Shown in pieces: positions 1 through 64,000 of a stretch of DNA of 64,000 nt. How positions within the stretch are numbered: the stretch's first letter is position 1; the number at the start of each line of letters is the position of its first letter. The stretch lies in assembly GCF_007995015.1 (NCBI RefSeq), contig NZ_VORB01000001.1, forward strand, positions 310,001 to 374,000, read 5' to 3'. This DNA comes from Luteibaculum oceani. Its GTDB lineage: Bacteria > Bacteroidota > Bacteroidia > Flavobacteriales_D > Luteibaculaceae. The notes under the pieces are model-generated. The model was given only the letters and a program-made list of their open reading frames with translations, was not told where the DNA came from and did not search any database. A program made the position numbers and the translations under genes.

Positions 1-206
1 ATTACGACAAAGCAAGATTATACATCCAGCGTGCGGTAGATGCTGGTGGTGAAGACTCGGGAACCATATTAGAACACTATGGCGATATCCTCTTTAAAAT
101 GGGAGAAACCGAAAACGCTGTAGAGTATTGGTTAAAGGCGAAGTCGAAAGAAGGATATTCGGACAAATTAGACGAGAAGATTGAGAAGAAGAAGTGGTTG
201 GAATAA
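1..206 (+). CDS. TPR-repeat protein, C-terminal end only
   Basis: An open frame enters from the left edge (codons in phase with base 3) and ends at TAA 204-206, leaving about 67 residues. The residues look like the last two tetratricopeptide helices: an A-helix with YDKARLYIQRA, then a repeat with GDILFKMGETENAVEYW, followed by a charged Lys/Glu-rich tail. TPR proteins are protein-protein scaffolds. In Bacteroidota a TPR protein commonly sits directly before a DUF4292 lipoprotein, as here, where the next gene starts inside this one. The 5' part lies outside the window, so total length and any signal peptide are unknown. Confidence 0.75.
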   Translation, partial: YDKARLYIQRAVDAGGEDSGTILEHYGDILFKMGETENAVEYWLKAKSKEGYSDKLDEKIEKKKWLE

Positions 207-1083
207 GGCTTTTGCATTTTTAGGATGCCTTTTATTTTTAGCGAGTTGTGGAGTAAAAAAAGAACTTGCCAAGATTAATCGTATCCCCTGCAAGGAACTT
301 ATTGAGAAGGTAGAAAAGGGGGGAGACTTTCCAGAGGTGTTTGCTGCGAAGTACGCTTGCGAAGTATCCTTTGCCGATGGGAAAAATCAAAAATTTGGGG
401 CCATCCTACGCTCAGAAAAAAATCGTGGTGCGAGTATTTCCATTTCACCACTTTTGGGCATAGAAATATTTAAAATCTACCTGTTTGAAGACAGTGTGGT
501 TTTCTTGGATAAAATTGAAAAAACTTATTACTCAGGAACCTATAACTACTTGAGTGAAAAAATGGGAACTCCTATTAACCTGGATCTCATTCAAGACTTG
601 GTTTCTGCCAAACCCCTTAAATACAAAGACAGCGACAAATATCGTTGCGATAAGGACAAGGACTTTTACATCGTAAAAAACGTTCCATCCAGAAAACTGC
701 GGAAAGGTTTAGGTATTACAAAGGGAGAGAACTACGACAACGAGGCAGACTCGGTTTATTTGTACAACACAGTAAACAGGAAGTTAGCCAAAGCCCTAAA
801 AAAGGACGATGACATTTTTGTTAAGCGCTATTTTGCCGATGGTGACTTTAATTTAAAACGCGTAGTTATTCACGAGGTAGAAAACAATCGTCTCCTCGAG
901 ATTAAATACGATGAACTACAAAACTTCTCAGGAACCTTTATCCCAAGACTCATAGAACTAGAGCTTACCAGTGCTGAACAAAACCTTAAGATTACCATCA
1001 ACCCATCAAAATTTAAAGTGATGGATAGTTATGATGAATCGGTAAACATCCCAGAAAAATATGAACGCATCTCTATGGATTAG
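181..1083 (+). CDS. DUF4292-family lipoprotein
   Basis: A 300-residue outer-envelope lipoprotein. The N-terminus is a short basic segment, a hydrophobic stretch and a canonical lipobox L-A-S-C with the acylated cysteine at residue 23. The mature part is rich in charged beta-strand-like segments, as in DUF4292 proteins, which are thought to be LolB/LolA-like envelope proteins (family-level inference). The start is TTG at 181: an in-frame stop lies at 169-171 and no ATG precedes the signal peptide, so a non-ATG start is required. It overlaps the TPR gene by 26 nt and the EnvC-like gene by 23 nt, so the three are probably one transcript. Exact biochemical role unknown. Confidence 0.8.
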   Translation: MRRRSGWNKAFAFLGCLLFLASCGVKKELAKINRIPCKELIEKVEKGGDFPEVFAAKYACEVSFADGKNQKFGAILRSEKNRGASISISPLLGIEIFKIYLFEDSVVFLDKIEKTYYSGTYNYLSEKMGTPINLDLIQDLVSAKPLKYKDSDKYRCDKDKDFYIVKNVPSRKLRKGLGITKGENYDNEADSVYLYNTVNRKLAKALKKDDDIFVKRYFADGDFNLKRVVIHEVENNRLLEIKYDELQNFSGTFIPRLIELELTSAEQNLKITINPSKFKVMDSYDESVNIPEKYERISMD

Positions 1084-2275
1084 GGCTTTCACGATATTTT
1101 TTCTGGCCCTCCCTCTTACTATTTCTGCCCAGTCGAAAAAAGAACTAGAGCAACAGCGCAAGGCGTTAAACGAGAAAATAAATCTTACGAGTAAACTCAT
1201 AAGTAAAAACCAGTCTACGGCTAAAAAACAGCAGTCAGAATTGGTTATTCTAGATCGTCAGATAGAATTTAGAAACGACCTTATTAATACTATCCACGAG
1301 GAGGTAGAGAAACTTCAAATCCAGATTAAGGAAAAAGAGGATAGCCTTTCCGTTAAAGAAAAAGAGCTTAAAAAATTAAAGGACGATTACGCAGATTTGA
1401 TTCGTCATGCCTATAAAACCAGGAACATTCAGAATAAAATGATGTTCATCTTCGCCTCTAGAAGTATAAACCAGGCATATAATAGAATCAATTATTTAAG
1501 AAGACTTGCAGAGTACCGTAGATCACAGGCCGAGAAAATAGAGGCCAAGAAAAATGAAATTGTTAGGGATTTATCCATTCTAGCTGCTAAAAAGGATGAA
1601 AAAGAAATCTTGTTAAGCTCGCAACAGGTTGAGAAGAGCAGGCTCCTATCTGATAAAACTTATAAGGACCAGACCTTAAAATCGATAGAAAAGGAAACTG
1701 GAAAACTGAGAAAAGAACTGCGGGAGCAAGAACGAAGGAAAGAGCAAATAGCAAAACAAATAGAGCGACTAATTGCGGCGGAGATTGCAGAAAACAGAAA
1801 AAAGAGTTCAACCGGAAAATTCACACTATCTCCAGAGGCAACAGCCCTATCCTCAAACTTCGAATCCAACAAAGGTAAACTGCCCTGGCCGGTAGAAAAA
1901 GGGATAATTACCCGAAAATTTGGTCGCCAACCCCACCCCTATGTTAGTGGAGTATACATTAACAACGATGGATTAAACTTTAACACCGAGAAAAATGCCG
2001 AGGTGCGTGCGGTATTTAGAGGTACCGTTTCCAGCATATTGCTAATTCCTGGTGAGGGTAAGGTTGTAGTGGTAAAACACGGTGCCTACCGAACGGTTTA
2101 CACCAAGCTTCAGAATGTTACCGTTAAAAAAGATCAAGAAGTTTCAACAGGAAGTGTGCTGGGTACGGCCATAGGTGTGGACGACTCCAGTAGTGAAACC
2201 CACATTGAAATTTGGAAAATTAGCGAAACCGAAAGGAAAAAATTAGACCCAGCCGCTTGGCTTATTGGGATATAA
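1061..2275 (+). CDS. EnvC-like murein hydrolase activator (degenerate M23/LytM)
   Basis: A 404-residue exported protein: signal peptide (residues 1-23, ending SAQ), a long coiled coil (about 25-250, dense in K/E/Q) and a C-terminal LytM/M23 domain (about 275-404). The fold landmarks are present, but the zinc-binding residues of active M23 peptidases are largely replaced. Where H-x-G-x-D is expected the sequence reads NDGLNF. The usual YxHL is YTKL, and the HxHFE signature is ETHIEIW, keeping only one histidine. E. coli EnvC has the same layout (coiled coil plus inactive LytM) and activates amidases during septum splitting. I infer a non-catalytic activator. It overlaps the DUF4292 gene and precedes tatA. 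Confidence 0.82.
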   Translation: MNASLWIRAFTIFFLALPLTISAQSKKELEQQRKALNEKINLTSKLISKNQSTAKKQQSELVILDRQIEFRNDLINTIHEEVEKLQIQIKEKEDSLSVKEKELKKLKDDYADLIRHAYKTRNIQNKMMFIFASRSINQAYNRINYLRRLAEYRRSQAEKIEAKKNEIVRDLSILAAKKDEKEILLSSQQVEKSRLLSDKTYKDQTLKSIEKETGKLRKELREQERRKEQIAKQIERLIAAEIAENRKKSSTGKFTLSPEATALSSNFESNKGKLPWPVEKGIITRKFGRQPHPYVSGVYINNDGLNFNTEKNAEVRAVFRGTVSSILLIPGEGKVVVVKHGAYRTVYTKLQNVTVKKDQEVSTGSVLGTAIGVDDSSSETHIEIWKISETERKKLDPAAWLIGI

Positions 2276-2294
2276 GATGTTTAACCTACTTTTG
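2265..2294 (+). promoter_or_regulatory. Bacteroidota-type promoter for tatA-gatA
   Basis: TTGG at 2265-2268 and TACTTTTG at 2287-2294, separated by 18 nt, fit the Bacteroidota consensus TTTG / TAnnTTTG. Transcription would start near 2300, giving a leader of about 13 nt before tatA. The -33 part lies inside the end of the EnvC-like gene. Confidence 0.55.
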
Positions 2295-2312
2295 CTGCAA
2301 ATATTTTAAATC

Positions 2313-2498
2313 ATGTTGTTAGCCACTTTACTCGCCATGCCCGGAACATGGTCGATAATTCTTATTGTAGTAGTTGTTTTATTACTATTTGGTGGTAAAA
2401 AAATTCCTGAACTAATGAAAGGATTAGGTAAGGGAATGAAGGAGTTTAAAGACGCCACAGGTAAAGACGAAAACAAAGACGAAGAGAGCAACAAATAG
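2313..2498 (+). CDS. tatA: Sec-independent translocase subunit TatA/E
   Basis: A 61-residue TatA/E protein. It has one N-terminal membrane helix (about residues 12-27), then the diagnostic FGGKKIPEL hinge and an amphipathic helix [12 protein letters not shown], then a short acidic/lysine tail. TatA oligomers form the size-variable pore that passes folded twin-arginine substrates across the inner membrane. tatC is not in the window. The start at 2313 gives a slightly long N-terminus; M9 (MPGTWSI) is an alternative that still keeps the helix. The gene ends 11 nt before gatA, a pairing common in Bacteroidota, and has its own promoter candidate just upstream. Confidence 0.9.
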
Positions 2499-2509
2499 TC
2501 CATTTATCA

Positions 2510-3931
2510 ATGAAGTTTCATACTTACGCTGACATACAAGAACATATCAAATCTGGAAATTCCGTTTCTGAGGTTGTGGATCATTATCTCGAGGTAATTG
2601 CCGCTAAAAATCAGGAGCTAAATGTGTTTCTAGAAGTTTTTGAGGAGGAAGCGCGGAATGAAGCTCAACGTATTGATAAAAAAATCGCCAATAATTCTGC
2701 AGGGAAATTGGCCGGTATGGTTATAGCCATCAAGGACAATATTTGTTACGCCAATCACGAGATTAACGCCTCGAGTAAAATCTTAAAAGGCTTTACTTCT
2801 CAATTCACTGCAACCGCCTTACAACGGCTTTTAGACGAAGACGCAATTATTATTGGAAGAACCAATTGCGATGAATTTGCAATGGGAAGTTCCAATGAAA
2901 ATTCGGCTATGGGTGTTTGTAAAAACCCCATTGATCCAACTCGTGTTCCAGGAGGATCATCAGGAGGTTCGGCAGCAGCCGTAATAGGTAATATGTGTAC
3001 CGTTTCTCTAGGTTCTGATACGGGAGGATCTATACGACAACCAGCTAGTTTCTGCAACACGGTTGGTTTTAAACCAGGGTATGGCCGAGTTTCTAGATAT
3101 GGATTAATAGCTTACGCATCTAGTTTCGACCAAATAGGTCCTTTTTCTAATAACATAGAAGATTCAGAGTTAGTTTATTCGGTAATGGCCGGAAATGACC
3201 CAATGGACTCAACAAGCAGTACCGCGCCGGTCACTCTTTCAAACGAGCTTAAAAGCAGCCCAAAGAAGATTGCATTCTTAAAACCTGCAATTAAAGCCCA
3301 AGGGATAGACTCAGAGATTGAAAAATACTTCGAAAAGGCAGAGGAAAAACTAACCAAGGCTGGATATGAAGTAACCTGGGTTGAGTTTAATTGGTTGGAT
3401 TATTTAGTACCCATATACTACATTTTAACTACTGCAGAGGCTTCATCAAACCTTGCCAGATACGATGGAATGCACTTTGGTTTTAGAGACAAAAGCGCAA
3501 AAGGAATAGATGATATCTACGTGAAATCTAGAAGCAAAGGCTTTGGAGAAGAGGTAAAACGTAGAATTTTACTAGGAACCTTCGTTTTAAGTTCAGGTTT
3601 TTACGATTCCTATTTTGGGAAGGCACAGAAAATAAGACGACTGGTAAAGGAAGACACAGAAAAAATCCTCAAAGAACATCCAATTATTGCATTGCCTACC
3701 ACACCATCGGGAGCATTTAAACTAGAGGAAAACACCGATGATCCTATAAAAATGTACCTTCAGGACATCTTTACCGTTCAAGCAAACATTACCGGAAAGC
3801 CTGCCATCTCATTACCTCTAATGACCGACAGTCAAGGGCTTCCAGTTGGTTTTCAGCTTATGGCGGATTCCAAGAAAGAAGACGAATTATTTGCCGTTTC
3901 GAAAGAAATTAACAAGCTACTGTTAGCCTAA
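2510..3931 (+). CDS. gatA: Asp-tRNA(Asn)/Glu-tRNA(Gln) amidotransferase subunit A
   Basis: A 473-residue amidase-signature enzyme. GatA hydrolyses glutamine and passes ammonia to GatB, which converts mischarged Glu-tRNA(Gln) or Asp-tRNA(Asn). The Ser-cisSer-Lys triad is intact: K75 (AIKDN), cis-Ser S150 (PGGSSGGS) and nucleophile S174 (TGGSIRQPAS). All three sit four residues before their positions in the S. aureus enzyme, so the start is well supported. gatB and gatC are not nearby; in Bacteroidota these subunits are usually unlinked. It lies 11 nt after tatA and is followed closely by the transglycosylase gene. Confidence 0.96.
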   Translation: MKFHTYADIQEHIKSGNSVSEVVDHYLEVIAAKNQELNVFLEVFEEEARNEAQRIDKKIANNSAGKLAGMVIAIKDNICYANHEINASSKILKGFTSQFTATALQRLLDEDAIIIGRTNCDEFAMGSSNENSAMGVCKNPIDPTRVPGGSSGGSAAAVIGNMCTVSLGSDTGGSIRQPASFCNTVGFKPGYGRVSRYGLIAYASSFDQIGPFSNNIEDSELVYSVMAGNDPMDSTSSTAPVTLSNELKSSPKKIAFLKPAIKAQGIDSEIEKYFEKAEEKLTKAGYEVTWVEFNWLDYLVPIYYILTTAEASSNLARYDGMHFGFRDKSAKGIDDIYVKSRSKGFGEEVKRRILLGTFVLSSGFYDSYFGKAQKIRRLVKEDTEKILKEHPIIALPTTPSGAFKLEENTDDPIKMYLQDIFTVQANITGKPAISLPLMTDSQGLPVGFQLMADSKKEDELFAVSKEINKLLLA

Positions 3932-3960
3932 TTCGTATTTTGGCACCCCAGCTTTCAACT

Positions 3961-5457
3961 ATGAGAATACTCGCAGTAATAACTTTTATTGCCCCGATTT
4001 TTGCATGTCTTATTGGTAGCGCTCAGCCTATCGATAAGCCTGACACCATCTATAACAAGCATAATTTAAAATCCTTGCCTGCTATAGAATTAGCTCGTTG
4101 GGACAAAATGTACATGGAAATGCTTTCCGAAACGGAAGAATTATCCAAAGATGTTCATCCCCTTAAAATCGCAAATACAGCTGGAAAAGAAGATTCAATT
4201 ACTGCAGCTCGTTTGCGCAGTATGTCTTTTAAATCGCCTTTTAGTTTTCCATACAATAACAAAGTACAGGCCTTTATTAATATGTATTTGGGTAGAAAAA
4301 AGGAGCTTACCCAACGCATGTTAGGTCTTGCCGAATTCTACTATCCGGAAATTGAAGCAGCCTTAGATAAGTACGATTTACCTCTAGAATTAAAGCATTT
4401 AGTTGCCGTTGAAAGCGCTTTTAATCCAAGGGCAAAATCTAGAGCTGGCGCCGTTGGTATGTGGCAATTCATGTACGGTACAGGAAAAATATACGGTTTA
4501 AAGGTTTCCTCATACACCGATGATAGAATGGATCCTGCTAAGTCCACCGACGCCGCTTGTCGTTTCTTAAAAGATTTGTACAAAATGTATGGAAACTGGG
4601 AGTTGGCATTGGCAGCGTACAACTCCGGTCCTGGTAACGTTAATAAAGCTATTAGATACTCTGGTGGTCACCGTAACTATTGGAAAATATACAACTGGCT
4701 ACCCAGAGAAACCAGAGGTTATGTTCCAGCCTTTATTGCGGTAAATTACATTTTTGAATACTACAAAGAATTAGGAATAGAGCCTATTGCCCCAGAGCAA
4801 ATTTTCTCACAGGCGATGGATACCATTCACATCAACCACCCTTGGAACTTAAATGATGTTTCCGATGCCATAGGTGTTTCTAAGAATGAGCTCAAACTTT
4901 TAAATCCTTGTCTTAAAAGTGATTTTATTCCCTACCTCGATAAACCATATGTACTAAATGTACCATACAGAAATGCAATAAAATTTGCAGAACAGAAATC
5001 TGAAATCGAGGAAATTCAGAGTGCAAAGCGCGCAATGAAAGAGGAAAAACAGGAGGCACAAGAAAAGGTATTGGCTAGCAATAACGTAACGGGAGTGCAC
5101 GTTGTTAGAAAAGGAGAAACCCTTTCACTTATTTCTAAGCTTTACGGATGCTCTGTTGCGGATTTAAAGCGCTTTAATGGATTAGTTAGCTCGAGGATAG
5201 ATATTGGTCAAAGACTTAATGTTCCTACCAAAAATGGAAGAACAACGGCACAAACCAGTGCACCAGCAAAGCAATCTTACGACCCGTCGAGATACAAGTA
5301 TTATACGATACAACCGGGTGACACCCTTTGGGATATAGCTCAGAAAAATGGAAGAATTTCGTACTCTGAACTTAAAAAGCTAAATCGCAGTCTGGATGTT
5401 AGAAACCTTAAACCTGGTCAGAAAATCATTATCGGAGTTAATAGCGCAAAAAGCTAA
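3961..5457 (+). CDS. LysM-containing lytic transglycosylase (MltD-like)
   Basis: A periplasmic or outer-membrane peptidoglycan lyase of about 498 residues. The start at ATG 3961 gives a clean signal peptide ending near IGSAQ; an upstream TTG at 3940 would only add seven residues. An SLT domain follows (about residues 110-260) with the catalytic glutamate in VAVESAFNP, then GAVGMWQFM and LALAAYNSGPG, all hallmark blocks. The C-terminal half has one degenerate and two good LysM repeats (HVVRKGETLS, YTIQPGDTLW), which bind glycan. A Lys/Glu helix separates the catalytic and binding parts. The next gene begins inside its end (62 nt overlap). Confidence 0.92.
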   Translation: MRILAVITFIAPIFACLIGSAQPIDKPDTIYNKHNLKSLPAIELARWDKMYMEMLSETEELSKDVHPLKIANTAGKEDSITAARLRSMSFKSPFSFPYNNKVQAFINMYLGRKKELTQRMLGLAEFYYPEIEAALDKYDLPLELKHLVAVESAFNPRAKSRAGAVGMWQFMYGTGKIYGLKVSSYTDDRMDPAKSTDAACRFLKDLYKMYGNWELALAAYNSGPGNVNKAIRYSGGHRNYWKIYNWLPRETRGYVPAFIAVNYIFEYYKELGIEPIAPEQIFSQAMDTIHINHPWNLNDVSDAIGVSKNELKLLNPCLKSDFIPYLDKPYVLNVPYRNAIKFAEQKSEIEEIQSAKRAMKEEKQEAQEKVLASNNVTGVHVVRKGETLSLISKLYGCSVADLKRFNGLVSSRIDIGQRLNVPTKNGRTTAQTSAPAKQSYDPSRYKYYTIQPGDTLWDIAQKNGRISYSELKKLNRSLDVRNLKPGQKIIIGVNSAKS

Positions 5458-6454
5458 GAGCCCGCTTCTTCTTCTTTCTCTAAGTTTTATTTTTCTTGTA
5501 TCCTGTGAAGACGAGGTTGTAGTTAAACCATCGTACACGGGAACTTCAGGTGAAATTGTTGTTATTGTTGAAAAGGCTCTTTGGACTAATCAATTAGAAG
5601 ATTCTGTAAAAACCCTTTTACAGCCTAATTTCCCTATGCTCCCCCAGGCGGAGGCCATGTTTAATGTGCTCCACTACGATCCACAAGATGTAAACCAGCT
5701 AATAGAACGCCACCGAAACACTATAAAAATTGAGGTGGGAACCCCGAGAAAACCAGGCCTTAACTTTATTAAGGACGACCAAGCTAAAGGCCAGTTAACG
5801 GTTCTTATTCGCGCCGATGACCATTTGGGTGTTCTTGATTTACTTTCTAGCCGTGTTAACGATGTTATAGAACTAATACGAGAAGAAGAAAGGAAACGCT
5901 ACCAAAATTGGCTTAGTCTTCACAGAGAAAAGGAGTTAGAAAAAAAGATACTGGACGAATTTGGTTACGCCATAATTCTCCCTAAAGGAACTCGGTTAGT
6001 TGAGCTAAAACCAGATTTCGTTCGATTGGATTGGGAACGCGAAAAAATTAAAGGAGGCACCCAGCATTTTATAAATCATGGCATCCTTCTTTACAAACAC
6101 CCCTATGACAGCGACTCCATTTTCAATCCTGTAGCGATGCGAGATATTCGCAATCAAAACCTGAAAAGAATCCCCGGTCCTAGAAAGGGTACGCACATGA
6201 CCACCCAAAATTTTTTCGAACCGGAACTTACAGCTGTATCTCCCAACCCTGGGTTTAAATACGCTGCAGATTTCAGAGCCTTGTGGAGAACCACAGAGTC
6301 CTTCCTTGGTGGTCCTTTTGTTTCGTTTGTTCAGGTGGATAAAAGTGGTAGCGAATTAATTATCTCCGAGGTATTTGTGCTTGCCCCTAAATTCAATAAA
6401 CGAGAGTTTATAAAAGAAGCTGAAGCCATAGCTTACAGCGTTTATTCCCAATGA
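5396..6454 (+). CDS. DUF4837-family lipoprotein
   Basis: A predicted 352-residue lipoprotein of a Bacteroidota-specific family with unknown function. The only ATG that keeps the hydrophobic signal sequence is 5396, giving a long basic N-region before the lipobox L-V-S-C (cysteine at residue 37). This start lies 62 nt inside the transglycosylase gene. The mature part is soluble and strand-rich, with a conserved-looking acidic/aromatic C-terminal half. It is usually found beside this LysM transglycosylase, which suggests an envelope role. It ends in a 4-nt ATGA overlap with the AlkB-like gene, indicating translational coupling. Confidence 0.8.
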   Translation: MLETLNLVRKSLSELIAQKAKSPLLLLSLSFIFLVSCEDEVVVKPSYTGTSGEIVVIVEKALWTNQLEDSVKTLLQPNFPMLPQAEAMFNVLHYDPQDVNQLIERHRNTIKIEVGTPRKPGLNFIKDDQAKGQLTVLIRADDHLGVLDLLSSRVNDVIELIREEERKRYQNWLSLHREKELEKKILDEFGYAIILPKGTRLVELKPDFVRLDWEREKIKGGTQHFINHGILLYKHPYDSDSIFNPVAMRDIRNQNLKRIPGPRKGTHMTTQNFFEPELTAVSPNPGFKYAADFRALWRTTESFLGGPFVSFVQVDKSGSELIISEVFVLAPKFNKREFIKEAEAIAYSVYSQ

Positions 6455-7035
6455 AGGAACTAATTCCTGGACAACTTATTCTCATTGAGCATTTTATAAA
6501 CGCAAACACGGCGCAACAACATTTTGAGGAATTGCAAAGCGAAACGGCTTGGTTTTCGGATACCATTACAATGTTTGGCAAAGAATTTATCCAGCCAAGG
6601 TTAATCAATTTCCAAGGCGACCCTGGTTTATCTTATGTGTACTCAAAAAAAGAGTATACGACTGCTATATGGCACCCAAGTGTGTTGAGTATAAAGGAAG
6701 CCATCGAAATCCAGTTTCGGAATAAAATTCAATTTAACTGCGTTTTAATGAACTATTATCGCAACGGCAGCGATAGTATGGGCTGGCATGCAGATAATGA
6801 ACCAGAGCTAGGAGAAAACCCGAGTATAGCATCCCTTTCTTTGGGAGGAGTACGCGTGATGAATATTAAGAACAAGAAAAGCAAACGGCTTACAAAAATC
6901 AGCCTCAATCCAGGTTCTCTTCTATTAATGAAAGGTGCTTTTCAAGAAAACTTTATTCACGCTATTCCCAAAACAACAAAACCCGTGCCTCCTCGCATAA
7001 ACCTAACTTTTAGACAAATAAAAAAGGGGCTATAA
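6451..7035 (+). CDS. AlkB-like 2-oxoglutarate/Fe(II) dioxygenase
   Basis: A 194-residue cytoplasmic dioxygenase of the AlkB superfamily, which oxidatively removes alkyl lesions from DNA or RNA bases. The metal triad H113-x-D115...H170 is visible (GWHADNE; FIHAIPK). The 2-oxoglutarate and core arginines R182 and R188 lie in the PRINLTFR segment that closes AlkB domains. Length and residue order resemble the ALKBH2/3-type bacterial group. The start overlaps the preceding stop by 4 nt. The substrate cannot be decided from sequence: repair of 1-methyladenine/3-methylcytosine is the family default. Confidence 0.9.
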   Translation: MKELIPGQLILIEHFINANTAQQHFEELQSETAWFSDTITMFGKEFIQPRLINFQGDPGLSYVYSKKEYTTAIWHPSVLSIKEAIEIQFRNKIQFNCVLMNYYRNGSDSMGWHADNEPELGENPSIASLSLGGVRVMNIKNKKSKRLTKISLNPGSLLLMKGAFQENFIHAIPKTTKPVPPRINLTFRQIKKGL

Positions 7036-7045
7036 AGCCCCTTTT
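7021..7045. terminator. Bidirectional intrinsic terminator
   Basis: AAAAAGGGGC, loop TATAAA, GCCCCTTTT: a strong stem flanked by A- and T-runs, so it can work on both strands. It lies between the convergent AlkB-like gene and the third M43 protease gene. The AlkB-like stop codon falls in the loop. Confidence 0.85.
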
Positions 7046-7066
7046 ACCTATAGCAATTGAATAAAC

Positions 7067-9190
7067 TTACTTGGTAACCATTACTCTTTTTGTAACGCTC
7101 TGTCCATCGCTGGTTAAGCGAACCAAGTAGGCCCCGTTACTTACATCACTTAAGTCGATATCAACCGTATTGGAAGTAGTGGTTAGAGATCCTTCAAATA
7201 CCTGTTTAATCCTTTTTCCAACCAAGTTTAATAGCTCTACTTTAACATCCAAGTCATTTGCTAAAGCTACCTCCAAAGTTGTGCTCTTTGTTGCAGGGTT
7301 AGGGTAAAGAGAAACGCCTAAATCCAACAGTCCATTCTCGGCAATTCCAACCGTTTGAGCAATTCCAATGTTATCAACGAAAATGTTATTACCACCACCC
7401 GCTTCAAATGTTAATCTGAATTGGAAGTTGTCTGTTTTCATTTCATCTGGAATAACAAAGCTTTTCTTAGCCCATTGGTCTGGTGAAGTTGGAGTAAACT
7501 CAGAAGTCATGGTTCCAGCCGTTACAATTTTTGTAAAGCCCAGTGAACCTGCCGAGTACCATGTTTCTCCACAGTCGTTGGTGAAGGATACTGTTAACTT
7601 ATCTCTGTTGGTTGCAGATCTTCTGGCAAAGGCTAAATCAAAGAAAAATACAGCATCACCCCCAGCGGCACCACTTAAATCTATGGTGTTAGAGAAAAGA
7701 ATATCCTCGCCTTCATCTGAAGAAGCAGTGTAGTTTCTAATGTACAAGCTCTTTGAACCACCGTTTAAACTAACATTTGAAAGGGTCCAACCAACATTAC
7801 CTTTATCGTTTATTACCTCGTAATCGTCTAGGGTATTTAAATCAACATTTTCGATATCATCTGAAAATGGGAATCCTCCACGTTCTCCACCACCATTGAT
7901 TTTGATCTCTCTAGTAGTGCTTAGGGTATCAACTCCATTGGTTACGGTTAGTGTTACAGTTTTTAATCCCCCTGTTGAAAAAGTTACAGATGGATTGTAT
8001 GCTGTACTGGTAGCAGGCTCACCATCCTCGAAAGTCCAAGTTCTTGCAGTTATTTTGTGGAAAGATCTATCGATAAACGAAATAGACTCTCCCAAACAAT
8101 AATTTACATTATCGTTAAACTCCATTTCCGCAACACATAAAGTCGTAGGAGGAGTTTCTATAGCATAATCAGCACCGGTAGCCTGAAGGTTAGACGCAGT
8201 GTAAAGGTTTTTTCTACTGTTATCACTTTGTAAAGATGCACGCATTCTATTCGATTGCCCTTGTGTAAAGTTTACAGCACAACTAGAGTAATCCATAATG
8301 TTTTGCACATTATCCAAGGAGTTACATGAAGTGCCACCTAAATCACAAGTTGAAGGATATCCAATTGTTACCGGAGTATCCGCTACACCGTCATCACAAT
8401 TACAGCCTCTTGAAGCGTCTCCAGCAGAAGCACAATTCCCCCAAGTGTGGAATAGGCTAAACCAGTGTCCTACCTCGTGGCTCGTTGTTCCCGCGTTGCT
8501 TTCGCTACTTGTTCCTATACTTCCTATGTAATTATGGCCACAAACGATACCATCGGTAGCAGGATTTTGACCTGGGAACTGAGCATAACCTGCTATTACA
8601 CCACCATTTGCACCCGGCTCTATTGATCCAACCACATAAACATTTAGGTATTTGTTACTTGGCCAACCATGATCTCTCTTAAGCTGCTGAATTGGTGATC
8701 TGTTGCTGTAATACGTGTTGGGATCGTAATAGCGAATAATACCATTTGTACAATTTCCATCCGGGTCTTTAGTCGCAATTCTAAACTCCACCTCCGTATT
8801 ACCGATAATTGGCTTAAACTGCTCAACTACGTTCTCCAATTTGGGTGCTCTAGCCAAAAAATCGTTGTTTAAAACGGTAATTTGGTTTCTAACTTGAGAT
8901 TCGCTGATGTTCTCGGGACCAAACTTGTGGAAAATGTGGAATACCACAGGTATGATAAGCGTATCTGCTTTTGAGCCTGGTTTGTACTCTCTATAAATTT
9001 CCTCCCACTTTTGGTTTTCTCTTTTCTGCCAGTCATTGATTAACCTCTGCTTTTCGCTTTCGCTTAAAGATTCATCGGCTCTAACAATTTCTGGGTAGGT
9101 TAGAGTACCACATTGCTGTGCTGAGGAATTGATAGAAAAACCACCAATTAACAGGGCAAATAGGCTTAGTTTAAGGGCAAACTTTTTCAT
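7067..9190 (-). CDS. Secreted M43 metalloprotease with PKD and T9SS tail (copy 3)
   Basis: A 707-residue secreted peptidase and the distal gene of the tandem trio. Order: signal peptide (1-25, ending SSAQ), pro-region, M43 (pappalysin/cytophagalysin) catalytic domain with H238-E-x-x-H-x5-H (HEVGHWFSLFH), a disulfide-rich segment around GCNCDDG, a PKD domain (about 375-455), a beta-sandwich ligand-binding-like domain (about 460-610) and a type A T9SS sorting tail (YPNPA... MVTK). The glycine usual in HExxHxxGxxH is serine here, a mild deviation. It probably degrades extracellular protein. It starts 1 nt after the copy 2 stop, so the two are almost certainly cotranscribed. Confidence 0.9.
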   Translation of the reverse strand: MKKFALKLSLFALLIGGFSINSSAQQCGTLTYPEIVRADESLSESEKQRLINDWQKRENQKWEEIYREYKPGSKADTLIIPVVFHIFHKFGPENISESQVRNQITVLNNDFLARAPKLENVVEQFKPIIGNTEVEFRIATKDPDGNCTNGIIRYYDPNTYYSNRSPIQQLKRDHGWPSNKYLNVYVVGSIEPGANGGVIAGYAQFPGQNPATDGIVCGHNYIGSIGTSSESNAGTTSHEVGHWFSLFHTWGNCASAGDASRGCNCDDGVADTPVTIGYPSTCDLGGTSCNSLDNVQNIMDYSSCAVNFTQGQSNRMRASLQSDNSRKNLYTASNLQATGADYAIETPPTTLCVAEMEFNDNVNYCLGESISFIDRSFHKITARTWTFEDGEPATSTAYNPSVTFSTGGLKTVTLTVTNGVDTLSTTREIKINGGGERGGFPFSDDIENVDLNTLDDYEVINDKGNVGWTLSNVSLNGGSKSLYIRNYTASSDEGEDILFSNTIDLSGAAGGDAVFFFDLAFARRSATNRDKLTVSFTNDCGETWYSAGSLGFTKIVTAGTMTSEFTPTSPDQWAKKSFVIPDEMKTDNFQFRLTFEAGGGNNIFVDNIGIAQTVGIAENGLLDLGVSLYPNPATKSTTLEVALANDLDVKVELLNLVGKRIKQVFEGSLTTTSNTVDIDLSDVSNGAYLVRLTSDGQSVTKRVMVTK

Positions 9191-9191
9191 A

Positions 9192-11267
9192 CTATTTTAT
9201 TATTACGGGAAGGGTTTTAGTTCCCGATTTTGTAATCACCGAAAAGTAATAAATTCCGTTGCTGATATCTCCAACAGAAAGTTCCCAATTCTTTGAGTCT
9301 TTCTGTTTAGCATTAACTGCTATTTTCTGTCCAATTTGGTTACTCAAAACCAGATATTCTATTTCTCGGTCCGTAGTAATTTGGAAAGAAGAGTTAGCTG
9401 AGGTTGGATTGGGGAACAAATCAACCTTAACCTCATCCAAGCCACTAATGCTCATTGCTTCAGTAACCTCTAGTCGATCTATAAATACATTATTTCCTCC
9501 CCTGTGGGTATATTTAAATCGTATTCTTACAGATTCACCAGCATATCCATCAAGCTCAACTTGTTTTTCTCTCCACTGTGCAACTGAAGTAGGTTCGAAA
9601 CTGTTTTCTCGAGGAGAAGCGGTTGCAAATTCGTCTCCTGCTATAGTCGTTAAGCTATCCCAGGTTAAACCGCAATCATTAGAAATAGAAACTTCTAAAA
9701 AGTCATTCTTTTGTTCGTTGTTTTTGTACACATGAGAATAGGCAAAACTCATATATGGGAAAACACCATCTGGAATTTGAATTAGCCCCGATGTCATAAT
9801 ATCCACATTATTAAAGGTGGTAACAAAATGGGTGTATAGGCCAGCGCACCGGTCATCTCTGTACCCCATACCTTCAACAATTTCCCAAAAAGAGTCGTCT
9901 CCTGGATTCTCTCTTGTAAAATAACCTTCAGGAGCCGGTTCGAATAAGAAAGGATTATAGAAATTTTCAATTGCAGGGAAATCCATTGCTCCTGGATCTG
10001 CAACTGTTACATAATCCTGCTTAGTTGTTACCAAGCTATCACCATTATCATCGTAAATAGTAAGGGTTACATCGTAAACCCCACTTTCGTTATATAAAAT
10101 GGTTGGATTTTTCTCTGTGCTAACACTTGGAATCCCTCCTGGGAACGTCCATTTCCACGCATCCACCCCAAACAAACTTTCATCTAAGAAGCTAACTTCT
10201 GAACCAGGACATATTTCTTCCGTCGCAGATTGAAGAGAAAATTCAGCCTTACATAAATAATCTGGGAAGCTATCTCTTGGATAATCTGTACCTGTTACAA
10301 CCGCGTTTGCCGCAGAGGTTAAATTACCTCTATCACCAATGTTCCCAGCAATAAAATTGAGCATTCTATCTTTTTGGCCATTGGTAAACATACGCGCCAA
10401 ACAACCTGTATAATCCATGTAATTATGAACATTATCTAGGGATCCACAGGTGACACGATTAGGGTTACAGCCAAAACCTCCTGTGGTTAACGGGGTGTCC
10501 TCCACCTCGTCATCAAATTCGCAATTACTAGCCATTCCCGGAGTATTGGTCGGCCCCCAGGTGTGACGCAATCCTAACCAATGCCCAACTTCGTGGGCCA
10601 TGGTAGACTGCCTTGTTCCTCCGCGCGAAGTTCCAATAGTACCTGTTAAATCACTTCTTACTACAATTCCATCGATATCGGGCCCCACCGTTCCGGGGAT
10701 GTAAGCATATCCTCCTGCACCGCTTCCAATATTCCTAACAACGTAGACATTTAGGTACTTTCTAGCGTCCCATTGGCGACCTTGTTTGACCTCATCGCCA
10801 GCACTGCTTGTTCTGCTATCTCTATATCTAATTATTCCAGTGGTGCACTCACCCTGAGGATCTTTTGTCGGCAATCTAAATTCTATACCAACATCCGCAA
10901 TTATCCCCTTAAAAGCTGGCGCTACTTCTGTGGTATCCCACATTTCGTTGTTGTATCTCAGGTTTAAGTTGGCTACCTCACTCTTTATTTGAGCATCGCT
11001 AATGTTTTCGCTACCCCCATCGTGGATGATATGAAATACAATAGGGACAACCAGATGATTGCTTTTGGCACCCGTTTTTTCATCTGAGGAAGCTTGAATT
11101 TTTTTGATTCGCTGTTCTAGCTGGCTTGCCTTTTCTGCCCATTCTGGATGGGTAGCATGGTAGGCTTCCGTCATTTCAACCGTTCCACAGTTAAAATGCT
11201 GTGCCTTTAAACCAGAAATTCCCGCCAAAAGGGCGAGAATTCCTATGTTGATTTTCTTCAAAATCAT
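9192..11267 (-). CDS. Secreted M43 metalloprotease with PKD and T9SS tail (copy 2)
   Basis: A 691-residue paralogue of its neighbours. It has a signal peptide (1-22, ending LKAQ), a pro-region and an M43 domain with the textbook metzincin zinc motif H225-E-V-G-H-W-L-G-L-R-H followed by TWG. Then come a PKD domain (about 355-425), a beta-sandwich domain (about 430-600) and a type A T9SS sorting tail (LFPNPTS... VIIK). Of the three copies it matches the consensus active site best. The gene lies 9 nt after copy 1 and 1 nt before copy 3. Zinc-dependent endoproteolysis outside the cell is the family-level expectation; the substrate is unknown. Confidence 0.91.
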   Translation of the reverse strand: MILKKINIGILALLAGISGLKAQHFNCGTVEMTEAYHATHPEWAEKASQLEQRIKKIQASSDEKTGAKSNHLVVPIVFHIIHDGGSENISDAQIKSEVANLNLRYNNEMWDTTEVAPAFKGIIADVGIEFRLPTKDPQGECTTGIIRYRDSRTSSAGDEVKQGRQWDARKYLNVYVVRNIGSGAGGYAYIPGTVGPDIDGIVVRSDLTGTIGTSRGGTRQSTMAHEVGHWLGLRHTWGPTNTPGMASNCEFDDEVEDTPLTTGGFGCNPNRVTCGSLDNVHNYMDYTGCLARMFTNGQKDRMLNFIAGNIGDRGNLTSAANAVVTGTDYPRDSFPDYLCKAEFSLQSATEEICPGSEVSFLDESLFGVDAWKWTFPGGIPSVSTEKNPTILYNESGVYDVTLTIYDDNGDSLVTTKQDYVTVADPGAMDFPAIENFYNPFLFEPAPEGYFTRENPGDDSFWEIVEGMGYRDDRCAGLYTHFVTTFNNVDIMTSGLIQIPDGVFPYMSFAYSHVYKNNEQKNDFLEVSISNDCGLTWDSLTTIAGDEFATASPRENSFEPTSVAQWREKQVELDGYAGESVRIRFKYTHRGGNNVFIDRLEVTEAMSISGLDEVKVDLFPNPTSANSSFQITTDREIEYLVLSNQIGQKIAVNAKQKDSKNWELSVGDISNGIYYFSVITKSGTKTLPVIIK

Positions 11268-11276
11268 ATTTCGTTA

Positions 11277-13355
11277 TTATTTAACCACAGTAACTTTCTT
11301 GATGGTTACTTCTCCATCTTTCATGGTCATTTTTACAAAGTAAATTCCTGCGTTAGCCTTGGCTCCAAGATCAACTCTCAAATCCTGACTGGTTGGGTTT
11401 ACGCTGTATATATTTTTTCCAACTGCATTCATAACAGTTACGTTCTCAACCTCAGCCCCATTACTCATAGAAATGGTAAAGTTACCTGTGTTAGGATTTG
11501 GATAAACGTTAACGCTATTTTCAGCATTAAGTTCGCCTACTGATGTAGTAGCCTCCGCGACTCTAATTTGGTCTAGGTAGGTATTATTACCACCATCGTG
11601 AACATAAGTAAATTTAAAACGGATAACCTTGTCTGCGTACTGAGTAAGATCTACTTCAGTAGTTTTCCACTCTGATTTATCCGAAGGAGTAAATTCTGTT
11701 GTTTGCTGATTCGGCGCCGTTTTCAAGCTGAATAACTTTAAAGTCTTAAGAGGCTTATAAGTCTCACCACAATCTTCAGAAACAGAGAATATCAATTGAT
11801 CCTGATCGGTATTTGTGCGCAAAGCATGAGCATAAGCAAAAGTTACTTTAGGTGCGTTTAAACCAGAGAGATTTACCACCCCACTAACCAGCTCATCGAT
11901 AGATTCGTTTGTGATATATCTACCTCTTAACTCAAGGCTAGTACCATCTTCGTATCCAGTTTCCTCGGTTAGCTGCCAGGTATATCCTTCATCAGCATTG
12001 TAAATTGAGAAAGCTCCTCCGTTTTCGATTGAGCTTGGGTCCCAAAACTCTTCTTCGAAAGGTAATTGGATGATTTGATCATTTAAAACGGTTACTGCAT
12101 CAGTAATAGTTACCGTTCTAGTTTCTTCACCTTTAGTTACAGTTAAGGTTACATCGAAAGTTCCCGCGTTGTTATACGTTATGCTTGGGTTTTGCTCTGT
12201 GCTGGTTGAAGGCTCTCCACCTGGGAATGACCACTCCCAAGAATCAACACCAAAAATAGACTTGTCTTTAAATTCAACCACAGTTTTAGGACAAACTACA
12301 GACTGACCATTAATGTCAAATCTTGCTTCACATAAGTAATCTCTTCCAACTTGTGGATCGTAATTTACACCTGTAGCCTCTAGGTTGTTAGCGCTCCAAA
12401 GATTGTTTCTTCCAGCCGTAGAGCTTTGTAATGCAGCATGCATTCTTGCCTTCTGGCCTTCAGTAAACATGTGAGAACAATATGAGTAATCCATGAAGTT
12501 CTGCACGTTATCTAGAGATCCACATGTAGATTGACTGGTGTTACAAGTTTGAGAACCAACTGTTCTAGGAGTATCCTCAATCCCGTCGTCTAAATCACAG
12601 TTACTTGCTGCTCCAGGAGTATTAGAGTTACCCCAAGTGTGAGGAAGGTTTAAGTAATGACCCAACTCATGAGCTAAGGTAAAGGCTCTTCCATATTGGC
12701 TCGTTCCGATGGTACCCGTGTAGTTATGTAATAACACAACTCCATCTCTTACAGCATTTCCATTAGCAGGATAGTATGAATAACCGGCTGCACCAGAAGC
12801 AATTTTAGGTACGATGTAAATGTTTACATATTTATTAGTTGGCCATTGTCTTCCAGACTTGTACTCTTGGTCTGTACCACCGTTAGAAAGCGTTTGCTCA
12901 TAGCGGTTAATCCCATCAGTACAGTTACCGTTAGGATCAACAGAAGCTAAACGGAACTCAATTTCAGCATCGGCAATAATTGGTTTAAAATCGTCGATTA
13001 CCTCGTTAAGAGTTGGTGTTTGCTTTGAGAAATTAAGATTGGTAATACGGACTGCATCGTGTATTTGTGCATCGCTAATATTTGGTGTCTCTTGTCCAGG
13101 TTCGTAGATAACGTGGAACACCACTGGAATAACGTATTTAGTAGCTTTTGTTTCAGCCTTGCCGTTCACCATCATTTTACGAGACTCCTTAATCATTCTT
13201 TCATTGTAGGCCTCGTACTCAGCTCTCATTTCAGGATGCTCCTGAAATAATTTTTCTTGCATGGTGTATTGGCTACAAAGCTCTACTTCTTGCGCCGAAG
13301 CAGAGTAACCAAGACCAGCCAGTAGGGCTAAGCATGATAAAGTAAATTTACGCAT
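11277..13355 (-). CDS. Secreted M43 metalloprotease with PKD and T9SS tail (copy 1)
   Basis: First gene of the trio, 692 residues from ATG 13355. That start gives a good signal peptide (MRKFTLSCLALLAG... ASAQ). A longer frame to 13472 adds 39 residues that do not look like a leader and would span the promoter, so I reject it. The M43 domain carries H229-E-L-G-H-Y-L-N-L-P-H, with Asn in place of the usual Gly. A PKD domain (about 365-440), a beta-sandwich domain and a type A T9SS tail (VYPNPN... VTVVK) follow. All three copies share the same domain order, which points to local duplication. Confidence 0.91.
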   Translation of the reverse strand: MRKFTLSCLALLAGLGYSASAQEVELCSQYTMQEKLFQEHPEMRAEYEAYNERMIKESRKMMVNGKAETKATKYVIPVVFHVIYEPGQETPNISDAQIHDAVRITNLNFSKQTPTLNEVIDDFKPIIADAEIEFRLASVDPNGNCTDGINRYEQTLSNGGTDQEYKSGRQWPTNKYVNIYIVPKIASGAAGYSYYPANGNAVRDGVVLLHNYTGTIGTSQYGRAFTLAHELGHYLNLPHTWGNSNTPGAASNCDLDDGIEDTPRTVGSQTCNTSQSTCGSLDNVQNFMDYSYCSHMFTEGQKARMHAALQSSTAGRNNLWSANNLEATGVNYDPQVGRDYLCEARFDINGQSVVCPKTVVEFKDKSIFGVDSWEWSFPGGEPSTSTEQNPSITYNNAGTFDVTLTVTKGEETRTVTITDAVTVLNDQIIQLPFEEEFWDPSSIENGGAFSIYNADEGYTWQLTEETGYEDGTSLELRGRYITNESIDELVSGVVNLSGLNAPKVTFAYAHALRTNTDQDQLIFSVSEDCGETYKPLKTLKLFSLKTAPNQQTTEFTPSDKSEWKTTEVDLTQYADKVIRFKFTYVHDGGNNTYLDQIRVAEATTSVGELNAENSVNVYPNPNTGNFTISMSNGAEVENVTVMNAVGKNIYSVNPTSQDLRVDLGAKANAGIYFVKMTMKDGEVTIKKVTVVK

Positions 13356-13390
13356 AGTAATAATAATTGGTTTATCTTCTAAAAGGGGTA

Positions 13391-13398
13391 CAAAGGTA
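13391..13398 (-). promoter_or_regulatory. -7 promoter element of the M43 protease operon
   Basis: On the minus strand this reads TACCTTTG, an exact match to TAnnTTTG. It lies 36 nt from the ATG at 13355, allowing a leader of roughly 30 nt. No convincing -33 TTTG is visible at the right distance. Confidence 0.5.
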
Positions 13399-13517
13399 CC
13401 CAATGCATATCCATTTACGATAATTCTTGGATGAACGGTTACCAAATTGTTAAGCAAATATTGTAAACACAAAATGCTATTTTACAGGATTTTAGCCTTT
13501 TAGGATTACAAGTGGGA

Positions 13518-14225
13518 TTAGAGTAAAACCGCCCTAATAATTTCTAGTGATTTCAAATTTTGAAAACCAGGCTGATGGTAGGATAGATAATCCAACATTA
13601 AATTTAGTGTCATCCAGCGCTCATTTCCATTTTTTAGCGCTCTTTCTGAACTTTCTCTTGCTAATATTTTCCAATAACCCCAAGACCCTTCCTTTTGTCC
13701 AGGCTGGTATTTTACTCCGCCAATAAAACAACCATTGGCAAAATCGAGCACATCTCCCTCAGAAAATGAATGCCAGTCGGGTTGTAATCCCAAAACGCTT
13801 ATAACCGAATTACAGAAATTAATCGGGAACTCTACTAAATCTGTCGACAGAGTTAATTGCTCCATCGCCCAAGCCCCTATTTTAAACACCTCCGATCCCT
13901 CTGGGTGTTGACTTGCAAAACGCAACAACATTTCGGCAGCAAATTGGCGAAAGCACATAACCTCGGGACGACGGTCCATATTTATCTGGGCATATAAATC
14001 GCTGTAGCTTTTTAAAAGATGCAGACTGCCTTTTTTTGCAGGATAATATTCTATTTCCACCAAAGAAAGCGGGCGAGAAATGGACACAGGTTGTATGCGT
14101 TTACTTTTTTTAATCCCCTTAGCCATTAGCCCCAGAGAATCGCCATGTTCCCCTACTAGATTTACTATAAGCGAGCTTTCAGAGTGATTTATAGAACGAA
14201 GAACAATGGCTTTTTGCTTTTTCAT
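13518..14225 (-). CDS. recO: DNA repair protein RecO
   Basis: A 235-residue RecO. It has an N-terminal OB-fold (about 1-80, with KAIVLRSINHSESS and the GLMAKGIKKSK block) followed by a helical domain. The four zinc-binding cysteines of some RecO proteins are not evident, as is common in Bacteroidota. RecO works with RecR to load RecA on SSB-coated single strands in gap repair. Its start codon overlaps the stop of the PorZ-like gene by 1 nt (TAATG), so the two are cotranscribed, a pairing often seen in this phylum. Confidence 0.9.
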   Translation of the reverse strand: MKKQKAIVLRSINHSESSLIVNLVGEHGDSLGLMAKGIKKSKRIQPVSISRPLSLVEIEYYPAKKGSLHLLKSYSDLYAQINMDRRPEVMCFRQFAAEMLLRFASQHPEGSEVFKIGAWAMEQLTLSTDLVEFPINFCNSVISVLGLQPDWHSFSEGDVLDFANGCFIGGVKYQPGQKEGSWGYWKILARESSERALKNGNERWMTLNLMLDYLSYHQPGFQNLKSLEIIRAVLL

Positions 14226-16543
14226 TAGTTGCGAACCACTAATACGCGACCCAATTCTTTTTGTTCCCCAAAAATATCTGAACCCATAATTAGGTATACC
14301 CCAGTACCTACTCTAACTCCATCGTTGTTGTTTAAATCCCAGGTTGCTCTCGCTCCATTACTTAGGAGATTGCGAATCAATCGTCCATCGGTACTGGTAA
14401 TTTTAACTTTTGAATCCTGAGCAAAACCATCTATGGTAAGCAAGCCATTGTAATCAGGTCTTACTGGGTTTGGATATACGGTAAGCCCATCCACCTCAAA
14501 TTTAGGCTGAGCAGCATCCGTTTTAAGCGACTGAATACCCTCGGAGGTAGAAATAAATAACTCCCCAGAATTAGGTAAAAATTCTAGATCTATAATTTCA
14601 TTAGAGATCAAAGGGCTATTACTTGTCGTAAAATGCGCAATCTGTTCTGTAACGTCAGCCGAAAAGAGAAAAACGCCAGAAGCCTGCGTTCCAAACCACT
14701 TTCTATTACCCCCATCTATTTCAACAGCATTTATTTGCTCTGTTTCCAAAACGATTTGAACGTTTCCATCTTGCTCAATAAAAATTTGTTGAGCCCTTGG
14801 GTTGTCCTCCTCAAATATGAAATCTGGATTGTAAAACACCGCCGGACCTTTAGCGGTTCCAACCCAAATGTCGCCATCCCAATCCTCGGCAACATCATAA
14901 ACCAAGTTTGATGGAAGATTTCCATTGTTTTCCGAAGTTCCTAAAAGACGCCCCCTATTGTCCGCCTCATCCTCTAAATTTCCAGCATCAAATGCATAGA
15001 TTCCTCTTCCTGCATTAGTAATCCAAATTTGACCAGCTGAGGTTAAAGTGAAATTAGTTACCGCGTTTGTAGACCTATTCCCATAGCCAGGAAGGTTTAG
15101 CCTCAACCAATTTCCATCGGGCTTTAGCACTTTCAGAAGTTCGTTGGTATAACTATTCCCCACCCATAAATTACCATCGATGTCCATTTCTAAAAACCCC
15201 GTATTTACCTGGGTAGCAAACTCCAAACGTACTTCTAGTGGGGAGTTATCTTTAAAATAAAGCTGATTCAAGACTCCATTTTTGAATTCTAATAAACCAT
15301 CACCCCATGATGCAGCATAAAAATTTTCAGCATCCTTACCAACCACCTGAATGATGTCGAAAATGGTATCGTTAATTGCTTCTGTGGTGTAATGGTAATT
15401 GTTCCAAACACCCTTAGTGTAAGTGTACAAGCCCCCATTGTTAAAGTTATTACTGTAATTGGGAGTTATTCCACCACTTCCCACAAATAGTTGATCTCGC
15501 TGGTTGCTTTTTAAGCGAAAACCAACATTAGATCGAGGTCCATTGGCTACCAATGCCTCCGTAGAACCAGATTCTGGAATTTTTATAATACCACTGTTTG
15601 TAGAACCCGCCCAAACCGTGCCATTTTTAATTATCGCCTGATTGAAAAAGTTAGGGATTTCGCTAGGAGGGAAAATCTTCCTCTTCAAATTAAGGTTGCC
15701 ATCTAAATGCCACATTTCGTATCTCCATTGGAGCAACAATTCGTTGTCTCCTGCATCTAATTCAAAAACGAAATCAAAAATATTATCGATTATAGTTTCC
15801 CAGTTTTTACCATCTGCCATTTTCCAAAATCCACCTACCTGGCCAAGCTCCGCACCGGCAACTAATACGCCATTAAAAGGGGTAATAGACTTTACATTGG
15901 CATCCCCTATCGGTAAATCGGGCAATTTTTGCCATTTATTAAAGTCGGCAAGAATTAGTGGGTTATTAAGAGGCGCCTTGAAAATTCCCGCATTAGTGGC
16001 TGCAAACAAACTGTCTTTAAACAACTGAACCTCGTTTACGGCAAGACTTAATTCGTCCGTTTGAAAAAAGAAGGAATCTAGGCTAAGGCCGCGAATAATA
16101 TCCAGCTTCAATATTCCAAAATCGGTGGCGAAGTAGGCGATACTGCCTTCTACAACGGTAATTTTATTAATGCGCTTACTTCCAATTATTGACTTGTTTA
16201 CGATGTCTGGCACATTAATAATTTCATTTTTGCGAATGAGGTCGATATTTCCATTCTCATAGCCCACAATTAAAGTGCTACTTGCTCCATCGTAACTGAG
16301 GGTTGAAATTTTGGAATCGGATAAACCTTCCACTTTTCCAATGGTGCTTATGCTATTATCCGACAGATTATACGTTACAATTCCAACTTGCGCAGCACCG
16401 TAAATTTTATTCTCTGCAATTGCTACTGAATTTATGTTGTAAAAAGAGAAATGGTCTTTCCAAGACCCCACGCGCAACTGCGATTGTCCCATGATGGATA
16501 AACCACTAATGAAGAAAATTAGACCGGCTATATATTTTGTCAT
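14225..16543 (-). CDS. porZ: PorZ-like double beta-propeller protein of the T9SS
   Basis: About 772 residues from ATG 16543, which gives a normal signal peptide (MTKYIAGLIFF... MGQ). The frame runs upstream to 16651 but that extension looks non-coding. The mature protein opens with WKDHFSFYNINSVA and many short blade repeats of the form 'YVG...G-I/V', as in two-component-regulator-type propellers. It ends in a beta-sandwich resembling a T9SS tail (VYPNPVRPDYNG... VLVVRN). P. gingivalis PorZ has the same length and plan and helps deliver anionic LPS to the sortase complex. The recO neighbour and length support PorZ; a generic propeller protein is the alternative. Confidence 0.72.
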   Translation of the reverse strand: MTKYIAGLIFFISGLSIMGQSQLRVGSWKDHFSFYNINSVAIAENKIYGAAQVGIVTYNLSDNSISTIGKVEGLSDSKISTLSYDGASSTLIVGYENGNIDLIRKNEIINVPDIVNKSIIGSKRINKITVVEGSIAYFATDFGILKLDIIRGLSLDSFFFQTDELSLAVNEVQLFKDSLFAATNAGIFKAPLNNPLILADFNKWQKLPDLPIGDANVKSITPFNGVLVAGAELGQVGGFWKMADGKNWETIIDNIFDFVFELDAGDNELLLQWRYEMWHLDGNLNLKRKIFPPSEIPNFFNQAIIKNGTVWAGSTNSGIIKIPESGSTEALVANGPRSNVGFRLKSNQRDQLFVGSGGITPNYSNNFNNGGLYTYTKGVWNNYHYTTEAINDTIFDIIQVVGKDAENFYAASWGDGLLEFKNGVLNQLYFKDNSPLEVRLEFATQVNTGFLEMDIDGNLWVGNSYTNELLKVLKPDGNWLRLNLPGYGNRSTNAVTNFTLTSAGQIWITNAGRGIYAFDAGNLEDEADNRGRLLGTSENNGNLPSNLVYDVAEDWDGDIWVGTAKGPAVFYNPDFIFEEDNPRAQQIFIEQDGNVQIVLETEQINAVEIDGGNRKWFGTQASGVFLFSADVTEQIAHFTTSNSPLISNEIIDLEFLPNSGELFISTSEGIQSLKTDAAQPKFEVDGLTVYPNPVRPDYNGLLTIDGFAQDSKVKITSTDGRLIRNLLSNGARATWDLNNNDGVRVGTGVYLIMGSDIFGEQKELGRVLVVRN

Positions 16544-16569
16544 TCGGAAAGTCTTGAATTGTGGAACGT

Positions 16570-16577
16570 CAAACTTA
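16570..16577 (-). promoter_or_regulatory. -7 promoter element of porZ-recO
   Basis: Minus strand TAAGTTTG matches TAnnTTTG and sits 27 nt from the PorZ ATG. No clear -33 box. The rest of the divergent spacer (to 16829) is AT-rich, and I see no further feature in it. Confidence 0.45.
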
Positions 16578-16829
16578 CTACAATAGTGCCGAACTAGATA
16601 AAAGGGAAAGGAATCCAAAATAGAAAAACCAAACCCCCTTGTAAACTCCAATTTCTCAACGTGAACTGTCTGGCTAATTAAAAATCAAAACAAATAGAGG
16701 AGATTTGATTAATTATTTAGCCATCATCCAATTTTATAAAAAGGTTTTTGGCTTCATTTAATTTTTATTCAGAAGGGTATTTCACTTTCGAATTGCGTAG
16801 ATTAATCCCACAAACCTTACACTTTAACT

Positions 16830-18035
16830 ATGAAAAAGCACCTTTTATGGATTAGCTCCCTTGCACTAATCTCGTATCAATGCCAGAAGGCTGATTTAAT
16901 TCAAGACATCACAACCCATAGCCCAGAAGCTCACATACTTAGCTCGGAAAATTCAGTTGAAGGTAAATACGTCATTAAGCTAAGAGATCAGTATAAATCC
17001 ACTTTAAAAATCAATGCTATTGAGAATATTGGGGGCAAGGATTTAGTAAAAAAGGCGGTGTCTAAGATATTTTCGGAGTTGGAAATAGGCCAACCTGAAA
17101 TATCGCATTATTACAGCAATGTATACCCTGGTTTTTCGGCTGCTCTAAGTGAGAACGTAGCAAACCAATTATTGCAACACCCTGCCGTTGAAATCATAAG
17201 CCAAGACGAAATCATAAGTCTAAATGATATCGACGAGGGAGGTTCTGCACCAAGAAAAGCACAAAACACACCCTGGGGAGTACAACGTACTGGAAAAGCG
17301 GATGGCTCGGGTAAAACGGTTTGGATTTTAGACACAGGTGTAGATTTGGACCATCCCGATTTAACAGTGGACCAAATTAGAAGTCAGTCTTTTTCAACTA
17401 CCGATGGTACACTTTTGAGCAACGGCGGCGATGATAACCATGGCCATGGGACCCATGTTGCTGGAACTGTTGCCGCCCTTGACAACAACTTTGGAGTTGT
17501 AGGAGTGGCTTACGGAGCCACAGTTGTTTCTGTAAAAGTTTTAGGTGGAAACGGATCGGGACTTTTATCGGATGTAATCGCGGGTATAGACTACACCGCA
17601 GGATTATCGCTACCGGGAGATGTTGCAAATATGAGTTTGTCTGGAGGAGCCAATAGCCTATTAGACTGGGCGGTGCAGTCTGCATCACTTACTGGAACTT
17701 GGTATGTAATGGCGGCCGGAAACAGCAGAAGACATGCCAACTTACATTCGCCAGCAAGAGCCAACGGCCCTTTCCTTATTACTGTTTCAGCCTCTAGGTC
17801 AGGAGATTATTGGGCAGGATTCTCCAATTATGGTAATCCCCCTGTAGATTTCGCAGCACCCGGACAAAGTGTGTACTCAACATATAAAAACAAAGGATAT
17901 AGAACGATGAGTGGAACCTCTATGGCGGCACCTCATGTAGCTGGGATTGTATTAATTAAAAATGGATTACCCAGCAGCAGTAGCAATGTACAAGGAGATC
18001 CAGACGGAAATCCAGACCCTATTGCCGAGATATAG
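16830..18035 (+). CDS. S8 family subtilisin-like serine peptidase
   Basis: A 401-residue exported subtilase. A hydrophobic leader with Cys18 (SYQC, not a canonical lipobox) is followed by an I9-type inhibitor propeptide (about 45-130) and the peptidase domain (about 145-385). The catalytic set is complete: D168 (ILDTGVDLDHPDL), H206 (HGHGTHVAG), oxyanion N298 (AAGNS) and S364 (GTSMAAPH). The closest family flavour is proteinase K-like. Unlike the M43 proteases in this window it has no T9SS tail; the C-terminus is a short Ser/Asp/Pro-rich segment. It may be a surface lipoprotein or periplasmic. Monocistronic, with a strong hairpin after it. Confidence 0.92.
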   Translation: MKKHLLWISSLALISYQCQKADLIQDITTHSPEAHILSSENSVEGKYVIKLRDQYKSTLKINAIENIGGKDLVKKAVSKIFSELEIGQPEISHYYSNVYPGFSAALSENVANQLLQHPAVEIISQDEIISLNDIDEGGSAPRKAQNTPWGVQRTGKADGSGKTVWILDTGVDLDHPDLTVDQIRSQSFSTTDGTLLSNGGDDNHGHGTHVAGTVAALDNNFGVVGVAYGATVVSVKVLGGNGSGLLSDVIAGIDYTAGLSLPGDVANMSLSGGANSLLDWAVQSASLTGTWYVMAAGNSRRHANLHSPARANGPFLITVSASRSGDYWAGFSNYGNPPVDFAAPGQSVYSTYKNKGYRTMSGTSMAAPHVAGIVLIKNGLPSSSSNVQGDPDGNPDPIAEI

Positions 18036-18046
18036 ATATTTAAAAC

Positions 18047-18076
18047 CATCTGACGAAGCAAGCGCTTCGTCGGATG
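18047..18076 (+). terminator. Strong hairpin after the subtilase gene
   Basis: CATCTGACGAAGC, loop AAGC, GCTTCGTCGGATG: 13-bp arms with one G-T wobble, with AAA before and TTT after. It starts 12 nt past the subtilase stop. The T-run is short, so it could also be a mobile palindromic (REP-like) unit. Confidence 0.6.
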
Positions 18077-18154
18077 ATTTCGCTCCTTCGTAAAACGCAA
18101 TCAACCGTTAGGCCTCTCTTTCGGAAATTTAGGGTATTCAATAAAATAAGTGTC

Positions 18155-18514
18155 ATGCAATCGGAATTCGGCAATATTAAAGGACAGACCAGAGAATTAG
18201 ACAGCGAGGAGTTTTTTACTCTGTACAAAGCCTTAGATAAAAAAATTCTAATTGATGTACGGACTAACAAGGAGTTTCTGAAACATCATATCCATGGCGC
18301 CAAAAATCTTGATATAACCCAAGAGTTTTTTGGAACTGTAAGCAACAATCTGGATCCAGATACTAGGGTATTTATGTATTGTGAGACTGGTGCAAGGGCT
18401 ACTGCTGGAGCTAAATTACTTGCCAGTTTGGGGCTTACCGTGTTCGTGCTTAACAAGGGAATTAAGGGGATAAATAGCAGTATAATTGAGCACGGATTAA
18501 TTTCCATGAATTAG
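18155..18514 (+). CDS. Single-domain rhodanese-like sulfurtransferase
   Basis: A 119-residue rhodanese domain. I chose ATG 18155 because the protein then begins just before the domain; the upstream frame to 18074 runs through the hairpin and is basic and unstructured. The fold is complete: LIDVRTNKEFLKHHIHGAKNLD is the typical CH2A/CH2B-like region (split here for length), and the active loop is C76-E-T-G-A-R, the CxxGxR pattern of cysteine sulfurtransferases such as GlpE/PspE. It moves sulfane sulfur via a persulfide, and the physiological acceptor is unknown. No leader, so cytoplasmic. Confidence 0.85.
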   Translation: MQSEFGNIKGQTRELDSEEFFTLYKALDKKILIDVRTNKEFLKHHIHGAKNLDITQEFFGTVSNNLDPDTRVFMYCETGARATAGAKLLASLGLTVFVLNKGIKGINSSIIEHGLISMN

Positions 18515-18560
18515 GCAAAATTATTTTAACAAGAGATTGTTGTAAATACCATTTGGTAAG

Positions 18561-18592
18561 TTGGAAAACACAGGGATGAAAGTCTATTTTTG
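18561..18592 (+). promoter_or_regulatory. Bacteroidota-type promoter
   Basis: TTGG 18561-18564, 20-nt spacer, TATTTTTG 18585-18592. Both boxes and the spacing fit the TTTG / TAnnTTTG consensus. The start point would be near 18598, with an 18-nt leader for the gene at 18616. Confidence 0.65.
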
Positions 18593-18615
18593 AGGCTGTA
18601 AAACTTACCGTCAAC

Positions 18616-19062
18616 ATGGCCGAATTGCAAAAACCTCAGCCTCCCAAGGGGGATAGCCCTGAAACCTGGAAAGCAACTATAAGAGCGTTTAATATGGTTT
18701 TCGAAGATGTAGTCTTCGAAGGTTATTCCAAACGTCAGTTAGACGAGTGGGTTAAACACGAAATAATTGATACCGCGGAAATTACCGAAATAGAGCGCAT
18801 TGGATTAACCGATGAAGACAATGAAAACCCCAAGCGATCTAACAAAGAAATCGTAAGAGACCTTATCCACGAAAAGCTTGAATTTTATCAAAATCAAATT
18901 GAGAATTTAGAGCGTGTAATTAAAGAATCGGAGCAACAAGCATCGATTTTTGGGGACGACGATCAGTACAATCAAGCAAGAAAGAGAGACATAGAACGCT
19001 ACAAAACATTAATCGAAGAGTTAAAAATACTTTCCAAAGCAGAAATTATTGTAAACGATTAA
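18616..19062 (+). CDS. Conserved-looking hypothetical protein, coiled-coil C-terminus
   Basis: A 148-residue soluble protein that I do not recognise. The N-terminus is Pro/Lys-rich (LQKPQPPKGDSPETW), followed by a compact segment with FNMVFEDVVFEGYS and an acidic middle. From about residue 75 it is one long charged helix (EKLEFYQNQIENLERVIKE) likely to form a coiled coil. It has no signal peptide, no membrane segment and no cysteines. It has its own promoter and a terminator directly after it, so it is a monocistronic unit. The strong promoter and ordinary codon use argue for a real gene, but I infer no function. Confidence 0.75.
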   Translation: MAELQKPQPPKGDSPETWKATIRAFNMVFEDVVFEGYSKRQLDEWVKHEIIDTAEITEIERIGLTDEDNENPKRSNKEIVRDLIHEKLEFYQNQIENLERVIKESEQQASIFGDDDQYNQARKRDIERYKTLIEELKILSKAEIIVND

Positions 19063-19119
19063 TCTTCGACAAATAACTTCGACTCATTCCCCAAGTTTAT
19101 TCGTTGGTCAAAGAATTTT

Positions 19120-19148
19120 AAATAGCCGTGTAAATACGGCTATTTTTA
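19120..19148 (+). terminator. Intrinsic terminator abutting the next start codon
   Basis: AAATAGCCG, loop TGTAAATA, CGGCTATTT, then TTATTT. The stem is 9 bp and the T-run is good. It ends the transcript of the 148-residue protein but lies only 5 nt before the ATG at 19153. Confidence 0.8.
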
Positions 19149-19152
19149 TTTA

Positions 19153-19578
19153 ATGGACTACAACGAATTATTCTCTCAAGAAATCCTACCTCACCCTGGA
19201 GCCAAGATTAAAACTGATATTTCTGGTATACAGTGGTTTTCACCGGATGGGTTGTTTATTTCCGTTCCTTGGAAGAACGTGCCGGAATCTACTATAGAAT
19301 TTATCAAGGAAAGTGAACGGCAATGGGCAATAGATCATGGGGATGAAAAAATTGCCTGGCTAACCATTGTAAACCCTCAAACTCGAAGCTCAAAGGAAGT
19401 TAGAGACTACATGGCCGAGATTTTGCCTAAATACATTAAAGCATTGGCCATGGTTAACTATTCTCCTCTTGGCCGGATGGCTGCAAATCTATTTTTCGGG
19501 ATTAAAAGGCAAGATTATCCAGTTAAGATGTTCTCCAACGTAGAATCCGCCCTTAAGTGGATTAAACCCTATCTATAA
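19153..19578 (+). CDS. STAS/SpoIIAA-like domain protein
   Basis: A 141-residue cytoplasmic protein. The C-terminal half carries the pattern R-x-Y-x-A...I-K-A-x-A-x-V...SPLGR...N-x-F-x-G, then P-V-K-M-F and A-L-x-W-I. This is characteristic of the Bacteroidota STAS/SEC14-like family (sometimes labelled DUF7793) built on a SpoIIAA-like fold. Such proteins are usually found beside kinases and response regulators, as here, 23 nt before a PAS histidine kinase gene. A role as a signalling partner or anti-sigma-like switch is inference. No phosphorylatable serine can be assigned with certainty. Confidence 0.6.
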   Translation: MDYNELFSQEILPHPGAKIKTDISGIQWFSPDGLFISVPWKNVPESTIEFIKESERQWAIDHGDEKIAWLTIVNPQTRSSKEVRDYMAEILPKYIKALAMVNYSPLGRMAANLFFGIKRQDYPVKMFSNVESALKWIKPYL

Positions 19579-19601
19579 ATTAGAATGACTATCTTTTAAA
19601 C

Positions 19602-21425
19602 ATGGTAAATGGTGAATCAAATAATGGGCCCTTAATCCAACTTCAGAAAAGGCTAGAGGCTGCTATTTCTGTGGGAGCGCTTAGTCCGGAAGATTTCCCA
19701 GAATTCTCCCCCACATTTTGCGCACTGTTAACCGAAAAGCTACATTCTAGTATACATCTTACAGAGCGTAAAAAGCGGTTAGAAAACATATTGGATGTAT
19801 TGCTAGAATACAGCAAACTAGACTTTTCGAAATCCGCCACAATTTCAGAAAAAAACGACGAAATAGACGCAATAGCTCTTGGCTTAAATACCCTTGGAGA
19901 AGAGATTACCTACTACAAAAACCAATTAGAAGAAAGTAACCAGGCCCTTGAAATGTCACAGCGTCTTGGTAAGGTCGGGAGCTGGATTTATGATGAACCA
20001 AGCGGGAAAGTTTATTTATCAAAATCACTGCAGGATATATACGGTTATCCAGAATCTGAATTCGATGACTTCTGGAAATTTATAAATCGGTCAGTTCAAG
20101 AAGACCAAGAATTGCTAATAAATACCGTTAAAAAAGTCCGGGCAGATCATAAACCTTTTACCATTCACCATAGAGCTAAAAAACCAAATGGTGAAATCAT
20201 TTATTTAGAATCAAGAGGCGAAGTAAGGCTTAAGGAAGGGAAACTACATAAAATCCAAGGTTCAACCATGGATATCACCTACATGGTGTCTCAGCAAAAG
20301 GAGTTAGTTAACCTTAATAATCTATTGCATGAAAAACAGAAATTGTTAGAAAATGCACAGCGTATTGCGAAAATTGGTAGTTGGAAATGGGAAATTAAAA
20401 CGAACCAAATAACATGGTCTAAGGCATTATACGAAATATATGAAGTACCCGATAAAACACCTCTTTCACTTGAGGCCTTTCAAAAACTTTTGCATCCAGA
20501 TGACCAAGGAAAGTTGAATGCTGCCATACAAAAATGCATAGAATCGGGTGAACCCTATGTGGTAAAACACAGAATTTTATGTGGTGACCAAGTAAAGTGG
20601 TTAGAAGGTAGGGGCGAAAGAATATTAAAGGACGGGGAGCTATTTGCACTGCAAGGCACTGGACACGAAATAACGGAACTGGTAGAAAACCAAATTCGTT
20701 TGGAGGAGCTCAACAAAACCCTAGAGAAAAAAGTAAAATCGAGAACAGAAGAACTCGAGGCGTTTACCTACAGTGTATCTCACGATTTAAGAGCCCCAAT
20801 CAGAGCAATAAATGGTTTTGCTGAAATGATTCTAGAGGATTTTGAAAAAGATCTGGACCCTGAAGCAAAAAGGAAGCTGGGAGTCATTAAAAATAACGCC
20901 TTTAAAATGGGGCAGCTAATTGAAAATTTATTGGCCTTTTCGAGGTTAAGTAAATTCAAACCCAAATTCGAAACCGTTAATTTAAATGCGGTTTTAAAAA
21001 GCAGTTGGGAAACCTGCCTAGAACACAATTCTCATTCGGAAAATGTAAAAGTTGAAATTGCCGAACTGCCTTCGATTTATGGCAACGAAAAACTGCTGGA
21101 GCAGGTATTTATTAACCTTTTGGGCAATGCTATAAAATACTCCTCCAAGGAAGACAAACCCGTAATAACAGTATCCCATGAAGCTTGTGATAAAAACCAC
21201 ACCATTACCGTTTCTGATAACGGAATAGGATTCGATCCAAAATTGTCCGATAAATTATTTAGCGTTTTTGATAGATTACACTCCGATAATGATTTTAAAG
21301 GCTTGGGTGTGGGGCTTGCCATGACCAAAAGAATACTTGACAAACATCAAGCTTCCATTTGGGGCGAATCACAACCAAACCAAGGCGCAAAGTTTAAAAT
21401 TGCATTTCCAAAAACCCTCTTATGA
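19602..21425 (+). CDS. Cytoplasmic PAS-PAS histidine kinase
   Basis: 607 residues with no membrane segment. There is a helical N-terminal region (1-110) and two PAS/PAC domains (about 118-235 and 250-365) that are clearly duplicated, sharing QRLGKVGSWIYD and QRIAKIGSWKWE. A linker helix leads to HisKA with phospho-acceptor H394 in SVSHDLRAPI, then HATPase_c with NLLGNAIKYS, DNGIGF and GLGVGLAMTKRI. The HisKA flavour (HDLRAP, SRL spacing) is that of phytochrome-like/Rcp1-partner kinases. Its stop overlaps the next start by 4 nt (ATGA), so the single-domain REC protein is the obvious phosphate acceptor. The sensed signal is unknown. Confidence 0.92.
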   Translation: MVNGESNNGPLIQLQKRLEAAISVGALSPEDFPEFSPTFCALLTEKLHSSIHLTERKKRLENILDVLLEYSKLDFSKSATISEKNDEIDAIALGLNTLGEEITYYKNQLEESNQALEMSQRLGKVGSWIYDEPSGKVYLSKSLQDIYGYPESEFDDFWKFINRSVQEDQELLINTVKKVRADHKPFTIHHRAKKPNGEIIYLESRGEVRLKEGKLHKIQGSTMDITYMVSQQKELVNLNNLLHEKQKLLENAQRIAKIGSWKWEIKTNQITWSKALYEIYEVPDKTPLSLEAFQKLLHPDDQGKLNAAIQKCIESGEPYVVKHRILCGDQVKWLEGRGERILKDGELFALQGTGHEITELVENQIRLEELNKTLEKKVKSRTEELEAFTYSVSHDLRAPIRAINGFAEMILEDFEKDLDPEAKRKLGVIKNNAFKMGQLIENLLAFSRLSKFKPKFETVNLNAVLKSSWETCLEHNSHSENVKVEIAELPSIYGNEKLLEQVFINLLGNAIKYSSKEDKPVITVSHEACDKNHTITVSDNGIGFDPKLSDKLFSVFDRLHSDNDFKGLGVGLAMTKRILDKHQASIWGESQPNQGAKFKIAFPKTLL

Positions 21426-21847
21426 TAATTGATAAAACGGTAGTGTTAGTAGAAGATTCGCCCGAAGATGCGGAACTAATAAAACGCGCGATTGAAAAAT
21501 CTGGCTTTCAAGGTGAATTCAAATGGTTCTCAAACGGTCCCGATGCTTTGAATTACCTCAGCTTAAAAAAGGATCTTGCTAAACTCTCGGTGGTTATTCT
21601 TGATTATAAAATGGATGGCCTTTCGGGCAAAGATGTTTTAAAGCAAATCAGAACCAACCCTATATCTAAAAACTTACCAGTGGTAATGCTAACCTCTTCC
21701 GACGAATCATCAGATGTTGAGGAATGTTACGGTCTAGGAGTAAACAGTTATGTTGTAAAGCCCAACCATTTTAGCCAATTTAAATCGGTAATTTCCCATT
21801 TAAGTGAATATTGGGTTGGAATAAATAGAGCCCCTAATGTTGGATAA
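21422..21847 (+). CDS. Single-domain response regulator (Rcp1-like)
   Basis: A stand-alone receiver of 141 residues with no output domain. Acidic pocket residues E11 and D12, phospho-acceptor D61 (VVILDYKMDG), T/S switch in VVMLTSSDE and K in VVKPN are all in place. The length and the 'VEDSPEDAELI' opening resemble Rcp1, the partner of phytochrome-type kinases. It overlaps the upstream kinase by 4 nt and the downstream REC-kinase by 11 nt. It probably acts as a phosphate shuttle or through protein binding, not DNA binding. Confidence 0.92.
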   Translation: MIIDKTVVLVEDSPEDAELIKRAIEKSGFQGEFKWFSNGPDALNYLSLKKDLAKLSVVILDYKMDGLSGKDVLKQIRTNPISKNLPVVMLTSSDESSDVEECYGLGVNSYVVKPNHFSQFKSVISHLSEYWVGINRAPNVG

Positions 21848-23279
21848 AAAGCATGAATTAATCGTACTTTTTTTAGAAGATTCCGATGAGGATTATACCC
21901 TAATTGTGCGTGCCTTGGAAAAAGGGCATTTTAAGATAATACCCAACAGAGTAGACAGTTTTGAAAAATTTAAAGAGCAGGTTACCTTCAATCCACCTGA
22001 CATCATTATTTCGGACTACAGCCTGCAAGGATTCACAGGAATTGATGCATTAAATTTCATAAAGGAAAATAACTTCGACGCCCCTTTTGTGGTTGTTAGC
22101 GGCTATATCGGTGAAGAAAAAGCCGTGGAGTTCTTAAAGCTTGGTGCTAAGGACTACATCAGCAAAGAAAGTCTGGAGAAACTTCCTATTGCCCTAGAGC
22201 GGGTGATGCACGAAGTGCGGTTATCCTCAGAAAAAAAATTAACACAACGGAAATTAGAAGCCGAAATTGAGCGGAACAAGAAGCTGGTTACTGCTATGAG
22301 TGAGGGCTTGGTTCTTCTTGACGACAGAAACCAAATTATTTTCACCAACCGCGCATTTCAAAAAATGATAGGATACTCAGAGGGGGAATTAAACAAAATC
22401 CGCTGGGTTCAATTATTAAAAAATCCGCCTGAATTTGTTCCACTTATAAGTAGAACAGAGGGAAGAAGAGAGGTAGAATTACTCAATAAATTTGGAGATT
22501 CAGTTTGGGTGGAAATCAGTCTATCGGAAATTTATGATGGCGATTCGAGACAAATTATTAAGGTAATTAGCGATAAAACCGCAGAACGGGAGTCGGAGGA
22601 AAGACTAAAAGAGTTGAACTCGGAAATGGAGCAACTAATTTACCGAGCCTCTCATGACTTAAGGGGGCCCATCTCCTCTATGGAAGGCCTTCTTGAAAAT
22701 CTAAAGTTAACTGGAATAGACAATGAAATTGCAGAGGCGTTCGAGGAAATGATTGACGATGCCTATCAAATTCTTGACAGTCTTGCTTTAGTGACCAAAT
22801 ACCAACACAACCCCCTTAATGTAGAAACCATTTTCATTAAATCCATGCTTGTGATTATGTGCGAAGAATACTTTTCGGACCTATCTAACAAGATTAAATT
22901 TGACTTGGAAATAATGGATTTGTATACAGACAAAGGCGCGTTTGAAACCATTTTAAGAAACTTAATGGATAACATTTTAAACCACGCGTACACGGAAGGG
23001 AAAAAACTGGAGGTGAAGTTTTCATCTAAAAGAATTAAGGACTACATCCTGTTCTGTGTGGAGGACAATGGGCCTGGAATCTTACCTCAACACCAAGAAA
23101 AAATATTCAACATGTTTTACCGAGCGAACCCAGCAATACATTCAACGGGACTCGGGTTATATCTATCAAAAAAAATAGCCAAGCGGCTTGGAGGTGATTT
23201 ATCTTTGGAGTACTCTGGAGACCGTGGAACAAGATTTTGTCTCGCCATTCCAGACCTTACTACTGAGAAAAAATCATGA
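21837..23279 (+). CDS. REC-PAS-histidine kinase
   Basis: 480 residues: an N-terminal receiver (about 5-125; LEDSDEDY opening, phospho-site in IIISDYSLQG), a short coiled coil, one PAS domain (about 148-255), HisKA with H273 (YRASHDLRGPI), then HATPase_c (NLMDNILNHAY, EDNGPGI, GLGLYLSKKIA). A receiver at the N-terminus makes this a kinase controlled by phosphorylation from another kinase, here presumably the 607-residue protein. It overlaps both flanking receiver genes (11 nt and 4 nt). No membrane segment. Confidence 0.9.
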   Translation: MLDKKHELIVLFLEDSDEDYTLIVRALEKGHFKIIPNRVDSFEKFKEQVTFNPPDIIISDYSLQGFTGIDALNFIKENNFDAPFVVVSGYIGEEKAVEFLKLGAKDYISKESLEKLPIALERVMHEVRLSSEKKLTQRKLEAEIERNKKLVTAMSEGLVLLDDRNQIIFTNRAFQKMIGYSEGELNKIRWVQLLKNPPEFVPLISRTEGRREVELLNKFGDSVWVEISLSEIYDGDSRQIIKVISDKTAERESEERLKELNSEMEQLIYRASHDLRGPISSMEGLLENLKLTGIDNEIAEAFEEMIDDAYQILDSLALVTKYQHNPLNVETIFIKSMLVIMCEEYFSDLSNKIKFDLEIMDLYTDKGAFETILRNLMDNILNHAYTEGKKLEVKFSSKRIKDYILFCVEDNGPGILPQHQEKIFNMFYRANPAIHSTGLGLYLSKKIAKRLGGDLSLEYSGDRGTRFCLAIPDLTTEKKS

Positions 23280-23704
23280 ATCTAAAACGCATTATTCTTA
23301 TTGACGATAATCGGGTTGACAATCTGGTGAATCGTAAAATGTTGGCGGCTTGTGGCTTTTCCTCTCCAATATTAATTTTTGATAATCCAAGAGAGGCCTT
23401 CCAATGGTTTTGCTCCCCAGAAGGATCAAACCAAGATGATGCAAGAAGCACGCTGGTATTACTCGATATTAACATGCCCGACCTTTCTGGCTTCGATCTG
23501 CTAAGCAAGTTAGAAAAAGAGCACCCAATCGGGTTTCCAGATTATTTAATCCTTATGCTCACTTCTTCAAGTGATATTGCGGATCAAATAAGAGCCAGCA
23601 ACTATTCTAGGGTTATGGGTTATTTCCATAAACCACTAAATCCAACAAAAATCAATCAGTCCTTACTTCCTTTACTGGGGAGTTTATTTGGTAAAGCATC
23701 ATAA
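23276..23704 (+). CDS. Single-domain response regulator
   Basis: A 142-residue receiver, last gene of the phosphorelay set. Pocket D10-D11, phospho-acceptor D64 (VLLDINMPDLSG), switch serine/threonine in LILMLTSSSD and the lysine in YFHKPLN are visible. No effector domain. It starts inside the previous stop (ATGA). The relay thus has two kinases and three receiver domains but no DNA-binding or enzymatic output within the operon. Confidence 0.92.
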   Translation: MNLKRIILIDDNRVDNLVNRKMLAACGFSSPILIFDNPREAFQWFCSPEGSNQDDARSTLVLLDINMPDLSGFDLLSKLEKEHPIGFPDYLILMLTSSSDIADQIRASNYSRVMGYFHKPLNPTKINQSLLPLLGSLFGKAS

Positions 23705-23707
23705 AAA

Positions 23708-23729
23708 AAGGCCGAATAAATCCGGCCTT
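23708..23729. terminator. Intrinsic terminator between convergent genes
   Basis: AAGGCCG, loop AATAAATC, CGGCCTT, with an A-run before and a T-rich stretch after. It separates the phosphorelay operon (+) from the cupin gene (-). Confidence 0.8.
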
Positions 23730-23746
23730 CCCTTTTGTATTTTTTA

Positions 23747-24400
23747 TTACTGATTGCTCAGAAAAACCATCCTTGCATCTTTCTGTTGAAACGTAAATCC
23801 TCTTGAGTTTTCGTCAATAAACAAACGGTGAAAATCGTAAGCTGGGATATTTACGGTCTCTTGAGCTTTTAAGGTAAGCTCACCATACACATCCGCAATG
23901 GTCATTTCACCATCCATAACAAACACTGTTCTATCCGAATCTACAAATGCCTCGTCGGTGTTGTTATTCTGGTTCGTTAGCAATTGAATCTGGTGATCGT
24001 TCAGTTCCAAAGGTTTAAATTTAAGGTCCTTGAACAAATTTCCTTTTATAAATTCCGAGTGACTTTTACTGAATTTGTGATGTGGTCCCGACACATCTTT
24101 TTGATGAATTGTTAAATAATTGCATCTGCCTGTATCCGTTAACTGAAATGGGTTCCCCTTATCTACAATAATGTATTCTCCCTTCTTTACTCCGACTCGA
24201 GCCCCATTGGCATGCAGAAACTCTAACTCACCATCTAAAACCAGATAAAAAGCCTGTGAATTGACAAAACACTGCCAAGACTCCTCAAAATTTCGGTTTA
24301 AAACCAACTCTACAACATGGTTGTTGCAAGTAAAAACGGGTAGGGCTGTGTGTGCTGTTCTGGCGCTATTTGCCAGAACGGATAAATCCATAGAGAACAT
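23747..24400 (-). CDS. Two-cupin-domain protein
   Basis: 217 residues with two cupin-like beta barrels, about 35-105 (QAFYLVLDGELEF, KKGEYIIVDKG) and about 145-210 (RTVFVMDGEMTI, ETVNIPAYDFHR). Neither barrel shows the full HxH...E...H metal set, though HH and H residues lie between and after the domains. The function may therefore be ligand binding rather than catalysis. No leader, so cytoplasmic. It lies 11 nt after the GNAT gene on the same strand, so they are likely cotranscribed. I do not recognise a specific subfamily. Confidence 0.65.
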   Translation of the reverse strand: MFSMDLSVLANSARTAHTALPVFTCNNHVVELVLNRNFEESWQCFVNSQAFYLVLDGELEFLHANGARVGVKKGEYIIVDKGNPFQLTDTGRCNYLTIHQKDVSGPHHKFSKSHSEFIKGNLFKDLKFKPLELNDHQIQLLTNQNNNTDEAFVDSDRTVFVMDGEMTIADVYGELTLKAQETVNIPAYDFHRLFIDENSRGFTFQQKDARMVFLSNQ

Positions 24401-24411
24401 ATTTATTGATT

Positions 24412-24894
24412 TTAGATTTTCATTCCCATATAGGTTTTACAAGAAAAATGTCCTGTATCACCCATTTTGTCGTCCAAATATTTGAACCCAAACCGCTCGT
24501 ATAATCGAATGGCATCGCTTAATTTTTCCGAGCTTTCAAGGTAACAAAACTTGTACCCTGCTTTTTGCGCAAAATCGATACAATGCTTCAGAAGACCATA
24601 TCCTATACCCTTTCCCCGATGAAGCCCAGAGACAAACATTCTTTGTAGTTCACATACGTCTTCATCAGCGCCAGAAAGCGGAGCTATCCCTCCTCCTCCA
24701 ACAGTTTCACCTTTAATCTCCACCACAAAATATGCGGCTCTCCCACCCCCGTAACTCTTAGATAATTGCCTTATAACAGGATCGGTATATACCGTTCCCT
24801 CAATGGCCATTCCATATTCCTCCAGACTCCTTTTGATAATCTGTTCCATCGAGATATTATCTCGCTCCTGGATTTCCCTAACCGATATTTCCAT
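24412..24894 (-). CDS. GNAT family N-acetyltransferase
   Basis: 160 residues spanning a complete GNAT fold. The acetyl-CoA-binding motif A is clear: a beta strand CELQRMFV followed by the pyrophosphate loop HRGKGIGYGLL (R/Q-x-x-G-x-G pattern). Motif B follows with YKFCYLESS and the final YERFGFKYL strand-helix. The acceptor cannot be predicted; many such enzymes acetylate amino acids, amines or toxic analogues. First gene of a two-gene unit with the cupin protein. Confidence 0.88.
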   Translation of the reverse strand: MEISVREIQERDNISMEQIIKRSLEEYGMAIEGTVYTDPVIRQLSKSYGGGRAAYFVVEIKGETVGGGGIAPLSGADEDVCELQRMFVSGLHRGKGIGYGLLKHCIDFAQKAGYKFCYLESSEKLSDAIRLYERFGFKYLDDKMGDTGHFSCKTYMGMKI

Positions 24895-25034
24895 ATTACT
24901 TCCGCAAAGGGCATTGAAGTTATTTCCTTTTTCTAAAATATCATACCTATTATTCCCTAAATTTCGATAACTAAAAACCAGCTAAAACCCTTGTAAAGCA
25001 TTGTTTTTCAGGTTTTTATGACCAAAATCATTTT

Positions 25035-27860
25035 ATGTCATCAAAAATTCCGGCCTTAAAAAGCATTCGATCCGAACTAAGTAAAGATTGGAATGGTATT
25101 TGGGATAACTCCGCGCTGGCTATCGGATTGTATGCCACCGATGCTTCCGTTTATTCTGAAGACCCTTTGGCCGTAGCAATACCAAAAGACATAGATGCAT
25201 TTAAAGAGGTGGTGAGGGTAGCGCTAAAGCATAAAACGCCAATCATTCCAAGAGGAGCCGGAACATCGCTTGCTGGGCAAGTAGTTGGAAATGGGTTGGT
25301 TGTTGATAGTTCTAAATACCTAAAAAAGGTCATAGAAATAAATGCCAAAGAAAAATATGCCTGGGTAGAACCCGGTGTCGTGCGGGATGAATTAAATTTT
25401 GAGCTGGACAAACACGGGCTTTATTTTGGCCCAGAAACTTCAACAACTAATCGCTGCACCATAGGAGGGATGATAGGAAATAATTCCTGTGGATCTCGCT
25501 CCATTGTTTATGGATCCGTTCGCAACCATCTACTGGAATTAAAATTTATTGGTGCCGATGGAAAGGAGCACCATATTGGAAGAGGTATAAAACCCGATCC
25601 TTTTGTAGAGAATTTATGTAATAAGTTAAAGGGCTTTCTAGATGACCAAACCTTAGCTGAAATTAAAGCGGTCTATCCGAAGTCAAATATTTCTAGAAGA
25701 AATCATGGTTATGCCCTCGACTGCGTTTTACAAGAAAACGGGGAACTAGACCTATGCAAGTTATTTGCAGGTAGCGAAGGAACATTAGGTGTTATTACCC
25801 AGGCTAAAATTAATCTTTCCCCTCTCCCAGGAAAACATCAGGCGCTGCTTTGCCTTATGTGCAGCAGTGTCGATTTCGCCCTAAAGACCAATATTTCAGC
25901 TCTTAACTACAATCCCACCGCTTCTGAGCTTATAGATGACAACATAATTCGCTGTACAGAGAATCAAATTGGACAGCAGGAAAACCGTTTTTTCATCAAG
26001 GGTAATCCCGGAGCCATATTAGTGGTTGAATTCTGTGAAGAGGAGGAGAATATTTTGGAGCAGAAATTAAATGGTTTAACCAAGGAGGTGGTGCATCTTG
26101 GATTAATAGCCGACCATTCCATCGTTCAAGGCGATGACATGAATAGGGTTTGGAACCTACGTAAAGCAGGTCTGGGACTTCTATCTAATATACCTGGAGA
26201 TGCTAAACCTGTTGCGGTAGTAGAAGATACTGCTGTTGACCCCATTGACTTGCCTGCATATATCCAAGAGTTTAATGTGGCACTGCAAAAGAGAAATCTA
26301 AGTGCCGTTCATTATGCGCATGCAGGAAGTGGAGAACTTCATTTAAGACCCGTATTGGATTTAAAATCGGATGCGGGCAGAAAGGCATTTTTTGATATCG
26401 CAATGGATGTTGCCCTTTTGGTAAAGAAATACCGCGGTGCTTTAAGTGGAGAACACGGTGATGGCCGACTTAGGGGGTATTTCATAAAAACCATGTATGG
26501 CGAAAGGATTTACAAACTCTTCCAAGATGTTAAGCGATTATGGGATCCAGAACATCTTTTCAATCCTGGAAAAATTGTTGAAACGCCACATCCAATTGAA
26601 AATCTACGGTTTTCTGTCCATTACCATAAACCGGAGTTAAATACTGGGTTTCACTTCAGGCAATTTAAAAGCTTGCAAGGGGCAGTTGAGCTTTGCAATG
26701 GTTCTGGAGACTGTGTTAAAAGTGAAATAATTGCAGGAACCCTTTGTCCGAGCTATCAGGCCACAAAAGATGAAAAAGACAGCACACGGGGAAGAGCGAA
26801 TATTTTAAGACGAACTCTAGCTAAGGGAAACCCAGACTTAAACAATCCAGAATTAAAGAAGGCCTTAGAATATTGTATTTCCTGCAAAGCTTGTAAAAGA
26901 GAATGCCCCAGTAATGTGGATATGGCCAAAATAAAGGCAGAAGTGTCCTACCAGAACTCCAAAAATTCATTTAAACTAGCCCAGTGGGCAATTTCAAGAG
27001 GTTATGGTGTGCTTTTAAAAGCCAGAGCACTTAGAGCTCCAGCTAGCCTCCTTTTCCCATTATTAAGAGGCCCGTTACAAATCTCAAGCAAAAGATCGGC
27101 GCCAAACTTTTCATTTGAAGCAATTCCCTTTATACCATCAAAATCTGGTATATGGATATATGTGGATGAATTTACTGCTGTTGAATCTCCCAAATTGGTA
27201 ATCGAGCTGCAAAAAATTACTCAATTTTTAAAGCTCGATGTTGGTATTCTCCCTCCATTTGAAAGTGCTCGTTCCGCCATATCCATGGGAGATTTGAAAC
27301 ATGCAAAAAAGCTTATACACAACAATATAAACTTGCTAAAAAAGTATGAGGTTAATGAGCTTATTGGAATAGAACCCAGCGCTTATTTGGGATTAAAAGA
27401 GGAGTGGTTAGATCTATGTGGGGATAATCATTTAAAGTTATGCCAAGAATTGGCAGGTAAGATTAAAGGTTATGACTCCTTTCTTTTGGAACACTTTTCC
27501 GATCACGGAACTCCGAAATTTAATGACCTGGAGTCCAAAAAACCTATTCAAATCCATGAACACTGTCACCATAAAGCCCTGGTTGGAAAACCCCAGGTTC
27601 AGGAGATTCTAAAAATTTTGGGATATCAAGAGGTGGAGACCTTAGATTCGGGATGTTGTGGAATGGCGGGGTTTTTCGGCTATCAGAAAAAAAATTACCA
27701 AATCTCAAAAGCGATTGCAAATAACAAATTACTTCCCAAGATTAAACAAGATAGCGTGTTAATTGCCGCTGGAACAAGCTGCAGACATCAAATTAAAGAT
27801 CTTAAAAATCGTAAAGCCCTGCACCCCATTACCTTTATACATCGGACTCTGGGACTTTAG
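25035..27860 (+). CDS. FAD-linked oxidase / Fe-S (CCG) dehydrogenase, YdiJ-like
   Basis: 941 residues combining a GlcD-like flavoprotein with an iron-sulfur reductase. The N-terminal FAD_binding_4 domain (about 40-270) has PRGAGTSLAGQ and a substrate/FAD loop with GGMIGNNSCGS. The FAD-oxidase C domain follows (about 270-530; HAHAGSGELHLRP, SGEHGDGR). The C-terminal part has one divergent cluster region (CNGSGDC... LCPSY), a 4Fe-4S motif C614-x2-C-x2-C-x3-C-P, and a CCG domain with C874-C875 (SGCCGMAGFFG). This is the plan of E. coli YdiJ (D-2-hydroxyglutarate dehydrogenase) and Dld-II-type D-lactate dehydrogenases. A D-2-hydroxyacid substrate is likely; which one is open. Its end overlaps the convergent kinase gene by 26 nt. 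Confidence 0.92.
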   Translation: MSSKIPALKSIRSELSKDWNGIWDNSALAIGLYATDASVYSEDPLAVAIPKDIDAFKEVVRVALKHKTPIIPRGAGTSLAGQVVGNGLVVDSSKYLKKVIEINAKEKYAWVEPGVVRDELNFELDKHGLYFGPETSTTNRCTIGGMIGNNSCGSRSIVYGSVRNHLLELKFIGADGKEHHIGRGIKPDPFVENLCNKLKGFLDDQTLAEIKAVYPKSNISRRNHGYALDCVLQENGELDLCKLFAGSEGTLGVITQAKINLSPLPGKHQALLCLMCSSVDFALKTNISALNYNPTASELIDDNIIRCTENQIGQQENRFFIKGNPGAILVVEFCEEEENILEQKLNGLTKEVVHLGLIADHSIVQGDDMNRVWNLRKAGLGLLSNIPGDAKPVAVVEDTAVDPIDLPAYIQEFNVALQKRNLSAVHYAHAGSGELHLRPVLDLKSDAGRKAFFDIAMDVALLVKKYRGALSGEHGDGRLRGYFIKTMYGERIYKLFQDVKRLWDPEHLFNPGKIVETPHPIENLRFSVHYHKPELNTGFHFRQFKSLQGAVELCNGSGDCVKSEIIAGTLCPSYQATKDEKDSTRGRANILRRTLAKGNPDLNNPELKKALEYCISCKACKRECPSNVDMAKIKAEVSYQNSKNSFKLAQWAISRGYGVLLKARALRAPASLLFPLLRGPLQISSKRSAPNFSFEAIPFIPSKSGIWIYVDEFTAVESPKLVIELQKITQFLKLDVGILPPFESARSAISMGDLKHAKKLIHNNINLLKKYEVNELIGIEPSAYLGLKEEWLDLCGDNHLKLCQELAGKIKGYDSFLLEHFSDHGTPKFNDLESKKPIQIHEHCHHKALVGKPQVQEILKILGYQEVETLDSGCCGMAGFFGYQKKNYQISKAIANNKLLPKIKQDSVLIAAGTSCRHQIKDLKNRKALHPITFIHRTLGL

Positions 27861-30800
27861 TTATTTCTGGATTTGCATTTAAGTACTCCAAAACCTTCTC
27901 TATCTCCTCTGTGAAGTAATTTAAGGTATCCCTGATAGGCGCATTATCGGCAGGTTTTTCCTTTTGTAATTGAAGGCCCTTTGCAAGCTCCACTAAATCT
28001 GATCGCCCAACAAATCCAATTGAGGACTTGAGGGTATGACAAGCCTTTGCAATAGGTTCCCAAGTTTCGGTATTAAGGTTTTCATATATCGCCTTAAGGT
28101 ATCCTGGCGTATCCTCTTTAAAAATATCTATCATTTCATCCACAACATCCTGATCGTTACCCACCATCTCTCGAAGATAGGCTAAGTCTACAGGTTTGTC
28201 TGGCTTCATGTTTTCCGCATTTTTAGCGGGTGAGGCTCCATTATCTTCGTATACAGGAGGGGATTTATCACCTTTCTTTCTTGGTAATTCATTTCCAAGC
28301 TGTTTAAAAACCACTTGGTATAATTCATCCGGTTTAAAGGGCTTAGAAACATAGTCATTCATTCCTGCCTTTAAGTACCTTTCTTTTTCCTCAACCAACG
28401 CGTGAGCTGTTAAGGCTATTATTGGCGTACTTTTTTTGTTTTTCTCCTTAAGCTTTATCTGCTTCATTGCCTCCAACCCATCCATTATCGGCATTTGGAT
28501 ATCCATCAGAATGAGATCAAATGTGTATTCATCGTACAGGTCTACAGCCTCACTTCCGTTTGAAGCAACTTTTACATCAAACCCAACATCGCGTAGCAGT
28601 TTTGCTGTTATAATCTGATTATTAAGATTATCCTCGGCGATTAACACAGAATAACCTTGTCCAGTTTTATGTTCAACATCCACCTTTTCTGAAAGAGATA
28701 AATTCTTCGGATTTCCTTTTTTAATTGGGAATTTCAGGGTGAATTCTGATCCTTTACCTACTTCACTATCTACACTTATTTCACCTTTTAAAATGTTCAG
28801 CAAATTCTTTACAATACTCAGTCCCAACCCACTACCACCATACTTTCTGGTAGTGTCTCCTTCGGCCTGGCTAAAGCTTTGAAAAATACTATTGAGCTTT
28901 TCTTTGGGTATGCCTATTCCAGTATCTCGAACTGCAATTTCTATATCTTGTTTGGTTTTGGTTTCCCTTGCCACAGATACCGAAATAGTGATTTTACCTT
29001 TTTCTGTAAACTTAATGGCGTTGCCGACAAGGTTTATTAGCATCTGATTAATGCGATATGGATCACCTTTGTAGGCCGCATAAACTTTATCATCCCAGTC
29101 TACTTCCAGACCAATATTCTTTTGGGAGGCTTTCAGTTTAAACAGCTTGTAAACTTGTTGGATAGTAGACTTCAGATCGAAATCGGTATTCTCCACTTTT
29201 ACTTTGCCCGCTTCCAGTTTCGAGAAATCCAGAATATCATCAATTAGTACTAACAGGTTCTCAGCCGATGAGTATATGTTGGTAGCATAATCCTTAAGCT
29301 CATTATCCACATTTGCCTCCATTAAAAAGCGGCTAAACCCAAGTATGGCATTCATCGGAGTTCTAATTTCGTGACTCACATTGGCAACGAAATTCTGCTT
29401 CAATTTTGCGGTTTCCTCAGCCTTTTCTTTGGCTTGCTTTAATTCTTCCTGTATTTTGTAATCTAGAGTTTCATCCTGTATAACTCCAATAATTCCTGGA
29501 TTAGCATTGGCGGTAATCCTCGATCTAGCGGAACAGCTTATCACTATTTCTCGCCCATCATCAATTCTATTTACATGAAGGAGCTTATGGAACGGTTTTC
29601 CTTCCTCAATAAGCGTTATAAATGCCTGAGTAAGTTCTTTTCTATCGTTTACACTTACAAGTCGCAGTAAATCTGCATCGACTTTTATTTTTTGCTTTGG
29701 GATACCGAGAAGTTCGAATACCGCATCAGAGCAATAAATCTCATCTAGCTTAATGTCGTATTCAAAAGAACCAATCTGAGCAAAGGCCTGCGCATCATTG
29801 AGCATATCCTCACTACGTTTAAGAATTTCCTTTTGACGAAATTCTTCAGTGATATCTCTAATTACGTGTGCGGCTCCTAGCAACCTCTTATTCTGGTCTC
29901 TTATGGAGTTGAAGGTTACATTCTGATATCCCTCTCGAGTACCATCAATATTTACCTTTAACTCAAAGCTGAACTCCTGTCCTTTTAGAGCCTTTTCCCA
30001 GTACGGTTCTAGGACTCTTTTATCTGGTTTTGCCTCAGAGAATATGGTCTTAATATTATCTCCAGCTTGGATATTAGTATCATGTTCCTTGTCGAAGTAT
30101 GCCTTAAAAGCACGGTTAAATGCTATAAAGTTGTAGTTAATATCAACGGCTGCAATTAGGTCTTGAGAGGAGTCTATTATTCCCTGTAATCGCTGGTAGG
30201 ATAGATTAAGCTCTCTGGCAGCATTACGCAATTTCCGTTCGTTTTCCAGGCGTTGAGAAACATCCCTAACACTAGAAAGCACCAATAACCCTTTTTCGGT
30301 TTGTACTGGACTTAAGCTTATTTCTACAGGAAAAATTTCACCATTTTTTCTTTTGGCATATAATTCTGAGCCCTGTCCCATAGGTCGAGCTTGAGGGTCT
30401 TTGAAATACTCTTTTCTATGGTGTTTATGTGCATCTTTATAACTATCTGGCACAAGAATGTCGATGGACTTTCCTAATAACTCTTCTCGAGGATAACCAA
30501 AGGTTTCTTCTGTTTTCCGGTTAACGAGAAATATTTTTCCTTTTTCGTCCATGATAATGGTGGAGTCCGATCCCATTTCGAGGAAGGATTGAAACCTTGC
30601 ATCGGAGAATTTCCTTTCCGAAAGATTTCGTACCAAAAGGGTAAAGCCTAGAATGTCGTCTTTATCTGGGGTTAACTGCGGATTTATTATAACATGACCC
30701 CAAAAATCTTGACCATCCTTTACTTTCATCCAACCAAACCATTCTTTCTTCTTTTTACTCTGAAAGGCATTTTCGAATATTTCTTCGGGTGAGGTTTTCT

Positions 30801-31869
30801 CTATTCCAGAAGGTTTTAAAAAGCGAAGAAAATCTTGTCCACTAACCTCCTCAATTTTAAAATTATAAATACGCTCAGCTCCTTTATTCCAAAGTCGTAT
30901 TCTATTATTAGCGTCTAATCCAATAATAGCAAACTCGGAAATTTCCTCACTGATGCCACTAAACCTAGATTCCATTTCATATCCCGGAACAAAACCTGTT
31001 TTCTTTTCGGCGTTTTCAGCCACCAATAGCATGGAGTCCAATTCTCCCTTTTCATTGGCAATAGGGAGTGCTTTAACAGAAAACCAAGTGTAGACTCCAG
31101 ATTTCCCCTTCAAACGCACATTTCCAAGCCATTCGTATTTAGGTTTTTCAACGGCTTCCTCCCAAAGGCTTAAAAGATTTTGATATTGATCGGTATGAAC
31201 GAAAGTCCAAATTGACTTTCCTTTCAAATCAGTTGGAAACCATCCTAGTTGTTCGAATACCGCAACGTTTACATCTTCTATTTTTCCTTCGAGATCGGTA
31301 AAAGCTATAATCTCCGAGGAATGGTTGGACAAAATTTGGTAAACCTTACCTGAGTCTAATTTCCTGGTTATGGTGGTATCCGATTCACGGACTATGCCAT
31401 GAAGAACTTCGTTGTTTTTTGCATCAAGGGTTATTTTACCTTGGTAATCCAACCAACCAATACTACCGTCTCCCTTTACTATTCTATGTCTTATTCTATA
31501 AGATCCCTTTTCCTGAACCGCCTTGTTCACCACTTTATTCATGGTTTCAACATCATCGGGATGAACGAATTCAAAATATTTCTGAGGCGTGATTTTTTCG
31601 TTTTTAGGAAGTCCGAAAATGTTGAAAAGAGCTTCATTCCAATCTACTTTTTCTGTTCCAACCCACCAAGAAAACATTCCAATGGAGGAGCCAGCATCAG
31701 AATTTGAACTCTTACCGTCTTTTTCCTTTAAGTACTGAGCAGCAGCGGCAAGCTTTTCTTTATCGGCAGTATTAATTTTACCCCTCTTAACAATATCATC
31801 GATGAGGGAAGCAACTGACTCTAAATCAGAAAAGTTATTATCTAGTTTGGACTCTTTTTTGGTTGCCAT
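27835..31869 (-). CDS. Multi-PAS hybrid histidine kinase with REC and HPt
   Basis: 1344 residues, no membrane segment. Roughly six PAS/PAC modules fill residues 45-810. They are followed by HisKA with H833 (NVSHEIRTPMN), HATPase_c (NLVGNAIKFTE, DTGIGIP, GGSGLGLSIV), a receiver with D1123 (LILMDIQMPIMDG) and a C-terminal HPt with H1278 (ACHTLKSSIG). This is a full four-step phosphorelay (H-D-H) in one cytosolic chain, whose HPt can pass phosphate to a separate receiver. The obvious acceptor is the REC protein that begins the same operon. It overlaps the glycosyltransferase gene by 32 nt. The many PAS domains suggest redox, light or small-molecule sensing; no cofactor residue can be assigned. 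Confidence 0.93.
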   Translation of the reverse strand: MATKKESKLDNNFSDLESVASLIDDIVKRGKINTADKEKLAAAAQYLKEKDGKSSNSDAGSSIGMFSWWVGTEKVDWNEALFNIFGLPKNEKITPQKYFEFVHPDDVETMNKVVNKAVQEKGSYRIRHRIVKGDGSIGWLDYQGKITLDAKNNEVLHGIVRESDTTITRKLDSGKVYQILSNHSSEIIAFTDLEGKIEDVNVAVFEQLGWFPTDLKGKSIWTFVHTDQYQNLLSLWEEAVEKPKYEWLGNVRLKGKSGVYTWFSVKALPIANEKGELDSMLLVAENAEKKTGFVPGYEMESRFSGISEEISEFAIIGLDANNRIRLWNKGAERIYNFKIEEVSGQDFLRFLKPSGIEKTSPEEIFENAFQSKKKKEWFGWMKVKDGQDFWGHVIINPQLTPDKDDILGFTLLVRNLSERKFSDARFQSFLEMGSDSTIIMDEKGKIFLVNRKTEETFGYPREELLGKSIDILVPDSYKDAHKHHRKEYFKDPQARPMGQGSELYAKRKNGEIFPVEISLSPVQTEKGLLVLSSVRDVSQRLENERKLRNAARELNLSYQRLQGIIDSSQDLIAAVDINYNFIAFNRAFKAYFDKEHDTNIQAGDNIKTIFSEAKPDKRVLEPYWEKALKGQEFSFELKVNIDGTREGYQNVTFNSIRDQNKRLLGAAHVIRDITEEFRQKEILKRSEDMLNDAQAFAQIGSFEYDIKLDEIYCSDAVFELLGIPKQKIKVDADLLRLVSVNDRKELTQAFITLIEEGKPFHKLLHVNRIDDGREIVISCSARSRITANANPGIIGVIQDETLDYKIQEELKQAKEKAEETAKLKQNFVANVSHEIRTPMNAILGFSRFLMEANVDNELKDYATNIYSSAENLLVLIDDILDFSKLEAGKVKVENTDFDLKSTIQQVYKLFKLKASQKNIGLEVDWDDKVYAAYKGDPYRINQMLINLVGNAIKFTEKGKITISVSVARETKTKQDIEIAVRDTGIGIPKEKLNSIFQSFSQAEGDTTRKYGGSGLGLSIVKNLLNILKGEISVDSEVGKGSEFTLKFPIKKGNPKNLSLSEKVDVEHKTGQGYSVLIAEDNLNNQIITAKLLRDVGFDVKVASNGSEAVDLYDEYTFDLILMDIQMPIMDGLEAMKQIKLKEKNKKSTPIIALTAHALVEEKERYLKAGMNDYVSKPFKPDELYQVVFKQLGNELPRKKGDKSPPVYEDNGASPAKNAENMKPDKPVDLAYLREMVGNDQDVVDEMIDIFKEDTPGYLKAIYENLNTETWEPIAKACHTLKSSIGFVGRSDLVELAKGLQLQKEKPADNAPIRDTLNYFTEEIEKVLEYLNANPEITKVPESDV

Positions 31870-33328
31870 ATTCCGGGGCGTTCACTTGTCTTGCTTCTGC
31901 GGTAAACCCTTTTCTTTCGAACTTCTCCCAGGTTTTTTTACCAACCAAGAAATCGTAATTTCCACGGAGGGCGCAGTACAAAATGTAGGGGTGAAATACG
32001 AAAGGTTCCGTTAACGCCGCAGCAAACAATTTTAATATGTCCCTTAATCTATGGTATTGATAAAAGGTTAACTCCTCTATTAAAAGTGCAATCATTGAAT
32101 AGGTTACACTAAAGGAATACACCAAAAATATCATGGCCAAGAAATAAGGTATATTCAATACTCCAAACAATGCTAAGTAAAAGGTAATTACAATTCCAAA
32201 AATTTCGAAAAGTGGTGCTAACCACTCGAAAATTACCCAGTAAGGGTAGGATAAAAGTCCCATTCTTTTATATCGGGGATTGAATAGAATGTCCTTGTGC
32301 ATTCGCAACGTTTCAATGGTACCTCTGGTCCATCTATTTCTTTGTTTAGCCAAAGATTTCCACGATTCTGGCACCTCTGTCCAGCAAAGTGGATCTGGAA
32401 CAAAGCTTACTTTGTAGGCCAGTTTTTTACGCATCATATATTTACGCATCCGGATAACGATTTCCATATCCTCGCCTACTGTACGCTCATCATAACCCTT
32501 TACCTTTAGAGCTAATTCACGATCAAAAATCCCAATTGCCCCGGAAATTAGCATCATCCCATCGAAGTAGGTCCAACCTACTCTACCTAGGAGAAAGGTT
32601 CTAAGGTATTCCATGGCTTGGTATCGCGCAATCATCTTTTTAGGAGCCCTAACCCCTAATATTTTTCCATCTTGTATTTCACAGCCATTTGCTACCCTTA
32701 CCACACCTCCAGAAGCAATTACTTTTTTGTCGGTTTCATCGACAAATGGTTTGGTAAGTTTTAATAACGCATCTTCTGTTAAGATACAATCCACATCGAT
32801 GCAGGTAACATAGGGCATTTCTGAAATGTTAAGCCCAACATTTAATGCATCGGCCTTACCTCCATTCACTTTATCAACCACAATAAGTCGGTTAAAACTT
32901 CTATTTCTTGATCGGTAAACCGCTTTAACCTTTTGGGTTTTTACCGTTTGCCTTACAGCAAAATAATCGGCTTGTAAATCAAATGCCTCAATACATTTTT
33001 GAAGTGTGTCGTCGGTACTGCCGTCGTTAATAACTATTACGTTGAAGTTTGGATATTTTAAGGCTAATAAGCTTCGAACATTTTCAACTACAGTTTCCCC
33101 TTCGTTGTATGCTGGAGCTAATACAGAAATTCCTGGAGCAATATTCGACCTCAAAAGGGAATCTGTATCGGTAAATGATTTCCTTTTAAAGTAGGTCCTA
33201 ATAGTTGCGATCGAGAGGATGGAAACCGTTAGGTAGCTCAACATCACAAAAACGGCATAGAAAAATATACCCGTTTCGAATGTTGATATTATTATCCTTA
33301 TGAATTCACTAATGTTTCCGCTCATCAA
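31838..33328 (-). CDS. Processive family 2 glycosyltransferase (PgaC/NodC-like), membrane
   Basis: 496 residues. A membrane helix (about 20-42) precedes the GT2 domain, and three to four membrane helices follow (about 350-450). The processive-synthase motifs are complete: D102 (VINDGST), DxD D178/D180 (CIDVDC), E286-D287 (VGEDMEI) and Q329-x-x-R-W333 (QRNRW). This is the signature of poly-beta-GlcNAc, chitin-oligosaccharide, hyaluronan and cellulose synthases. There is no PilZ domain, so direct cyclic-di-GMP control is not indicated. Overlaps with HEAT (20 nt) and kinase (32 nt) genes imply coupled translation. Product sugar unknown. Confidence 0.92.
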   Translation of the reverse strand: MMSGNISEFIRIIISTFETGIFFYAVFVMLSYLTVSILSIATIRTYFKRKSFTDTDSLLRSNIAPGISVLAPAYNEGETVVENVRSLLALKYPNFNVIVINDGSTDDTLQKCIEAFDLQADYFAVRQTVKTQKVKAVYRSRNRSFNRLIVVDKVNGGKADALNVGLNISEMPYVTCIDVDCILTEDALLKLTKPFVDETDKKVIASGGVVRVANGCEIQDGKILGVRAPKKMIARYQAMEYLRTFLLGRVGWTYFDGMMLISGAIGIFDRELALKVKGYDERTVGEDMEIVIRMRKYMMRKKLAYKVSFVPDPLCWTEVPESWKSLAKQRNRWTRGTIETLRMHKDILFNPRYKRMGLLSYPYWVIFEWLAPLFEIFGIVITFYLALFGVLNIPYFLAMIFLVYSFSVTYSMIALLIEELTFYQYHRLRDILKLFAAALTEPFVFHPYILYCALRGNYDFLVGKKTWEKFERKGFTAEARQVNAPEYGNQKRVQTR

Positions 33329-34412
33329 TAACGTGCTTTAGAAATAGAGCTCTGTTACCCGCTCTTTGTAACATTTCGCTCGTAATTTTTCCATTCGACA
33401 ATGAATACAAACTTCTAGCAGCCGCTTTAGCAACCCTGTATTCTTTTACCTCAAGGAGCTTAAATAAAAAGTCAATATGATCATAGGGGTTTCCGATTTC
33501 CCCAATGGCATCTACCACTGCAACTTTAACTTCAGTGGAGTACGAATTAAATTGTTGAAGAAATTTGGGAACTATACCATCAATTTCAAGATGCTTTGCA
33601 GTTTTCGCTAACTCCATAAGGACGTCATCGTCGTTATGGTTTACCATTTTATATAACTTTTCTGCTCCCTCTACCTGATTAAAATGGGCAATTAGACGCA
33701 GCCCAAAAAGAACTACAGATTTATTTTTTTCATCCAACAAATAATAGAACTGGGGGATGTTTGCTGCTTCAAGTTTATCAAGTTCCTGCGTAATTCTAAT
33801 TTGTTGCCAGCGACTTAAAGGATACCTAAGGTCTTGTAGAAACCCCAGTGCTCTTTCTCCTGCTAAGTCAATAGCCGCATATTGTGCTTCTGCTCTAAGA
33901 ATTGGATTAGGGTGATCGGTATACTTCATAATGGTAGGAAGAGACTCCCTAACATCCATTTTCCCTAATTCTTGAAGAACAAAAGCCTTATCCTCCCACT
34001 GCCCTCTTTTAAGGTCCCTGAGCGCATATTTTCTGAGGTTTAACTCGTGATAAAACGTGGTTAATACCTTATCACTTTCCCCCATTATGTTTTCCTTGGC
34101 TTTGAGAATAACGTGCACCAAGGTTTCCCTCTTCACCTTATCAAAACCCTTGCTGGATATAGACTCTACAATTTTCTCGTAGCCCTTGGAGTACGATGCA
34201 TAAGTGTCTTCGAAAAGAATATTGGTAATCAGCGTTTCGTACTTATCTGTAAAACGTTCTATTTTACTGTTTCGTCGCTGTGTAGTTTTCCTACTGATGA
34301 AAATAAAAATAATAAGCGCAATAGAGGTGAATAAAAGAACAGACCCCATCCATGCCGCTATCCGGGTAGGATAGTGCGAGTTGAAAAAGTAAAATTCTAG
34401 CCAACTCGACAT
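33309..34412 (-). CDS. Membrane-anchored HEAT-repeat protein
   Basis: 367 residues. One membrane helix near the N-terminus (about 18-38, GSVLLFTSIALIIFIF) is followed by a basic segment and a helical solenoid. Repeats of the type 'L..ALG.IG.P..I..L..LL...E..VA.AA..AL' occupy about 130-360; the clearest are KVAVVDAIGEIGNP and YRVAKAAARSLYSL. HEAT solenoids bind other proteins. Lying between the receiver and the glycosyltransferase, and overlapping the latter by 20 nt, it is a good candidate for the physical link that lets phospho-REC control the synthase (inference). Confidence 0.85.
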   Translation of the reverse strand: MSSWLEFYFFNSHYPTRIAAWMGSVLLFTSIALIIFIFISRKTTQRRNSKIERFTDKYETLITNILFEDTYASYSKGYEKIVESISSKGFDKVKRETLVHVILKAKENIMGESDKVLTTFYHELNLRKYALRDLKRGQWEDKAFVLQELGKMDVRESLPTIMKYTDHPNPILRAEAQYAAIDLAGERALGFLQDLRYPLSRWQQIRITQELDKLEAANIPQFYYLLDEKNKSVVLFGLRLIAHFNQVEGAEKLYKMVNHNDDDVLMELAKTAKHLEIDGIVPKFLQQFNSYSTEVKVAVVDAIGEIGNPYDHIDFLFKLLEVKEYRVAKAAARSLYSLSNGKITSEMLQRAGNRALFLKHVIDERKH

Positions 34413-34417
34413 ATTTG

Positions 34418-34780
34418 TTATTGCGCTATTTTTCTAATCCTAACCAACAATTCGTTGGGACTAAATGGTTTTGTCATGAAGTCGTCCGCTCCAATTTCAA
34501 ATGCTTGAAGAACAGTGTCTTCCTGCCCCAATGCGGTAAGCATTATTACGGGAATATCCTTTGTGCTGGGGTTGTTTTTTATTCTTTCCAACAACTCCAT
34601 TCCAGTAACGAATGGCATAATGATGTCTGCCAAAACTAAATCGTACTTATTTCGCTGGATTAACTCCCATGCATCCCGACCATTTTCGGCGGTGTCTACT
34701 TCATGACCTTCTTTTGATAACTTAAAAGACAAACTTTTAAGCATCATTCTTTCGTCTTCTGCAACTAATATTTTTGCCAT
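34418..34780 (-). CDS. Single-domain response regulator of the glycosyltransferase operon
   Basis: 120 residues from ATG 34780 (MAKILVAEDE); the frame opens 12 codons earlier, but that start is out of line with receiver families. Pocket E8-D9, phospho-acceptor D52 (LVLADIIMPFVTG), switch T in VIMLTALG and K in FMTKPFSP. No output domain. First gene of the four-gene operon, 5 nt before the HEAT gene. It probably receives phosphate from the HPt of the hybrid kinase and acts by protein contact. Confidence 0.9.
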   Translation of the reverse strand: MAKILVAEDERMMLKSLSFKLSKEGHEVDTAENGRDAWELIQRNKYDLVLADIIMPFVTGMELLERIKNNPSTKDIPVIMLTALGQEDTVLQAFEIGADDFMTKPFSPNELLVRIRKIAQ

Positions 34781-34876
34781 TGTATTACGATGAGGAACTA
34801 AGATATTTTCTATCAACAGTAAATCTACATTTTAAACAACATATTATTCACATCTTGCGGGGGAAAACCCCATAAT

Positions 34877-34890
34877 TTGATATACATCAT
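34877..34890. promoter_or_regulatory. FNR-like palindrome
   Basis: TTGAT-ATAC-ATCAT, nine of ten fixed positions of the FNR box TTGAT-N4-ATCAA. It lies 19 nt before the start codon of the ATPase/uptake operon and about 97 nt before the start of the divergent receiver gene. A small GGGG-AAAA-CCCC hairpin lies at 34859-34871. Confidence 0.4.
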
Positions 34891-34909
34891 TTAACACCTT
34901 GGTTATGAT

Positions 34910-35443
34910 ATGCTTAGAATCATAATTACCGGGCCTCCGGGCTCTGGGAAAACTAGCATAATATCCAGACTTAGTTCACTTGGATACCCAGTTCTGCCGG
35001 AAGCCGCACGAATCATTATTCAACAAGAGATGAAAAACCCAGACAGCCAAGCCCTGCCCTGGAAGAATAATGATCTGTTTAGTGAAAAAGTCAAGAATTA
35101 TATCCTAAATCAGAATGCTCAAAATGAAGTCTGTTTTACCGACCGCTGCATCCCAGACGTAATCGCGTACCTAAAAAACTCGGGAAGTAACCAGGTTCAG
35201 CCATACATAAATTCCCTTGAAGCTTTAGATTTACACCCTGAAGTAATTTTTTGTCCTTTTTGGGATGAAATTTACGCTTCGGACCCAGAGCGAAAGGAAA
35301 GTAAACAGGAAGCCAAAAAAATGGAAACCCTGCTAAGAAAAACCTACGAGGAACTGGGCTTTAAAATTATTGAGTTACCCAAATTTGAGGTAAATAAACG
35401 ATGCGAATGGATCTTAAATCGTTACAAAAATTTCTTTTTCTAG
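34910..35443 (+). CDS. Small P-loop NTPase (AAA_28 / NadR-kinase-like)
   Basis: 177 residues. Walker A at the very N-terminus (GPPGSGKTS, residues 8-16), then PEAARIII, an acidic/aromatic FTDRCIPDVIAYL block serving as Walker B/DRx region, and a C-terminal helix. This is the pattern of the AAA_28 group, related to the ribosylnicotinamide kinase domain of NadR, so a small-molecule kinase is plausible. The gene heads an operon with a metal-chelate uptake system and overlaps its binding-protein gene by 43 nt. Whether it phosphorylates the imported ligand is speculation. Confidence 0.8.
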   Translation: MLRIIITGPPGSGKTSIISRLSSLGYPVLPEAARIIIQQEMKNPDSQALPWKNNDLFSEKVKNYILNQNAQNEVCFTDRCIPDVIAYLKNSGSNQVQPYINSLEALDLHPEVIFCPFWDEIYASDPERKESKQEAKKMETLLRKTYEELGFKIIELPKFEVNKRCEWILNRYKNFFF

Positions 35444-36480
35444 GGATTTGCACTTTTGTTATTGCTTGTGCTCCAAAACAGCCCGATAATACCCAAGTAG
35501 GCGAGCTATTTAATCCAAAATATGCCAATTTTTTCAGGGTGATTACAAGGGGTAGCGATACACTACTTCTAAGCATTAACCCTAATAACAAAAGGGATAT
35601 TGACACGGTAAAAGTAAATAGCATCCACAATTTTGCATGTCTGAGTGCGACGCATACCGCCTTTATAGATGTTCTGGATGCAATTGAAAATATAAGAGCC
35701 GTTGATTTTTGCCGATTTCACGCCAGTAGGGCTCTAAAAAACAGTTGTAAGCACGGAGATATAATAGAACTCGGACAAATAAGCTCGATAGGAGCAGAGA
35801 AAATTCTGGAAAGTGGTGTTTCCATTGTTACCATTTCAGGTTTTGACGATTTACCTGGATGGGCGGAAAAATCAAAGAAATTAAATATTTCCCCCACGCG
35901 CGTTTGGGAGTGGAAAGAGGAACACCCTCTTGGTAAGGCTGAATGGCTAATCGCCTTTGGATATCTCACTGGCAAAGAGAATAAAGCACTACAAATTTTC
36001 AAAAAAGAGGAAGAAGATTATAAGCGTATATCAGACCCCTCTCCAGACCAAAAAACTTATATTTTTTCTGGAAATGCATATCAGGGTATTTGGTATTGTC
36101 CGAATACTGATAGTTATTTAAATAAGGTTTTTAGAAAAACAGGGTTAACCCTTACGCTAGATAGTTTATCAGGAACTGCAAGCTCGCCTATAAGTGCCGA
36201 ACAAGCTTTTACAGCACTCAATAATTCACAAAAATGGATTTATCATGGCTCTTGTAAAACTTTTGATTGTTTGTTATCAGAAGAGCCTCGTTTACAATAT
36301 TTAAATAAGGATATTCAATCCGAAATTTGGGCGCCGAACAAGCTTTTAGCGGAAGATGGATCCAATGCTTTCTGGGAACTTAGCACGGTATATCCATCAA
36401 GATTATTAGAGGATTTTGTAGCAATAAAATCTGGGTTGGAGCCAAAACATTTTTATATCAACATTGGAAAAACTCATTAG
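35401..36480 (+). CDS. ABC transporter periplasmic binding lipoprotein (FecB/BtuF type)
   Basis: 359 residues. Signal sequence with lipobox V-I-A-C (cysteine 23), then a helical-backbone metal-receptor fold. The block WKEEHPLGKAEWL is typical of Bacteroidota iron-chelate binding proteins (E-x-HPL-x-x-AEW). Two ATGs (35401, 35407) are possible, and either keeps the leader. It overlaps the ATPase gene by 43 nt and the permease gene by 17 nt. The ligand could be a ferric siderophore, haem or a corrinoid; there is no cobalamin riboswitch upstream. Confidence 0.88.
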   Translation: MRMDLKSLQKFLFLGICTFVIACAPKQPDNTQVGELFNPKYANFFRVITRGSDTLLLSINPNNKRDIDTVKVNSIHNFACLSATHTAFIDVLDAIENIRAVDFCRFHASRALKNSCKHGDIIELGQISSIGAEKILESGVSIVTISGFDDLPGWAEKSKKLNISPTRVWEWKEEHPLGKAEWLIAFGYLTGKENKALQIFKKEEEDYKRISDPSPDQKTYIFSGNAYQGIWYCPNTDSYLNKVFRKTGLTLTLDSLSGTASSPISAEQAFTALNNSQKWIYHGSCKTFDCLLSEEPRLQYLNKDIQSEIWAPNKLLAEDGSNAFWELSTVYPSRLLEDFVAIKSGLEPKHFYINIGKTH

Positions 36481-37465
36481 AAAGAATATATATTTCATTT
36501 TATCCCTTCTATTAATTGTGGGGATTTGGGCGCACCTAAGTTCTGGCTTGTTTGGCATTGGATTGGAGGACATACTTAGTCCGGAAAAAATTTCTCCCCA
36601 AAAGCTGCTGGTATTCAAACAATTTCGCCTTCCAAAAATTATGGCAGCGGTATTATCGGGTTCCGCAATAGCCACTTGTGGTGTACTCATGCAATCCTAT
36701 TTCAGAAATGCCCTTGCAGGTCCCTTTGTTTTGGGTGTGAGTTCGGGAGCAAGTTTAGGCGTAGCTGTATTTATCATGGGGGCAGGAGCAATAGGTCTTG
36801 GCTCTACATACTTTTCTCACATCGGACTTATCGGGTCGGCAATGCTAGGTTCCGCAGTAGTAATGTCTATCATTTTACTTGCAGCAAGACGAATTCAGAG
36901 TTCAACAAATCTATTAATTGTCGGATTAATGTGGGCCAGCTTTACATCTGCAATGGTGAGCATATTAGAATATTTTTCTGGTGGTTCAGAAATAAAATAT
37001 TTCCTGGTCTGGAGTATGGGAAGCCTGCTTAACGTTCAGTTAGAAGATTTAAAAATTTTACTCCCCATCATTGCTGTTGGTCTGGGAACTGCACTTTTAA
37101 ATGCCAAAAAACTCGATGCTCTTCTGCTAGGTAAAAACTATGCGATTTCGCTTGGAATAAACTTTCAAAGAACGAGCTTCTTAATTCTCGCCACTACCTG
37201 TTTGTTGGCGGGGATAATAACCGCCTATGTTGGGCCCCTCGCTTTTGTCGGATTGGCTATTCCTCATTTTTGCCGACTTATTTTGAACACCAATGTTCAC
37301 CAAAAGCTTTTGCGCTTGGCAATTGTTTTTGGGGCAGTTTTTATGGTTTGGTGCCAATGGGTGGCCGAAAATGCGATATCCGATATTGTTCTACCCATAA
37401 ATGTTATAACCTCGTTGATTGGAGCTCCTGTGGTAATTAGTATCATTAAAAGGTCTGGAAAATGA
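36464..37465 (+). CDS. FecCD-family ABC permease
   Basis: 333 residues with about nine to ten membrane helices. Family blocks: FRLPKIMAAVLSGSAIATCGVLMQ, here split for length as FRLPK and LSGSAIATCGVLMQ, then NALAGPFVLGVSSGASLG, and near the end GPLAFVGLAIPHFCR (coupling region). One gene, presumably a homodimer as in BtuC. Overlaps the binding-protein gene by 17 nt and the ATPase gene by 4 nt. Confidence 0.94.
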   Translation: MEKLIRKNIYFILSLLLIVGIWAHLSSGLFGIGLEDILSPEKISPQKLLVFKQFRLPKIMAAVLSGSAIATCGVLMQSYFRNALAGPFVLGVSSGASLGVAVFIMGAGAIGLGSTYFSHIGLIGSAMLGSAVVMSIILLAARRIQSSTNLLIVGLMWASFTSAMVSILEYFSGGSEIKYFLVWSMGSLLNVQLEDLKILLPIIAVGLGTALLNAKKLDALLLGKNYAISLGINFQRTSFLILATTCLLAGIITAYVGPLAFVGLAIPHFCRLILNTNVHQKLLRLAIVFGAVFMVWCQWVAENAISDIVLPINVITSLIGAPVVISIIKRSGK

Positions 37466-38385
37466 TTAAAACCCAAGATTTACTTTTTGGCTACCCACAG
37501 CGCAGTTTTGGCCCCATTAATATTGCGATCGCCCCAGGAGAACTCACTCTTTTAATTGGAAAAAATGGGATAGGTAAATCTACCTTAATCAAAACCCTTT
37601 TGGGATTAATTCCAAGTTTGCAAGGGGTAATTAAAATTAACAAACTAAGCCTAAATGCCACTTCCCTTGCCGAACGAAGTCAGTTAATTTCGTACGTGGC
37701 TTCATCCAACCCCGCTGTGCCCCATTTAACGGTAAAAGACTTAATTGGTATTCAACCTTTACATCACAAGTTGGATGAAAATAAGATTGACGAATATTTA
37801 GAATTACTGAAGATTTCTAAATTTAAGAATCGTTATGTGGACACCCTCAGTGATGGGGAACTTCAAAAGGTTTATTTAGCTCGGGCCCTAGCCCAATCTA
37901 CCAAATACATTGTGCTCGACGAACCCGCAGCACACCTAGATGTAAATGCACGTCTTGAAACCTTTATAATTTTGAAAAAGCTTGCCGAAAAAGAAGGGAA
38001 GGGCATTATGTGTAGTACTCACGACCTAGAGCTCGGTTTAAAAATAGCAGATAGGATTGTTTTACTAACCGAAGATGGCGCATATCAAGATATTCCCGAA
38101 GAGTTGGCATTAAATGGATTGCTTTCTAAAACTTTTAATTCCGGGGAAATCGCATTTAACAAGCTATCCGGAAACTTTGAATTTTGCCTCGAGTCTCATA
38201 AATCGATAAGATATTTTGCCGACAATAATTTAATGGAGTACTGGGTGGTAAATGCTTTAAGGCGCAAGGGCATTAACTGCATTAAAGTGGAAAAAGGTGA
38301 GGAGGCATTGCTAATTTCTGAAAATGAGTTAGTTCTGAACACTAAAAAATATACCTCCATAGAAGATTTGATAAATAACCTTTAG
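37462..38385 (+). CDS. FecE-type ABC ATPase with C-terminal extension
   Basis: 307 residues. Walker A GKNGIGKST (33-41), Q-loop, signature LSDGELQ (Gly to Asp at the third position of LSGGQ), Walker B YIVLDEPAAHLD and the switch His in STHDLE. After the usual end of the ATPase (about 235) come roughly 70 further residues with DNNLMEYWVVNALRRKG and a closing strand-helix, a small domain I do not recognise. Starts in the permease stop (4-nt overlap). Confidence 0.92.
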   Translation: MIKTQDLLFGYPQRSFGPINIAIAPGELTLLIGKNGIGKSTLIKTLLGLIPSLQGVIKINKLSLNATSLAERSQLISYVASSNPAVPHLTVKDLIGIQPLHHKLDENKIDEYLELLKISKFKNRYVDTLSDGELQKVYLARALAQSTKYIVLDEPAAHLDVNARLETFIILKKLAEKEGKGIMCSTHDLELGLKIADRIVLLTEDGAYQDIPEELALNGLLSKTFNSGEIAFNKLSGNFEFCLESHKSIRYFADNNLMEYWVVNALRRKGINCIKVEKGEEALLISENELVLNTKKYTSIEDLINNL

Positions 38386-38389
38386 GGAT

Positions 38390-39154
38390 ATGGCTACCAT
38401 TTTAATTATAGGTTGTGGGTGGCTTGGAAGATCATTAGCAAGTTCACTAAAACTAAATGGTTGCTCCGTGCTTTGCACAACCAGATCTATAGAAAGATGT
38501 GTTGAGTTAAGCCAAGATGGACTTGATGTTTTCCAGTACAGCTTAGGTGAAAAATTCCAATCCAAACAATTAGCAAATATTGGAACCGTGGTTATAGCTG
38601 TTCCACCCTCGAAGGACTCCGATTACCTTCAAAACCTTAGTGAAACAACGGAATACCTGAGGGAAAAAAGAATCATTTTGGCAAGTAGTACCAGCGCCTA
38701 TCCCAGCTCTGGCGAATTTAGCGAAGATTGCAGTATTAAGACACCTAGCAATCCCACAGTATTTAAGGCAGAGCAAATAGTGAAGCGGGTTGCGAAGCAC
38801 TTGTTAGTTATTCGCTTTGGAGGTTTATACAACACAACTACCCGACACCCAGGTAATTGGATGAAAAACAAATCTGAAATTTCAGATGGATGGGTAAATA
38901 TGATTACCGAAGAAGATGCGGTTGGAGTAATCGAATATTTTATTTCCAGCAAACCAAATGAAACAGGGTTGTATAATGCTGTTGAGCCGGGTAAAATTAA
39001 AAAGAGTGAATTCTACACATTGGCATGCAGGCATTTAGGAATTCCTACTCCTAGGTTTAAAGTGATAAATGAGAGTAAGTGGATTTCGAGTGAAAAACTT
39101 CGTAAAGTAGGGTATACCTTTAAGTATTCTCACCCTACAGAAGTGTTTAAATAA
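38390..39154 (+). CDS. NAD(P)-binding SDR/epimerase-like protein (YeeZ-like)
   Basis: 254 residues. The Rossmann start ILIIGCGWLGRSLA is the GxGxxG variant seen in YeeZ-type extended SDR proteins. SSTSAYPSSGEF holds the Ser/Tyr region, and the C-terminal half has MITEEDAVGVIEYF as in nucleotide-sugar epimerase relatives. The classical YxxxK dyad is not intact (the lysine after the tyrosine is absent), so catalysis is doubtful. It starts 4 nt after the ATPase stop and closes the operon. Confidence 0.82.
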   Translation: MATILIIGCGWLGRSLASSLKLNGCSVLCTTRSIERCVELSQDGLDVFQYSLGEKFQSKQLANIGTVVIAVPPSKDSDYLQNLSETTEYLREKRIILASSTSAYPSSGEFSEDCSIKTPSNPTVFKAEQIVKRVAKHLLVIRFGGLYNTTTRHPGNWMKNKSEISDGWVNMITEEDAVGVIEYFISSKPNETGLYNAVEPGKIKKSEFYTLACRHLGIPTPRFKVINESKWISSEKLRKVGYTFKYSHPTEVFK

Positions 39155-39158
39155 AAAA

Positions 39159-39183
39159 CCCACCCCCGAAAACCGAGGATGGG
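39159..39183 (-). terminator. Intrinsic terminator of the tRNA gene
   Basis: Minus strand: CCCATCCTCGG, loop TTTT, CGGGGGTGGG followed by TTTTTT. Two positions pair as G-T wobbles on this strand but are mismatched (C-A) on the plus strand, so it is oriented for the tRNA. Confidence 0.75.
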
Positions 39184-39193
39184 AAAAAAAATG

Positions 39194-39267
39194 TGGAGAA
39201 TATCGGAGTCGAACCGATGACCTTTTGACTGCCAGTCAAACGCTCTAGCCAACTGAGCTAATCCCCC
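39194..39267 (-). tRNA. tRNA-Ala(GGC)
   Basis: 74 nt that fold as a complete cloverleaf on the minus strand: acceptor GGGGGAT/ATTCTCC, D-arm GCTC/GAGC, anticodon stem TTTGA/TCAAA with loop CTGGCAG (anticodon GGC, reading GCC/GCU), variable AGGTC, T-arm ATCGG-TTCGACT-CCGAT, discriminator A. The G3:U70 wobble pair, the main alanine identity element, is present, confirming the assignment. The 3' CCA is not encoded. A terminator follows directly. Confidence 0.97.
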
Positions 39268-39294
39268 AATTGGCGACAAATGTATAATTTTCTT

Positions 39295-40215
39295 TTAATC
39301 TTCTACCCTATAAATAATTGTTGGCAGTTGATTGAAATATGTTTTTTCAGCTAAATATTTCTCTCCAAACACATCATTAAGGAAACCGTCTTCTTTGACC
39401 ACCATATAGATAAAATCTGCTCGGTAGTTCTCAGCCAAGTTGCTTAATTGCTGACCGATATCCTCTATACCATTAAGGGTTTGATATGTAAAGTTAGCGT
39501 TGGGGTATAACTCTTTATAAAATGGCATCAAGTCTCTATCTGCTGCGGTTATTCTTGAGGGCTGTAGAATGTTTCGCTCCGAGATGTGAGCCACATGAAT
39601 CGTGGTTCCAAAAGCTAGAGAACATCCAACCACGGTATCTATCCGAGTTATATTTTCTATCTCCTGAATATCGGAAATATAAATTACATTTTTCGGTTTG
39701 CTAAGTTTACGACCAAGGGGAAGGGTGAAGACCGGGATATTGCTTAATTTCTGTGTAGTTTGTACGGTTGTATGACCATGGTAAACGTTTTCTACATTGC
39801 TTGCTCCCGTGGTGCCTAGGCAAACCATGGGTCTTTCTTCGCCGAGCTTAAACTCATTAATAATTTCGAAAAGCTCTCCGTTTTTACTCAACACCTCTAT
39901 TTCTACTGCAGTGGAACCCAAATGTTTCTCCAGAACTTTTAATTCTTCCTCCAGCCCTTCCTCCGAAAGCTGAAAAAGTATGTCTTTAACGGTTACTAGG
40001 GAGCCAATACTTATACTGGGCACGCTGTAGGCGTTAAGTAATATAATCTTCTTAAGTGCTGGTAAAAATGTATTTACAGCATTAATCATAGCAGATCTGG
40101 CCCCTTCCGAAAAGTCGGTAGCGACTATAAGCGTGCTTGGTAAATATTCATTCTGGAGTTTCCTCTCGGTACTCTTGGATGAACCTAAGTTTTTAAAAAC
40201 GTCTGTAAATGCCAT
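39295..40215 (-). CDS. UspA-type universal stress protein (tandem), copy B
   Basis: 306 residues from ATG 40215, 10 nt after the previous stop. The open frame continues to 40266, but those 17 residues overlap the upstream gene. Two Usp-like halves: the first opens STLIVATDFSEGARSAMINAV and the second KNVIYISDIQEIENI (both shortened here). The phosphate-binding G-x2-G-x9-G(S/T) loop of ATP-binding Usps is only partly recognisable (CLGTTGASNVENVYHG). Paired Usp genes next to a two-component system are typical of oxygen- or energy-stress regulons. Confidence 0.82.
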   Translation of the reverse strand: MAFTDVFKNLGSSKSTERKLQNEYLPSTLIVATDFSEGARSAMINAVNTFLPALKKIILLNAYSVPSISIGSLVTVKDILFQLSEEGLEEELKVLEKHLGSTAVEIEVLSKNGELFEIINEFKLGEERPMVCLGTTGASNVENVYHGHTTVQTTQKLSNIPVFTLPLGRKLSKPKNVIYISDIQEIENITRIDTVVGCSLAFGTTIHVAHISERNILQPSRITAADRDLMPFYKELYPNANFTYQTLNGIEDIGQQLSNLAENYRADFIYMVVKEDGFLNDVFGEKYLAEKTYFNQLPTIIYRVED

Positions 40216-40225
40216 AGTTCTTTTC

Positions 40226-41065
40226 TTAAGCAAGTTGCCCATAGGCTTGTATGCTTCCGCCCCCATTTCTACTCAAATTTTTTATTACACTAATTGCACA
40301 ATTTTTCTTCTCACACAGGGAAAACAAGCTATTTAAGCCTTCGTGATAGTTGGGAATATATTTTTGTTCCAACTCCAAAATCAAAGATTTCAAACCCCTT
40401 TTTGAGACTAAACTCTTTATTGTGGATATTGGAACGGAGGTAATCACTTGTTCATATCTATCGAACTTAAAGCCCAATGCACGTTCGGCTTTTTTCTTTT
40501 TCACATCGAAATTTTCAAAATCCTCTCTACCGCGCTCACTATTGATATGGACAAAACTTTTGTTATTGTGATTAAAGACCGTTCGCAATTCATCATGCCC
40601 AAAAAATGGACTGCTGTGATTGCTGATGAAACAAGCGCTGTTTACCAGTTCATCTGTAAGGTTGATAATAGACCAACTAGCTTCCTCATTTAATTCGTAC
40701 AGAGATTGATTGGAGTAAAAGTACCCCGAGGCACCTACCTTACCTGTAATGCCATTAAACACTACATCTGCTTGATATTTTATAGCTATGCTGTTTAACT
40801 CGCTAAATGAGCTAACCACTCCTGCAAAATCAACTGCGTAATTCTCTAAGAAATTTGCTCTGAGGAATTGGGCCAACTGTCGATGCAAAATTGCATTTTG
40901 ATATTGCCTTTCGATCAAGTTAATCTCCTCTGTATTCGAAAATCCGTTTTGAGGAACATAACACAGCACCAGCTCATTACTCAGCAGGTGCAAATTTTTG
41001 AGTGCATTACTCAAAAATTTCAACCCAAGAGGGGTGTGATTATATGGTACAATTCCTGTAAACAT
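40226..41065 (-). CDS. Universal stress protein-like, copy A (divergent)
   Basis: 279 residues from ATG 41065. The N-terminus MFTGIVPYNHTPLGLKFLSNAL fits a Usp first strand and helix (shown here as TGIVPYNHTPLG). The frame extends 29 codons upstream through a GC-rich hairpin, which I regard as non-coding. The typical DFS and ATP-loop motifs are weak, so it is a divergent Usp. Followed 10 nt later by copy B. Its start codon lies 4 nt after the hairpin at 41070-41106, suggesting control of its expression. Confidence 0.65.
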   Translation of the reverse strand: MFTGIVPYNHTPLGLKFLSNALKNLHLLSNELVLCYVPQNGFSNTEEINLIERQYQNAILHRQLAQFLRANFLENYAVDFAGVVSSFSELNSIAIKYQADVVFNGITGKVGASGYFYSNQSLYELNEEASWSIINLTDELVNSACFISNHSSPFFGHDELRTVFNHNNKSFVHINSERGREDFENFDVKKKKAERALGFKFDRYEQVITSVPISTIKSLVSKRGLKSLILELEQKYIPNYHEGLNSLFSLCEKKNCAISVIKNLSRNGGGSIQAYGQLA

Positions 41066-41069
41066 AAAA

Positions 41070-41106
41070 CGGCCATCAATTGTATACAAAGATACTTTGA
41101 TGGCCG
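41070..41106 (-). promoter_or_regulatory. 10-bp inverted repeat enclosing a -7 promoter box
   Basis: CGGCCATCAA (41070-41079) and TTGATGGCCG (41097-41106) are perfect arms around a 17-nt spacer. Inside the spacer the minus strand reads TATCTTTG (41087-41094), an exact TAnnTTTG box. After the repeat the minus strand reads TTTT directly before the ATG at 41065. It may be an operator around the Usp promoter, a terminator/attenuator of the upstream gene, or both. Confidence 0.55.
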
Positions 41107-41122
41107 CCTGAAGTGGGTGAGG

Positions 41123-41146
41123 GGAGTCATCGCAGACCGTGACTCC
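41123..41146 (-). other. Second inverted repeat downstream of the REC-CRP gene
   Basis: GGAGTCA (41123-41129) and TGACTCC (41140-41146) with a 10-nt loop; the flanking GAGG/CCTC extends it imperfectly. It lies about 20 nt past the stop of the REC-CRP gene and just upstream of the hairpin at 41070. No T-run, so not a typical terminator. It may stabilise the 3' end of the upstream message. Confidence 0.4.
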
Positions 41147-41166
41147 TCTCAAAAGATCACCTATTT

Positions 41167-42213
41167 TTAAACGAAACGATAGATATCATCGAATCTCTCG
41201 GGCTTAATCACTCGAATTTCTCGTCCGTTGATTTCGATTATCCCTTCTTCCTTAAAGTCGGATAATACCCTAATTAATGTTTCGGTTGCCGTTCCAGCCA
41301 AGTGGGCCAAATCGTCTCTGGCAACAGAGATTATATTATGGTCTTGCTTAGAAAGGAAGTTCTTAATGGAGTCGGCTACTCTTTCTCTTACCGAAGAATA
41401 AGCCAATTTTAATAGTCTCGCCTCCTTTTCCGCAAGGTTGTTACTCAACAATTTGATAAAGAGATTAGCTATATCTCTATGTTGCTTCATTAGGTCTAGA
41501 AACTGCGTTCTTCCAATGATTGCAATTTCCGTTTCCTCCAGTGCCGTCGCAGTATCTGGATAAGGTTCTCCTTCAATAATAGAGGTATACCCAAAATAAT
41601 CGTTTGGTGCGGCTAAAGTGGTTATAAGCTCCTTACCGGTTTCGCTTATTCTCCAAAGCTTAACCTTTCCTTTGTAAATAAAGAACAGATTATTGCTGCT
41701 ATCACCTTCGCGATAAATATCCTCCTTTGCCTTAAAAGTTTTGTGCGTGGTATTTTCCTTTAACTCCTGTAAGGCCTCTTTACCTCTAACATCGTGAACA
41801 AGATTTTCCAGTGCTTCTACTCCCTCACCACGAATTTGGTATTGCTCGTGCTTTTTCAAACGTGTTTCTACTGCATTCAGCAGTTCCATTTCTTCAAATG
41901 GCTTGGTGAGATAATCGTCCGCCCCAAGGTTCATTCCCTTTCTGATATCACTTTTATCCGCCTTGGCAGACAAATAAATGAAAGGAATATTTGCCGTTTC
42001 GGGGTTTTTGCTCAACATATATAAAACGCCGTATCCATCGAGACCTGGCATCATAATATCACAAAGTATAAGGTCTGGACTAACGTCCTTTGCCTTTTTA
42101 ACCCCCTCATAACCATCGGATGCAGGAATAACATCATAACTGGCTAATTCTAATACCTCACAAATATTTTCCCTTACATCTGGGTTATCCTCAATGACTA
42201 ATATTTTCTTCAT
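41167..42213 (-). CDS. Response regulator with CRP/FNR-type effector (REC-cNMP-HTH)
   Basis: 348 residues. Receiver (1-120) with E8-D9, D52 (LILCDIMMPGLDG), T/S in FIYLSAKAD and K in YLTKPFEE. A cyclic-nucleotide-type beta barrel follows (about 150-265; FKAKEDIYREGD, LFFIYKGKVKLW), then a long dimer helix and a CRP winged helix (about 275-345) with recognition segment LAHLAGTATETLIRVLSDF. The barrel lacks the classical cAMP R-S pair, and no cysteine cluster is visible for an Fe-S centre, so phosphorylation is the likely input. Overlaps its kinase by 23 nt. The only DNA-binding regulator in the window and a candidate for binding the CRP/FNR-like boxes noted here. Confidence 0.92.
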   Translation of the reverse strand: MKKILVIEDNPDVRENICEVLELASYDVIPASDGYEGVKKAKDVSPDLILCDIMMPGLDGYGVLYMLSKNPETANIPFIYLSAKADKSDIRKGMNLGADDYLTKPFEEMELLNAVETRLKKHEQYQIRGEGVEALENLVHDVRGKEALQELKENTTHKTFKAKEDIYREGDSSNNLFFIYKGKVKLWRISETGKELITTLAAPNDYFGYTSIIEGEPYPDTATALEETEIAIIGRTQFLDLMKQHRDIANLFIKLLSNNLAEKEARLLKLAYSSVRERVADSIKNFLSKQDHNIISVARDDLAHLAGTATETLIRVLSDFKEEGIIEINGREIRVIKPERFDDIYRFV

Positions 42214-43732
42214 TTTTAAATTTTTTGGGGAATTGAACAGTAAAGGTAGTTCCTTCTTGTTCTCTGCTAAAAAAAGAAATTTTTCCGTGTATTAGGTCAA
42301 CATATCTTTTTACAATGTTGAGACCTAGACCTGTGCCTTGTAAATTAAATGCGTTTTTGGCTCTAAAAAACCTTTCGAATAATTGTGCTTGTTCCTCCTC
42401 AGGAATTCCAATTCCATAGTCTTGAACCTCAAGAAAAACCCTATTCCTAATTTCCCAAACCTTAACCATAATTTCCTGGTTTTCGTGAGAATACTTTATG
42501 GCGTTGGTAAGTAAATTGATAATCACATTTCTAAGAATATTTGGATCTTGAAATACCGGTTGATCATCTGGCAATACCAACTGAAACTCTTGACCATCTT
42601 TAAGGTGCTCCTCTAGATCGTCAACCATATTGCGCACCAATTGACTGAAGTTGAATTTACTTGGGTGCAATTCTACTTTACCTTCTTCCAGCTTATCGAT
42701 CGATAAAAAGTCGTTTAGGATAGAAGTTAAATTCTTTACGGAAGAGGCTATCTTTTGTCCATGCTTTTTGATTTTTTCCGCCCCATTTGGGTGGTCCAAA
42801 TACCTGAGCATCAAATTTATAGAGGATAGTATAGTACTTAGCGGTGTTCTGAATTCATGTGACGCCATACTCACAAAGCGAGATTTTAACTCATTGAGTT
42901 GACGCTCTTTTTCAAATGCCCTTTTTATTTCCTTTTCTGCCCTTTTTTGTTGCGTGTTGTTTATTTCAACAAGCAGAATCCGATCAATTGCACCGGTTGC
43001 CGACTCTAATCCAGAGGCGTTTAAAATGTAGTGGTTATCCTTATGAGAAATTTCGAAGGTTTGATTCTTGCCATCAAGAACCCCTTGGAGTTTCTCCTTA
43101 ATTTCGTCGTGGAGCCCAAGCGGCAATCGATCTAGATAATTGGTCCCCACCAACTTTTCACTGGTAATTCCCATGCGGTAAAGCTCCTTACCCTCTGCGA
43201 ATAGATAGTTGAAGTCTCGATCGAAAACACTGATAACACCGTTGGGAAAGTTTCGAGATACTATTCGGTACAATTCTTCGCTAGAACCAAGCGCTTTGTT
43301 TTTACGATCTAAAATTGGGGCAGCAATCCCACCATTGTGATTTTTATTATTAGACCTTGAACTAATATCTTTTAATGTTATTAGGAAATTACTCTCACCT
43401 TCATCACGGAGTAAATTAAACCCAGCAATTACAGGATACTGCTCCGATTCTTCGTTTAGTACAAATAGTTCTTGTCTTAACTCTGCATCCCGGTTACCGG
43501 AAATCAAGCTTTTTAGAATGGACCCAACAAGGATTCTCTGTGATCTTATAAAAAGTCGCTGTACTTTGAGAGAGTCAAAGTATTTCTTGTCGAAGCCCAA
43601 ATAATTTATGGCAGCTTCGTTTACCTCAAGAATCTCACCCCCTTCATTACATAGAAATGCAGGGTTTGTATTTTGGTGAAACAAGAATTTGCTGAGGTCG
43701 GTGGTTAGCAAATTGTGTTTTAACAGCGACAA
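42191..43732 (-). CDS. PAS-PAS histidine kinase, cognate to the REC-CRP regulator
   Basis: 513 residues, no membrane helix. Two PAS domains (about 15-125 and 155-265), a linker coiled coil, HisKA with H292 (MASHEFRTPLST) and HATPase_c (NLLTNAIKYSH, DYGIGIP, GTGLGLNIV). The 'ASHEFRTPLS' form is common in Bacteroidota kinases paired with REC-CRP or REC-only partners. The 23-nt overlap with the regulator gene makes the pair clear. The PAS cofactor is unknown; the second PAS lacks an obvious haem-ligand histidine that I could assign with confidence. Confidence 0.92.
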   Translation of the reverse strand: MSLLKHNLLTTDLSKFLFHQNTNPAFLCNEGGEILEVNEAAINYLGFDKKYFDSLKVQRLFIRSQRILVGSILKSLISGNRDAELRQELFVLNEESEQYPVIAGFNLLRDEGESNFLITLKDISSRSNNKNHNGGIAAPILDRKNKALGSSEELYRIVSRNFPNGVISVFDRDFNYLFAEGKELYRMGITSEKLVGTNYLDRLPLGLHDEIKEKLQGVLDGKNQTFEISHKDNHYILNASGLESATGAIDRILLVEINNTQQKRAEKEIKRAFEKERQLNELKSRFVSMASHEFRTPLSTILSSINLMLRYLDHPNGAEKIKKHGQKIASSVKNLTSILNDFLSIDKLEEGKVELHPSKFNFSQLVRNMVDDLEEHLKDGQEFQLVLPDDQPVFQDPNILRNVIINLLTNAIKYSHENQEIMVKVWEIRNRVFLEVQDYGIGIPEEEQAQLFERFFRAKNAFNLQGTGLGLNIVKRYVDLIHGKISFFSREQEGTTFTVQFPKKFKNEENISH

Positions 43733-43755
43733 AGTATTAAGTTCAATAGCCCAAT

Positions 43756-44304
43756 TTACAATTTTATCGGTTCTAAGTACGATTCAGGCCGTTGATTATA
43801 CCACGTATCAACTAATTTGAACTCACTAGTACTTTCGTCGTACACACGCCAAGTTTTAACAGGTTTCGAATATAGGCAAAGACAAACAGACCTTGTTTCA
43901 TAAACATTGTAATACCGATGGATACCTACCTGTCCACTAATGAAAGTGAAATCTCCTGGAAGTAGATTTACCGAACTTAATTTTTCCAATTTTTTGACCT
44001 GAGGGTGGAGTCGAAACTTTTCCTCCCTCATCTTACCAGAAAGAACTGTTATCCATGCCTCGTTTGAATGATAATCGTGGATTGGAGACTTTTGCCCCTT
44101 TTCAAAACAAACCACAATTAATTCAAACAACTCGTTTTCATAAACGCTATTTCGGGTATAATTATCTTCACTCCAACTATAAAACTGCTCCAGTTCCGAT
44201 GTATTTAACTCCATTCTTTTCAATGTATCCAGATAACAACTGCTATCAAGACTACATGAATTCAGTTCCCTAACTAGGTCTGCTAATGATTTAATTTTAT
44301 TCAT
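43756..44304 (-). CDS. Cysteine-dioxygenase-like cupin with altered metal motif
   Basis: 182 residues with the plan of type I cysteine dioxygenase: motif G-x5-H-x-x...(GQKSPIHDYHSNEAW, residues 70-84), then PGDFTFI, GIHRYYN with H129, and LCLYSKP with Y145, matching the catalytic tyrosine block. Compared with mammalian CDO the first metal histidine is kept (H76). The second, at spacing HxH, is tyrosine (Y78), a histidine follows at 79, glutamate E82 takes the position of a later residue, and Cys93 is alanine. The spacing to the next glycine is unchanged, so this is substitution, not an indel. The substrate may be another thiol or the site may be inactive. Confidence 0.75.
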   Translation of the reverse strand: MNKIKSLADLVRELNSCSLDSSCYLDTLKRMELNTSELEQFYSWSEDNYTRNSVYENELFELIVVCFEKGQKSPIHDYHSNEAWITVLSGKMREEKFRLHPQVKKLEKLSSVNLLPGDFTFISGQVGIHRYYNVYETRSVCLCLYSKPVKTWRVYDESTSEFKLVDTWYNQRPESYLEPIKL

Positions 44305-44313
44305 AACTCTTTT

Positions 44314-44625
44314 TTAAAATGTAAAAAACACACTTTTAACTACACGAAGGGAGTTTGCAAACCAGGATATTGCCCTAGCCCTGGGCTTATCATATTCTGG
44401 TATATTGGCCACATTTTTGCCATTAACCGTATGCAGGAATAAATGGCGTTGTTTGGGCGCAGACTGATTACTTGCTATGGTTAAGTGACCATCTTCTATA
44501 ATCAAGTCGAAATCTTCCGGCCTGCTATTATCATCTCCCACCTTGATGTAAAAGGAATTTTTTGTTTGATGAATAATAACTGGGAATGATACCAAGTCTG
44601 ATATGTTTTGCCTAGAATTTTCCAT
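44314..44625 (-). CDS. Small protein with Hsp20-like first half
   Basis: 103 residues. Residues about 13-52 (FYIKVGDDN, then EDFDLIIEDGHLTIAS) follow the beta-strand pattern of alpha-crystallin/Hsp20 domains ('Y.v.v.lpg...edi.i.vedg.L.I.a'). The second half, HTVNGKNVANIPEYDKPRARA, lacks the usual GVL and IxI motifs, so this is at best a truncated or remote relative. First gene of the minus-strand stress operon, 9 nt before the CDO-like gene. Confidence 0.5.
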   Translation of the reverse strand: MENSRQNISDLVSFPVIIHQTKNSFYIKVGDDNSRPEDFDLIIEDGHLTIASNQSAPKQRHLFLHTVNGKNVANIPEYDKPRARAISWFANSLRVVKSVFFTF

Positions 44626-44682
44626 AGCCTTTAGATTTTATCCCCCTACCTATCAAAAATGCCCATTTCAGAAAATATAACA

Positions 44683-44698
44683 TGTGACCACTCTCACG
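44683..44698. promoter_or_regulatory. CRP-like operator
   Basis: TGTGA-CCACTC-TCACG matches the CRP box TGTGA-N6-TCACA at nine of ten fixed positions. It lies in the 111-nt divergent spacer, 58 nt before the Hsp20-like start (-) and 39 nt before the M1 peptidase start (+). A second GTGACC occurs at 44710-44715. Confidence 0.4.
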
Positions 44699-44736
44699 TG
44701 GACCAATGAGTGACCTCAAGGTGGTATATTTAGCGC

Positions 44737-46641
44737 ATGAAATTTATCGGGATATTTCTCTTTGCCCTCTTTCTGTCTATTTTCTATGTTGGTAAAGCCC
44801 AAGTGCAGCCCGAATCGTACTGTAGCCATTTAATGGACTCTGATTTTACCCAAGGGCGTTCAATACATAAATCTAACCACGGAAACTACACCATTTCTAA
44901 AGTGCTGGCCCATTTAAAAACGGATGTATACACCGGCTACCTTGATGCCACTGTAACCCTTTCCATAAAAGCGAAAAAATCGGGCAATTTGGCTTTCGAT
45001 TTACACAACAATAACCAAGTTGAGTATGTTCTCTATGACGGTGATACTGTGCCCTTTACCCACCTAGCCGACAAATTGTCCCTAAACAAAATCATATCAA
45101 ATAATGGAAACCACCAGGTTACTATTAAATATGAAGGAAACCCAAGCACATTAGGGAGCCGATCTTACCAACTGCAACATCACAATGGCGTACCCGTTTT
45201 ATCCACCCTTTCTGAACCATATGGCGCAAAGGATTGGTTGCCGACCCTACAGCAACTGAACTACAAAACCGATACTTTAGAACTGAATCTAACCTTTCTA
45301 AAAGAGTTTAAAAGTGCTGCCAACGGCTTGTTACAAAGCCGGGTGGAAGATGGGCAATGGGCCACTGAAAAGTGGGTCCATTATTATCCCATCAATTTTT
45401 ATTTAGTCGCTTTTTCCATTTCAAATTATGAGGAATACAATTACACCCTAAATCTTAGGGAAGGTGACTTGTTCTTTCAAAATTTTGTTTACCCAGAAAA
45501 CATAGACTTTGAGCGCAAACGAATTGATACTACAGCTGCTTTAATGCATTATTTCGATTCCCTGTTTACTCCATATCCATACATGAATGAAAAATATGGA
45601 CATGCCGAATGGGAATGGGGAGGAGGAATGGAGCATCAAACCATGAGCTTTATGGGCAGCTTCTCATTTGATTTAATTGCCCATGAGTTGGCACATCAAT
45701 GGTTTGGAAACCTTGTAACCTGTGGATCTTGGCAAGACATTTGGATTAACGAAGGATTTGCCACTTACCTAAACGCCCTTGGGCACGAGCGTTTTTCGAA
45801 TGAAGAAGGCTTTCGGGCTTGGTTAAAACTATTGAAGGACAACGCCATGCGAAAACCGCAACTTAGTGTTTTCGCCTACGATACCAACAACGTATCTCAA
45901 CTTTTTGATTACTCCACCACATACGCTAAAGGCGCATTTGTTCTACATATGCTGCGAAAACGAGTTGGAGATGATATTTTCTTTGAAGGGTTGCGCAATT
46001 TTTTAACCAATTACAAAACCAAGGGGTTTGCAACAACCACAGATTTGCAAAAGGAGATTGAAAATGCATCCAATCTGGATTTAAATGATTTTTTCCAGCA
46101 ATGGATTTACCTTCCTTCTTACCCTGTAGTAAACTATGGCTGGGATGGAACAAACAACCAAATACTACTAAGTCTTACCCAGCGATCTAAAATTGATGAT
46201 GGTACTATTTTCAACTTACACATACCCGTAAAATTAAAGGGTACAGAACGCGACACTACCATCGTAGTTAACTTGGTGCAAAGCGAGCAAAAATTTTTGT
46301 TATCCGCAGATTTTTTAATCGATGATGTAGATATCGACCCAGAAAACGAGGTTTTAATGGAGACCAAACTAGTGGGTGCCCCTAGTTTATATTCATCAAA
46401 CTTCATTGATGTGCTTCCCAATCCTGCCCACTCGAAATTAGTAGTACTAAGCAGATCTCGATCTTACTTAATTGAAAATCTGGGCCTATTTAAAATGGAT
46501 GGAGAACAGGTGCTTAGCATGGATTATCCGAATGCACAGCGATTTGTTGAAATTGACTTAAACGATTTTTCTCCAGGTGTATATATCCTGAGAACTTGGT
46601 ACAAAGGAACGGAACGAAATGCTCGTGTAATTATTAAATAA
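44737..46641 (+). CDS. Secreted M1 family aminopeptidase with T9SS tail
   Basis: 634 residues. Signal peptide (1-21, ending GKAQ), an N-terminal beta domain (about 40-215), then the catalytic domain with the exopeptidase motif GGMEHQ and zinc site H316-E-L-A-H320-x18-E339 (INEGFATY). It ends in a type A T9SS sorting domain (VLPNPAHSK... RVIIK). M1 enzymes release N-terminal residues from peptides. At 634 residues it is shorter than PepN (about 870) because the C-terminal helical domain is reduced and replaced by the sorting tail. TATATTTA at 44725-44732 is a near-consensus -7 box only 4 nt before the ATG. Confidence 0.93.
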   Translation: MKFIGIFLFALFLSIFYVGKAQVQPESYCSHLMDSDFTQGRSIHKSNHGNYTISKVLAHLKTDVYTGYLDATVTLSIKAKKSGNLAFDLHNNNQVEYVLYDGDTVPFTHLADKLSLNKIISNNGNHQVTIKYEGNPSTLGSRSYQLQHHNGVPVLSTLSEPYGAKDWLPTLQQLNYKTDTLELNLTFLKEFKSAANGLLQSRVEDGQWATEKWVHYYPINFYLVAFSISNYEEYNYTLNLREGDLFFQNFVYPENIDFERKRIDTTAALMHYFDSLFTPYPYMNEKYGHAEWEWGGGMEHQTMSFMGSFSFDLIAHELAHQWFGNLVTCGSWQDIWINEGFATYLNALGHERFSNEEGFRAWLKLLKDNAMRKPQLSVFAYDTNNVSQLFDYSTTYAKGAFVLHMLRKRVGDDIFFEGLRNFLTNYKTKGFATTTDLQKEIENASNLDLNDFFQQWIYLPSYPVVNYGWDGTNNQILLSLTQRSKIDDGTIFNLHIPVKLKGTERDTTIVVNLVQSEQKFLLSADFLIDDVDIDPENEVLMETKLVGAPSLYSSNFIDVLPNPAHSKLVVLSRSRSYLIENLGLFKMDGEQVLSMDYPNAQRFVEIDLNDFSPGVYILRTWYKGTERNARVIIK

Positions 46642-46660
46642 TTGGTTTGCATCAACTTAG

Positions 46661-46668
46661 TATCTTTG
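46661..46668 (+). promoter_or_regulatory. -7 promoter element of ileS
   Basis: TATCTTTG, followed by CGG, is an exact TAnnTTTG match 25 nt before the ileS ATG. TTGG at 46642-46645 is a possible but closely spaced -33 box (15 nt). The spacer is too short for a T-box leader. Confidence 0.6.
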
Positions 46669-46693
46669 CGGACTTTCAAACCAAGGTGCAGAC

Positions 46694-49600
46694 ATGGCAA
46701 AGTCTTTCAAGGAATACGATCAACTTAATTTACCCAAAATAGCAGATGAGGTTTTAGCGTACTGGAAAAGCTCCAATACCTTTAAGAAATCTGAGCGCAA
46801 GGATGAGGACAAAACCCCATTTGTATTTTACGAGGGACCTCCATCCGCAAACGGTTTACCGGGAATTCACCATGTACTATCTCGTAGTATCAAAGACATT
46901 TTTTGCCGTTACAAAACCTTAAAAGGATATAGCGTAAATCGCAAAGCAGGTTGGGACACCCATGGTTTACCTGTGGAACTTGGGGTGGAAAAGGAATTGG
47001 GTATTACCAAGGAAGACATTGGTAGTAAAATTACCATAGACGAATACAACGAAGCCTGTAAAAAGGCCGTAATGAAATACACGGACGTTTGGGGCGACCT
47101 AACCGAAAAAATGGGGTATTGGGTAGATATGGATCAGCCATACATAACCTACAAGCCCAAATACATGGAGTCGGTTTGGTGGTTATTGAAACAAATTTAT
47201 TCTAAAGACCTTCTTTACAAAGGCTATACAATTCAGCCTTACTCCCCTAAAGCGGGAACCGGATTAAGTTCTCATGAGCTTAACCAACCTGGATGTTACA
47301 AAAACGTAAAGGACTCTACTATTGTAGCCCAGTTTAAGTTGGTAGACACCGATAAGATTGGGTTTGATAATGTTCATTTTCTAGCCTGGACGACAACTCC
47401 TTGGACGCTGCCATCGAATACCGCATTAACGGTAGGACCGAAAATTAAATACGTATTGGTGGACACCTACAACCAATACACCAACGAAAACGTAAAGCTA
47501 ATTCTTGCCGAAGCGCTGGTAAACAAGAACTTTGGGAAAAAGTATTTCGATAGTGAAAGCTTGGATTACAATCCAGAAAAGGACAAAAAAATCCCGTACA
47601 AAATTCTTAAAACCTTTACTGGTGCGGAGTTAGTTGGATTAAAATACGAGCAATTACTTCCCTACGCCCTTCCCTACCAAAATCCTGAAAAAGCTTTTAG
47701 AATAATAGAAGGAGACTTTGTTACTACCGAAGATGGTACGGGTATTGTTCATACCGCGCCAACCTTTGGTGCCGACGATGCTCGTGTTGCTGAAAAAGCT
47801 GGGGTTCCGCCAATGTTAATTCTTAACGAAAACGGAAATCTAGTTCCGCTGGTGGACCTTAGAGGAAAATTTGTTGACCAAATTTCTGATGAAACCTTTG
47901 GTTTAGGAGGTGAATACGTTAAAGCTGAATACCTAACAGAAGAGGAGTTAGCCACCGAATTTGAAAAGCAGAAGGAAGCTCTTAAATCGATAATCCCCAA
48001 CCTTAAGAATTACCTTTCGGTTGATGAAAGAATTGGCCTAAAACTAAAATTAGAAGGCAAGGCCTTTAAAATTGAAAAGTACGAACATAGTTACCCTCAT
48101 TGCTGGAGAACAGATAAGCCCGTACTGTACTATCCTCTAGATTCTTGGTTCATAAAAACTACTGCTGTAAAAGACCGGTTAATTAACCTTAATAAGGAAA
48201 TAAACTGGAAGCCTGAAAGCACAGGAACTGGTCGTTTTGGAAACTGGTTAGAGAATCTAAATGATTGGAATTTATCCAGAAGTAGATTTTGGGGAATTCC
48301 TATCCCTATTTGGAGATCTGAAGACGGCAAGGAAATCAAATGTATTGGGTCTGTAGAGGAGCTTACTCAGGAAATAGAGAAGTCTATTGCGGCAGGAGTA
48401 ATGAAAACGAACCCGTTTGAAGGATTTGTACCAAACGACTTTTCAGAGGAGAACTACGACAAGATAGACCTACATAAGCACATTGTAGACGAAATCGTAT
48501 TGGTTTCGGATTCAGGTGATAAGCTGTTTAGAGAAAAGGATTTGATAGATGTTTGGTTCGACTCAGGATCTATGCCTTATGCCCAACTGCATTATCCATT
48601 TGAAAACAAGGACTTGGTTGACCAACAAAAGGCATTTCCTGCAGATTTTATAGCGGAAGGAGTAGATCAAACAAGAGGTTGGTTTTTTACCCTGCATGTA
48701 ATTGGTGCCTTGTGTTTTGACTCGGTAGCATATAAAAACGTTGTTTCCAATGGGCTTGTACTGGACAAAAACGGACAAAAAATGTCCAAGCGTCTTGGCA
48801 ATGCAGTAGACCCGTTTAAAACGTTATCTCAATATGGGCCTGACGCCACCCGCTGGTATATGATTACCAATGCTCAGCCTTGGGATAACTTAAAGTTTGA
48901 CGAAGAAGGTATCGTTGAGATTCAAAGGAAATTCTTTAGAGCACTGCACAATTGTTATTCCTTTTTTGCACTATATGCCAACGTAGATGGATTTTCTAAG
49001 GATGAAACAATAGTTCCACTTCAGAATCGTCCAGAAATAGATAGATGGATTATCTCCAAACTTAATAGCCTTTGCAAACAAGTAGATGCTGCGTTTGAAG
49101 CTTATGAGCCTACCAAAGCAGGAAGGTTAATCCAAGAGTTTGTGGTAAATGATCTAAGTAACTGGTATGTTCGCCTTTGCAGAAAACGTTTTTGGAGAGG
49201 AGATTACACCGAGGATAAGATAGCAGCTTACCAAACCCTAATGCACTGTTTAGAGGTGGTAGCTGTACTTTCTAGTCCTATTGCACCATTTTACATGGAC
49301 CAATTATTTAGAAACCTCAACCCCGGTGCAGAGTCGGTACACCTTCAGGATATGCCGATTGCAAAAGCGGGAGAAATAGATGAGGATTTAGAAGAGAGAA
49401 TGGGTCTAGCTCAGAAAATCTGTTCTATCATCCTGTCCATCCGAAAACAAGAAAATATTAGGGTTAGACAGCCGCTATTAAAGGCTATGGTTCCAGTAAT
49501 GGACAACAAGGTGGAAAACCAAATAAAGGCGGTTGAGGACCTTATTTTGGCCGAAGTAAACCTTAAACAACTTGAGTTAATTAAGGATGATTCGGTTTTT

Positions 49601-50134
49601 GTTAAAACCATAAAGCCCAACTTCAAAAAATTGGGGCCCATCTTCGGAAAACAAATGAAAGCCGCCGCGGGTATTATAAGCGCTTTCAATCAGGATGCCA
49701 TTAACGCTCTAGAAAAAAGTGGGGAAGCTACTATTGAAATAGAGGGAGCAAATCATAAAATCACCACCGAAGACGTTGAAATATCTACTAAGGATATCCC
49801 TGGTTGGAGAGTAGCTTCGGAGGGTGGAATTACTGTTGCCTTGGATTTAGAAATTTCGGAGGAATTAAAGCGCGAGGGAATAGCAAGAGAACTCGTAAAT
49901 AGAATACAAAATTTTAGAAAGGAAAAAGGCTTAGAAGTAACCGACCGAATTATGGTTAAAATCCAAGAACACGGAGACTTAGCAGCGGCGGTTAATGCCA
50001 ATAAAGACTACATTTGCAGCGAAGTTTTGGCTGATGAATTAGAGCTTGTAAGCCAGCTTAATTCTGAAACTTCGATGAACATTGAGATTGAAGAAGGCTT
50101 TGAAACTCGTTTAGAATTAGAAAAAACCAATTAG
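46694..50134 (+). CDS. ileS: Isoleucyl-tRNA synthetase, type 2 (GxHH signature)
   Basis: 1146 residues, the long eukaryote-like IleRS2 class. Rossmann halves flank a CP1 editing domain (about 190-450; WTTTPWTLPSNTAL, GTGIVHTAP). The anticodon-binding domain and a C-terminal extension follow. The second class I signature is normal, K696-M-S-K-R. The first, HxGH, reads G57-I-H-H60 within ANGLPGIHHVL, so its first and third residues are swapped. It charges tRNA(Ile) with editing of valine. No zinc-ribbon of the IleRS1 type is visible at the C-terminus. The following gene starts 1 nt later. Confidence 0.97.
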   Translation: MAKSFKEYDQLNLPKIADEVLAYWKSSNTFKKSERKDEDKTPFVFYEGPPSANGLPGIHHVLSRSIKDIFCRYKTLKGYSVNRKAGWDTHGLPVELGVEKELGITKEDIGSKITIDEYNEACKKAVMKYTDVWGDLTEKMGYWVDMDQPYITYKPKYMESVWWLLKQIYSKDLLYKGYTIQPYSPKAGTGLSSHELNQPGCYKNVKDSTIVAQFKLVDTDKIGFDNVHFLAWTTTPWTLPSNTALTVGPKIKYVLVDTYNQYTNENVKLILAEALVNKNFGKKYFDSESLDYNPEKDKKIPYKILKTFTGAELVGLKYEQLLPYALPYQNPEKAFRIIEGDFVTTEDGTGIVHTAPTFGADDARVAEKAGVPPMLILNENGNLVPLVDLRGKFVDQISDETFGLGGEYVKAEYLTEEELATEFEKQKEALKSIIPNLKNYLSVDERIGLKLKLEGKAFKIEKYEHSYPHCWRTDKPVLYYPLDSWFIKTTAVKDRLINLNKEINWKPESTGTGRFGNWLENLNDWNLSRSRFWGIPIPIWRSEDGKEIKCIGSVEELTQEIEKSIAAGVMKTNPFEGFVPNDFSEENYDKIDLHKHIVDEIVLVSDSGDKLFREKDLIDVWFDSGSMPYAQLHYPFENKDLVDQQKAFPADFIAEGVDQTRGWFFTLHVIGALCFDSVAYKNVVSNGLVLDKNGQKMSKRLGNAVDPFKTLSQYGPDATRWYMITNAQPWDNLKFDEEGIVEIQRKFFRALHNCYSFFALYANVDGFSKDETIVPLQNRPEIDRWIISKLNSLCKQVDAAFEAYEPTKAGRLIQEFVVNDLSNWYVRLCRKRFWRGDYTEDKIAAYQTLMHCLEVVAVLSSPIAPFYMDQLFRNLNPGAESVHLQDMPIAKAGEIDEDLEERMGLAQKICSIILSIRKQENIRVRQPLLKAMVPVMDNKVENQIKAVEDLILAEVNLKQLELIKDDSVFVKTIKPNFKKLGPIFGKQMKAAAGIISAFNQDAINALEKSGEATIEIEGANHKITTEDVEISTKDIPGWRVASEGGITVALDLEISEELKREGIARELVNRIQNFRKEKGLEVTDRIMVKIQEHGDLAAAVNANKDYICSEVLADELELVSQLNSETSMNIEIEEGFETRLELEKTN

Positions 50135-50135
50135 A

Positions 50136-50516
50136 ATGGCTGAATTAGTAAGATATTCCGACGAAGAGTTATCAGAATTCAAGGAGCTAATCCTTAAAAA
50201 ATTAGAAGAAGCTAAAATTGATCTAAAGCTTCTAAAGGAACAGCTATCCAACAATAATAATGGAACCGACGACACTTCTCCATCTTTTAAAATGATGGAA
50301 GACGGTTCGGACAGCCTTAGTCGTGAAGAGATGGCTCAATTAGCAGTTCGCCAAGAGAAGTTTATTAAAAACTTAAACGCGGCACTAATAAGAATTGAAA
50401 ACAAAACGTACGGAATATGCCGTGCTACCGGTAAATTAATCCGTAAAGAAAGATTGAGATTGGTGCCCCACGCCACCTTAAGCATAGATGCTAAAAACAA
50501 TATGCAGGGTAACTAG
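50136..50516 (+). CDS. TraR/DksA-family protein with reduced zinc finger
   Basis: 126 residues: an N-terminal coiled-coil hairpin (about 8-40 and 60-90, with the acidic tip DGSDSLSREEMA) and a C-terminal DksA-like finger. Of the four zinc cysteines only C95 remains (YGICRATGKLI); the later pair is replaced by VPHAT. DksA proteins enter the RNA polymerase secondary channel, often with ppGpp. The loss of zinc ligands is usual for the Bacteroidota members next to ileS and lspA. Spaced 1 nt from ileS and 2 nt from lspA. Confidence 0.88.
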   Translation: MAELVRYSDEELSEFKELILKKLEEAKIDLKLLKEQLSNNNNGTDDTSPSFKMMEDGSDSLSREEMAQLAVRQEKFIKNLNAALIRIENKTYGICRATGKLIRKERLRLVPHATLSIDAKNNMQGN

Positions 50517-50518
50517 GG

Positions 50519-51118
50519 GTGAGATTATCTATCATAATAATTTCAGCTGTATTACTTGTTGACCAGATTTCGAAATTCTGGATCAAACTAAGTATGCATT
50601 ACGGGGAGAGCATCTCTGTATTTGGTGATTGGTTTTACATCCATTTTATCGAAAATCCTGGAATGGCATTTGGATTGGCATTTGGGGGTACTATTGGAAA
50701 AGTACTCCTAACGCTATTCCGCTTTGCCGCTATCATTGCTATTGGATATTACCTATTTAAAAAGGCCATTAAACTACCAAGCAAAGGCTTTATTATAGCC
50801 ATATCCCTAATTTTTGCAGGGGCCTTAGGAAATTTGATTGACAGCCTATTTTATGGTGTAATATTCTCGGCATCATCGCCCTACAACGTTGCCGAATTTC
50901 TCCCTGAAGCAGGGGGGTATGGAAAATTTCTTCAGGGAAAGGTTGTTGATATGCTTTATTTCCCAATTGTGGAAGGCCATTGGCCAAATTGGGTTCCCTT
51001 TGTAGGTGGGGATTACATGGTATTCTTCAGACCTATATTTAACATCGCCGACACCGCTATCTCTGTTGGCGTCGGGATGCTAATATTATTTCAGAAAAAA
51101 TATCTAACTACGAATTAA
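50519..51118 (+). CDS. lspA: Lipoprotein signal peptidase (signal peptidase II)
   Basis: 199 residues, GTG start at 50519 (no suitable ATG). Four membrane helices. The aspartyl dyad is D144 (GKVVDMLYFP) and D178 (FNIADTAISVG). The N-terminal VDQISKFWIK and FIENPGMAFG blocks are conserved. It has the insertion before the first aspartate (about residues 112-140) typical of the Bacteroidota enzyme, which is longer than the 164-residue E. coli form. It cleaves prolipoproteins such as the DUF4292, DUF4837 and FecB-type lipoproteins encoded here. Overlaps the convergent asd gene by 4 nt. Confidence 0.95.
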   Translation: MRLSIIIISAVLLVDQISKFWIKLSMHYGESISVFGDWFYIHFIENPGMAFGLAFGGTIGKVLLTLFRFAAIIAIGYYLFKKAIKLPSKGFIIAISLIFAGALGNLIDSLFYGVIFSASSPYNVAEFLPEAGGYGKFLQGKVVDMLYFPIVEGHWPNWVPFVGGDYMVFFRPIFNIADTAISVGVGMLILFQKKYLTTN

Positions 51119-52104
51119 ACGAGTTTATTCTCGATTAGATGTTGTGCAATTTGCACTGCGTTGGTTGCCGCTCCTTTTCTAAGGTTATCTGCTACAATCC
51201 AAAGGTTTAATGTATTGTCGGTAGTAAAGTCTCTTCTTATTCTTCCTACAAACACATCGTTTTTACCCTGAGCTGCATTTGGCGTAGGATATGCGTTTAC
51301 CTCAGTATTATCCTGTACCTGAACTCCTTTAGTTTCCGCCAATAATTTGCGCACTGCAGGAATTTCAAAGGCTTTGTCAACTGATATGTTCACGCTTTCG
51401 GAGTGACCTCCAACAACTGGCACACGAACTGCTGTTGCAGTTACCCTAACCTGTTCGTCTCCAAGGATTTTTACAGTTTCGTTCACCAATTTCATTTCCT
51501 CTTTGGTGTATCCATTTTCCATAAAAACATCGCAGTGAGGAATACAGTTACGGTGAATTGCATAAGGATATACCATGTCCCCTTTTTCACCGCGCTCTTC
51601 TCTTTCTAATTGCTGAACGGCTTTTACACCTGTACCTGTTACCGACTGGTAGGTAGAGATTACAACTCTATTTACACCAAATTCCCTGTGAATTGGGCTT
51701 AATACCATTACCAGCTGAATAGTTGAACAGTTTGGATTGGCAATAATTTTATCGCTTTTGGTAAGCGTTGATCCGTTAATTTCTGGAACCACTAATTTAA
51801 CATTGGGGTCCATTCTCCAAGCAGAAGAGTTATCAATTACCGTAACTCCCATTTCTGCAAATCTTGGCGCCCATTGCTGCGACAAAGCTCCACCAGCACT
51901 AAACAAGGCTATGTCTGGCTTTAATGAAAGAGCTTGCTCTATTCCTATAACTGAGTAGGATTTACCCTTAAACTCTACCTTTTTTCCAAAAGAGCTTTCC
52001 GATGCCACTGGGATTAACTCAGTAACAGGAATTTTAAACTCCTCTAGAACTTTAACCATCTCACATCCCACCATTCCGGTGGCTCCAACTACCGCTATTT
52101 TCAT
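51115..52104 (-). CDS. asd: Aspartate-semialdehyde dehydrogenase
   Basis: 329 residues. NADP-binding GATGMVG (7-13), catalytic C126 in ANPNCSTIQ and the second active-site block GGHSESVNI. Reduces aspartyl phosphate to aspartate semialdehyde, the branch point to lysine/diaminopimelate, methionine and threonine. Full length with no anomalies. Stand-alone gene; 26 nt separate its start from the divergent lamin-tail protein gene, and it converges on lspA with a 4-nt overlap. Confidence 0.97.
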   Translation of the reverse strand: MKIAVVGATGMVGCEMVKVLEEFKIPVTELIPVASESSFGKKVEFKGKSYSVIGIEQALSLKPDIALFSAGGALSQQWAPRFAEMGVTVIDNSSAWRMDPNVKLVVPEINGSTLTKSDKIIANPNCSTIQLVMVLSPIHREFGVNRVVISTYQSVTGTGVKAVQQLEREERGEKGDMVYPYAIHRNCIPHCDVFMENGYTKEEMKLVNETVKILGDEQVRVTATAVRVPVVGGHSESVNISVDKAFEIPAVRKLLAETKGVQVQDNTEVNAYPTPNAAQGKNDVFVGRIRRDFTTDNTLNLWIVADNLRKGAATNAVQIAQHLIENKLV

Positions 52105-52130
52105 ATCTTATATAAAGAAACGTTCCTAAC

Positions 52131-55100
52131 ATGAAAAATTACCTGCCACTAATTTTTCTATCGCTTTTTTCGCTAAGCACCGTAAATGCTCAGTTTTACG
52201 ACGATTTTAGTGATGGAAATTTTACATCCAACCCGTCTTGGGCTGGCGAAAATACAAAATTCAATGTCCAAAACGGACGCTTGTATTTAAATGCCCCAGC
52301 AGAACGGTCAACAGCCAATCTATATCTATCTAGTTCTGTTTCAGACTCCCTGCTGTTTCATGGAGTCTTTGGTTTCGATTTTAACCCCTCATCTAGCAAC
52401 AACTGCACGGTGCACCTTCTGGCAGATCATCATAAGCCCGAATCCATGATAAATACACTGTATATGGAAATTGGTTCTAGCGCCGATGACATTAAGTTGA
52501 AAACTAAAAGTAATGAGGAGCATTTGACCCTATTGCAATCGAAGGCGGATATCCTAGACTCCAGTGTAGTCCATATTTCTATCGATATATCTCTTGTTGG
52601 AGGTCTCCTATCCATGACCATACGAAATGCTCTGAATGAGGTGTTAATGGACGATACTATTGATTTTAATCTCGATTTCCAACCATGGTTTTTTGTCCTA
52701 GAGCCCAATTACACCTCAACTCGATCTGATAAATTTTGGTTCGATAACTTAAGTCTATCCGGCCTCAGGGAACAGATAGCCCCAAAAGTAGACTCGGCAA
52801 TAGCTCGTGGGTTAAATAGCATAGCCCTTTTCCTGAGTGAAGAAGTCTCTCACGATTACGATAAAAGCGAATTTAATGTAGAAGGAAGGGTACCCGACTC
52901 CATAGTTGGTGAGGCCGATAGCATCCTTTTATTCTGGACTGCTTCCTTCGCCAATAATTCAACCCAACTTTTATCCTATCCCTCCTTTTCGGATAAGTTG
53001 GGAAATTCATCCTTGTCCAGTTCCCTACCCATTCATTTTCTGGTTGGATTTTCACCAAAGCCTCTGGAGCTAATCATCTCGGAATTAATGATAGACCCCT
53101 CTCCATCAGTTGGTCTGCCAGAGACCGAATACATTGAGCTGTTTAATACATCGAACCAATACATTTCGAGCGACAGCTTTACTTTGTATCTCAATGAGAA
53201 AGTTATTCCCCTCCCCCATTTTCTGATTGCGCCAGAAACATACCTTCTTCTAATACCTCCAGGGGAAACAACACTGGACTCCATTTCGAACGCAGTAAGA
53301 ACCAATTCCACTTTTCAATTACCCAACCAAAGTGCTGTAGTAAGTATTATTCACCACCAGGATATGGTGGATTCTCTTGCATATAACGCTAATTGGTTTC
53401 TACCGGTTGAGAAAAATAATGGTGGGTGGAGTTTAGAAATCATAAACCCTGGAGGAAAATGCCTTGGCTCCAATAACTACCGATTTTCAGAAAGCGAAGT
53501 AGGTGGAACCCCGGGTATGGAAAACTCCATTTTCGAGCCCAATTTTATGGGTCCTAAAAATCGTGTGGAAAAGGTGGTTGTTACTTCGAATTCGATTAGA
53601 ATACACTTAAATTTTGAGGTAGATAGCACTACCCTTAGCACGGGTACCATTAACCTACTTAATAGGCAGGTAAAAGAGGTAACGATTTTATCCAAAAGCA
53701 TTGAACTTCAAATGCAAAAGGCATATTCAGCTGGAGAGCAAGACCAAATTATTATTGCTGGTTTCGAAAACTGTATGGGGCAAAAGCTAGACACTACAAT
53801 GTCCATCTTCTGGGCCCCCTCACCATCCAGTGGCGAGATTATTATTAGCGAAATAATGTTCGATCCAAGCCCAAACATTTATCTGGAAGAAACCGAATAT
53901 TTAGAGCTCCTAAATCCCAGTTTATTTCCAATAAACCTTTATGGAACGGCAATTCTTGGTGATACAATTTGGGAGAACCTGCTACTGGAACCTGGGAGTA
54001 CTTTAGTCCTGCATTCCAATCAAAACCCACCCCCGTTGGAAGGGTTATTTGCCCGAGCCATGAACTGGTCTCCCATCCTTTTAACGAACAGCGGCAAAGA
54101 GATCTATATATCCAATAACATAGGCGACACCTTATTTGCACTCTCCTACTCACCCTCAATGCATAGCACTGTTGATGCCGTAGAAGGAGGAGTAAGTCTT
54201 GAATTGAGACAATCCCAACTGGTCTGCCTTCAGGCGGAATCCAACTGGATGTCAAGCGCCAATTACAGAGGGGGAAGCCCAGGAGAATTTAGGGAACAAC
54301 TGATAAAAGAAAACAAAAAGGACCTGGCCCTTAAGTTTATTGAAAGAACCGAAGAAGGGATACAACTCCATTTTTCAAAAGCTATTAATCCAAATAAGGT
54401 CATTTTTCACGAAGAGCAACCATGGTTGGTAATCAACAGCCTATCCCCAGAAAACCTCCAGCTAGCCGGTAATGTGGAGACCAACATAAACATCACCGTA
54501 TTTTCATGCGAGGATGATAAACCGCTACACATTTATAAGGTGATTGAAAATATCTCGGATGGAGAGGGATTGATTATTAATGAAGTCCTATTCAATTCTA
54601 CCAAAGACGAATGCCCTGAATACATAGAGTTGTACAACAATGGCAATTTATCTGTAGACCTTAGCGGCATCGCAATAGAATTCAACGGTTCTGGAAAATT
54701 TCTTCCGCTTTCTGAGCAAAGCATTTACCTAGAACCCGACTCATTTTTTATCATTAGCAATTGGGGAAAAGACTACGCTTCCTGTTTCCCAAATTACAAT
54801 CCGCTTGCGTTTTTAATGCCGTGGAATCATCCACAGCTGAATAATAGCGAGGGATCCATTTCGCTATACTCTTTAACTAACAACGAACTAATAGATAGGC
54901 TAGAGTATAATGCGGACATGCATTTTTCAGGACTATCGGATGTAAGCAACGTTGCTTTGGAAAGGATCAACCCCAACATTGCACAAAATCCAAACAACTG
55001 GACTTCCGCTGGAAGTCTAAATAACTTTGGAACACCCGGACGCTTAAACTCTCAATATTTAGCTGAAAGTTCTGGAATTCAGGTTAAAATCACTCCAGAG

Positions 55101-55367
55101 GTTATTTCCCCCAATGGTGATGGAATGGATGATATTGTCGCCATTGAACTCGAAAATGGATCAGATTTAGTTAGCATTGAAATATACAATGCGCAAGGCA
55201 TCAGAAAAACCCAATTAACGAATAACCGATTATTGGGAAGTAAAGCTGTCCTTTACTGGGATGGAACCGATGATAATGGAGTACGAGTAAATTCGGGTAT
55301 TTACCTTGTGGCAATTCGCAGCGCTGGTAGCCAAAAAAGTCAATTCGCCAGCATAACCGTTCACTAA
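52131..55367 (+). CDS. Large secreted protein with three lamin-tail domains
   Basis: 1078 residues. Signal peptide (1-20, ending VNAQ) and an N-terminal beta-sandwich (about 22-205, FYDDFSDGNF opening), then three LTD (lamin-tail) modules starting near 320, 580 and 820. Each module opens with 'ii-E-x-m/l-f-d/n-s...E-YiEL-y/f-N', and shorter Ig-like linkers with 'I.L.F' pairs lie between. The C-terminus has SPNGDGMDD and ends YWDGTDDNGVRVNSGIYLV, a FlgD-like/type-B-like T9SS sorting domain. Surface-exposed, possibly adhesive or nuclease-associated as other LTD proteins are; no catalytic motif is visible. Proteins of this plan are widespread in Bacteroidota. Confidence 0.88.
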   Translation: MKNYLPLIFLSLFSLSTVNAQFYDDFSDGNFTSNPSWAGENTKFNVQNGRLYLNAPAERSTANLYLSSSVSDSLLFHGVFGFDFNPSSSNNCTVHLLADHHKPESMINTLYMEIGSSADDIKLKTKSNEEHLTLLQSKADILDSSVVHISIDISLVGGLLSMTIRNALNEVLMDDTIDFNLDFQPWFFVLEPNYTSTRSDKFWFDNLSLSGLREQIAPKVDSAIARGLNSIALFLSEEVSHDYDKSEFNVEGRVPDSIVGEADSILLFWTASFANNSTQLLSYPSFSDKLGNSSLSSSLPIHFLVGFSPKPLELIISELMIDPSPSVGLPETEYIELFNTSNQYISSDSFTLYLNEKVIPLPHFLIAPETYLLLIPPGETTLDSISNAVRTNSTFQLPNQSAVVSIIHHQDMVDSLAYNANWFLPVEKNNGGWSLEIINPGGKCLGSNNYRFSESEVGGTPGMENSIFEPNFMGPKNRVEKVVVTSNSIRIHLNFEVDSTTLSTGTINLLNRQVKEVTILSKSIELQMQKAYSAGEQDQIIIAGFENCMGQKLDTTMSIFWAPSPSSGEIIISEIMFDPSPNIYLEETEYLELLNPSLFPINLYGTAILGDTIWENLLLEPGSTLVLHSNQNPPPLEGLFARAMNWSPILLTNSGKEIYISNNIGDTLFALSYSPSMHSTVDAVEGGVSLELRQSQLVCLQAESNWMSSANYRGGSPGEFREQLIKENKKDLALKFIERTEEGIQLHFSKAINPNKVIFHEEQPWLVINSLSPENLQLAGNVETNINITVFSCEDDKPLHIYKVIENISDGEGLIINEVLFNSTKDECPEYIELYNNGNLSVDLSGIAIEFNGSGKFLPLSEQSIYLEPDSFFIISNWGKDYASCFPNYNPLAFLMPWNHPQLNNSEGSISLYSLTNNELIDRLEYNADMHFSGLSDVSNVALERINPNIAQNPNNWTSAGSLNNFGTPGRLNSQYLAESSGIQVKITPEVISPNGDGMDDIVAIELENGSDLVSIEIYNAQGIRKTQLTNNRLLGSKAVLYWDGTDDNGVRVNSGIYLVAIRSAGSQKSQFASITVH

Positions 55368-55713
55368 GCGAAAATATAATTTGGAAAATGGGAGGTGATT
55401 TAGAATAAATCAACATTGATGCGGCCATTAGTAAAAATACACCAGCTTTTTTCTCGAACAATTATACTATTTCATTAGAAATTTGGCTAATTAATAAGGA
55501 TGGCAGAACAAAGCTCCCTTTAATTCGCAAACCTTTTCCTTCCCATAAACACCTGATCTACAGAAATATAAAAACAAAAAAAGGTGAGAAACCTTAATGT
55601 TTTCTCACCTTTCCTTTACCTGAAGTTAAACCTTAACTTTACCTGAAATCAAATTTAGTATAATAGAATAAGGCTCCAAACAAAAACTAACTACCGGTTA
55701 GAAATTTTCTAGT
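55368..55713. other. 346-nt gene-free spacer between convergent genes
   Basis: AT-rich spacer. It holds the terminator at 55580-55612 and, just after it, a direct repeat CTTTACCTGAA at 55614-55624 and 55637-55647 bracketing a small palindrome AAGTTAA-ACC-TTAACTT (55623-55639). The first 200 nt show no convincing gene, promoter or RNA. The direct repeat could be a remnant of local slippage. Confidence 0.5.
55580..55612. terminator. Bidirectional intrinsic terminator
   Basis: AAAGGTGAGAAA, 9-nt loop CCTTAATGT, TTTCTCACCTTT: a 12-bp perfect stem with A-rich left and T-rich right flanks. Serves the lamin-tail gene (+) and probably the carotenoid operon (-). Confidence 0.85.
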
Positions 55714-56400
55714 CTATTGTTGTTTTCCTGAATTGCGATCAAATAGAAAAACTATAAAGCCCTGGAGGCTAAGAGAATAAAAATGGTCGTCTAACGGAAT
55801 GGTAAAAACTCGAATTCCTAAGTTTTCAAAATCATTATACCAAACCACCTGTTCCTGAATGAATGCACCAGTAAGCAAGCCATTAACAAGATAAAACGGA
55901 AGTAGGCAAAGCCCGTAGGACAATAGAAACCTTGGAAAACCATCCCAGCGATACGCATATTGTACGAGCAAAAAAAGCCCCGCACTTGTAAAGGCTGTTC
56001 CCGAGTATATTCTATCCCACGTTAATACACCTATAGCTAGGCAAACTATTCCCAAAACCAGACCTGTGCCATTCCATTTCTTGGAACGCAAATGGGTCCG
56101 TTTAAAATAACCCAAAGCGAAATATGTAAACGTGCAGGAAAATGGAATGCAAAAGAAAAACAATATTTCTTCTATCGGCAGATTCGCCAAATAATAACCC
56201 GAAAGATACGTGTCATTGAAGCCCCATACACCGATCTTAGTAAAATAGATATCCCAAAGGATAAAAATGATGGCAACTGGGGTACAAGCTTTAAAGAAAG
56301 TAATCCACTTTCGGGCAAACGGATATGCCGGAAAAAAGGATGCAACGAGGGGGATACTAATAGTTGCAATATTTATAAGGAGATAAGTGTAACTACCCAC
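55714..56400 (-). CDS. crtY: Lycopene cyclase, fused CrtYc-Yd (CarR-like) type
   Basis: 228 residues with about seven membrane helices. Two homologous halves, each with the acidic cyclase motif: LPIEEILFFF in the first and IPLDDHFYSL in the second. This is the small integral-membrane beta-cyclase fused from CrtYc and CrtYd units, unrelated to flavoprotein CrtY/CrtL. It converts lycopene to beta-carotene. Last gene of the operon, 4 nt after crtZ. Confidence 0.9.
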   Translation of the reverse strand: MGSYTYLLINIATISIPLVASFFPAYPFARKWITFFKACTPVAIIFILWDIYFTKIGVWGFNDTYLSGYYLANLPIEEILFFFCIPFSCTFTYFALGYFKRTHLRSKKWNGTGLVLGIVCLAIGVLTWDRIYSGTAFTSAGLFLLVQYAYRWDGFPRFLLSYGLCLLPFYLVNGLLTGAFIQEQVVWYNDFENLGIRVFTIPLDDHFYSLSLQGFIVFLFDRNSGKQQ

Positions 56401-56404
56401 GCCT

Positions 56405-56863
56405 TTATTGAGATAGCGATTTTTTGGCCTCTTTGTAATATTTAAAGGGCACTATCAACATTCCAAAACACTCACCTTTTTCCTTTCCAAGATGTTTGTG
56501 ATGCACCTTGTGCGCTTTTCTAATGGCCTTAAAATAGGGATGGTTTGACCTTCTCAACCATTTAAACCTTTGGTGTATAAAAATGTCGTGAACTAAGAAA
56601 TAGCAGATTCCATAGAAAAGTATCCCCAAGCCAATAAAAAACCTGTAATCCCATTGGTTGTTAGCCCCAATAAACATGAGGATTGTTGAAGGAATAGCAA
56701 AGATTAAGAAGAAGGCATCGTTTTTCTCGAAAAAGCCGGGCTCCGTTTGATGGTGATCTTTGTGTAAAATCCACAAAAATCCATGCATCACAAATTTATG
56801 GGTAAACCAGGCCATAAATTCCATGAAAAAAAAGGTCGCTATAACTATTGCTGTCATCAACAT
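56405..56863 (-). CDS. crtZ: Beta-carotene 3-hydroxylase
   Basis: 152 residues, fatty-acid-hydroxylase superfamily with four membrane segments and the full di-iron histidine set: H22-x4-H27, H34-x2-H37-H38, H92-x4-H97, H118-x2-H121-H122. Hydroxylates both rings of beta-carotene to give zeaxanthin. Because no ketolase (CrtW) or 2-hydroxylase is present in the operon, zeaxanthin is the predicted end product of these genes alone. Confidence 0.95.
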   Translation of the reverse strand: MLMTAIVIATFFFMEFMAWFTHKFVMHGFLWILHKDHHQTEPGFFEKNDAFFLIFAIPSTILMFIGANNQWDYRFFIGLGILFYGICYFLVHDIFIHQRFKWLRRSNHPYFKAIRKAHKVHHKHLGKEKGECFGMLIVPFKYYKEAKKSLSQ

Positions 56864-56880
56864 AACTCCAAATTTCTTAA

Positions 56881-58191
56881 TTATTCTCCACTCAAAGCCT
56901 TTTTATAAACTTCAATTGCCTTTTTTCTGGATTCTTTTATATCCACAATGGGTTTTTTCGGGTAGCTATCCTTTCCCATGTCTTTTACCCATTTTCTAAT
57001 GTAAGTACCCCTTGGGTCGAACTTTTCTGCCTGGGTTAGGGGATTGAAAACTCTAAAATAGGGCGCTGCGTCGGTACCCGAACCGGCAGCCCACTGCCAT
57101 CCCCCATTATTTGCTGCAAGGTCGAAGTCTAATAATTTCTCTGCAAAGTATGCCTCACCCCATCGCCAATCTATGAGCAAGTTTTTTGTCAGGAAGCTTG
57201 CTACTATCATTCTAACTCTGTTGTGCATATATCCAGTTTCGTTTAGCTCTCGCATACCTGCGTCTACTATCGGAACGCCAGTTTTACCCTCACACCAGGC
57301 TTTAAAATAATCTTCATTATTTGACCATGGTATCTGGTCGTATTGCGGACGAAAACTTCCGTTTACCACATGCGGAAAATGGTGAAGAATTTGCTGATAA
57401 AAATCTCTCCAGGCCAATTCACTTAAAAAGATTTCTGCACCTTCTTCTTGCGCCTGTTGTACCAGTTTCCGAATACTTATTGTTCCAAAGCGTAAATGCA
57501 CAGATAATCTACTGGTGCCGGCTTTGGCTGGATAGTCCCTTATTTCCTCATAATGATTTAGTATATCACTACTAACCTCTTTGTTGGGCAAGGGTACATC
57601 CTGATTACTAAAGCCTAATGACTCTATGTTAGGCAACTTATATTCGACCTTCGCTAAGTGGTTTAACCTATCCGAAACATTAAAACTGTAGGCTCCATCC
57701 TTTTCAAGCCTTTCCTTCCATTTTCTAAAGTAGGGTGTGAAAACTGTGTAGGGCCTATTATCACTGCTTTTTAATATGTCGTCTTTAGCCCAAATCACTT
57801 GATCCTTTTCTGCTTGGAAAGCAATACCATTCTCGGCTAAGATTGCCTCTATTTTTTCGTCTCGGTTCTTGGCGTAAGGCTCGTAATCTTCATTTGTAAA
57901 AACCTTTTTTAGCTCTGGGAACTCGCTAAGCACCTTATTTTGAAAAACTTCCACAGGATCCCCATGGTAAACTTTTAAAGATGCTCCAGCCTTTTGGTAG
58001 GCTTTGTTCAGGTCTTCTATAAAATCGTATATCACCGAGACTCTTCGATCAGATTTTGGAAGTTCCTCCAGAATACAGCTGTCGAAAATAAAAATGGGTT
58101 GTACCTCTTGGAATTCTGTCAAGGCCTGAAACAATCCCGCATTATCATCAATTCTTAAGTCTCTTCTATGCCAAAAAATTGCATTAGCCAT
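56881..58191 (-). CDS. phr: Deoxyribodipyrimidine photolyase (cryptochrome/photolyase family)
   Basis: 436 residues from ATG 58191 (MANAIFWHRRDLRIDDN), the standard photolyase opening; nine extra codons upstream are possible. The N-terminal alpha/beta antenna domain (about 1-130) is followed by the helical FAD domain with TSRLSVHLRFGTIS, ELAWRDFYQQ, PIVDAGMREL, HNRVRMIVASF and the ANNGGWQWAAG-TD-AAPYFR block of class I CPD photolyases. The Trp electron-transfer chain positions (W in GWQWAAG and WRW) are occupied. Repairs UV-induced pyrimidine dimers with blue light. Starts 8 nt inside the end of idi and so is coexpressed with pigment synthesis. Confidence 0.94.
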   Translation of the reverse strand: MANAIFWHRRDLRIDDNAGLFQALTEFQEVQPIFIFDSCILEELPKSDRRVSVIYDFIEDLNKAYQKAGASLKVYHGDPVEVFQNKVLSEFPELKKVFTNEDYEPYAKNRDEKIEAILAENGIAFQAEKDQVIWAKDDILKSSDNRPYTVFTPYFRKWKERLEKDGAYSFNVSDRLNHLAKVEYKLPNIESLGFSNQDVPLPNKEVSSDILNHYEEIRDYPAKAGTSRLSVHLRFGTISIRKLVQQAQEEGAEIFLSELAWRDFYQQILHHFPHVVNGSFRPQYDQIPWSNNEDYFKAWCEGKTGVPIVDAGMRELNETGYMHNRVRMIVASFLTKNLLIDWRWGEAYFAEKLLDFDLAANNGGWQWAAGSGTDAAPYFRVFNPLTQAEKFDPRGTYIRKWVKDMGKDSYPKKPIVDIKESRKKAIEVYKKALSGE

Positions 58192-58717
58192 TGTGCTGCA
58201 AGGCTTTGTAATTCTCAATTACACGAGGTAAACAAATTAAAAACCAAGAAGTATAATCCTTGGGGTTTTCCGCAACCTCTTTTTCCAAATCCTCTACCCC
58301 GATATATTTCCAATCCATTGCCTCTTCTGGATTTAAAATTGGAGCTTCATTAAAGCTTCCGAAAAATACATGGTCGAACTCGTGTTCGCTTAAACCATTT
58401 TCGTAATCGCTTTTATAGGCAAACGAAAACTGGTGTTCTAGGTCGGCTTGTATGCCCATTTCCTCCATTAACCGTCGATTTGCTCCCTGAATAGGTGTTT
58501 CACCTGGTTTGGGATGAGAACAACAGGTATTCGTCCAAAGACCACCGCTATGGTACTTATGTTCGGCTCTTTGTTGCAGTAGCATCTCTCCTTTATCGTT
58601 AAAAAGGAAAACAGAAAAAGCGCGATGCAACATGCCCTTTTCATGGGCTTCCATTTTCTCCATTACTCCAATCTCTTCATCTTGAAGATTTACCAACACC
58701 ACAAAATCCTTACTCAC
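58184..58717 (-). CDS. idi: Isopentenyl-diphosphate delta-isomerase, type I
   Basis: 177 residues, Nudix fold. Catalytic cysteine C66 in TNTCCSHP, metal/glutamate motifs RRLMEEMG (Nudix box) and SEHEFDHVF, and the tryptophan-bearing WKYIG near the end. Interconverts IPP and DMAPP, supplying the starter for geranylgeranyl diphosphate. No GGPP synthase is encoded in the window, so that step comes from elsewhere. Sits 1 nt after crtB; its stop lies within the photolyase start. Confidence 0.95.
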   Translation of the reverse strand: MSKDFVVLVNLQDEEIGVMEKMEAHEKGMLHRAFSVFLFNDKGEMLLQQRAEHKYHSGGLWTNTCCSHPKPGETPIQGANRRLMEEMGIQADLEHQFSFAYKSDYENGLSEHEFDHVFFGSFNEAPILNPEEAMDWKYIGVEDLEKEVAENPKDYTSWFLICLPRVIENYKALQHNG

Positions 58718-58718
58718 G

Positions 58719-59561
58719 CTAAATAATATTTAATTGATGTTTAACATAAGACGATACGAATAACGCATACTTATGCTGATTTGGGATGCGTATCCTAGTC
58801 TCAAGAATCTTGTTAAACGGGGTGCTTTTAATTTTCTTGAAAAGTCGATAGTAGTATATGTATGCCATATAAACTCCAAATCTTGCTTTTTTGGGAAGCT
58901 TAAGAATGCCCTCGTATCCATGCTTGAAGTCCTTTTCTATGTCCGCAAGAATATCTTTTACCGAAGTTTCCGATGGATTATTTAAATCCAACCCAGGGAA
59001 ATAGGTTCTTCCAAGCATTTCAAAATCGTCGCCCAAATCTCTAAGGAAATTAATTTTCTGAAAAGCCGATCCTAGAGACATTGCGTTGCCCTTAAGCTTG
59101 GCATATTGCTCTTTATCTCCCTCCAAAAACACTTGCAGGCACATTAATCCCACTACCTCAGCCGAACCAAGGATGTACGTTTCGTATTCATCTTGTGTAT
59201 AATCTCGCTTCTCTAAATCCATCTCCATAGAGTTAAAGAACGTTTCTATAAGGTCTCTATCTATGTCGTATTTATTTACAGCAAACTGAAAACTGTTAAG
59301 AATAGGATTTAGACTTATACCATCTTCAATAGCTCGATAGGTATCTGCTTTAAAATCTGCTAACAGCCTTTCTTTGTTGTAATCGTGAAAGGTATCTACG
59401 ATTTCATCGGCAAAGCGAACCAGCCCATATACAGCGAAAATGGCATCTCTAATGTCCTTTCCTAAAAATCTAATTCCAAGCGAAAAGCTTGTACTGTACA
59501 TGTTGGTAGTTAGCTTACTGGTACGCAAGCATACTTTATCGTAGAGCTGTTTCATATTCAT
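58719..59561 (-). CDS. crtB: Phytoene synthase
   Basis: 280 residues, all-helical trans-isoprenyl synthase (squalene/phytoene type). The two aspartate-rich sites are D52-E-I-V-D56 and D175-L-G-D-D179, with YSTSFSLG and GRTYFP as flanking conserved blocks. Condenses two GGPP to 15-cis-phytoene. Starts 26 nt inside crtI, suggesting coupled translation. Confidence 0.95.
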   Translation of the reverse strand: MNMKQLYDKVCLRTSKLTTNMYSTSFSLGIRFLGKDIRDAIFAVYGLVRFADEIVDTFHDYNKERLLADFKADTYRAIEDGISLNPILNSFQFAVNKYDIDRDLIETFFNSMEMDLEKRDYTQDEYETYILGSAEVVGLMCLQVFLEGDKEQYAKLKGNAMSLGSAFQKINFLRDLGDDFEMLGRTYFPGLDLNNPSETSVKDILADIEKDFKHGYEGILKLPKKARFGVYMAYIYYYRLFKKIKSTPFNKILETRIRIPNQHKYALFVSSYVKHQLNII

Positions 59562-61038
59562 TTAGCTTTTCGTTGACAATCCCCGCGATAATTTCCCCAG
59601 ATATAAGGGAGGGAGGAACCCCCGGACCGGGCACAGATAATTGCCCACAATAGAACAGGTTATCCAGTTTTTTATTAATCATTTTTGGTTTTAGAATGGC
59701 GGTTTGCTTTAGGGTATTCGCCAATCCGTATGCATTACCTTTAAAGGCGTTGTAATCTTCCTTAAAGTCCTTTACCGCATAACTCTTAAATGCAGTTACG
59801 TGGTCTTTAATGTTAATCCCTGTGTGGGCTTCTAAGCGATTTACCAAAATATTAAAATAGGCCTCACGCATTGTTTCATCGTCACCCTGAAGACCGGGTG
59901 CCAAGGGTATTAAGAAAAACAAATTTTCACCCCCCTCAGGAGCTACAGCCTTATCTGTTTTGGAAGTAGCAGATAAATAAAACAGCGGATTTTCTGGCCA
60001 TGCAGGATTATCATATATCTCCTTTGCATGCTGGTTAAACGGCGCATCGAAAAACAGATTATGATGCTGTAGGTCTGGAATTTCTCTATCCAATCCGACA
60101 TAGAACAATAAAGACGAAGGCGCCATGGTTCTACTCTCCCAATATTCTTGGTTATAATTTCTAAATTTTGGTTGAAGCAAATTCTGCTCCACGTGGTGGT
60201 AATCAGCGGCAGCCACCACAGCATCTGCCTTGTGAACGAGGCCTCCTTCCAATGCTATTCCAACCGCCCTATTTTCCTCAACAACTATTTCTTTGACATT
60301 GGCTCCGGTAATAAATTTCACCCCCTGGCTTTCCGCAACAGAAACCATGGCTTCCACAATTTTGTGCATACCACCTTCTGGGTACCAAGTTCCTAGTGCT
60401 ATATCTGCATAGTTCATCAGACTGTATAGCGCTGGAGTATTTTCTGGTTTTGCCCCCAAAAAAAGAACTGGAAATTCGAGTAACTCTATGATTTTGGGAT
60501 GACTAAAATATTTGCGAACCAATTTGGAAAAGGAGGAAAACAGGTCCATTTTCAGTCCGTTTTTCACCACTTCCCAGCTTATAAATTCCATAACCGATAG
60601 ACCTGGCTTGTATACCATGTCTGACATTCCGATTTGGTATTTTTTTTGGGCGTCTTCAAGAAAGTGTTTCAATTGTTTGGATGCCCCTTTTTCATATTGA
60701 TCTAATAAGTTCCCTAGCTTCTCGGCACCTGCTGGAATATCCCAAAAGCTTTGATCCTCGAAGTAAACTCGATAGGAAGGGTCTAGTCGGATTAGGTTGT
60801 AGAAATCGGCAGGAGTTTTACCAAATGCTCGGAAAAAATGCTCAAAAACATCAGGCATCCAGTACCAACTTGGGCCCATGTCGAAGGTGAACCCGTTTAA
60901 CTGCATTTTACGTGCTCTTCCTCCTAGCTGAGCATGTTTCTCGTAGACCTCAACATCATAACCAGCTTTTGCCAGAAAGCTTGCTGCCGATAAGCCCGAA
61001 AAACCCGCGCCAATTACTATTATCTTTTTTCTTTCCAC
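59536..61038 (-). CDS. crtI: Phytoene desaturase
   Basis: 500 residues. N-terminal dinucleotide fold IVIGAGFSGLSAASFL and the E of VEVYEK bind FAD; LGGRARKMQLNGFTFDMGPSW is a hallmark block (shown here as GGRAR and FDMGPSW). The C-terminal FAD motif is VPGPGVPPSLISG. CrtI desaturates phytoene to lycopene in four steps. First gene of the six-gene operon; 84 nt separate its start from the divergent uvrC. On the minus strand TATTTTGC at about 61043-61050 is a weak -7 candidate. Confidence 0.96.
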   Translation of the reverse strand: MERKKIIVIGAGFSGLSAASFLAKAGYDVEVYEKHAQLGGRARKMQLNGFTFDMGPSWYWMPDVFEHFFRAFGKTPADFYNLIRLDPSYRVYFEDQSFWDIPAGAEKLGNLLDQYEKGASKQLKHFLEDAQKKYQIGMSDMVYKPGLSVMEFISWEVVKNGLKMDLFSSFSKLVRKYFSHPKIIELLEFPVLFLGAKPENTPALYSLMNYADIALGTWYPEGGMHKIVEAMVSVAESQGVKFITGANVKEIVVEENRAVGIALEGGLVHKADAVVAAADYHHVEQNLLQPKFRNYNQEYWESRTMAPSSLLFYVGLDREIPDLQHHNLFFDAPFNQHAKEIYDNPAWPENPLFYLSATSKTDKAVAPEGGENLFFLIPLAPGLQGDDETMREAYFNILVNRLEAHTGINIKDHVTAFKSYAVKDFKEDYNAFKGNAYGLANTLKQTAILKPKMINKKLDNLFYCGQLSVPGPGVPPSLISGEIIAGIVNEKLNEYETALR

Positions 61039-61071
61039 TAGAGCAAAATATAGAAACTAAAAACCTTTAAA

Positions 61072-61106
61072 TATGATTATTGTTTCCATCCCTAAGAATA
61101 ATCATA
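61072..61106. promoter_or_regulatory. Perfect 10-bp inverted repeat between crtI and uvrC
   Basis: TATGATTATT (61072-61081) and AATAATCATA (61097-61106) with a 15-nt spacer, in the only non-coding DNA between the divergent crt operon and uvrC. Arms and spacing are those of a dimeric regulator site. It overlaps the region where both promoters must lie. Confidence 0.5.
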
Positions 61107-61109
61107 CGT

Positions 61110-61117
61110 TATTTTTG
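61110..61117 (+). promoter_or_regulatory. Possible -7 element of uvrC
   Basis: TATTTTTG matches TAnnTTTG, but it ends only 5 nt before the ATG at 61123. If used, the message would be leaderless or nearly so. No -33 box at normal spacing. Confidence 0.35.
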
Positions 61118-61122
61118 TCCTC

Positions 61123-62916
61123 ATGGCTTTACTCAAAGAGAAAATAAAAACCCTTCCTCACAAACCTGGGGTGTACCAGTTCTTTAATCTGGAGGGCAAG
61201 ATTATTTACGTTGGTAAAGCCAAGAATCTAAAAAAAAGAGTTTCCTCTTACTTCTCCAAAACACACCAGTATGGAAAAGTGGTTCGTCTTGTAAAGCAAG
61301 CGGTTGATGTACAGGTAGTAGTGGTTGATACGGAAATGGACGCATTACTGCTGGAAAACAACCTGATAAAAAAGTACCAACCCAAGTATAATGTAATGCT
61401 CAAGGACGATAAGTCCTACCCCTGGATTTGCATTAAAAACGAGAGGTTTCCCCGTGTTTTCTCCACCAGGAACCCAATTAAGGACGGCTCGCAATATTTC
61501 GGTCCCTACGCCTCGGTGCGATCAATGAAAACTGTTTTAGAAATCATTAGAGAAATTTTTAAAGTTCGCACTTGCAACTACAATTTAAGCGAGGAAAACA
61601 TTGATAAGGGAAAGTTTAGGGTTTGTCTGGAATATCACATTGGTAACTGCTTTGGCCCTTGTGAAGGCAAACAATCGGAAGAGGAATACAACGAAAATCT
61701 CTCCGAGATAATTTCCTTGACAAAAGGAAACCTAAGTCAGGTTACCAAGGATATTAAAACCCGTATTCAAAAGCACGCAGAAAAATTAGAGTTCGAAATT
61801 GCTGCCTCTTTGAAGGAAAAGTTAGATCGTCTTGAAAAATATCAAGCGAAAAGCACAGTGGTTTCTCCAACCATCAATAATATTGACGTTTTCTCTATTG
61901 TAAGTGACAAAAACACGGGCTACATTAACTTTTTCAAAATAATGAGTGGCGCCATTGTGCAGAGTTTTACCCTAGAAATTAATAAACGTCTGGATGAAAC
62001 AGATGCAGAGTTATTGGAGCTGGGAATTGTTGAGCTACGCGAAAAATTTAACTCCCAAAGCCGAGAAATAGTCGTTCCCTTCGAAATTGACTTTAAAGAC
62101 CCCAATCTCAGCTTCACCATTCCCCAGCGTGGAGATAAAAAGAAACTTTTAGAGTTGAGCCAAAAGAACGCAAAGTTCTACATGATGGATAAGCATAAGC
62201 AGGAAAAAATCATCCACCCAGAAAAGCATGCGGAGCGCATTTTAAAGCAGTTAAAGGATGATTTAAGTCTTAAGGTGTTACCAAGGCATATAGAATGTTT
62301 CGACAACTCTAACCTGCAGGGAACCAACCCCGTTGCGGCATGTGTGGTATTTAAAAATGCTAAGCCCGCTAAAAGAGACTACAGACATTTCAATATAAAA
62401 TCGGTAGAAGGGCCTAACGATTTTGCCTCTATGGAGGAGGCGGTCTACAGGAGGTATACAAGACTGTTGTCTGAAGGCGAGGATTTACCTCAACTGGTAG
62501 TAATTGACGGTGGAAAAGGCCAACTTTCCAGTGCAGTAACTGCGTTAGAACGGCTAGGGCTTCGAGGTAAAATTGCCATAATAGGAATTGCCAAAAGGCT
62601 GGAGGAAATTTATTTCCCTGGGGATTCCATACCCGTGTACATAGATAAAAAATCAGAGAGTTTAAAGGTGATTCAGTTCCTACGTAATGAGGCCCATAGG
62701 TTTGGAATTACCCACCACAGAAACCGCCGAAGTAAAGCTGCCTTACAAAACCAACTTACAGATATACCTGGGATAGGACTGGCAACTGCAAAAAAATTAT
62801 ACAATCAATTTGGTTCGGTATCGGGAATTAAAAAGGCATCTCTCGAAGAGCTTGAAAAACAATTACCTAAAAACCGAGCGAAGGTGATCTACGATTGGTT
62901 CAAAAACGAAAAATAA
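61123..62916 (+). CDS. uvrC: UvrABC excinuclease subunit C
   Basis: 597 residues. GIY-YIG nuclease domain at the N-terminus (G16-V-Y18... Y29-V-G31), a UvrB-binding UVR motif (about 205-240, KLEFEIAASLKEKL), the RNase H-like second nuclease (about 380-540; ECFDNSNLQG, VIDGGKGQLSSA) and a C-terminal helix-hairpin-helix pair (IPGIGLATAKKL). Makes both incisions in nucleotide excision repair. Divergent from the carotenoid/photolyase operon, so two UV-repair systems and a photoprotective pigment flank one short regulatory spacer. Confidence 0.97.
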   Translation: MALLKEKIKTLPHKPGVYQFFNLEGKIIYVGKAKNLKKRVSSYFSKTHQYGKVVRLVKQAVDVQVVVVDTEMDALLLENNLIKKYQPKYNVMLKDDKSYPWICIKNERFPRVFSTRNPIKDGSQYFGPYASVRSMKTVLEIIREIFKVRTCNYNLSEENIDKGKFRVCLEYHIGNCFGPCEGKQSEEEYNENLSEIISLTKGNLSQVTKDIKTRIQKHAEKLEFEIAASLKEKLDRLEKYQAKSTVVSPTINNIDVFSIVSDKNTGYINFFKIMSGAIVQSFTLEINKRLDETDAELLELGIVELREKFNSQSREIVVPFEIDFKDPNLSFTIPQRGDKKKLLELSQKNAKFYMMDKHKQEKIIHPEKHAERILKQLKDDLSLKVLPRHIECFDNSNLQGTNPVAACVVFKNAKPAKRDYRHFNIKSVEGPNDFASMEEAVYRRYTRLLSEGEDLPQLVVIDGGKGQLSSAVTALERLGLRGKIAIIGIAKRLEEIYFPGDSIPVYIDKKSESLKVIQFLRNEAHRFGITHHRNRRSKAALQNQLTDIPGIGLATAKKLYNQFGSVSGIKKASLEELEKQLPKNRAKVIYDWFKNEK

Positions 62917-62932
62917 TACGCTGGAAATAAAA

Positions 62933-62963
62933 AAGGTCGCCTACCCAATAGGAAAGCGACCTT
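62933..62963. terminator. Bidirectional intrinsic terminator
   Basis: AAGGTCGC, 15-nt loop, GCGACCTT, followed on the plus strand by a T-rich stretch and preceded by A-rich sequence. Separates uvrC from the convergent M2 peptidase gene. Confidence 0.75.
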
Positions 62964-62989
62964 CTTAATTAGTTTAGGGAATACCTCTT

Positions 62990-64000
62990 CTATATGCTCT
63001 CAGGAAGCGTATAATTGCGCCCTTGATTTTCCTTTTTAAGCCATTCCATTAGAGGTGCGAAATAGTTGAGCATAGCCTTTGCGTTTATTTCCTCGCCCGT
63101 GCTTTCTTTTAACACCTTATTCCAGTCTTCAGTGGCTCCCTTTTCCAATATTCCATTTAAAAACTCACCCGTTTCCTTGCTTCCAAAATAATCCGTTGCC
63201 GTAGGATCCTGATTTAAAATTTTGGTGGAAATATGGTTGTGCATTTGGAATAGTAAAACATATGAAAGTGCGTAATCATAGTATTGCGCCGCATCATTGT
63301 TAATATGCGTTTTGGTCGCTGCATCACAATACTCCTCTCCCCTGGCGTTTGGAGGAACAATTCCCTGGTATTTTTTTACCAAATTCCACCATACCGAATT
63401 AAATTCATTTTTAGGCAAACCATCAGCATATAATTGTTTCTCGAAATTGGACATAGTTCCAGCCGAAAAGGGTATAAACACCACATAGTTTAACGCCTCC
63501 TTTAGCAAAATGGCAATTTTATCTGCCTCGGCATTTTTATCAATTAGGCCCCTGCCCTTAAGGTATGGAGCCTGCATACTGGCCAATCCAATTAAACTAC
63601 CAACGGCTTCGTGGTACGCACGATTTGCCCCTTCTCTTAACAATGGCGGTACCTTATCGTTACTGTAAGCCATAAAATAATATACATGGCCAAGCTCGTG
63701 ATGTACTGTTTCCCACCAGGATGCATTGGGTTCTACACTCATTAAACTGCGCACATCATTTTGTAAATCCATATGCCACGCCGATGCATGAGTGTTCTTT
63801 TTAACTACAGAATCGTCTGGGAATGGATAAAGGCTGCTTTTTTCGTAGAATGATTTAGGAAGAGAAGGAAACCCTAAGGACTTATAAAATTCTTCCCCCG
63901 TTTTAACAATCCATTCTGGGTTTTTATCCTTTAAAGCCGCGTCTAGGTCAAGTCCCTCTACCTCAACCATGGCACTCCAGTCTTGACCCCATCTATTGGG
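62990..64000 (-). CDS. M2 family (ACE-like) metallopeptidase, 5' end outside window
   Basis: The frame runs from the stop near 62990 to the right edge, about 336 residues of the C-terminal half. The edge residues NRWGQDWSAMVEVEG are a conserved block of angiotensin-converting-enzyme-like peptidases and lie upstream of the first in-frame ATG (63970), so that ATG is internal. The zinc motif is VHHELGHVYYF (HExxH), and further on EAVGSLIGLAS carries the third ligand glutamate of gluzincins; PYLKGRGL follows. Bacterial M2 enzymes are usually exported dipeptidyl carboxypeptidases of 600 or more residues; the leader is out of view. Confidence 0.92.
   Translation of the reverse strand, partial: PNRWGQDWSAMVEVEGLDLDAALKDKNPEWIVKTGEEFYKSLGFPSLPKSFYEKSSLYPFPDDSVVKKNTHASAWHMDLQNDVRSLMSVEPNASWWETVHHELGHVYYFMAYSNDKVPPLLREGANRAYHEAVGSLIGLASMQAPYLKGRGLIDKNAEADKIAILLKEALNYVVFIPFSAGTMSNFEKQLYADGLPKNEFNSVWWNLVKKYQGIVPPNARGEEYCDAATKTHINNDAAQYYDYALSYVLLFQMHNHISTKILNQDPTATDYFGSKETGEFLNGILEKGATEDWNKVLKESTGEEINAKAMLNYFAPLMEWLKKENQGRNYTLPESI

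Follow-up and report, generated by a model that had tools for sequence, protein, structure and literature searches.

A lone receiver and a membrane-anchored HEAT protein as candidate controllers of a polysaccharide synthase in Luteibaculum oceani and other Bacteroidota

Introduction

How might a phosphorelay that lacks a transcription factor control a polysaccharide synthase that lacks a PilZ domain? The question is raised by a four-gene operon of Luteibaculum oceani, located within a 64,000-nucleotide stretch of contig NZ_VORB01000001.1 (positions 310,001 to 374,000, hereafter the window). An initial annotation of this DNA proposed that a phosphorylated lone receiver (REC) binds a HEAT protein, which in turn gates a family 2 glycosyltransferase (GT2), and that this arrangement replaces the usual cyclic-di-GMP/PilZ logic. 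CheY-type single-domain receivers act by protein-protein contact, and the receiver described here shares with them its single-domain form, an intact phospho-acceptor and the absence of an output domain; it differs in what it is proposed to act on, a HEAT protein that is anchored in the membrane and encoded beside a polysaccharide synthase. Known synthase-dependent polysaccharide systems comprise 4 parts, namely the synthase, a c-di-GMP-binding regulatory domain or co-polymerase, periplasmic modification enzymes, and a TPR-plus-pore component (PMC7112194). We have used domain searches, structure models, a receiver tree and gene-neighbourhood surveys to ask which of these parts the operon and its relatives supply, and what occupies the position of the c-di-GMP-binding subunit.

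Results

The operon and its products

The 4 genes lie on the minus strand and span positions 34816 to 27835 of the window (Table 1). They are separated by a gap of 5 bp at the REC/HEAT junction and overlap by 20 bp at HEAT/GT2 and by 32 bp at GT2/kinase; the genes that flank them are unrelated metabolic or transport genes. For the receiver, the ATG at 34780 is a more probable start codon than the TTG at 34816, and numbering from this ATG makes the phospho-acceptor D52. Open reading frame calls and Pfam searches bore out the gene set of the initial annotation (lone receiver, membrane HEAT protein, processive GT2, and PAS hybrid kinase with REC-HPt), and its statement that no DNA-binding output exists agrees with a domain search in which none of the 4 products contained a DNA-binding domain.

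Table 1. Coordinates of the operon genes and of associated genes discussed in the text
Feature	Position	Strand	Basis or remark
Lone receiver (REC)	34418..34780, 120 aa from ATG; 34418-34816, 132 aa from TTG	minus	Pfam Response_reg, residues D52/T82/K104, tree
Membrane-anchored HEAT solenoid, 367 aa	33309..34412	minus	Pfam HEAT_2, hydropathy, AlphaFold2
Processive GT2 polysaccharide synthase, 496 aa	31838..33328	minus	Pfam/NCBIfam, motifs, model, Foldseek
Soluble PAS-rich hybrid histidine kinase with REC and HPt, 1344 aa	27835..31869	minus	Pfam, residues, no TM segment
TPR-YaiO protein, 438 aa, the only YaiO of the L. oceani genome	C2:316541 (= L049:15966-17282)		PF19413; on another contig than the operon
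Membrane protein of ~390 aa, examples from relatives	L141:7770-8960; L147:1843-3030; L037:13155-14327

The GT2 product matched Pfam Glyco_tranf_2_3 (E 4e-21), showed no PilZ domain in Pfam, and carries the motifs DGS102, DVD178, GED285 and QRNRW329 between an N-terminal TM segment and C-terminal TM helices. Its model (pLDDT 85.9) matched hyaluronan, chitin and cellulose synthases in Foldseek searches; the D, D, ED and QxxRW motifs together with this fold match are those of an inner-membrane processive synthase. The closest NCBIfam relative was the PgaC/IcaA poly-GlcNAc synthase family, TIGR03937, but the score of 138.7 bits fell far under the curated cut-off of 422.3, and the operon has no PgaD; the enzyme was not assigned as a PgaC/IcaA-type PNAG synthase.

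The hybrid kinase contains, by Pfam, several PAS domains followed by HisKA, HATPase, Response_reg and Hpt, and hydropathy analysis revealed no TM segment in it. Where 6 PAS domains had been annotated, NCBIfam scored 5 sensory-box stretches, so that 5 are supported and a sixth is plausible. Kinase residues H833, D1123 and H1278, and D52 of the lone receiver (ATG numbering), are all in place exactly as claimed. The gene pair thus has the constitution of an HPt-type multistep phosphorelay, in which a kinase-REC-HPt protein with its H-D-H residues is accompanied by a separate receiver with a conserved D. Elsewhere in the genome (contig C8, L156:906-4383), another hybrid kinase that matches Hpt precedes a lone receiver, and the two may form a parallel phosphorelay. 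Within the window, the interval 41167-43732 encodes a PAS histidine kinase and, beside it, a single protein that combines a receiver with a cNMP-binding domain and a Crp-type HTH.

The HEAT protein matched Pfam HEAT_2 (E 1e-16). Hydropathy analysis placed one strong TM segment at residues 17-44, followed by an alpha-solenoid, and the AlphaFold2 model was of high confidence (pLDDT 93.6). Foldseek searches with this model returned generic HEAT/ARM solenoids only, and a sequence search of the PDB found mostly designed repeats and no functional relative. Information about topology came from homologues: L028 carries a LysM domain N-terminal to its TM helix (E 5e-8), L137 has a weaker one, and the N-terminal extensions of some others showed weak SPOR-like matches. 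LysM and SPOR-like domains are normally periplasmic. Their location ahead of the TM helix therefore suggests an N-out/C-in orientation in which the HEAT repeats should be cytoplasmic, like the receiver and the catalytic domain of GT2.

Conservation of gene order

So that neither HEAT nor REC would influence the choice of loci, named genomes were searched with the GT2 profile only. The best 80 GT2 loci were retained, a choice that favours close orthologues, and 74 of them had enough upstream DNA to be tested. In every one of these 74 loci, GT2 was directly preceded by a HEAT gene of the same orientation. The 2 genes overlapped or were no more than 20 bp apart in 109 of 119 pairs. The loci came from genomes of Flavobacteriia, Chitinophagaceae, Sphingobacteriaceae, Cytophagales and Bacteroidales; Flavobacterium johnsoniae (L102), an experimentally tractable species, is among the organisms that carry the module. 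The REC-HEAT-GT2 order, for which the initial annotation had proposed such a survey, is therefore conserved across the Bacteroidota and is not confined to this genome. With the HEAT protein as query, matches came from 23 of the 149 genomes searched within the class, and a HEAT profile matched 56 of 396 genomes of the phylum. Among 60 genomes of the nearest relatives only one other contained HEAT, from which it follows that the system is patchy in the host's order. A contig-level genome search with the HEAT protein alone gave no match, the protein being too divergent. Two loci, L145 (5737-19068) and L129, contain 2 tandem HEAT-GT2-YaiO sets each, one with a sulfatase-fold partner and one without, which suggests that a single organism makes 2 polymers.

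Homologues of the HEAT protein are only about 17-29% identical to that of the window, as against about 50% for GT2, and the sequence comparisons thus portray a protein that is fast-evolving yet always present. Conservation is highest in the N-terminal solenoid (residues 126-243), where W139, W202, Q204 and N230 are located, and short Flavobacterium homologues do without the C-terminal repeats. We considered whether long HEAT frames of 640-935 aa were HEAT-GT2 or REC-HEAT fusions, and rejected this: they are HEAT proteins with C- or N-terminal extensions. Neither type of fusion occurred among the relatives' loci examined.

The linked receivers and kinases

A lone receiver was located within 6 kb of GT2 in 69 of the 74 testable loci. 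The receiver of the window matched Response_reg with an E of 2e-31, and the phosphorylation residues are nearly invariant among the linked receivers (n=106), with the phospho-acceptor Asp (D52) in 105, T/S82 in 105 and K104 in 106. In a receiver tree, one clade (support 99/91) united 45 of the 46 linked receivers that were sampled, that of the window among them. None of 15 further lone receivers encoded by the L. oceani genome fell within it. Six rows of the tree that were not labelled as linked also fell inside this clade; at least 2 of these are accounted for, since the L036 receiver belongs to a further operon of this kind and that of L145 neighbours a second copy. The single linked outlier, L056, is probably a distant receiver that was misassigned. 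As judged from residues and tree, the window's receiver appears to be dedicated, active-looking and orthologous to the HEAT-GT2-linked receivers. Some HEAT-GT2 copies (e.g. L143, L144, L109 and L124) have no REC nearby, so that REC is not strictly required. Elsewhere in the window, at 19153-23704, lone receivers and kinases lie clustered together, and one of these kinases has a receiver domain at its N terminus. A single lone receiver from this cluster was placed in the tree, where it falls outside the HEAT-linked receivers.

A hybrid kinase adjoins only about half of the loci, and lies directly 5' of REC in 34 of the 74 recovered by the GT2-only scan of named genomes. All 34 of these kinases extend 116-177 aa beyond their REC domain, and 23 show a strict HPt motif in this tail. 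Pfam Hpt was detected in both of the relatives' kinases that were checked, which are from Flavobacterium, with an E of 2e-4 that is just under the gathering score. The kinase-REC-HPt-REC chain is, by these tails and motifs, a recurrent feature. The proposal that the relay is complete within the operon is supported by the intact receivers and the conserved REC-HPt kinases of the relatives. Cross-talk or another phosphate donor is nonetheless possible, as the L. oceani genome has 4 HPt domains and 41 receivers.

A probable outer-membrane partner encoded elsewhere

The initial annotation stated that the operon lacks an export or outer-membrane partner, which is literally true, but the genome has a single candidate for this role on another contig. 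In relatives, a gene for a TPR-YaiO outer-membrane barrel lies between REC and HEAT or downstream, and YaiO is within 7 kb of GT2 in 58 of 74 loci. Of 69 genomes compared, all 36 that carry HEAT also have YaiO, and none of the 33 without HEAT does (Fisher p 2e-20, which overstates the independence of these related genomes). The L. oceani protein scored 161.8 bits against the YaiO outer-membrane family PF19413, for which the gathering score is 23.9. A TPR protein with a putative outer-membrane pore is thus available in trans, and is very probably the export partner of this operon.

On its contig, the YaiO gene is preceded and overlapped by a gene (L049:14831-15997) for a membrane protein with a C-terminal TPR, and a hybrid kinase with HK-REC but no Hpt (L049:10187-12409) lies upstream of the pair. 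Possibly, this neighbourhood is a relocated periplasmic/outer-membrane half of the system. We also considered the membrane-TPR protein as a reduced sulfatase partner and rejected it in that role: the sulfatase profile gave no match, and only the TPR part is similar.

The relatives also encode putative modification enzymes. A membrane protein with a sulfatase fold (PF00884) is linked in 29 of 74 loci and is fused to GT2 in 15 cases; CotH and polysaccharide deacetylase are other partners. The L. oceani genome has no operon-linked modification enzyme, and its sole PF00884 match is unlinked. A membrane protein of ~390 aa without a Pfam match adjoins HEAT-GT2 or YaiO in 16 or more of the 74 loci (examples in Table 1), and is an uncharacterised accessory of the HEAT-GT2-YaiO system.

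Cyclic-di-GMP and known secretion systems

Genome-wide domain searches of L. oceani found no GGDEF and no PilZ domain, and 31 of 36 HEAT carriers lack GGDEF. The idea that c-di-GMP/PilZ logic has been replaced is well supported by these absences. Like the cellulose (Bcs), PNAG (Pga), alginate and Pel systems, the operon and its relatives combine a processive GT2, a TPR plus outer-membrane barrel and, in relatives, modification enzymes, or 3 of the 4 parts recognized for such systems (PMC7112194). Unlike them, they have no PilZ or c-di-GMP-binding subunit, the position of which is occupied by the lone receiver and the membrane HEAT protein, and the barrel is of the YaiO type. The operon would thus work like a classical synthase-dependent exopolysaccharide system without being filed as one. 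The uncharacterised yaiP-yaiX-yaiO genes of E. coli likewise combine a GT2 with a nearby YaiO barrel and putative deacetylase, and YaiP is 26% identical to the GT2 (E 2e-12). However, no HEAT, receiver or kinase is nearby in E. coli, whose YaiO has no TPR domain and resembles that of L. oceani through the Pfam family only, not in direct comparison. We found no description of a REC-HEAT-GT2-YaiO module in the open-access literature, to which our search was confined.

Discussion

In the aggregate, the component list of the system is strongly supported. The reading that we favour, and consider reasonably probable, is that the operon specifies a relay-gated, synthase-dependent polysaccharide secretion system in which REC and HEAT fill the slot of the c-di-GMP co-polymerase and YaiO provides export in trans. 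The operon would represent the cytoplasmic and inner-membrane half of this system. The PAS domains of the kinase would sense a cytoplasmic signal, and phosphate would pass from H833 to D1123, to H1278 of the HPt domain, and on to D52 of the lone receiver. The phosphorylated receiver would then dock on the membrane-anchored HEAT solenoid, and the solenoid would contact and gate GT2 as the latter polymerises and extrudes a glycan, which the TPR-YaiO barrel encoded elsewhere would carry across the periplasm and outer membrane. REC and HEAT would in this way take the post-translational control slot that is held elsewhere by c-di-GMP/PilZ or by PgaD-type subunits. We infer direct gating of the synthase by the phosphorylated receiver through HEAT, and equally the phosphotransfer, the REC-HEAT and HEAT-GT2 contacts, the sign of control, the identity of the polymer and the participation of YaiO in trans.

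A different division of labour, in which HEAT is a constitutive co-polymerase or scaffold with a role like that of PgaD or BcsB, and the receiver regulates otherwise, as a phosphate sink or by kinase tuning and without gating, is in our estimation unlikely. The linkage of HEAT to GT2 is absolute (74/74) while REC is missing near some copies, and the conservation of HEAT peaks in the N-terminal solenoid near the membrane, as expected of a synthase-binding scaffold. Against this, the receivers form one dedicated orthologous clade with conserved phosphorylation residues, and in many operons the receiver sits between kinase and HEAT, an order for which a mere sink has no need. As a few HEAT-GT2 copies are without a nearby receiver, HEAT may be the obligate partner of the synthase and the receiver its usual, though not universal, controller.

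Two further explanations concern the product and the output of the relay. We regard it as improbable that GT2 makes a short glycolipid or a teichoic-acid-like anchor and that the sulfatase-fold partner of relatives is an LtaS-like polymerase. The frequent linkage and fusion of that partner to GT2 speak for such a role, but the QxxRW motif and TM layout are those of processive synthases, the co-occurrence with TPR-YaiO is perfect where that with the sulfatase-fold protein is not, and L. oceani has no linked sulfatase. Moreover, E. coli cellulose synthase also has a phosphoethanolamine transferase partner (BcsA-Bct-G3 entries), so that a modifying role fits better. Mere co-regulation, by which a kinase operon for nutrient or stress responses includes a glycosyltransferase by chance and acts through other transcription factors, seems to us very improbable: any of the 41 receivers of the genome could be the target of the kinase, but the gene order is kept across several Bacteroidota orders while the flanking genes differ, and the neighbours of the 4 genes in the window are unrelated metabolic or transport genes.

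Returning to the relay-gated secretion system, we lean narrowly toward the broader view that it belongs to a Bacteroidota-wide set of secretion machines in which the synthase is under the direct control of a multistep phosphorelay rather than of c-di-GMP, with a lone receiver and a HEAT adaptor that spans the membrane as intermediaries. The system is apparently undescribed, and is widespread in the phylum. Its conserved module has 5 parts (the HK-REC-HPt kinase, lone REC, HEAT, GT2 and TPR-YaiO), and points to a function for YaiO, as well as for a HEAT family that is known to databases only by its repeats. GGDEF proteins are missing altogether from most carriers, and the module offers a concrete and testable account of how these bacteria might switch the production of a surface polysaccharide.
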